Assembly (NCBI GenBank): GCA_027064405.1
Contig: JAMOPP010000164.1
Coordinates: 1-35,051 of the forward strand
DNA from: Desulfurellales bacterium
GTDB lineage: Bacteria > Campylobacterota_A > Desulfurellia > Desulfurellales > Hippeaceae
DNA length: 35,051 nt
Direction of reading: 5' to 3'
The translations under genes and the position numbers were made by a program. Below, one piece after another: positions 1 to 35,051 of the stretch. Numbering within the stretch: the first letter of the stretch is position 1; every line of letters begins with the position of its first letter. The notes below the pieces were generated by a model that did no database searches, was not told the DNA's origin, and saw only the letters and a list, made by a program, of their open reading frames with translations.

Positions 1-941
1 TTATCTAAGTTTTCTTTCACAAGAGAAAATATTTCCTCAAATCTCGGCTCTATAATGTCGCTAAGAAGACACTTTTGAATACTTCTTGACTGCCTGTCAC
101 CTATGCCCGGTATCTCCACTGTTTCACTCTTATCAACCACATCCGACACAGCACATCCATACTGTTTTTTAATCTCTTCAGCCTCTTTAAATGGAGTTCT
201 TAAACCTATGGCTATGTCATTTGTTATATGGTCACCACCTATTGATATTACAGAGGTGTGTTTTATTGAGTTGGATACGAAAACCGCAACATCCGTTGTG
301 CCCCCGCCTATATCAATTAAGCCTATGCCCAAATCTTTTTCTTCAGGAAGTATTATTGATTGACTTGAAGCAATGGGTTGAAGAACTATATTGTTAACTT
401 TTAAAGAACTTCTCTGGCAACATTTTACTATGTTTTGAACATTTGCAACAGCTCCTGTAACTATATGCACCCTAACTTCCAATCTTGTTCCGCTCATACC
501 CCTTGGGTCTTTGATTCCGCCTTGATTATCAACTATAAATTCCTGAGGTATTATATGTATAATTTCTCTATCAGGAGGAATGGCAACGGCTTTTGCAGCG
601 TCAATAACCCTTCTTATGTCAGATTCTGCAACCTCTAAATTTTTAATAGCAACAACCCCGCTTGAGTTGTAGGAGCGGATATGCCCGCCGGCTATGCCCG
701 CATATACACTTTCTATTTTAACGCCACTCATTCTTTCTGCAAGCGCTACAGCCATTTTTATTGATGCAACGGCTTCATCTATATTAATAACAACACCTTT
801 TCTCAATCCTTTGGAAGGTGTTTGCCCTATACCTATAATTTTAATTTGACCCTCTTGGGTCTTTTTACCTACTATTGCACATATCTTTGTCGTTCCTATG
901 TCTAATCCTACAATTGTATCATTGTTGATAACTTCACTCAC
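1..941 (-). CDS. ftsA: Cell division protein FtsA, partial (C-terminus off the window)
   Basis: FtsA is the actin-like ATPase that tethers FtsZ to the inner membrane and recruits later divisome proteins. Translating the minus strand gives 313 codons. GLDIGTTK lies near the N-terminus and DIGGGTTDVAVF near residue 205; these are the phosphate-binding loops of the actin/Hsp70 fold. An IA-type 1C subdomain lies between them. The start is a GTG at 941, which overlaps the ftsQ stop by 4 bases (GTGA), with GGAG 8 bases upstream. The protein begins SEVINNDTIVGLDIG. The gene runs off the left edge, so the C-terminal membrane-targeting helix is not seen, and ftsZ would be expected next. The identification is secure from the motifs and the dcw context. 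Confidence 0.95.
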   Translation of the reverse strand, partial: MSEVINNDTIVGLDIGTTKICAIVGKKTQEGQIKIIGIGQTPSKGLRKGVVINIDEAVASIKMAVALAERMSGVKIESVYAGIAGGHIRSYNSSGVVAIKNLEVAESDIRRVIDAAKAVAIPPDREIIHIIPQEFIVDNQGGIKDPRGMSGTRLEVRVHIVTGAVANVQNIVKCCQRSSLKVNNIVLQPIASSQSIILPEEKDLGIGLIDIGGGTTDVAVFVSNSIKHTSVISIGGDHITNDIAIGLRTPFKEAEEIKKQYGCAVSDVVDKSETVEIPGIGDRQSRSIQKCLLSDIIEPRFEEIFSLVKENLD

Positions 942-1723
942 TTAACATCTCCTTTTTTCCATCTTAATACAAATTTATTATTGAAACATATGCTGATGTT
1001 TTCCAAGTTGTTTTTCTCTCTTAAAAACTCACTCCATCTATTTTTAAGCCTGTCAAACGATTTGTTCGGACAGCTTAAACTGTTAACAACAACATTTATA
1101 CCACTTTTAAAATGTGCAAGCTGGCGACTGTCAAATACAATATCAATATAATCTATTCTGTCAATATTGTCTAACTTTTTATATGTTTTAAAAATAGAAT
1201 TTAATAAAGAATGTTTATTTAAATAACTTTGATTCTTTGTTCTTAATTGCATTAATTTATTTATATGAATATTCACATCGTTTTTGTATTCACTTATTAA
1301 ATATCCGTCATTATCAATGATATATATTTTTTTATTTATACGCAATGCCGCAACAGGTGTCACCTCTTTTAGTTTTATGTAGATAGTATCGGGATATATT
1401 TTTGCAACACTTACCTTCTTTATCCACGGATTTGTTATAAGATTGGAATATATCTTTTTCTCACTGTAGAATGACATAGACTTCGGACTGTTTGTTTGTG
1501 CAATATTTTTTATTTTTTTTATGGTTAAAATTCTATTTCCGGATATAGCCACATTTCTTAATTTAAAATAGTTATCCATATAAGCTTTATATGCGTAGAA
1601 AAATAAAAATATAATCGACACGAATAGAAAGATAGAAGAGATAATGCCCACATTTTTTAATATTACCGGTTTATGCTTTTTTAACTTCTTTTCATCGTTG
1701 TTAATATTTTTATAGTCTATCAT
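938..1723 (-). CDS. ftsQ: Cell division protein FtsQ/DivIB
   Basis: FtsQ is a bitopic inner-membrane divisome protein that bridges early and late division proteins in the periplasm. The 261-residue product has a Lys-rich cytoplasmic N-terminus, one hydrophobic segment at about residues 23-46, then a POTRA domain (VAISGNRILTIKKIKNIA, followed by NPWIKKVSVAKIYPDTIYIKL) and the beta domain. This length and architecture are normal. The ATG overlaps the ddl stop as ATGA at 1720-1723, and the end overlaps ftsA as GTGA, so translation is probably coupled. Sequence conservation in FtsQ is low; position between ddl and ftsA supports the call as much as the domains do. Confidence 0.92.
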   Translation of the reverse strand: MIDYKNINNDEKKLKKHKPVILKNVGIISSIFLFVSIIFLFFYAYKAYMDNYFKLRNVAISGNRILTIKKIKNIAQTNSPKSMSFYSEKKIYSNLITNPWIKKVSVAKIYPDTIYIKLKEVTPVAALRINKKIYIIDNDGYLISEYKNDVNIHINKLMQLRTKNQSYLNKHSLLNSIFKTYKKLDNIDRIDYIDIVFDSRQLAHFKSGINVVVNSLSCPNKSFDRLKNRWSEFLREKNNLENISICFNNKFVLRWKKGDVK

Positions 1724-2607
1724 TTTTCAAGTGCCATAATTTTAACTAAATCCTCAAAGCTAATACCGTCGGATTTTGCCGCCTTTGGCAGAAGAGATGT
1801 CGCCGTCATACCCGGTATTGTATTAACTTCAAGAACATATGGAACATTATCCCTTATTAACATATCAACCCTTGCGGCTGAAGAACACCCCAATGCTTGA
1901 TAGGTTCTTATTGCTAATTTCTGGCAAAGTCTTGTTATATCCTCTCCCAATGGAGCCGGAACTATATATTCGGTTGAACCGGCAGTATATTTATTTTTGT
2001 AATCATAAAAACCTTTTTTTGGTCTTATCTCTATGATAGGTAGCGCCTTACCGTTTATGACACTTACAGTCAACTCTTTTCCCTCAATTTTTTCCTCTAT
2101 TAAAATATCTTTAAACTCTTTTAATAGTTCTTTAACTCTTTCAAACAGCTCCTCTTTGTTATTTGCAAAATATACACCTATAGACGAGCCTTCACTATTC
2201 GGCTTTATACATACAGGATAAAAATCAATATCGTCGATATCCTTACAATTATTAATTAGAATACCTTTTGGTGTAGGTATGTTGATATTTTTTAATATGG
2301 ATTTTGTGACAAATTTATTCATACATAAAGCGCTACTTTCACAATTTGAACCTGTATATTCTATATTCAGCATATCAAGAGCAGCCTGTAGATAACCGTT
2401 TTCCCCCCAACTTCCATGGAGAGCTATAAAAACAAGATCCGGGTTTTTTGTCGCAATCTCTTGTATGCAACTTTTTTTGTCTGAACACTCCAAACATTCA
2501 ACATTTTGGAAATTTTTTAGCAAAGCTTCATATACGGTTTTGCCGCTTTTTAAAGAAACCTCTTTTTCTTTTGAATCCCCTTTACATACAACAACTATCT
2601 TTTTCAT
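1720..2607 (-). CDS. ddl: D-alanine--D-alanine ligase
   Basis: Ddl is a cytoplasmic ATP-grasp ligase that joins two D-alanines for the peptidoglycan pentapeptide. The 295-residue length fits the bacterial family. Visible motifs are ALHGSWGENGYLQAALD (N-terminal substrate loop), NKFVTKSIL, CIKPNSEGSSIGV (ATP-grasp) and EVNTIPGMTATSL (metal and phosphate ligands). In many Ddl proteins the first motif reads HG..GEDG; here it is HGSWGENG. The ATG start overlaps the murB stop as ATGA at 2604-2607, and the gene ends in ATGA with ftsQ. It lies in the conserved murC-murB-ddl-ftsQ-ftsA order. Confidence 0.95.
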   Translation of the reverse strand: MKKIVVVCKGDSKEKEVSLKSGKTVYEALLKNFQNVECLECSDKKSCIQEIATKNPDLVFIALHGSWGENGYLQAALDMLNIEYTGSNCESSALCMNKFVTKSILKNINIPTPKGILINNCKDIDDIDFYPVCIKPNSEGSSIGVYFANNKEELFERVKELLKEFKDILIEEKIEGKELTVSVINGKALPIIEIRPKKGFYDYKNKYTAGSTEYIVPAPLGEDITRLCQKLAIRTYQALGCSSAARVDMLIRDNVPYVLEVNTIPGMTATSLLPKAAKSDGISFEDLVKIMALEK

Positions 2608-3413
2608 ATTATTTTAACCTCTTCTTCCAACTCTACGGAAAATAGTTTAAATACATCATTCTTCATCTTGTCTATTAAAAAAAGTATATCATAAACTTCC
2701 GTTTCTTTCGAGCCTATTATGTAGTTTGCGTGTCTGTTTGATATTTTGGCACTGTTTTTGATGAAGCCTTTTAATTTAGCATCTTCTACTAACTTACCGG
2801 CATACGCATCTTTTGGATTTTTAAAAACACTGCCAAATGTGTTGTGTATGTGAGCATTTTTTACTCTTGTGCTTATATTTTTTTTTACTTTTAAAATAAG
2901 GTTTTGCCTATCATCTTTCTCATATTTAAATGCGGCTTCCGTAACGATTCCCTTAATTGAGGTTTTTCTGTAGGAAAAATTAATTTCATTGCAATATAAA
3001 GTTTTCACCCCACTGCCCTTTAGATATACTTTTGCATAAATCAGCTTATCTTTAATGGAATTTTGAAATGCGCCGGCATTCATAAAAACAGCTCCGCCTA
3101 TACTCAATGGAACCCCGTATAAAAAGTCCAAAGAGGAGATGGAATTGTTTATGCAAAATTGCATAATCTTAGACATTTTTGTAGCTGCACCTACAATAAG
3201 CATATCATTTTCTATTCTTATATAAGAAAATTTTTCTGAGAGTTTAAAAAGTTTTATAAAATTATCTTTAATTATTATATTACTTCCTCCGCCTATAAAG
3301 TAATCCTGTTCAACACTTGCTAAATCCTCCATTGATTCAACGATATTTAAATAGGAGTATCCCGATAAATGTATAGTTGTTAAATGCGATAGAGGTATTG
3401 TTTTAATTATCAT
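2604..3413 (-). CDS. murB: UDP-N-acetylenolpyruvoylglucosamine reductase
   Basis: MurB is the FAD- and NADPH-dependent reductase that makes UDP-N-acetylmuramic acid. At 269 residues this is a compact, type II-like enzyme. FAD-binding signatures are FIGGGSNIIIKD and GVPLSIGGAVFMNAGAF. The latter carries PLS where most family members have PGT. GSVFKNP contains the catalytic serine, and SNRHANYIIG and the C-terminal VELEEEV follow, with the conserved glutamate. The N-terminus is short but begins at an ATG. The start lies 11 bases inside murC, and the stop overlaps ddl by 4 bases. Missing extra loops make it shorter than E. coli MurB, as is usual for type II. Confidence 0.93.
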   Translation of the reverse strand: MIIKTIPLSHLTTIHLSGYSYLNIVESMEDLASVEQDYFIGGGSNIIIKDNFIKLFKLSEKFSYIRIENDMLIVGAATKMSKIMQFCINNSISSLDFLYGVPLSIGGAVFMNAGAFQNSIKDKLIYAKVYLKGSGVKTLYCNEINFSYRKTSIKGIVTEAAFKYEKDDRQNLILKVKKNISTRVKNAHIHNTFGSVFKNPKDAYAGKLVEDAKLKGFIKNSAKISNRHANYIIGSKETEVYDILFLIDKMKNDVFKLFSVELEEEVKII

Positions 3414-4761
3414 TCACAAGTTTTTTTGCTATTTGAGATATACTGCCGGCTCCAAGAGCGGTCAGCACACCCTTGTTTTCAATCTGGTCTAAATGCTTCT
3501 TTAAAGATTCATAATTATTTATATATACGGCATTCCCGCTTACTTTGTTGATTTTTTCAGAAAGAGCAAGTGAATTAATTCCATCAATGGGCTCTTCTGA
3601 TGCAGAATACACATCGAGTACAAAAACTTTATCTATATTTTTAAAACTTTTGGAAAAGTCATCCATAAGATATGAAGTCCTTGAGAATCTATGGGGCTGA
3701 AATATTGCATAAACTTTATTAGATATAAGTTTTGCAGAGGAAATCGTTGCCTTAATCTCATTAGGATGATGTGCATAGTCGTCATAAACATCAAGATTGT
3801 TGTATTTCCCAAGATATGTAAACCTTCGATCAACACCCTTGAATTCAGCAAACGCTTTTCTTAAAACACTTTCTTTAATTCCTGACTCTTGTGCAATAGC
3901 ACATACAGCAAGTGCATTTGAAACATTATGAAGACCTATAACGCCAATTTCAATATTTTCTAAAATCCTATCACCTATTTTGACATCAAAGAAGCTTTTC
4001 ATATCCTTGACAGTGATATTATAAGCGTATATATCGGCTTTTTTCGATGTTATACTGTAAGTTATACAGTTCTTGTAATCATTTTTAATCTGTTTTATTA
4101 TAGGATCATCGAAATTTAGTATTTTTACTGATGAGCTTTCTATAAAGTCTCTAAACGCTATTTTTTCATTTTCAAAATTACCATAAAATCCGAGATGGTC
4201 ATTGTCTATATTGGTCACAACACCTATATGCGGATTAAGAAGCAAGAAACCTCCGTCGCTTTCATCTGCTTCGGCTATAAAATATTCACTTTCGCCTATC
4301 ATTACATTGTTGTTTATATTGCGCAGTTTTCCGCCCATTATTGCGGTTGGGTCTAATCCCGCTTCCTTAAAAAGTGACGCACAAAGGGAGGTTGTTGTTG
4401 TTTTTCCATGAGAACCTGCTATTGCAATCGACTTTTTTTCATTTATAATATGGGATAAGAGCTGATATCGTTTAATTACGGGTATATTTTTCTTTTGCGC
4501 ATAAATCAATTCTATATTATTGTCCCTAATTGCGGAAGAAGTAACCACCACATCTATATCATCTGTGATATTTTGTATGGAATGGCTTATATTTATCTTT
4601 AACCCTAAAGCCATAAGCTGCTTAACGGACGAATTCAGATTCAAGTCTGAGCCTGTAATAATTTTGCCCTTTGCATGCATATATTGGGCAATGGAACTCA
4701 TACCTATTCCGCCTATTCCTATAAAGTAAAATTTTTTTGCATTGTCAATTATGTGTTTCAT
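3403..4761 (-). CDS. murC: UDP-N-acetylmuramate--L-alanine ligase
   Basis: MurC is the cytoplasmic ATP-dependent ligase that adds L-Ala to UDP-MurNAc, the first step of the stem peptide. The 452-residue product has the N-terminal Rossmann motif GIGGIGMSSIAQYMHAKG and the ATP-binding P-loop AGSHGKTTTTS. It also has the central-domain motifs AEADESDGGFL and NIDNDHLGFYGN, and the C-terminal DDYAHHPNEIKATI and FQPHRFSRT. All match MurC rather than MurD, E or F. It sits between the unknown TrpC-like gene (5-base gap) and murB (11-base overlap). Confidence 0.96.
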   Translation of the reverse strand: MKHIIDNAKKFYFIGIGGIGMSSIAQYMHAKGKIITGSDLNLNSSVKQLMALGLKINISHSIQNITDDIDVVVTSSAIRDNNIELIYAQKKNIPVIKRYQLLSHIINEKKSIAIAGSHGKTTTTSLCASLFKEAGLDPTAIMGGKLRNINNNVMIGESEYFIAEADESDGGFLLLNPHIGVVTNIDNDHLGFYGNFENEKIAFRDFIESSSVKILNFDDPIIKQIKNDYKNCITYSITSKKADIYAYNITVKDMKSFFDVKIGDRILENIEIGVIGLHNVSNALAVCAIAQESGIKESVLRKAFAEFKGVDRRFTYLGKYNNLDVYDDYAHHPNEIKATISSAKLISNKVYAIFQPHRFSRTSYLMDDFSKSFKNIDKVFVLDVYSASEEPIDGINSLALSEKINKVSGNAVYINNYESLKKHLDQIENKGVLTALGAGSISQIAKKLVNDN

Positions 4762-4766
4762 ATTTT

Positions 4767-5375
4767 TTAATCCTTTAATATGCAGGCATCAATTTTTTGA
4801 CCTGATTCGCATATTTCTTCCGAAATGATTTTAACATTCTTTGGCATATTAGTTATTAATTGTTTATTGTTTATCAGAACAACTTTAACCATACTCCAAT
4901 CCTCTATTTTTTTCATTTCATCTTCATTGTCAAATTTTAATATAGGCGTAGTGCCAAGAAGTAAGGATGACAAAAGAATATCCTTTATCGTCTGTTTGTC
5001 AACATAAGATGTGTTAAAAATTACTCCGTCCATACCAAAGACTCTATGCAAAAATACTTGATAGTTTTCCAAAATTATATCTTCGGCAATTACTATAAGA
5101 TTGCTGTTTAACTGTTTAGACAGGGTAATATCATCCATTTCGGGGGTGTATTCTTTCTCTCTCATATCAATTATGACTGCGCTTTTTTCATTTTCTACAT
5201 TATAGAGTTCTTCTATATCTTTTATTCTATTAATAGATTTAATATCATTTCCAATTTCTTCATAGAGATCACACGGTTCTGCATATAGCATATTAAAATT
5301 TCTTTCCATAACAACCATCGGTATGTCTTGTTTCTTTTTTTCAATAAATTTTTCTTTTCTCTTCTTTAAATCCAC
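4767..5375 (-). CDS. Unknown protein resembling a degenerate TrpC (indole-3-glycerol-phosphate synthase) barrel
   Basis: I do not recognise this 202-residue protein as an established family. The start is a GTG at 5375 that overlaps the lgt stop (TAGTG), with GGAG about 8 bases upstream. By eye its middle and end follow the order of TrpC. Residues 92-108 (NLIVIAEDIILENYQVF) resemble the LRKDFIIDPYQIYEA strand. PILKFDNEDEM (144-154) resembles LVEVHDEEEL. VLINNKQLIT (166-175) resembles GINNRDLKT. IISEEICESG...DACILKD (184-202) resembles the final VSESGI...ADAVLVGE. The TrpC lysine is Glu98, and the glutamate of LVEVH is Lys147. The IKKASPSKG loop is absent. The protein is short for a full barrel (TrpC is about 260). 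If the resemblance is real, this is a non-catalytic paralogue kept in an envelope operon. No function is claimed. Confidence 0.75.
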   Translation of the reverse strand: MDLKKRKEKFIEKKKQDIPMVVMERNFNMLYAEPCDLYEEIGNDIKSINRIKDIEELYNVENEKSAVIIDMREKEYTPEMDDITLSKQLNSNLIVIAEDIILENYQVFLHRVFGMDGVIFNTSYVDKQTIKDILLSSLLLGTTPILKFDNEDEMKKIEDWSMVKVVLINNKQLITNMPKNVKIISEEICESGQKIDACILKD

Positions 5376-6148
5376 TATTGACTCCTTTTTTTGTATCTAA
5401 AAAATAAACCTATAATTGCTACTATTATCATACTTAAACATAACCACTGCCCCATTGTTAGCCCGTATATAAAACCTATTTGTATATCAGGTTCTCTCGT
5501 AAATTCTATAAAAAATCTAAATATTCCATACAATAAAATGAATGTATAAAATAAAAATCCTTCATATTTAATAAATTTATCACGACTGTAGAACATTATC
5601 AGAAACAAAAAAAAACCCTCAAACAGGGCTTCATAAATCTGGGAAGGATGTCTTGGTATATATCCCCCTGAAGGAAAAGCTACAGCCCAAGGAACATTAC
5701 TTGCCCTACCCCACAATTCATCGTTTATAAAATTTGCTATTCTGCCAAAAAAGAGCCCAACTGGAGCAATAACCACAGCTTCGTCAGCAAGCTGATAAAA
5801 ACCTATATTGTATTTCTTAGCCAATAAAAATCCTGCCACTACTACGCCTATCAATCCTCCGTGAAAACTCATTCCGCCTTTCCATATATATAACATTCTT
5901 ATCGGATTTTCAATATAATAAGAAAAATTATATATAAAAATATATCCTAATCTTCCACCTAAGATTACTCCGAAAACTATATACAAAAAAACATCATCTG
6001 TTAGGTATTTTTTGTTAAATTTTTGCAGTCTTTTTTTTAAATAAAAATAAGCTATTATAAAACTTAATGCATAGGCTACACCGTACCACCTTAAATGCAG
6101 AGAGCCTATGCTTAAAATATTCGGGCTTATGTTAGGGTACTTTAACAT
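5375..6148 (-). CDS. lgt: Prolipoprotein diacylglyceryl transferase
   Basis: Lgt is an inner-membrane enzyme that transfers diacylglycerol from phosphatidylglycerol to the lipobox cysteine of prolipoproteins. The 257-residue protein has about seven hydrophobic segments. Its signatures are LGGRLGYIFIYN, WKGGMSFHGGLIG, the Lgt signature GRIANFINDELWGR with its essential Arg and Asn, and RHPSQIYEALFEG. All are in the usual order and spacing. The ATG lies 17 bases inside the upstream SPOR gene, and the stop overlaps the following GTG start by one base, so the three genes are translationally linked. Confidence 0.97.
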   Translation of the reverse strand: MLKYPNISPNILSIGSLHLRWYGVAYALSFIIAYFYLKKRLQKFNKKYLTDDVFLYIVFGVILGGRLGYIFIYNFSYYIENPIRMLYIWKGGMSFHGGLIGVVVAGFLLAKKYNIGFYQLADEAVVIAPVGLFFGRIANFINDELWGRASNVPWAVAFPSGGYIPRHPSQIYEALFEGFFLFLIMFYSRDKFIKYEGFLFYTFILLYGIFRFFIEFTREPDIQIGFIYGLTMGQWLCLSMIIVAIIGLFFRYKKRSQ

Positions 6149-6914
6149 ACCTTTTAATTATGGGAAAGTATCCAAGCTTAAGTTGCCTTTTTATATTTAA
6201 AGACTCTTCTTTTGCAGCAGAATATCCACTTATAGGACCTACCATAACTCTGGTATATGTCTTGTTATTAACAACAACCTTTTTAGAATATGTTTTATGA
6301 CCGCATTTCCTAAGTTTTAATACATTTCTCAATGCCTGTGAACGATTAAGATTTGATGAAACCTGTATTACATACCTTCTAAGATGATGTACGGTTTTTT
6401 TGTGTAGCACTCTATGTTTTTTTGTTTTTGCAACAGTCGTCTTCTTGTGCTCTAAAACCTTTTTTACTTTGGGCTGAAATACATTATTATTGTTCTTGTA
6501 AGTGCTTTGACTACTCTCGTTGCCTTTATTATCAGAATAGGGATTTACTATTGTAGGCGTGCTTACCCCTTCGGATAAATTGTCTTTGGTATTATTTTTA
6601 TCCGAATTGTCAGACTGAATAGCATATGTCTTAATCTCTTCACTATTATTAGAGCCTAAATCTTCTGCACTATTTTGCAAATCATTGCTGTCAAATTGCG
6701 GATTACTTTGCTCCTCATCCGTATTCTTGCTCATTTGATTTAATGTTATTGCCGTATTTGTCTTCTTTGTACTCACTAATGAATTTATTATATATCCTGC
6801 CGCAATACCTACTATCAATATTATCGCAGATACTATAATAATTACTTTTGTACCTGATTTATTCTTCTGTTTTTGAAGAATTTCCTTAATTCTGTCTTTA
6901 TTGTTATCTTCCAT
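6132..6914 (-). CDS. SPOR-domain cell-envelope protein
   Basis: This is a 260-residue bitopic membrane protein with a C-terminal SPOR domain. SPOR domains bind denuded peptidoglycan at the division septum. The order is: short charged cytoplasmic segment (1-22), transmembrane helix (about 23-46), a low-complexity Asn/Ser/Asp-rich stretch to about 140, a Lys/His-rich basic stretch (about 148-178), then SPOR at about 178-258. The SPOR part begins RRYVIQVSSNLNRSQALRN and includes YTRVMVGPISGYSAAKEE. The layout is that of FtsN- or DedD-like proteins, but I cannot assign orthology. It lies between argS (9-base gap) and lgt (17-base overlap), upstream of mur and fts genes, which fits a septal role. 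Confidence 0.88.
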   Translation of the reverse strand: MEDNNKDRIKEILQKQKNKSGTKVIIIVSAIILIVGIAAGYIINSLVSTKKTNTAITLNQMSKNTDEEQSNPQFDSNDLQNSAEDLGSNNSEEIKTYAIQSDNSDKNNTKDNLSEGVSTPTIVNPYSDNKGNESSQSTYKNNNNVFQPKVKKVLEHKKTTVAKTKKHRVLHKKTVHHLRRYVIQVSSNLNRSQALRNVLKLRKCGHKTYSKKVVVNNKTYTRVMVGPISGYSAAKEESLNIKRQLKLGYFPIIKRYVKVP

Positions 6915-6923
6915 TTTCTAACC

Positions 6924-8555
6924 TCACATCTTTTTTTTGGCTTCTATTCCTATCAAATCGAAACCCAACTTTAATGTTTTAGCGACTGCATCCAACAGAG
7001 CAAGTCTAGCGTCCATTAGATTACTCTCTTGTCCTATAACCCTTATATGGTTATAGAACTTATGCAACTTTTCAGCTATCTCCAAAATACCCCTTGCTAT
7101 ATGATAGGGTTCAAGTTCATCGTGTGCCTTTTTAATATAGTCTTTGAACTTAACAACAGATTTTATCAGATTTATTTCGTATTTATCTGACAATAAACTT
7201 AAATTTTTGTTCGTTATCTCGTAGTTTTTGTCAAGTTGAGCAAAAATATTTGATATTCTTGCATAGGCGTACTGGGCGTAGAATACGGGATTTTCGCTAC
7301 TCTGTTTCTTTGCCAAATATACATCAAAATCGAGATGAGAATCTACGCTACGAAGTAAAAACATAAATCTTGCCGCATCGACCCCTGCCTCTTCAAGAAC
7401 CTTATCAAGTTCAACAAACTCGGCTTTTCTTGTTGACATAGATAGTTTTTCACCGTCTCTAAGTAGATTTACTATCTGAATTAATATAACATTTAAGTTA
7501 TCACTATCTATTCCAAGAGCGCTTACTGCAGACTTCATCCTCTTTACATAACCGTGATGATCCGCTCCCCATATGTCTATAACCCTATCAAATTTTCTTG
7601 TTATAAATTTATTTTTATGATAGGCAATGTCACTTGCGAAATATGTATAATCTCCATTGCTTTTCTTTAAAACCCTATCTTTATCGTCTCCAAAATTAGT
7701 TGTTTTAAACCATAAAGCACCGTCTTTTTCATAGATTAAATTTTTATCTTTCAAGAATGATATCGAGTTTTCAACCTCATTTGAATCAAACAGCCTCTTC
7801 TCCTTAAAGAAATTATCAAAGCTTACCCTGAAATTACTAAGTGTATTTAAAATATCTTTAAGTATGACCTCTGAACTTTTCTCCATACATATGGAAATAG
7901 ATTCATCCTCATTTTTATTTAAAAGATTACTGCCATATTCCGCCATAATATCTTTTGCTATATCAATAATATATTCGCCTCTGTATCCGTTTTTTGGTAT
8001 ATCTTCAGACATACCCATAAGTTGTTTATACCTTATAAATGTCGATATGCCGAGCATTCTCATCTGAAGACCGGCATCATTGATATAGTACTCCTTTTCA
8101 ACATCGTGACCGGCAAATTTCAAAATTCTTGATATTGAATCTCCTATGGCAGCACCTCTTCCGTGACCAATATGTAAAGGTCCCGTTGGATTAGCACTCA
8201 CAAATTCAACTTGAATTTTCTGTTTTTTTACATTCGGTCTAAAATAGCCACTCGTGTCATTATTAATTTTTTCTATTTCCTCAATAAAAACACTATTTTT
8301 TATGTAGAAATTTATGAACCCTGGCCCGGCAATTTCTATTCTTTCAAATAGATTTTCATCTAAAGCCATATCCCTAAATTCTTCAGCTATTAAATACGGT
8401 TTTTTCTTTAATTGCTTTGACAAAAGCATAGCAATATTGGTTGAATAGTCGCCAAATTCTTCCTGTTTAGGATATTCTATAGAATACAATATATCGGAAT
8501 TTAGGTTTTTTGCTTTTAAATATTTAATTATTATACTGTCTATCCTTGCTCTCAT
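6924..8555 (-). CDS. argS: Arginyl-tRNA synthetase
   Basis: ArgRS charges tRNA-Arg. The 543-residue protein shows the N-terminal additional domain, then the class I motif SANPTGPLHIGHGRGAA. GADHHGYVKRMKSA and EKLSMSTRKAEFVEL follow; the latter is the degenerate KMSKS loop usual for ArgRS. The anticodon-binding region begins at about SENPVFYAQYAYARI. The length is normal. The gene is 3 bases after tatA and 9 bases before the SPOR gene, so it is part of the envelope operon rather than a stand-alone tRNA synthetase gene. Confidence 0.97.
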   Translation of the reverse strand: MRARIDSIIIKYLKAKNLNSDILYSIEYPKQEEFGDYSTNIAMLLSKQLKKKPYLIAEEFRDMALDENLFERIEIAGPGFINFYIKNSVFIEEIEKINNDTSGYFRPNVKKQKIQVEFVSANPTGPLHIGHGRGAAIGDSISRILKFAGHDVEKEYYINDAGLQMRMLGISTFIRYKQLMGMSEDIPKNGYRGEYIIDIAKDIMAEYGSNLLNKNEDESISICMEKSSEVILKDILNTLSNFRVSFDNFFKEKRLFDSNEVENSISFLKDKNLIYEKDGALWFKTTNFGDDKDRVLKKSNGDYTYFASDIAYHKNKFITRKFDRVIDIWGADHHGYVKRMKSAVSALGIDSDNLNVILIQIVNLLRDGEKLSMSTRKAEFVELDKVLEEAGVDAARFMFLLRSVDSHLDFDVYLAKKQSSENPVFYAQYAYARISNIFAQLDKNYEITNKNLSLLSDKYEINLIKSVVKFKDYIKKAHDELEPYHIARGILEIAEKLHKFYNHIRVIGQESNLMDARLALLDAVAKTLKLGFDLIGIEAKKKM

Positions 8556-8558
8556 AAA

Positions 8559-8768
8559 TTATTTTCCTTTTTCTTCTGTTTCGGCTTCTATTACTTTTTT
8601 ATCTTTTTTGTCGTCTTCGTCCTCTTCCTTACCCACATCTTTTACGGATTTTTTGAATTCCTTTATTCCTTTGCCCAATCCGGAGCCTATCTCAGGAAGT
8701 TTTTTTGCTCCGAAAATTATGATTAATATAATTAGAATAGGCAAAAGTTCTTGCCAGCTTGGCATCAT
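8559..8768 (-). CDS. tatA: Sec-independent protein translocase protein TatA/TatE
   Basis: TatA is the pore-forming subunit of the twin-arginine translocase, which exports folded proteins. The 69-residue product has one hydrophobic helix (about residues 7-21, LLPILIILIIIFGAKKLPEI). Its FG-KLPE hinge and the amphipathic helix after it (GSGLGKGIKEFKKSVKD) are diagnostic of TatA/E. A very acidic and basic tail ends it. The first of two tandem ATGs is preferred, because GGAGG lies 8 bases upstream. It is the first gene of the leftmost operon and is preceded by a good promoter. The tatBC partners are not in the window. Confidence 0.93.
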   Translation of the reverse strand: MMPSWQELLPILIILIIIFGAKKLPEIGSGLGKGIKEFKKSVKDVGKEEDEDDKKDKKVIEAETEEKGK

Positions 8769-8799
8769 TGTAAGTTCCTCCTTCTTTCACATTTCCTTA

Positions 8800-8827
8800 A
8801 GTTTATCTATATACAAAAAAAAGTCAA
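8800..8827 (-). promoter_or_regulatory. Sigma-70-type promoter of the tatA-argS-mur-fts operon
   Basis: Reading the minus strand, TTGACT (8827-8822) and TAAACT (8805-8800) are separated by 16 bases. They match the -35 and -10 consensus at 5/6 and 4/6. Transcription would start near 8793, giving a leader of about 25 bases that contains the GGAGG of tatA. The position in the only sizeable gap upstream of tatA supports it. This is a sequence match only; no start site is measured. Confidence 0.6.
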
Positions 8828-8895
8828 TGAAGATTTGAAACGGTACAAATTATGATACCGCCACAGAGCAACCCGTTAAGATTTAACTTTAATAT

Positions 8896-9777
8896 TTATG
8901 TTTTAGAAAATTTCTTTAATATATCATTTTTAAAAATCTGCATTAGACCTGAGAAAATTATTAACATTCCACCTATTATTTTAAATAGCTCCAAATTATC
9001 ATTAAAAATCAACACTCCAAATGCAACTGCAAAAAACATTTCAAGATAAGATAAAACACTATATTCCACAGCCGGCAATCTTTTTATTGCATTAAACATA
9101 AGTGTTATACCTAAAAATCCGCATACAAAAGCCATTGCGACAAGAATAAGAATATCGTTCTCTACAGTTTTAACATCAAAATCTTTAATAACAAATGGCA
9201 ATACTATTAAACTTCCAAACAAAAATTGATAAAAGCTTCTAACATTAAGGCTCACATTGGACTTTATGGTTCTATTGAAAAAAATAATCATTCCGTAAGT
9301 AAAGCCTGCTAAAATTCCGCAAATTGTTCCGTATAAATCTATACCTTTAAAATGAAAATTAAATTTTAACATAAATAAAATACCCAATACAGACAAAACA
9401 AGAGACAGAACATCAATACTCGTTAAGTTTTCTTTGAGAAATAGAAAAGCGGCAAGTGATGCAAATACAGGTCCCAAATAGAGTAAAAACACTGCATTTG
9501 ACATAGATGTTCTTTGAATTGCTATTATGTAAAATATTACGCTCGCAGATAGTGCTGCCCCGCTTAAAACTAAATTTTTCGAAGGCACTATTTTTAATTC
9601 TTTTATATCTTTTTGCATTACAACAACAAAAAACATAAGCAAAGCCGATATGAATAATCTAAAGAATGTTGTTACAGACGGTGATGTTTGAATATTTTTG
9701 ATAAATATTCCCAAACTGCCCATAAACATAGTGGCGAACAGAGCACTTATATAACCTTTTGTTTTAGAGTTAATCAT
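8896..9777 (-). CDS. EamA-family (DMT) transporter
   Basis: This is an inner-membrane protein with about ten hydrophobic helices in two EamA repeats, the drug/metabolite transporter superfamily. The substrate is unknown. I place the start at ATG 9777 (MINSKTKGYISALF), giving 293 residues, because EamA proteins begin just before helix 1. The open frame extends upstream to 9861 through a stretch that does not look like protein. The upstream extension also contains the promoter and abuts a terminator. There is no Shine-Dalgarno sequence before 9777. EamA signatures include an FFRLFISALLMF-type helix 2 and the FLFLKENLTSIDVLSLVLSVLG region closing repeat 1. It is a stand-alone gene between two operons. 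Confidence 0.88.
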   Translation of the reverse strand: MINSKTKGYISALFATMFMGSLGIFIKNIQTSPSVTTFFRLFISALLMFFVVVMQKDIKELKIVPSKNLVLSGAALSASVIFYIIAIQRTSMSNAVFLLYLGPVFASLAAFLFLKENLTSIDVLSLVLSVLGILFMLKFNFHFKGIDLYGTICGILAGFTYGMIIFFNRTIKSNVSLNVRSFYQFLFGSLIVLPFVIKDFDVKTVENDILILVAMAFVCGFLGITLMFNAIKRLPAVEYSVLSYLEMFFAVAFGVLIFNDNLELFKIIGGMLIIFSGLMQIFKNDILKKFSKT

Positions 9778-9784
9778 AAAGCGA

Positions 9785-9812
9785 ATTGTATCGATATGGC
9801 ATAAAAATGCAA
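9785..9812 (-). promoter_or_regulatory. Promoter of the EamA transporter gene, probably giving a leaderless mRNA
   Basis: On the minus strand TTGCAT (9812-9807) and TACAAT (9790-9785) lie 16 bases apart, a good fit to the sigma-70 consensus. The expected start, about 7 bases beyond the -10 box, falls at 9778-9777, on the ATG itself. No ribosome-binding sequence lies in between. This supports both the chosen start and a leaderless transcript. Confidence is limited because the genome is AT-rich and chance matches are common. Confidence 0.45.
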
Positions 9813-9859
9813 GTTTCATAAAAAACTTATCGCATAACACAAGATGACATCTATATTGC

Positions 9860-9916
9860 AAAAAAACTGCTTTATCTTTAAATAGGGCGAGTAATCAAAA
9901 ATCTACACAAAGCAGT
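9860..9916 (-). terminator. Probable intrinsic terminator after the radical SAM gene
   Basis: On the minus strand, ACTGCTTT (9916-9909) and AAAGCAGT (9873-9866) form a perfect 8-base-pair stem. A run of seven T follows directly (9866-9860; the first T is the last paired base). The loop is long, about 35 bases, and the 5' arm overlaps the last codons and stop region of the radical SAM gene. The T-run position and the promoter just downstream make termination here plausible. The long loop lowers confidence. Confidence 0.5.
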
Positions 9917-10943
9917 AAGGGTCTATCGCCAGATAGTCTCCATAATACGCATCCGCCCTGGCTCTGCATCCTCCACAAACATTTATGTATTTGCAAGTTG
10001 AACACTTTTTATTATAAGAATTAAAGTTTCTCATATCCTTGAAAATTTTAGAGTTATGCCAAATATCAAGAAATCCCTTTTCCAAAATATTACCGGCATC
10101 TCTTAAAAAATAACTGCAAGGTTTTACATTTCCCTCATAATTTATGAACGCTATCTTTTGTCCTGCAAGACACCCCTTTGCTCCCCCTGTCGAAAAGCTT
10201 AAATTTCTCCTTGTATAGTCTATATTGTTTTTCCTTGCTTCTATATCGCATACTGCATAATATTCAGGTGCGCAAGTGGGTCTTACGAAGATATCCTTTT
10301 CTTTAAGCTCCATATAAAAATGCCATTTCAATATTTTTTCATAATCTGTTTTTGATATAAGCTCGTCATTTATGTCTGCACCTCGACCGGTTGGGACAAT
10401 CATAAACATATACCATGCACTTGCACCAATTTTTTTTGACAGTCTGTATGTATTTTCTATGTCATTTTGATTTCTTTTTGTAAAAGAAGAATTAACAATA
10501 AAATTTATGCCAAGTTCTTTAAAAATACTTGCCGCTTTTATTGTTTTGTCAAATGCTCCATTAATATGTCTAAAATCATCATGTATCGAACTGCTTGAAC
10601 CGTCTATACTTAAAGATACTATATCTATGTGCCGTTTTATCTCTAAAGCCTTGCTATAATCAACCAATGTTCCGTTTGTAGCAAGACCTACACGCATACC
10701 TTGTGCCCTTATATAATCGGCAATTTCAAAAACATCATTTCTTAAAAGAGGCTCTCCCCCCGTTAACACAACAACAGGCTTAAATTCTTTTGCAATTTCA
10801 TCTATCGTATCTGTTATATTCTTAAATGTTAAAACATCTTTTAACTGCATTGATGCATTTGTTCTGCAGTGTATGCAGTCTAAGTTGCAACGAGGAGTTA
10901 TTTCAAACGCAACCCATTTCAAATCAAAATCGGTTTCCATCAT
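9903..10943 (-). CDS. Radical SAM/SPASM protein of the AhbD/NirJ (heme biosynthesis) type
   Basis: The 346-residue protein has the radical SAM cluster motif C19-x3-C23-x2-C26 near the N-terminus and LTGGEPLLR for SAM binding. A C-terminal SPASM region follows, with Cys 314, 317, 323, 326 and 344 (CSTCKYINVCGGCRARADAY then GDYLAIDPYC). The FEITPRCNLDCIHCR opening and CGGCRARA...DP-C ending are those of AhbD, AhbC and NirJ. These act in siroheme-derived heme b or heme d1 synthesis. AhbD decarboxylates iron-coproporphyrin. Which member this is cannot be settled by eye, and no other heme gene is nearby, so another SPASM function is possible. The protein ends two residues after the last cysteine, a little short for AhbD. 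Two ATGs are in tandem at 10943 and 10940. Confidence 0.85.
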   Translation of the reverse strand: MMETDFDLKWVAFEITPRCNLDCIHCRTNASMQLKDVLTFKNITDTIDEIAKEFKPVVVLTGGEPLLRNDVFEIADYIRAQGMRVGLATNGTLVDYSKALEIKRHIDIVSLSIDGSSSSIHDDFRHINGAFDKTIKAASIFKELGINFIVNSSFTKRNQNDIENTYRLSKKIGASAWYMFMIVPTGRGADINDELISKTDYEKILKWHFYMELKEKDIFVRPTCAPEYYAVCDIEARKNNIDYTRRNLSFSTGGAKGCLAGQKIAFINYEGNVKPCSYFLRDAGNILEKGFLDIWHNSKIFKDMRNFNSYNKKCSTCKYINVCGGCRARADAYYGDYLAIDPYCFV

Positions 10944-10944
10944 A

Positions 10945-11139
10945 TTAAAACTTCCCGTAGTTCTTTATATCCATAGTGGCGGACGCCTGCCGAGTTGGCA
11001 TTATTACCATATCTTCATCGGTTAATTTCTCTACTCTTCGTGTAGCAATAATTAAATTAATACCGTTTTTTGCAAAAAGCACAGCACAGGATTTCCCTAT
11101 TCCGCTTGATGCACCTGTTATCATAGCTATTTTATTCAT
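10945..11139 (-). pseudogene. Short-chain dehydrogenase remnant with an internal deletion
   Basis: This 64-codon frame starts at ATG with a good GGAG 8 bases upstream. Residues 1-39 are a classical SDR N-terminus: MNKIAMITGASSGIGKS, the cofactor-binding glycine motif, then NLIIATRRVEKL. From residue 40 (DEDMVIMPTRQASAT) it matches the extreme C-terminus of YdfG-like SDRs. The middle, including the YxxxK catalytic site, is absent. A full SDR is about 250 residues, so roughly 185 residues are missing, apparently in frame. It sits between the diguanylate cyclase (2-base gap) and the radical SAM gene (1-base gap). It may still be translated, but it cannot be an active dehydrogenase. Confidence 0.85.
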
Positions 11140-11141
11140 TT

Positions 11142-12977
11142 TTACGGCTCCTTTTTGTAGTCTTCTATCATATGTTTCGAAAACCTAATAACCCTATTCT
11201 TACCTGTATTCTTTGCTCTATACAGTGCCATATCTGCGTATTTTATGGCTTCTTCAAGTTCGCTTGCATCTTCAGGGATAAAAGCACAGCCTACACTTAT
11301 TGTAATTTTTATCTCATTTCCTTCATAAACCACAACATCGGATTCTATAGATTTTCTTAACTCTTCGAGAGATTCTATGGATTTGTTGATTTCCATATCG
11401 GGTAATACAGCCAAAAATTCTTCGCCTCCATATCTAATAATCATATCACTCTTTCTTTTAAATAATATTTTTGTTATATGGCTTACATTTTTTAGCACAA
11501 AATCACCTGCAAGATGTCCGTAAGTATCATTAATTTTTTTAAAATTATCAATATCAATCATTGCAACCGCAATCCTTATTTTGCGCCTTGCTGCTGATGA
11601 CATTAATGTCTGTGATACCTCATTTAGAAATCTTCTATTATGAAGCCCCGTTAGTTCATCTCTTAAGCTTTTCATTTTCAAAGCACTTTCTAAATTCTTA
11701 ACATTTATAGAGTGAGCAACGCTTTTTATAAAATTTTCAAGTAATTTTAGGTTTTCTCTTATATATTCCTGATTTTTTTCATTTGTTATTATGTAAACCA
11801 TACCCACCGTACTCTGATTCGATATTATAGGTATACATAAACAACTTACATTATTATCTATATTGCATTCAACGGTTTTATGCTTTTCTGAAGACTCAAA
11901 GTCCTTTAAGCATTTTTGGAAAAATTCATAATACTTTTTAATTTTATCGCCTTTTTCAAGAACTACATTGAATTTAAAACCAATTTTGCTACATATAATA
12001 TAGTTATCTATAAGAAATTTTTCTTCTAACAGCTCCGCCAACTGCTGATAAATACCGTTTAATGCATCCTGATTTTCTATATTTTCTTTAAAATGCATTA
12101 AGTAGTAGGTGTTTTCTATATACTTATTCGTATTTTTTATAAGCTTTCCCAAACAATCGCCATTTGCCTTCTCAGGAAATTTCATATTTATATCAACATC
12201 ACCCGTAGATAACCTTTTAGAAGCCTCAGACACCCTTTCTATCGAACCTACAATTTTATTCAAAAATATGAACAGTATTAATAAAACCATGCTCGAGAGT
12301 ATTCCGCCTTGCATAATGCTTTCTATTATAGAATTCCTAAGTTCAGTTATTTTTTTTGCTTTTAAAACATCAAATCTCGATTCTATATCTTTTAAATAAA
12401 CACCGCTACCTATAATCCAATTCCAAGTTCTTACCTTTTTAACATATGCAAGTTTTTTGAATTGCTTATCCTTAATACCCGGATAATTCCAATAGTATTC
12501 AATAAATGCACTATTATGAATAGAGAGAGTAGATTGAATTTGCTTAAAAAATGCAGAATGCATTTTATCGCGTATGCCCAAAACATTTTTACCAACTAAA
12601 TCTTCTCTTGGGGGATCAACGAGTAATATTCCACTTTGAGTCATACACCAAACATAGCCCGACTTGCCGTATTTTATGGACTGCAGCTCTTCTATCGCAA
12701 CTTTTTTTGCTTTTTCTTCGCTTATAATTCCCTTTTCGTAAAGATATAAAGATGTATTTACTATATTTTCGGCAACATAAACAGCAGTTTTAATCATATC
12801 TTTATTTTGTTCGTTTATATCTTTCTTTATCTGCGCTATTTCTCTGTTTGTGTTTTTAATTTGAGTATAAAAAAAATATCCGTATCCGAATATTGCCATT
12901 AATAAAAGTCCCAATATGTAAAGCGACAATATTTTGAATCTTAGCGATACATTGTAAAACCTTTTCAGTATTTCCAT
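11142..12977 (-). CDS. Membrane diguanylate cyclase: Cache sensor, GAF-like domain, GGDEF
   Basis: The 611-residue protein has a transmembrane helix at about 13-36 and a periplasmic single-Cache domain at about 40-215. The Cache domain shows GYVWCMTQSGILLVDPP, then WNWIIGSGVYLKDIE. A second membrane helix follows at about 222-244, then a linker, a GAF-like segment at about 300-430 and a C-terminal GGDEF domain. The active site reads GGEEF (517-521), and the inhibitory site RKSD (508-511) lies five residues before it, so product inhibition by c-di-GMP is expected. DELTGLHNRRFLNE opens the GGDEF. The family makes c-di-GMP from two GTP in response to an outside ligand, which I cannot name. No EAL domain is present. 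Confidence 0.93.
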   Translation of the reverse strand: MEILKRFYNVSLRFKILSLYILGLLLMAIFGYGYFFYTQIKNTNREIAQIKKDINEQNKDMIKTAVYVAENIVNTSLYLYEKGIISEEKAKKVAIEELQSIKYGKSGYVWCMTQSGILLVDPPREDLVGKNVLGIRDKMHSAFFKQIQSTLSIHNSAFIEYYWNYPGIKDKQFKKLAYVKKVRTWNWIIGSGVYLKDIESRFDVLKAKKITELRNSIIESIMQGGILSSMVLLILFIFLNKIVGSIERVSEASKRLSTGDVDINMKFPEKANGDCLGKLIKNTNKYIENTYYLMHFKENIENQDALNGIYQQLAELLEEKFLIDNYIICSKIGFKFNVVLEKGDKIKKYYEFFQKCLKDFESSEKHKTVECNIDNNVSCLCIPIISNQSTVGMVYIITNEKNQEYIRENLKLLENFIKSVAHSINVKNLESALKMKSLRDELTGLHNRRFLNEVSQTLMSSAARRKIRIAVAMIDIDNFKKINDTYGHLAGDFVLKNVSHITKILFKRKSDMIIRYGGEEFLAVLPDMEINKSIESLEELRKSIESDVVVYEGNEIKITISVGCAFIPEDASELEEAIKYADMALYRAKNTGKNRVIRFSKHMIEDYKKEP

Positions 12978-13044
12978 AAATACTCCCTAAAAAATCGTTG
13001 TTTTTCTATTACTACGCTGATTTATCCAATATAAAAAATTTATA

Positions 13045-14844
13045 TTAAGAATTATTCGCCTCAATAAGTTTGATAAATGCCTCTTTGGAAACCGCTACGC
13101 TCCCAATCTGTTTCATTCTTTTTTTACCCTTTTTTTGCTTCTCCAGCAGTTTTCTTTTCCTTGTGATGTCTCCGCCATAGCATTTTGCCAAAACATCTTT
13201 TCTTAATGCTCCAATCTGTTCTTTGGCTATTATTTTCCCGTTTATTTTTGCTTGAAGTCTAACTTCAAAAAGCTGTTTCGGTATATATTTTTTTAGGGTT
13301 TTAAGCACATCCCTTGCCATTCTGTACGCTTTTTCCTTTGGAACTATCATCGAGAAGGAGTCAACCTCTTTTGAATTTATCATTACTACAAGTTTTGTCA
13401 GGTCGGATTTCTTAAATCCCTCAAAATTGTAATCAAAAGAGGCGTATCCTTTTGACAACGACTTCAGTTTATCATAAAAATCGGTAATAACCTCCGAAAG
13501 AGGAATGGAGTATTTAATTAAAACTCTATCTTGAGAAATGTATGTCATATTTTTTTGATTGCCACGCTTATCCTGAAGAAGCCTTAGTATATTGCCTACA
13601 AATTCTGATGGTGTAATAATTTCAACAATAACAAAAGGTTCATATATACCGGATATCTTCTGTGGCTCAGGAAGTAACGAAGGATTGTATATATCAATGA
13701 CCTCGGAATTTGTTTTCTCAATCCTATATACAACACTTGGGCTTGTAGCAACTACATCCAGATTAAATTCATCTTCAATTCTTTCTTTTGTTATATTCAT
13801 ACTTAGAACGCCCAAAAATCCGCATCTAAATCCGAAACCGAGTGAGTCTGATTTCTCAGGCTCTATTGTTAACGACGCATCGTTGAGCTGAAGTTTTCCG
13901 AGTGCTTCTTTTAAATCTTCATATTTATCCGTATCGGTTGGATAAATACCTGCATAAACAAAGGGTTTAGGCTTTTTAAACCCCTCAAAGGCTTCTTCAC
14001 TTGGGTTATTTTCAAGGGTAATTGTATCGCCTATCAATGCATCTTTTATATTTTTAACATTTGCAATTACATATCCTACGCTTCCTACATCAAGTTTTTC
14101 TATAATTTTCTGCTTTGGTGTGTAAACACCGAGTTCTTCAACCTCAAACACTTTTCCATTTGACATAATCTTGATTTTATCCCCTCTTTTAAGGGAACCT
14201 TCAAAAATTCTTACGGCAAAAACAACTCCTCTGTAGTTGTCATACCAGGAATCTACAACAAGTGCTTTTAACCGAGCAGTGTCGTTTCCTTTAGGATACG
14301 GAATTCTTTTAACGATTGCCTCAAGTATGGTATCTATTCCTATATTTTGTTTTGCGGAAACTTTAAGTGCAGACGATGTGTCTATTCCAATAGCATCCTC
14401 AATCTCATGTTTAGTCTTTTCTATATCAGCTGAAGGTAAATCTATTTTATTAATAACCGGTATTATTTCAAGGTTGTGCTCTATTGCAAGATATGCATTT
14501 GCTATTGTCTGAGCTTCTACCCCCTGTGTTGCATCCACAACAAGCAGGCAGCCTTCGCAGGCAGATAGACTTCTTGAAACCTCGTATCCGAAATCAACAT
14601 GACCTGGTGTGTCTATCATATTCAAATAGTATTTTTCATTATTATGGGTATATTCTATTCTTACTGTTTGAGCCTTTACTGTAATTCCGTGTTTTCTTTC
14701 AACATCAAGACTGTCAAGCACCTGTTCCTTCATCTCTCTTTTGCTTAGTCCGCCTGTATTTTCTATAATTCTGTCTGCAATAGTGCTCTTTCCGTGATCT
14801 ATGTGTGCTATAATTGAAAAATTTCTTATATGTTTTGTATCCAT
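13045..14844 (-). CDS. lepA: Elongation factor 4 (LepA)
   Basis: LepA is a translational GTPase that acts on stalled or initiating ribosomes. The 599-residue protein has the G1 motif AHIDHGKSTIADRI, G3 DTPGHVDFGYEVSRSL and G4 NKIDLPSAD. It also has the EF-G-like domains and the LepA-specific C-terminal domain ending QIGSVAVSKEAFIKL. The length is typical. The ATG overlaps the stop of the ThiD2-like gene by one base (TAATG). It is the last gene of the glyQ-glyS-guaB-pld-thiD2-lepA run. An all-AT palindrome lies at its stop codon. Confidence 0.97.
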   Translation of the reverse strand: MDTKHIRNFSIIAHIDHGKSTIADRIIENTGGLSKREMKEQVLDSLDVERKHGITVKAQTVRIEYTHNNEKYYLNMIDTPGHVDFGYEVSRSLSACEGCLLVVDATQGVEAQTIANAYLAIEHNLEIIPVINKIDLPSADIEKTKHEIEDAIGIDTSSALKVSAKQNIGIDTILEAIVKRIPYPKGNDTARLKALVVDSWYDNYRGVVFAVRIFEGSLKRGDKIKIMSNGKVFEVEELGVYTPKQKIIEKLDVGSVGYVIANVKNIKDALIGDTITLENNPSEEAFEGFKKPKPFVYAGIYPTDTDKYEDLKEALGKLQLNDASLTIEPEKSDSLGFGFRCGFLGVLSMNITKERIEDEFNLDVVATSPSVVYRIEKTNSEVIDIYNPSLLPEPQKISGIYEPFVIVEIITPSEFVGNILRLLQDKRGNQKNMTYISQDRVLIKYSIPLSEVITDFYDKLKSLSKGYASFDYNFEGFKKSDLTKLVVMINSKEVDSFSMIVPKEKAYRMARDVLKTLKKYIPKQLFEVRLQAKINGKIIAKEQIGALRKDVLAKCYGGDITRKRKLLEKQKKGKKRMKQIGSVAVSKEAFIKLIEANNS

Positions 14845-15244
14845 TAAACCGCCATTTTTTTAAGTTTTAAAATAATATCCTGTTCCAAAATATAGCTTTC
14901 GTACCTCAATTTCTTAAATTGCAAAGAATCGTCTATATTTATCATCTTAAAGAGTTCTTCGAGAACCCTCAATGATTCTTCTATGCGTTTTAAATTAGCA
15001 TAAACAATATCTTCAATACTGTTTCTCACCTTTTCAATATTGCTGTTAATTGTTTTGCCTACATCATTTTTAGTATCTCTAAACAGTATAAAGTCGTTGT
15101 ATCTTTTTTGAATTAACGAAACTTCCGAGCGAATATTCTTAATTTTTCCCGATATCTCTTTATCGTCAAGTATAAATCTTGATATATCTTCGGCAACCCT
15201 TAGTCCTTCCCTTAATCGATTGAGATTTGCATCCGCTATTCTTT

Positions 15245-15269
<25 letters not shown>
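14844..15269 (-). CDS. thiD2: ThiD2-type hydroxymethylpyrimidine phosphate kinase (stand-alone)
   Basis: ThiD2 is the monofunctional HMP-phosphate kinase of thiamine synthesis, often annotated as the N-terminal part of thiamine-phosphate synthase because it is fused to ThiE in many genomes. The 141-residue helical protein shows the family pattern RIADANLNRLREGLRVAEDI near residue 10, then LFRDTKNDVGKTI in the middle. ANLKRIEESLRVLEEL and the LRYESYILE ending follow. It matches the domain from end to end and has no ThiE part. The start is a TTG at 15269, with AAGGAG about 11 bases upstream, 25 bases inside the phospholipase D gene. It is coupled to lepA by a one-base overlap. No other thiamine gene is in the window. 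The function is inferred from the family. Confidence 0.78.
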
Positions 15270-19250
<3,981 letters not shown>

Positions 19251-19251
<1 letters not shown>

Positions 19252-20090
19252 TATTTATCCTCCATATAAACCTTTGCTATATTTGCAGCCATTTCCCTTA
19301 TTCTTCTTATATATGTCGTTCTTTCCGCCACACTTATAGCATTTCTGGCATCAAGCAAGTTGAATGTGTGCGAACATTTCATACAATAATCATAGGATGG
19401 TCTAACTAATTTTTCTTTTATGCAGGCTCGTGATTCTTCTTCATACATATCAAAGAGCTTAAACAACATATCCGTATTTGCCGTCTCGAAATTGTATCTT
19501 GAATATTCATATTCATCATACTTATGAACATCACCGTATGTAAATTTATCATTCCATTGCATATCAAAAACATCATCAACCTGCTGAATATACATACCCA
19601 ATCTTTCGGTTCCGTATGTTATCTCAACGGGAATAGGCTTTAAGGAGTAACCGCCAATCTGTTGAAAATATGTAAATTGTGTAACTTCCATACCATCTAA
19701 CCAAACTTCCCATCCAAGTCCCCAAGCCCCAAGAGTTGGAGATTCCCAATTGTCTTCAACAAATCGTATATCGTGCTCATTAAGTTTAATGCCCATTTCT
19801 TCAAGACTCTCCAAATACATATCTTGTATATTCAATGGAGATGGCTTCATTACGACCTGATATTGATAATAGTGCTGTAGTCTATTTGGATTTTCCCCGT
19901 ATCTTCCGTCTGTAGGTCTTCTGCTTGGTGCAACATAAGCAACATTCCAATCCCCTTTATCAAGAGATTTGAGTGCTGTAGCCCAATGAAAAGTACCTGC
20001 CCCTGCCTCCATATCGTAAGGCTGTAAAATAATGCATCCCTTATTTTTCCAAAAATTAGATAAGGTTAATACGATATCTTGATAATTCAT
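19251..20090 (-). CDS. glyQ: Glycyl-tRNA synthetase alpha subunit
   Basis: GlyQ is the class II catalytic subunit for glycine activation. The 279-residue product contains [37 protein letters not shown] and [14 protein letters not shown]. It also contains [20 protein letters not shown] and [13 protein letters not shown], all near-invariant in the family. The ATG has an AGGAG sequence 6 bases upstream. It is 12 bases after the exonuclease gene. I see no T-box in the short space upstream. Confidence 0.98.
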
Positions 20091-20102
20091 ATCTCCTCCT
20101 TC

Positions 20103-20876
20103 TTAAATATCAAATGAAGCTACCATTGGTGCGTGATCGGATGGTTTTTCTTTGCCTCGTTCATCCGTGTCAATGTAACAATTTGTGCACAAGTTTATAA
20201 GAGGCTTTGAAATCCATATATAATCAATTCTCAGTCCGATATTTCGTTTAAATGAAGATAATCTGTAGTCCCACCAACTGAACTCTTGTTCCTTATTAAA
20301 AAGCCTGAAGGCATCGGTGAAACCCCAATTATAAAAATTTAAAAGAGCCTCTCTCTCTTTGGGATGAAAACCTATTTTTCCCACCATCGAGTTGACATCA
20401 TAAACATCAATCTCCTCTTTTGCAACATTGAAATCTCCGACTATTATTATTTTATCCTTTTCGCTTGAGTAGTTATTTTCAATATATTTTCTGAAACCGT
20501 TTATAAACTCAAGTTTATATCTAAAATTATCACTTTCAGGACTTTTACCGTTGGGGAAATAGGAGTTTATTATGGTTATATCGTTTATTTTTGTTAAAAT
20601 AACCCTTCTTTGCTTATCTTCCTCTTCAAACAGTTTGGTTTTTACTTCATCAAAGGGCTTTTTTGATACCGTAGCAACCCCGTTAAATCTTTTCTGACCG
20701 AATAATGCAATGTTGTAGCCTAAATTCTCAAACTCCTCTTTAGGAAACATTCTATTTTCAACCTTTGTCTCCTGCATACATAAAACATCGCTTTCGTTGT
20801 TTTTTAAAAATTCAACTACATTCTTTATCCTTGCCCTTACCGAATTGACATTCCATGTTACAACTGAAAACTTCAT
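20103..20876 (-). CDS. xth: Exodeoxyribonuclease III (AP endonuclease family)
   Basis: This Mg-dependent exonuclease and abasic-site endonuclease works in base-excision repair. The 257-residue protein has the ExoIII signatures in order: TWNVNSVRARIKNV, MQETKVE with the metal-binding glutamate, and INSYFPNGKSP. VGDFNVAKEEIDVYD and the C-terminal RIDYIWIS and SDHAPMVASF follow, with the catalytic Asp-His pair. The length is typical. It sits 12 bases before glyQ and 9 bases after the SemiSWEET gene. Confidence 0.96.
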   Translation of the reverse strand: MKFSVVTWNVNSVRARIKNVVEFLKNNESDVLCMQETKVENRMFPKEEFENLGYNIALFGQKRFNGVATVSKKPFDEVKTKLFEEEDKQRRVILTKINDITIINSYFPNGKSPESDNFRYKLEFINGFRKYIENNYSSEKDKIIIVGDFNVAKEEIDVYDVNSMVGKIGFHPKEREALLNFYNWGFTDAFRLFNKEQEFSWWDYRLSSFKRNIGLRIDYIWISKPLINLCTNCYIDTDERGKEKPSDHAPMVASFDI

Positions 20877-20885
20877 TCTTTAAAC

Positions 20886-21149
20886 TCACTTTCTATATTT
20901 TAAATATGCAAACAGGGTGGCAAGTATAATAAGAAAGCCAACACTATTTGCAGCTATTATTACTATATCTTGCCTTAAAAGTCCATAAACAATCCATAAA
21001 ATTAAGCCCAGCATTATTTGTATTATCATAATCGGACTTATGCCCTTAGTTTCTTTTGTTCTTATAATCTTTAAAAATTGAGGCACAAAGCTGAAGGTTG
21101 TAAGCAATGCTGCTGCCACCCCGGTCAAATTAATAATAATCTGATTCAT
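20886..21149 (-). CDS. SemiSWEET-type PQ-loop transporter
   Basis: The 87-residue protein has three hydrophobic helices. It carries the PQ motif TFSFVPQFLKIIRTKETKGIS in helix 1 and its loop, plus a GLILWIVYGL helix 2 typical of SemiSWEET (MtN3/saliva) proteins. These form dimers that carry sugars by facilitated diffusion. The sugar is unknown. It follows the RACo-like gene by 1 base and precedes xth, so it rides in the nusA operon with no obvious functional tie. Confidence 0.9.
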   Translation of the reverse strand: MNQIIINLTGVAAALLTTFSFVPQFLKIIRTKETKGISPIMIIQIMLGLILWIVYGLLRQDIVIIAANSVGFLIILATLFAYLKYRK

Positions 21150-21150
21150 C

Positions 21151-22641
21151 TTACTTAAAATCCATATATTCTAAGTATAAATTCTGAAAATTTGCTTCAT
21201 TGGCTATTTCAATATACTCTATTTTTTTCGATACGGACTCTATCTTTTCCCTTTCCTTTTTACAAAAAAGTTGTAGAGCACCTGACAAAGATGAATTGCC
21301 CAAAAATTCCACATTATCTTTAAAAGCAAGCAAGTTGGATTCAAAAATATCCTCTTTTGAGATATTTTTTGAAAAACCGCCTGACATATATACCGTTTCA
21401 ATTTCGTTAAACGACAAACCCGTTTTATCAATTAATATTTGAATACCGGCATTAAGTGACGCCTTAACAAGCTGAAATTCTCTTATTGATTTTTGCGTCA
21501 AAAATATATTATTATCGAGCAGAAAACGGTTTTCTTTAATCCTATTAATAAGCTGAAGCGGAGCATCTTCAATCTCCCAGGCTTCGACTATATTCCCTCG
21601 TTTATTAATAATATTATACCGTCTTAAAAGTGCAATTGCGCTGATTAAACCGCTTCCTGTAATACCTTTTGCTTTTTTGTTACCAATAGTTGTGCATTTC
21701 AATATCCCGTCAAATTCAACTTTTTCAATCGCACCCTCCTGAGCAGTCATTCCGTAATCTATGGATGCTCCTTCAAGAGCAGGACCTGCAGGTACGCTCG
21801 CTGAATATATTCTGTTTTTATAATTAAGCACAAATTCGCAGTTCGTTCCTATATCCAAAAATAAAAAATTTTTGTTGAAATCAAGTTTAGTTAGCCCTGA
21901 AGTTACATCAGAGCCTATAAACGCACTCAATACAGGTGGAGTGTAAGTGTCTATACCGTTCCATTCTGTATATAAAGAACCGTAAAACACAGGTTTATAG
22001 GGATATTTTCCTATACTCGTCGGATTTTTTGAGAAAAAAAACGCAAGCATTGTAGGATTTGCGGAGACTATCATAAAATCAATTTTACCGACATTATGTT
22101 TCATTTTAATTTGTTCAATAATTTTAAGAATGGAGGATTGTAGAATATTAATTAAAATATCAGTCTTACCGTTGTTAGAAAAGCTGATTCTCGATAACAC
22201 ATCCGCTCCATATGCCATTTGAGGATTAAGAAAATTTACATTTTCTGCAACTTTCCCATTTTTTACAAAAGAAAGCGCAATTGTTGTTGTTCCTATATCG
22301 AGTGCAATATAATTTTTATCATCATCAGTGCATACATCTCCATCAAAATTTGAAAATTTCGGCTTATTTTCAAAAACTTCTACAATGGAATCTTCAACCG
22401 CATTGTGCATACACGCAAGTCTTATTCCGCTTTTTAATTCCTGCTCAGTAAAACTTTGTTTTTCTATTTCGTTGGGCGCAGGAATATTTTTTAGAAATCT
22501 TACCTTGCATTTTTTACATATCCCCCTGCCACCGCAATACGCATTTATGGATATAGAATTCTCTGCAAGTATATTTAATAACGACCCGTTAGAACCATTA
22601 ATCTCTATAAATTTATCTGAATTTTTAACGGTAAATTTCAT
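21151..22641 (-). CDS. RACo-like corrinoid protein reductive activator ([2Fe-2S] ferredoxin plus ASKHA domain)
   Basis: The 496-residue protein has an N-terminal [2Fe-2S] ferredoxin domain with Cys 36, 42, 45 and 77 (AYCGGRGICKKCKVRF, then LACMH). A middle domain follows, then an ASKHA ATPase domain from about residue 105 (YIALDIGTTTIALSFV, FLDIGTNCEFVL and AGPALEGASIDYG; the DUF4445/RACo C-terminal family). RACo and relatives use ATP to drive reduction of inactive Co(II) corrinoid proteins to Co(I) in methyl transfer systems. No corrinoid methyltransferase is in the window. A plausible partner elsewhere is a methionine synthase lacking its own reactivation domain. The gene begins immediately after the nrnA stop (no gap). 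Confidence 0.88.
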   Translation of the reverse strand: MKFTVKNSDKFIEINGSNGSLLNILAENSISINAYCGGRGICKKCKVRFLKNIPAPNEIEKQSFTEQELKSGIRLACMHNAVEDSIVEVFENKPKFSNFDGDVCTDDDKNYIALDIGTTTIALSFVKNGKVAENVNFLNPQMAYGADVLSRISFSNNGKTDILINILQSSILKIIEQIKMKHNVGKIDFMIVSANPTMLAFFFSKNPTSIGKYPYKPVFYGSLYTEWNGIDTYTPPVLSAFIGSDVTSGLTKLDFNKNFLFLDIGTNCEFVLNYKNRIYSASVPAGPALEGASIDYGMTAQEGAIEKVEFDGILKCTTIGNKKAKGITGSGLISAIALLRRYNIINKRGNIVEAWEIEDAPLQLINRIKENRFLLDNNIFLTQKSIREFQLVKASLNAGIQILIDKTGLSFNEIETVYMSGGFSKNISKEDIFESNLLAFKDNVEFLGNSSLSGALQLFCKKEREKIESVSKKIEYIEIANEANFQNLYLEYMDFK

Positions 22642-23589
22642 TTATTTAAGGAATGAAAACGAGTCAATAATTTTTGTCTTAACCTCTTCCAATGTTCCTT
22701 CAATCTGGGCTCCTGCTGCATTTTTGTGACCGCCTCCTCCGAAAACAGAAGCTGCACGAGCAACATCAATCTTACCTTTGGAACGCATACTTATCTTAAA
22801 AACATTGTGCCTGTCTTCCCTTAATAATATACCTACCTCAGCGCCTCTTATACTTCTTGCGTAATTTACAAACCCCTCAGAGTGCTCAATTTGCGTAGCG
22901 GTTTTTTTGAACATATCTTCGGTCACATAAAGAATAGCTATTTTACCGTCTATAAACACCTGAAGTGTATTAAGAACAAGACCCAACAACTTAATGGTTT
23001 CAAGCGTATTGCTTTCATAAATATTATAGGCACAGAACCACGGGTCAACACCTATTTCAAGTAAATCCGCAGCGATTCTCATAGTCTCCGGAGTGGTGGA
23101 TGAATATCTAAAAGAACCGGTATCTGTCATTATGCTTACATATAAATACTGAGCTGTTTTTTTTGAAATAGCAATACCGTTCTGTTTAAATATTCTCCAT
23201 AGCATAATGCCCACGGCACTTGCATCACCATCGATAAAATTAATATCTCCGAAGAGGGTATTCGTTTTGTGATGGTCTATGTTAATAAAAATCTTATCTT
23301 TTGTGTCTTCTTTTTTTATGCCACATCTTTCAATTTCTGCCGTATCAACTGCTATAATAACATCGGTTTTCTTCATCGTTTTTATTGGCTCTATTATGTC
23401 ATAGTCCTCTAAAAAAGAATAAACCTCAGGCGGTTTTGTTAGATTAACAACCTGGACATTTTTGCCCATATCCTTTAAAGCACTGTAAAGAGCCAAAGAT
23501 GAACCTATTGCATCCCCGTCAGGATTTTTATGAGAAACTATAAGAAAGCTATCTTTTTCTTTTATTATGTTTCCTATTTTTTCTATCAC
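22642..23589 (-). CDS. nrnA: Bifunctional oligoribonuclease / pAp phosphatase (NrnA, DHH/DHHA1)
   Basis: This cytoplasmic Mn-dependent phosphodiesterase degrades short RNAs and 3'-phosphoadenosine 5'-phosphate. The 315-residue protein has DHH motif I SHKNPDGDAIGSSLAL, motif II VDTAEIERCG, the DHH motif itself INIDHHKTNTLFGD, and MTDTGSFRYSSTT. The DHHA1 ending is FGGGGHKNAAGAQI. The start is a GTG at 23589 with AAGG about 9 bases upstream. It is 4 bases after rbfA, the usual position for this gene in the nusA-infB cluster. Confidence 0.94.
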   Translation of the reverse strand: MIEKIGNIIKEKDSFLIVSHKNPDGDAIGSSLALYSALKDMGKNVQVVNLTKPPEVYSFLEDYDIIEPIKTMKKTDVIIAVDTAEIERCGIKKEDTKDKIFINIDHHKTNTLFGDINFIDGDASAVGIMLWRIFKQNGIAISKKTAQYLYVSIMTDTGSFRYSSTTPETMRIAADLLEIGVDPWFCAYNIYESNTLETIKLLGLVLNTLQVFIDGKIAILYVTEDMFKKTATQIEHSEGFVNYARSIRGAEVGILLREDRHNVFKISMRSKGKIDVARAASVFGGGGHKNAAGAQIEGTLEEVKTKIIDSFSFLK

Positions 23590-23593
23590 TTTT

Positions 23594-23956
23594 TCAACCT
23601 TCTTCTTTTAAATCTTTTAATAATTTATCAACCTTAAAGCCGTAATCTATAGAATCATCATATTTAAAGTGTAAGTGTGGCATATATCTTAATTTTATTT
23701 TGTTTGATAAATTTTTCTTTATGTAGCCTTTTGCATTATCGAGAAGCTCCAACACCTCATTTTTGTCAACTCCACTTAAGCTTGTGGATATATAAATCTG
23801 GGCATTTTTAAGATCATTGCTTAAAGAAATATCTGTTAGTGTAATCTCATTCAATCTTCCATCATTCATTTCAAACTGTATAATGCTTGATATGGCTTTT
23901 CTTAATTCCTGCTCCACTCTGTCTTTTCTTTTGTAGGGATTATTTCTTCTAATCAT
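23594..23956 (-). CDS. rbfA: Ribosome-binding factor A
   Basis: RbfA is a KH-fold protein that matures the 5' end of 16S rRNA in the small subunit. The 120-residue protein has the RVEQELRKAISSII helix, then LTDISLSNDLKNAQIYIS and LSNKIKLRYMPHLHFKYD, typical of the family. It lies 14 bases after infB and 4 bases before nrnA, the conserved order. Confidence 0.95.
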   Translation of the reverse strand: MIRRNNPYKRKDRVEQELRKAISSIIQFEMNDGRLNEITLTDISLSNDLKNAQIYISTSLSGVDKNEVLELLDNAKGYIKKNLSNKIKLRYMPHLHFKYDDSIDYGFKVDKLLKDLKEEG

Positions 23957-23970
23957 AAATATGTCCTTAT

Positions 23971-26115
23971 CTATAGTTCTCTTTGTATTTTATTGATAAC
24001 ATAAGCCTCTATAAAATCTCCAGCTTTGATATCATTAAAATTCTCAACTCCTATTCCGCATTCGTATCCCTGTTTGACCTCTGAAACATCATCTTTAAAT
24101 CTCTTTAATGACATTATAGGACCGTCGTGAATGATAACCCCATCTCTTAAAATTCTTATTCTGGCATTTCTCGTTACCTTTCCGTATGTCACATAACATC
24201 CTGCCACAATACCAATTTTTGGCACCTTGAATGTGTCTCTAACCTCAGCTCTTCCGATTGCCTCCTCTTTCTCTTCAGGCGACAGAAGACCGGATAAAGA
24301 TTTTTTAATATCATCAATAATATCGTATATGACACTGTATGTTCTTACATCTATGTGCATATCTTTGGATATTTTTAGGGCTTCCTGGGTCGGTCTCACA
24401 TTAAATCCTAAAACTATGGCATTTGATGCTGATGCTAAGTTTATATCACTTTTTGTTATGGCACCGACTCCGGAGTGTATTAATTTAACCGAAACTTCAT
24501 CGGTTGAAAGCTTTGATAATGCAGCATCAATCGCTTCTACAGAACCATTTACATCCGTTTTTAAAATAATAGGCAACTCTTGAATCTCACCCTCTTTTAC
24601 CTGCTCAAATATATTTTCAAGACTTATGCCGTTTTTATTAAGCATAACTTTTTTTATTTCTCTCTGTCTTTCTTCAGCTATTTTTTTTGCAGACTGTTCA
24701 TCCTTAACCACTATTAAGGTATCTCCTGCCTCAGGCACCCCATGAATACCTGTAATTACAGTCGCAAAAGATGGTAAAACTTTTTTTACTTTCTTATTAT
24801 TGTTGCCCATTAAAGCTCTTGCTTTTCCATAATGAGCTCCAACTATGTAAAAATCTCCTTGGCGTAGCGTTCCTTCTTTAACAACAACTGTTGCAATCGG
24901 ACCCATTCTTTTATCAAGTTTTGATTCAACAACAACGGCTTTTGCTCTTTTATTCGGATTTGCAGTTAATTCCATAACCTCAGCCTGTAATAGAATACTT
25001 TCAAGTAAATCGTTTATTCCAAGATGTTTTTTTGCACTCACCTTTACAAAAATATTTTCTCCGCCCCATTCTTCAGAAATAATACCGTAATTGGAAAGTT
25101 CCTGTATAACCCTATCAGGATTTGCATTTGGTTTATCTATTTTATTAATAGCCACAACAATAGGTACGCCGGCAGCTTTGGAATGATTTATAGCCTCTAT
25201 GGTTTGAGGCATAACACCATCATCGGCAGCAACAACAAGAATAACTATATCCGTGATTTGCGCACCCCTTGCCCTCATCTCCGTGAAAGCTTCATGCCCC
25301 GGAGTATCAAGAAATGTTATGTATTTTCCCTTTACCTTAACAGAATAAGCAGCCATATGTTGCGTAATACCACCGGCTTCCTTCTGCGCTACATTTGTGG
25401 TTTTAATGGCATCAAGTATGGATGTTTTGCCATGATCAACATGCCCCATTACGGTAACTATAGGATGTCTCGGTTGAAGATCTTCCTTTTTGTCTTCTAT
25501 ATCCATTAAATCTGCAAATTTAGTCGATTTTATAACCTCTTCTTCTACTTTAAATCCATATTCATCTGCTATTATTTTAGATGCTTCCAAGTCAACTATA
25601 TCATTTTTTCTTAGCATAACCCCAAGTTCGAAGAATTTGGAAATAATCTCAGAAAAGTCAACATTCAGTTTTTCAGCCAATTCAAAAACCGTTATGCCTT
25701 CGCTTAGCTTTAAGATATTGCTTTCTTCATTCTCTTCCTGTTCTTTTTCTGTTTTTTTGTACTTCTTCTTAGTTTTTAATTTTTGAGGAGTGACAGCTTC
25801 TATAAACGCTTCCTTTCTAAATCTTCGTTTTGTCCTGCTATTTTCTTGTGGCTTGGGATCTGTTTTTGGCTTTTCCTTATGCATTTCTTTTTTTGTATTT
25901 TTATTGTCCGTAACAACTTTTTTTGTTTTTGATTTTACCTCTTTAATTGCACTTTTCTTCTTTTCAGACCATTGCTTCATAAATCTTTCAGCATCTTTTT
26001 CTTCAATACCCGAAAAGTTACTCTTTGCTTCAATACCGAAATCATTAAGTTTTTTTATTATTACACTGCTTTTGCTGTTTAATTTTCTTGCTATCTCATA
26101 AACTCTTATCTTCAT
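23971..26115 (-). CDS. infB: Translation initiation factor IF-2
   Basis: IF-2 is the GTPase that brings initiator tRNA to the 30S subunit and drives subunit joining. The 714-residue protein starts with an IF2_N domain ([20 protein letters not shown]), followed by a Lys/Glu-rich linker to about residue 130. A second IF2_N-like segment follows ([20 protein letters not shown]). The G domain carries [34 protein letters not shown] and [10 protein letters not shown]. The C-terminal domains end in the IF2 fMet-tRNA-binding barrel ([13 protein letters not shown]). Its length is mid-range for a bacterial IF-2 with a short linker. Confidence 0.98.
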
Positions 26116-26144
26116 CTATCACCCCTTTCAATTCCAAGCAACCA

Positions 26145-27239
26145 TTAAGAAAAATATTCATCATTTACACTTATACTGTAACTACTCTCTGAAGATTCTT
26201 CATCATTAACCACTCTATCTGAAATTTTTATAATATCTATATTGTAACCTGTCAATTTTGCCGCAAGTTTTGCGTTCACACCCGCCTTCCCGATAGCCAT
26301 AGAAAATTCTTCATCATCAACATAAACTTTGGCTCTTTTTAAGTCTTCGTCTATATCAACAGAAATTACCTTGGCGGGAGACATAGCATTTCTTATGAAT
26401 ATTGATGGATTTGCACTCCATTTTATAACATCAATTTTCTCATCTCCAAGCTCTTTCACAATAGCTGAAACCCTTATCCCTTTTGAGCCTACGCATGTTC
26501 CTATAGGATCTATTTTTGAATCTTTTGAGTAAACCGCCACCTTCGTTCTTCTTGACGGTTCTCTCGCTACAGATTTAATCTCTACATTGCCATCTCTTAC
26601 TTCAGGCACCTCTTTTTCAAAAAGTTTCTTCACAAATCCCGGATGAGTACGAGACAGTATGAGTTTGACACCCTTAGCTTCCTCCAAGACATCAAGAACA
26701 TAAGCCCTTATATTTTCACCTACAATAAATTTATCATTGATTCCCTGTTCTTTTTTAGGCAGAATTCCTATGGCATTTTTGAAATCTACTATAATGTCGT
26801 TGTAAGCCCCGATACTCCAAATTTCACCCACAATTATTGTTCCTACTCTACTTTTATATTCTTCAAAAGCAGAGTGTTTCTCTACATCCCTGAAAAGTTT
26901 TGCAATAACATTTTTTATTGAAGATACGGCAATTCTTCCAAGGCTTTTGGCATCTACGCCTATTTCCACAAAATCGCCTATTTTCGCATCAGGATTGATT
27001 TGCAATGCATCTTGCAGACTTATTTCGTTTTCCCGTATTGCATTTTTTACAACCTTTTTTTTCACAAAAACATTAAATTCCTTTGCGTCCATATCTACAT
27101 ATGTTCTTATCTCTGTTTCTTCTCCGTATTTTCTCATCATAGCTGTTTTTATAGCTTCAACAAGGGACTCAAAAACCCTTTCCATAGGTATCTGATGATC
27201 CTTGGCTATTTGCTGTGCTATATCAAAAATTTCCTTCAT
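26145..27239 (-). CDS. nusA: Transcription termination/antitermination protein NusA
   Basis: NusA binds RNA polymerase and nascent RNA to control pausing, termination and antitermination. The 364-residue protein has the N-terminal polymerase-binding domain with RVFESLVEAIKTAMMRKYG. An S1 domain follows (VGTIIVGEIWSIGAYNDIIV), then KH1 and KH2 (CVGSKGIRVSAIVKELGDEK and IGKAGVNAKLAAKLTGYNID). It lacks the C-terminal acidic repeats of E. coli NusA, as in most non-gammaproteobacteria. It lies 10 bases after rimP and 29 bases before infB. Confidence 0.97.
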   Translation of the reverse strand: MKEIFDIAQQIAKDHQIPMERVFESLVEAIKTAMMRKYGEETEIRTYVDMDAKEFNVFVKKKVVKNAIRENEISLQDALQINPDAKIGDFVEIGVDAKSLGRIAVSSIKNVIAKLFRDVEKHSAFEEYKSRVGTIIVGEIWSIGAYNDIIVDFKNAIGILPKKEQGINDKFIVGENIRAYVLDVLEEAKGVKLILSRTHPGFVKKLFEKEVPEVRDGNVEIKSVAREPSRRTKVAVYSKDSKIDPIGTCVGSKGIRVSAIVKELGDEKIDVIKWSANPSIFIRNAMSPAKVISVDIDEDLKRAKVYVDDEEFSMAIGKAGVNAKLAAKLTGYNIDIIKISDRVVNDEESSESSYSISVNDEYFS

Positions 27240-27249
27240 TTTCTACTCC

Positions 27250-27687
27250 TTAAATTGCATCAATTCTGGCTTTTTTTATATTATTTTTTTCTATCACTAT
27301 GTCTTTATCATTGCTGAGCAATATACTATTTTCATCAATTGATTTTAAGATACCTCTAAATGTTTTGGTATCGCCTATTTTTTCATGTGTTTTAATTAAG
27401 CATTTTTTGCCCACAGCAGCCTTAAAATGTTCATCCGTTCTCAATTTCCTATTTATTCCCGGGCTTGAAACTTCAAGTGTGTAAGAGTCGCTACTGTTAT
27501 ATTCAACATCAAGCAAAACACTTAAGTTTCTGCTGACATCAGTGCAATCTGATATAGATACACCGCCAACTTTGTCTATATATATACTTATTTTTTTGTT
27601 GCTTGTTTCTATATCGTACACCGAAAATCCTAAATTTTCAATAATAGCATAAATATCGTCTTTTAATTCGCCACTTAAAATCATCAT
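27250..27687 (-). CDS. rimP: Ribosome maturation factor RimP
   Basis: RimP assists 30S subunit assembly. The 145-residue protein shows LGFSVYDIETSNKKISIYID, then DCTDVSRNLSVLLD and YTLEVSSPGINRKL, the family hallmark. TFRGILKSIDENSILL marks the C-terminal SH3-like domain. Two ATGs are in tandem. The second (27684) is better spaced from AAAGG, so the protein may begin one residue later. It is separated from folD by 49 bases, the largest gap to its right, and heads the nusA-infB cluster. Confidence 0.95.
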   Translation of the reverse strand: MMILSGELKDDIYAIIENLGFSVYDIETSNKKISIYIDKVGGVSISDCTDVSRNLSVLLDVEYNSSDSYTLEVSSPGINRKLRTDEHFKAAVGKKCLIKTHEKIGDTKTFRGILKSIDENSILLSNDKDIVIEKNNIKKARIDAI

Positions 27688-27736
27688 AATTCCTTTAAAT
27701 AGTCTAACAAAATTTATTTTAAATTGGAAGTAATTC

Positions 27737-28576
27737 TTATTTGCTGTTTATTGCTGATTTCAAAGTGTTATATAAAAGCATAGCAATAGTCATTGGGCCA
27801 ACCCCACCAGGCACAGGTGTTATATATGAAGCTTTTTGTGACACGCCCTCGAAATCTACATCGCCTGTAACCTTTCCGTTAATTTTACTTATACCCACAT
27901 CCACAACTACGCATCCTTCTTTAACCATTTCTTGAGTAATAAGATGGGGTTTTCCTACAGCCGATATCAATATATCCGCCTTAGATGTTTTATCCTTTAA
28001 ATTTTTTGTGTGTATATGGCATAACTGTACAGTAGCATCCGCATTTGTAAGCATTGCACTCATTGGTTTGCCTGTAATGTTTCCGGCACCTACTACAACA
28101 ACATCCTTACCCTTTAATTCTATTTTGTATTCTTCAAATAGCTTCATTATACCAAAAGGTGTGCATGGATAAAACATAGGATTTCCTCGCGAGAGTGTTC
28201 CTACATTATAGGGATGAAACCCGTCCACATCTTTTTTGTAATCTATTGCCTCTATAACCCGCTCTTCCCTTATATGTGGTGGAAGTGGTAGCTGAACCAA
28301 AATTCCGTGCACCATAGGATTATTATTCAACATTTTAATTACACTTATTAGTTCATCTTCGGAAATTTCCTTAGGCATTCTATGATTTATAGAATAAATA
28401 CCGACATCTTCACAAGCCTTGGTTTTCATATTAACATACAATTGGCTTGCCGGATTTTCTCCAACGAGCATCACTGCAAGACCCGGTATTACACCCTGTT
28501 TTTTAAGCCCTTCGACCTCTTTTTTGATTTCCTCTCTCATCTTTTTGGATAATGATTTTCCGTCCAATAACACCAT
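27737..28576 (-). CDS. folD: Methylenetetrahydrofolate dehydrogenase/cyclohydrolase
   Basis: FolD interconverts 5,10-methylene-, methenyl- and 10-formyl-THF. The 279-residue protein has PGLAVMLVGENPASQLYVNMK with the catalytic tyrosine and lysine. HGILVQLPLPPH and DVDGFHPYNVGTLSRGNP follow. The Rossmann motif is VVVGAGNITGKPMSAML, and the end is GVGPMTIAMLLYNT. The catalytic VGxSxIVGxP motif of other FolDs reads VGAGNITGKP here: Ser-Arg become Ala-Gly, a modest departure in a cofactor-contacting loop. It lies 16 bases after the diadenylate cyclase gene. Confidence 0.96.
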   Translation of the reverse strand: MVLLDGKSLSKKMREEIKKEVEGLKKQGVIPGLAVMLVGENPASQLYVNMKTKACEDVGIYSINHRMPKEISEDELISVIKMLNNNPMVHGILVQLPLPPHIREERVIEAIDYKKDVDGFHPYNVGTLSRGNPMFYPCTPFGIMKLFEEYKIELKGKDVVVVGAGNITGKPMSAMLTNADATVQLCHIHTKNLKDKTSKADILISAVGKPHLITQEMVKEGCVVVDVGISKINGKVTGDVDFEGVSQKASYITPVPGGVGPMTIAMLLYNTLKSAINSK

Positions 28577-28592
28577 TTTAATAACCTTCTTT

Positions 28593-29483
28593 CTACAAGG
28601 CTTTTTCTATTCTTGTAATTAAATTTCCATTTTTAAATATTGTAACATCCCCTGTTGACTCTGAAACGACTACACTTATCGCATTTGTTAAAGCTGTAAT
28701 GGATGCGGCGGCAAGGTGTCGCGAACCCAAACCTTTCGGTATCTCTTCAGTAACAGCAGAAGATGTTGCTATAAACACTCCTGCGGATTCTACTACACCA
28801 TCTGCATCAATTAAAATAGCACCGTCAAGCAGACTAAACTCTTTCAATGTATCATCAAGATTAACCTTTAGTATATTCCTCTCGTCGGGATTGTATCCCT
28901 TAAAAGGGTTAAATATCATTTGCTTAACATTTTCCAACACCTTTTCTTTATCTCCAAGTATAAAAATGGCACCGATACTCTTTCCTTCTCTGCCCTGATT
29001 TGCAAGTTCAAGTGCTATTCTTAAAATTCTCTCAAAAACCTCAGGTTTAACCGATTTCTCCAAATCAATCTCACCCTTAAAACTAAGCAGCTCTTTTTCC
29101 TTTGATATATCTATAAAAATAGAAGTATCTATACTGTCTGAAACACCCGTTAATGCAATTAGATTTTCATCTTTTGACAACATACCGGATGACATACACA
29201 TCATTAATGCTATCTTTACCTTATTCATTCTGTTAAAATTTATGGAGGGAGCTACAATTAGATTTCCCAAGCTTTTGAGTTTCTCAAAAATTATCTTATC
29301 ATCCTCTTCTTTCTCCTCTTCTCTTATGATGATAATTTTTTTTACATCGTTATTTTTAACAAAATCTTCATCAAGATAGTCTTTTACATCATTGTAGTAA
29401 AATAAAACAGAGGTATTACCCTCAATACTCTTTGCCAATTCCAAAGAGTTCTGAAATATAAATTTAGCCACTCTTTTTGTCAT
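28593..29483 (-). CDS. Diadenylate cyclase, archaeal DacZ-like (PK-C-like domain plus DAC domain)
   Basis: The C-terminal half (about residues 155-296) is a DAC domain, which makes c-di-AMP from two ATP. It shows ANQGREGKSIGAIFILGD, NPFKGYNPDERNI and LLDGAILIDADGVV with the DGA motif. GLGSRHLAAASIT and VVSESTGDVTIF complete it. The RHR motif of DisA and CdaA reads RHL here. The N-terminal half resembles the pyruvate-kinase C-terminal fold (ALTGVSDSIDTSIFIDI), the arrangement known from archaeal DacZ. There is no DisA DNA-binding part and no membrane segment. I prefer ATG 29483. A TTG at 29495 would add four residues. The start lies 20 bases inside the small Cys-rich gene, and neither start has a clear ribosome site, so coupling is likely. 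Confidence 0.82.
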   Translation of the reverse strand: MTKRVAKFIFQNSLELAKSIEGNTSVLFYYNDVKDYLDEDFVKNNDVKKIIIIREEEKEEDDKIIFEKLKSLGNLIVAPSINFNRMNKVKIALMMCMSSGMLSKDENLIALTGVSDSIDTSIFIDISKEKELLSFKGEIDLEKSVKPEVFERILRIALELANQGREGKSIGAIFILGDKEKVLENVKQMIFNPFKGYNPDERNILKVNLDDTLKEFSLLDGAILIDADGVVESAGVFIATSSAVTEEIPKGLGSRHLAAASITALTNAISVVVSESTGDVTIFKNGNLITRIEKAL

Positions 29484-29625
29484 CTTTTTTCTCAACTTTT
29501 TTCTTTAAAGATATATCAAATGTAAAGTCCGGGCAATGGAGAGCATAACCCTCCTTCATAAGGAACTGTTTTTTACAGGTTGCTCTCCATGCACATACAC
29601 TACAGCTTATTTTTTTGTCTTCCAT
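29464..29625 (-). CDS. Small four-cysteine protein (possible metal or Fe-S binding), family unassigned
   Basis: This 53-codon gene is read from ATG 29625 to TAA 29464. The protein is cysteine-rich at its front: C8-x2-C11-x5-C17-x13-C31, within SCSVCAWRATCKKQF and YALHCPDF. A tail of lysines and aspartates follows. Four spaced cysteines with aromatic residues between them suggest a zinc or iron-sulfur site. I recall similar CAWRATC...HCPDF peptides in anaerobic Gram-negatives but cannot name a family. It starts 5 bases after the leuA stop with no clear ribosome site, and its end overlaps the diadenylate cyclase start by 20 bases. Coding is supported by the intact frame filling the gap and by the motif density. 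No function is claimed. Confidence 0.75.
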   Translation of the reverse strand: MEDKKISCSVCAWRATCKKQFLMKEGYALHCPDFTFDISLKKKVEKKDDKKSG

Positions 29626-29630
29626 TTTAT

Positions 29631-31151
29631 TTACATATACATTAAAGCTTTATTTATTGCGTCAAGATAGGCTTTTGCACTTGCCTCAATGATATCCGTA
29701 GATGTTCCCCTTCCCAAAATATTTTTGTCAATATCGGAAAAATAGACCTTTACGATAACCTCGCCTATTGCATCTTTACCCTCTGTTAAAGCTTGTATGT
29801 CATATCTTAAAAGCTTACCCTTTACATATGTAATTCTTTCAAGAGATTTAAATGTAGCATCTACAGGCCCGTCTCCCAATGCAGCATCTTGAAATTCTTC
29901 TTCATTTTTTACAAGTTTAATGGTTGCAGTAGGTGATGTGTTACTTCCTGAGACAACCTGCAGAGAAACAAGTTTGTATATTTGAGGAACAACTTTGAAT
30001 TTCTCCTCTATAATAGACCTTAAATCTTCGTCATATATCTCTTTCTTTTTATCGGCAAGTTTTTTAAAGTCATTAAACACATCAAGCAGTTTTTCTTTGT
30101 CAAGGTCGTATCCCAGCTCTTTAAGTCTTTTTTCAAGTCCGTGTTTACCAGAGTGTTTGCCAAGAACAAAGTTATTTGTTTCAATACCAACATCCTTAGG
30201 CTTCATAATTTCATATGTCTGTTTTTCCTTTATAACTCCGTCTTGGTGAATGCCAGCTTCATGGGCAAAGGCATTAATTCCCACTATTGCCTTATTTCTC
30301 TGTATATGAATACCCGTAAGCTTACTTACCATTCTGCTTGTTCTATGTATTTCTTCAGTATTAATTTCCGTATAGCAATCCTTGTAAAAATCATTTCTTG
30401 TCTTTAGAGCCATTACTATTTCTTCAAGGGCTGCATTTCCGGCTCTCTCTCCCAATCCGTTAATTGTGCATTCAACCTGATTTGCCCCTGCCAAGACAGC
30501 TGAAAGAGAATTTGCAACCGCCATGCCAAGATCATTATGGCAGTGTACGCTTATATTGGCTTTATCTATGTTTGGCACTTTATTTTTTAGGTATTGTATA
30601 AGTTCATAATATTCTTGAGGTGTCGTATAGCCTACGGTATCAGGGACATTTATTGTTGTTGCGCCTGCATTGATAACTTTTTCATATATTGTGCACAAAT
30701 AATCCCAATCGCTTCTTGTAGCATCTTCAGCGGAAAATTCTACATCATCGGTATAGTTTCTTGCCAATTTAACAGAGTCCACAGCTACATCTATTACCGC
30801 ATCATAACTCATTTTTAATTTTTTCTCTACATGAACCGGACTTGTGGCGATAAATGTGTGTATTCTTCCCCTTTCCGCTTTTGAGAGAGCTTTACCTGCC
30901 TCTTCGACATCCCTTTTTGTTGCCCTTGCTAAAGATGCAATTATCGGTCTTCTAACCTCTTGAGCCACTTTTGCGATTGCATCGGCATCACCCAAAGATG
31001 CAGCGGCAAAACCCGCTTCAATAACATCAACGCCGAGGGTTTCGAGCTGTCTTGCTATAGATAATTTTTCCTCAGTGTTTAAGCTTGCGCCCGGAGATTG
31101 TTCCCCGTCTCTTAGCGTAGTGTCAAAAATTACAATCTTTCTTTCACTCAT
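29631..31151 (-). CDS. leuA: 2-isopropylmalate synthase
   Basis: LeuA condenses acetyl-CoA with 2-oxoisovalerate, the first step of leucine synthesis. The 506-residue protein has FDTTLRDGEQSPGASLN, the metal- and substrate-binding front. HCHNDLGMAVANSLSAVLAG and NGLGERAGNAALEEIVMAL follow, with HEAGIHQDGV. A C-terminal regulatory domain follows (GSNTSPTATIKL, GDGPVDATFKSLE). That domain gives leucine feedback in the family. The length is typical of the LeuA group with regulatory domain. The start overlaps the pssA stop by 8 bases. Confidence 0.97.
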   Translation of the reverse strand: MSERKIVIFDTTLRDGEQSPGASLNTEEKLSIARQLETLGVDVIEAGFAAASLGDADAIAKVAQEVRRPIIASLARATKRDVEEAGKALSKAERGRIHTFIATSPVHVEKKLKMSYDAVIDVAVDSVKLARNYTDDVEFSAEDATRSDWDYLCTIYEKVINAGATTINVPDTVGYTTPQEYYELIQYLKNKVPNIDKANISVHCHNDLGMAVANSLSAVLAGANQVECTINGLGERAGNAALEEIVMALKTRNDFYKDCYTEINTEEIHRTSRMVSKLTGIHIQRNKAIVGINAFAHEAGIHQDGVIKEKQTYEIMKPKDVGIETNNFVLGKHSGKHGLEKRLKELGYDLDKEKLLDVFNDFKKLADKKKEIYDEDLRSIIEEKFKVVPQIYKLVSLQVVSGSNTSPTATIKLVKNEEEFQDAALGDGPVDATFKSLERITYVKGKLLRYDIQALTEGKDAIGEVIVKVYFSDIDKNILGRGTSTDIIEASAKAYLDAINKALMYM

Positions 31152-31890
31152 GTTCCACCCCCTGCTTTTTTCCTTCTCTTCTAAAATTTCTTTTAAATAT
31201 TTTATATAAAGATTCGGTAGGACCTAAAATTGCATACGAAAAAGATATTAAAGGTACAAAAATATACGGTTTAAAAATTATCAATGATAGAGTTAAAATA
31301 ATTAACGCAAAGGTTCTTATCGAAATCCTTTTATGCGTGCTTGCATCTTTTAAACTTTTATATTTTAGAGTGCTTATCATTAAGAATGATAGAGTATAGG
31401 TGGCGATTAAGAATATATAATTATATTTTTCATAATTCAAATTAAAATGCATCGATATCAACACCATAGAAGCAACCGTAGCGGCGCCTCCGGGTATTGG
31501 AAGTCCTATAAAGCTATCTTTATGATTTGTCTGTATGTTAAATCTTGCAAGGCGAAGTGTTCCGGTTAGAAGGAATAAAAATGCAGCTATAATGCCCAAT
31601 CTTCCAAAATCTTTTAGAACAAAGCTGTACATTAAAAATGATGGAGCAATTCCAAAACTTATAAGGTCGCTTAGAGAATCGTATTCTACGCCAAACTGAC
31701 TCTCTGTGTGAGTTAATCTTGCAACTTTACCGTCTAAATTATCAAATAAAACGGCAAGTATTATAATCCAGGCAGCCGACAGAAAATGACCGTCATATGC
31801 CCTTAATATACTATAAAAACCCGCTGCAATATTTGCTGTTGTAAAAAGATTTGGTAGAATATATACGGCTCTGCGATTTTTATCCGTCAT
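31144..31890 (-). CDS. pssA: CDP-diacylglycerol--serine O-phosphatidyltransferase
   Basis: PssA makes phosphatidylserine from CDP-diacylglycerol and serine at the inner membrane. The 248-residue protein has several hydrophobic helices. It has the complete CDP-alcohol phosphotransferase motif D-G-x2-A-R-x8-G-x3-D-x3-D (DGKVARLTHTESQFGVEYDS then LSD). LPNLFTTANIAAGF is typical of type II PssA. It overlaps psd (ATGA at 31887-31890) and leuA (8 bases). Directly coupled psd and pssA make phosphatidylethanolamine. Confidence 0.95.
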   Translation of the reverse strand: MTDKNRRAVYILPNLFTTANIAAGFYSILRAYDGHFLSAAWIIILAVLFDNLDGKVARLTHTESQFGVEYDSLSDLISFGIAPSFLMYSFVLKDFGRLGIIAAFLFLLTGTLRLARFNIQTNHKDSFIGLPIPGGAATVASMVLISMHFNLNYEKYNYIFLIATYTLSFLMISTLKYKSLKDASTHKRISIRTFALIILTLSLIIFKPYIFVPLISFSYAILGPTESLYKIFKRNFRREGKKQGVEHE

Positions 31891-32534
31891 TTAAATACAC
31901 CGAGGATAGTTTCGCCTGCTTTGACGCTTTCGTTAAGGTTAACAAATTCATCTATATCATCCTGAACATAGACATCAAGCCTTGAACCAAATCTTATTAA
32001 ACCTATAATTTCACCTTTTTTAACCTCATCTTCAGGCTGTTTGTAGTTCACTATTCTTCTTGCTACCATTCCGGCTATCTGGACAACAACTATTCTTCTT
32101 CCGCTCTTGCCCTCTATCAAAAAGGCGTTTTGTTCATTGTCCATAGATGCTTTCTCTCTGTAAGCAGGTAAAAATTTACCTTTATTGTAAACAATATCTA
32201 TTATTTTCCCGTTTATAGGAGACCTGTTTATATGCACATTAAACAATGACATAAAGATACTTATCCTTTTGGTTTCCTTTTTAAAAAAGTACCTCTCATA
32301 AGAGTCTTCCTTTGAAATTACAACGCCGTCAGCCGGACTTACCAATGCGTGCTTCATAACCGGTATATCTCTTTTCGGATTTCTAAAAAAGAAACTGCTA
32401 AAAGTCCCGAAACCCGCAGATAAAAGAGCCGGAAAAATCATCCTCTTTTTATAAAAAAGATAAGAGGAGGCAAAGCCTCCCATAATAAAGGGGTATCCCT
32501 CTTTTGCTATAAAATCCTTTTCTTTCGTTTTCAT
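31887..32534 (-). CDS. psd: Phosphatidylserine decarboxylase proenzyme (short form)
   Basis: Psd converts phosphatidylserine to phosphatidylethanolamine using a pyruvoyl group made by self-cleavage. The 215-residue protein is the short form. It has an N-terminal hydrophobic stretch (GYPFIMGGFASSYLF), then FRNPKRDIPVMKHALVSPAD, MSLFNVHINRSPINGKI and AGMVARRIVNY. The cleavage site is IRFGSRLDVYV, where the bond before the serine of GS is cut. It is coupled to pssA by ATGA and follows ilvC by 2 bases. Confidence 0.95.
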   Translation of the reverse strand: MKTKEKDFIAKEGYPFIMGGFASSYLFYKKRMIFPALLSAGFGTFSSFFFRNPKRDIPVMKHALVSPADGVVISKEDSYERYFFKKETKRISIFMSLFNVHINRSPINGKIIDIVYNKGKFLPAYREKASMDNEQNAFLIEGKSGRRIVVVQIAGMVARRIVNYKQPEDEVKKGEIIGLIRFGSRLDVYVQDDIDEFVNLNESVKAGETILGVFK

Positions 32535-32536
32535 TT

Positions 32537-33562
<1,026 letters not shown>

Positions 33563-33574
33563 TTAAAATCCTCC

Positions 33575-34057
33575 CTACTTTTTATTCTCTCTTATCATAG
33601 CCACTTTTCCCGTTCTTGCAAGTTCTTTTATGCCAAGCGGATGCAATAAATTAAGTATTGCATCTATTTTGTTTGAATCTCCCGTAACTTCAACCGTGTA
33701 GGAATCAGGGGATACATCAACGATTTTTCCTCTGAAAATATCAACAACTCTTAACACTTCAGCTCTTGTACCAAGATCGGTATGCATTTTTATTAATGCC
33801 ATTTCTCTTTCTACGAACGGTACATCTCCAAATTCAGTTACCTTAATAACATCTATGAGTTTATTAAGCTGTTTCCCTATCTGTTCTAAAATCTGTTCAT
33901 CACCTTCTGTAACAATGGTCATCCTTGATAAATTTTCTTCATCTATAGGTGCAACATTTAAGCTTTCTATATTATATCCTCTTCCGGAAAAAAGGTTTGC
34001 TATGCGTGAAAGCACACCTGCTTCATTTTCAACAATAATTGAAAAGATTCTCTTCAT
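33575..34057 (-). CDS. ilvN: Acetolactate synthase small (regulatory) subunit
   Basis: This regulatory subunit activates IlvB and binds valine. The 160-residue protein has an N-terminal ACT domain (IVENEAGVLSRIANLFSGRG, NIESLNVAPIDEENLSRMTI) and the C-terminal ALS domain (EMALIKMHTDLGTRAEVLR, ELARTGKVAMIRE). It follows ilvB by 10 bases and precedes ilvC by 15 bases, the standard order. Confidence 0.97.
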   Translation of the reverse strand: MKRIFSIIVENEAGVLSRIANLFSGRGYNIESLNVAPIDEENLSRMTIVTEGDEQILEQIGKQLNKLIDVIKVTEFGDVPFVEREMALIKMHTDLGTRAEVLRVVDIFRGKIVDVSPDSYTVEVTGDSNKIDAILNLLHPLGIKELARTGKVAMIRENKK

Positions 34058-34067
34058 AATCCACTCC

Positions 34068-35051
34068 TTAAGTCAAAAGCATATTATTTATTGGAGCACC
34101 TGCAGGCACCATCGGATACACATTTTCCTCTCTTACTATAACGGCATTTAGAATATAAGGACCGTTATATTCCCTCATCTCTTTTAAAGCATCTTCAACT
34201 TCTGATTTTTTTGTTATCTTTTTGGCTTTAATTCCATAACTCTCAGCAAGTTTTACAAAATCAGGCTGCACCTCTATATCTGTAGCGGCGTATCTTCTTC
34301 CGTAAAAGAGCTGTTGCCATTGCCTAACCATACCAAGATATCCATTGTTAAGTATTATAACTTTTACGGGTTTGTCGTAGGCAACTAAGGTTGCAAGTTC
34401 CTGCTCATTCATCTGAAAACTGCCGTCTCCTGCAAAAACATAAACAGGTTTATCCGAATCTGCAAACTGAGCGCCTATCCCTGCAGGAAATCCAAAGCCC
34501 ATAGTTCCAAGACCGCCTGACGTTAAAAGCCTTCTCGGCTTTTTAAATGTATAAAATTGCGCTACCCACATTTGATGCTGTCCAACTTCGGTTGACACTA
34601 TAGGATCGTCATCTTTTGTTATTTCCGCCAATTTTTCTATTACGAATTGAGGTAAAATAGTTTCATCTTCTTTATCATATGCAAGTTTATGCTCATTTTT
34701 CCATTTATCAATCTGTTGAAGCCAAGGTTTTCTAATCTCATTCCAATTAATATTTGAATATTCATCAAGTATCGAATTTAACTCTTTTAAAACAAGCTTT
34801 GCATCTCCAACGATAGGATAATCGACTTTTACATTCTTGCTTATACTTGTAGGATCTATATCTATATGAATTATTTTAGCATAAGGAGCAAATTCCGATA
34901 GCTTTCCTGTAATTCTATCATCAAATCTCGCACCGATTGAAACAAGAAGATCCGAATATTGAATAGCCATATTAGCCCTGTATGTCCCATGCATACCTGC
35001 CATACCAAGACTCAAGTCGTCATCTTCGGGATAAACGCCTATTCCCATAAG
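34068..35051 (-). CDS. ilvB: Acetolactate synthase large subunit, partial (N-terminus off the window)
   Basis: IlvB is the thiamine-diphosphate enzyme that makes acetolactate or acetohydroxybutyrate. The visible 327 residues hold the middle FAD-like domain (LSLGMAGMHGTYRANMAI, GARFDDRITGKLSEFA). They also hold the C-terminal ThDP-binding domain with GDGSFQMNEQELATLV ending in ILNNGYLGMVRQWQ, the GDG...NN motif. TLMGIGVYPEDD continues past the right edge, so the start is outside. Together with ilvN and ilvC it opens the operon visible here. Confidence 0.97.
   Translation of the reverse strand, partial: LMGIGVYPEDDDLSLGMAGMHGTYRANMAIQYSDLLVSIGARFDDRITGKLSEFAPYAKIIHIDIDPTSISKNVKVDYPIVGDAKLVLKELNSILDEYSNINWNEIRKPWLQQIDKWKNEHKLAYDKEDETILPQFVIEKLAEITKDDDPIVSTEVGQHQMWVAQFYTFKKPRRLLTSGGLGTMGFGFPAGIGAQFADSDKPVYVFAGDGSFQMNEQELATLVAYDKPVKVIILNNGYLGMVRQWQQLFYGRRYAATDIEVQPDFVKLAESYGIKAKKITKKSEVEDALKEMREYNGPYILNAVIVREENVYPMVPAGAPINNMLLT

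Follow-up and report, generated by a model that had tools for sequence, protein, structure and literature searches.

The locus considered here raises the question of whether a small four-cysteine protein is a dedicated partner of the diadenylate cyclase whose gene it overlaps, or a protein with a job of its own that happens to share an operon with the enzyme. The preliminary description guessed at a metal-binding or redox-sensing partner of c-di-AMP synthesis. The stretch of DNA analysed, called the window, comprises 35,051 nucleotides from a Desulfurellales bacterium (contig JAMOPP010000164.1). The small gene occupies positions 29464-29625 of the minus strand and is translated as MEDKKISCSVCAWRATCKKQFLMKEGYALHCPDFTFDISLKKKVEKKDDKKSG, a protein of 53 residues with the pattern CxxCAWRxxC-x13-CPDFxxD and a tail rich in Lys, Glu, and Asp. 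Its cysteines, C8-x2-C11-x5-C17-x13-C31, are exactly as first described. The cyclase gene follows on the same strand (28593-29483, 296 residues from the ATG at 29483), and given this start, the stop codon of the small gene is 20 bases into the cyclase frame (overlap 29464-29483, minus strand), again as first described. The TTG at 29495 is an alternative cyclase start, and a candidate overlapping start is retained at 19 of the 21 loci read. Upstream, 5 bases separate the stop codon of leuA from the ATG of the small gene. The upstream sequences bear out the earlier reading that both genes lack a clear Shine-Dalgarno sequence: AATAAA precedes the start of the small gene and GAGAAAAAAG that of the cyclase. 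The expected translational coupling is plausible from the overlap and the missing Shine-Dalgarno sequences. An Rfam search of the whole window gave no matches.

The small reading frame encodes a genuine protein under purifying selection. Among 14 small genes of the Hippea group, the mean pN is 0.16 and the mean pS 0.77, and pN is lower than pS in all 91 pairs. The codon-level conservation on which the preliminary description had made its proposal depend is thus present. Together with the orthologues in every genome of the phylum, this selection rules out a chance open reading frame. In 40 diverse sequences of the family, C8, C11, C17, C31, and D37 are invariant, and A12, W13, and R14 are at least 90% conserved. 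It is scarcely credible that the frame is a leader that couples leuA to the cyclase by translation and whose peptide is unimportant. The lack of a ribosome-binding site, the 5-base gap after leuA, and the 20-base overlap would suit such a leader, but strong selection at the amino-acid level would not, nor would the recurrence of the invariant residues in unrelated gene contexts. Two apparent matches were discarded: one (L041) is a stretch within a 2-oxoacid dehydrogenase E2-like protein, and the other, the second match in G007, contains stops.

The assignment of the downstream gene to the archaeal-type (DacZ/CdaZ-like) diadenylate cyclases, as first proposed, is supported by profile similarity, motifs, and a structure model, and the enzyme is predicted to make c-di-AMP. 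The protein belongs to the DAC domain family PF02457 (E 1.2e-21, 77 bits against a gathering cut-off of 27). With NF041371, the haloarchaeal DacZ equivalog, it shares similarity over nearly the full length (28-297 on 15-266/270; E 2.8e-36), and its 125.2 bits under the curated cut-off of 430 make it a relative of the equivalog rather than a member. Known DacZ/CdaZ proteins combine PF02457 with the PK_C-like N-terminal domain PF21755 (DacZ_P), which the window protein matches weakly (E 0.025, 14.7 bits against a cut-off of 27.4). Like them, it has the DGA and RH motifs and, in the model, a soluble N-terminal alpha/beta domain. Both catalytic motifs are intact in the window; across 21 cyclase sequences D220, G221, and GLGxRH are invariant, and the DGA motif is found in 20, with DGC in L011. 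The structure model has a pLDDT of 84.5, and its best PDB matches are DAC domains; those listed span about 150 residues and cover DAC domains only. The nearest named contigs with the cyclase come from Desulfurellales, Desulfurellaceae, and Hippea metagenome-assembled genomes. DacZ-type enzymes are already known in some bacteria (PMC6741144), and a literature search for c-di-AMP in Hippea and Desulfurella gave no result. The gene block of the cyclase also encodes, after infB, a DHH-DHHA1 protein of the NrnA/DhhP type (22642-23589, minus strand; PF01368, PF02272), which is a candidate c-di-AMP or pApA phosphodiesterase.

Part of the interest in the pair came from the premise that c-di-AMP is uncommon in bacteria with two membranes. 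This premise is weak, because DAC genes occur in 345 of the 386 sampled genomes, not split by envelope type, and a review lists Fusobacteria, Bacteroidetes, Chlamydiae, Cyanobacteria, and Deltaproteobacteria among the Gram-negative groups with DAC proteins (PMC10745434).

Gene order within the phylum of the window bears on the partner idea in both directions. The phylum, taken here to be Desulfurellota on the basis of what is generally known of its taxa, is represented by 25 genomes. All 25 carry the small gene, near-complete genomes of 1.1-1.2 Mb among them, and 22 carry a DAC gene. In each of these 22 genomes the cyclase adjoins the small gene by coordinates, and families f1, f2, and f3 show the order leuA, small gene, cyclase, folD. 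In the window, folD is the next gene after the cyclase (27737-28576, minus strand) and leuA, for 2-isopropylmalate synthase, precedes the small gene (29631-31151, minus strand), both named from sequence reading. In the fourth family, f4, no DAC gene was found in any of the three genomes (G020, G022, and G024, which are 94, 87, and 88% complete). As these are drafts, the absence of the cyclase is probable rather than certain. The small gene still lies behind leuA in all three, and on the two contigs that allow naming, a gene for a HAD-like hydrolase takes the place of the cyclase (L108, 143-775; L109, 5120-5797). The small gene is therefore not always beside the cyclase, and leuA, kept as its neighbour in all four families, is the constant one, since the order of leuA and the small gene persists without the cyclase.

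It could be argued from this phylum that Desulfurellota recruited a member of an older and broader family to regulate the adjacent cyclase by sensing metal or redox state. Adjacency in every cyclase-bearing genome and possible overlapping starts at most loci agree with such a regulator, and a metal input is conceivable given that the activity of DacZ from H. volcanii was reported only with Mn (PMC6741144). On the other hand, f4 keeps the small gene without a cyclase, and members distant from any cyclase have the same conserved residues. Moreover, tightly packed or overlapping pairs recur in the block, with pssA against leuA and psd against pssA, and these are not known partners. The sampled genomes outside the phylum add a further objection. 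The profile of the small family matched 24 of the 361 such genomes, DAC genes were present somewhere in 19 of these 24 against 304 of the other 337 (Fisher p 0.16), and this is no positive association. Recruitment as a regulator is accordingly considered improbable, and a dedicated partnership is disfavoured because the small gene occurs without the cyclase and because DAC genes are not associated with it at the genome level. Metal binding by the small protein, the other half of the original guess, is likely from its cysteine pattern.

Outside Desulfurellota, the family occurs in about 20 bacterial families, with more small genes in the phylum of G044 and one more in the phylum of G059. At none of the 29 places read is a cyclase beside the small gene, an outcome that, with the f4 genomes, matches the wide occurrence without the cyclase that the preliminary description had itself named as refuting its proposal. 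The naming of neighbours relied on similarity to proteins of the window, on sequence reading, and on a small number of Pfam scans, and some of the contigs are short. The commonest downstream neighbour is argS, found in six families (f18, f24, f39, f41, f48, and f198) of at least three phyla, those of G038, G044, and G059 being distinct by their non-overlapping member lists. In f15 and f234, the gene directly downstream of the small one encodes a SPOR-domain protein, and SPOR-domain genes come after argS in the window and at several other loci. In addition, two families have tilS beside the small gene, another has mnmA there, and further neighbours are UPF0102, UPF0047, purL, and a glmU-like gene. 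Unlike in several other phyla, where the small gene directly precedes argS, argS of the window (6924-8555, minus strand; PF00750, PF05746, PF03485) is not adjacent to it; the SPOR-domain protein that follows argS there lies at 6132-6914 (minus strand; PF05036, E 4e-07).

For the small family as a whole, argS is thus a better positional lead than the cyclase. A narrower form of the housekeeping explanation would place the small protein in translation or tRNA metabolism with arginyl-tRNA synthetase (ArgRS) or tRNA-modifying enzymes, and would make the leuA position secondary. The recurrence directly upstream of argS and the tilS and mnmA neighbours speak for this role. However, neither Desulfurellota nor most of the remaining families have argS next to the small gene, and operon neighbours in bacteria are often unrelated. 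With many families having other neighbours, the link to argS is likewise positional only, and a role confined to translation or tRNA metabolism is rather unlikely. Because the relatives sit beside other genes, argS more often than any other, the small protein is probably a general metal-binding protein and not a cyclase partner.

The nature of the metal site is approached through the cysteines. Pfam-A and NCBIfam scans of 40 members gave no convincing match above the curated cut-offs, including no above-threshold similarity to zinc families, and a PDB sequence search gave nothing reliable. An AlphaFold model of the small protein, built with 40 relatives, had too low a confidence (pLDDT 53) to serve in comparing folds. 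Eight of the 40 members weakly and locally resemble TIGR03491, the TM0106 RecB-like nuclease family (best E 0.0015), with the cysteine triad inside the matched stretch. Among members scanned one at a time, the best reaches 15 bits against a cut-off of 97, which is outside membership. Proteins that do match TIGR03491 carry loops such as CHFCPWDQAC and CKLCPWLQHC. The metal sites of the TIGR03491, Cas4, and AddB proteins share with the small protein a local triad of the CxxC[PA]W type. In contrast to them, the small protein, with 53 residues, has no nuclease domain and no homology at a curated threshold, and its fourth cysteine comes about 13 residues after the triad instead of far upstream. The auxiliary [4Fe-4S] domains of the SPASM/twitch type likewise have CxxC-x5-C and then a later cysteine, but the small protein is a stand-alone peptide and the likeness is one of cysteine pattern. 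The CxxC-x5-C spacing is more typical of [4Fe-4S] sites of the SPASM, AddB, and Cas4 types. Related triads bind [4Fe-4S] in the Cas4/AddB group and zinc in DUF3799 (PMC3466216). From the TIGR03491-like triad and these precedents, metal binding is likely, and a [4Fe-4S] centre is somewhat favoured over zinc.

The small protein may nevertheless be a structural zinc knuckle, such as a module that binds RNA or protein, and take no part in redox chemistry; this would differ from the preferred housekeeping explanation in the metal only. Four invariant cysteines, a basic stretch after the third, and the flexible charged tail would fit a knuckle, as would the replacement of Fe-S by zinc in the DUF3799 arrangement. 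Given the spacing of the triad and the lack of above-threshold similarity to zinc families, a zinc knuckle is a real but less favoured possibility.

Taken together, the small gene probably represents a widespread, uncatalogued family of metal-binding housekeeping proteins, encoded in one operon with the cyclase in a single phylum. Its proteins, of 50-65 residues, would be cytosolic with a flexible charged tail and would hold one metal centre, more likely [4Fe-4S] than zinc, through CxxC-x5-C-x(10-15)-C. Their task may be a general housekeeping one with a possible connection to translation. The small gene would have taken up its place behind leuA in the ancestor of the phylum, and in most lineages the gene after it would have become that of the DacZ-like cyclase. 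The overlap would couple the translation of the two genes and give them a common dosage, but it does not show that they share a mechanism. A bolder extension is highly improbable: a widespread, undescribed class of tiny Fe-S proteins that signals cluster or redox state to the translation apparatus by way of neighbouring ArgRS or tRNA-modifying enzymes, and that is additionally wired to c-di-AMP synthesis in Desulfurellota. The idea of a cyclase partner can largely be set aside, and the locus is an example of how an overlap conserved within one phylum can mislead about function. The small family itself may deserve study, as it has no Pfam or NCBIfam model, occurs in all genomes of one phylum, and is repeatedly next to argS elsewhere.

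Several other genes of the window, all on the minus strand, are recorded here. A radical SAM protein with a SPASM domain (9903-10943) has a C-terminal CxxC-x5-C that resembles that of the small protein. A protein like RACo, the reductive activator of corrinoid proteins, is encoded at 21151-22641 (PF14574, PF17651, and Fer2). A stand-alone protein of the ThiD2 family (14844-15269; PF17792) lies between lepA and a PLD-like protein. Finally, a protein of 202 residues (4767-5375), which matches IGPS at a sub-threshold level only, is possibly a GlpP-like TIM barrel.
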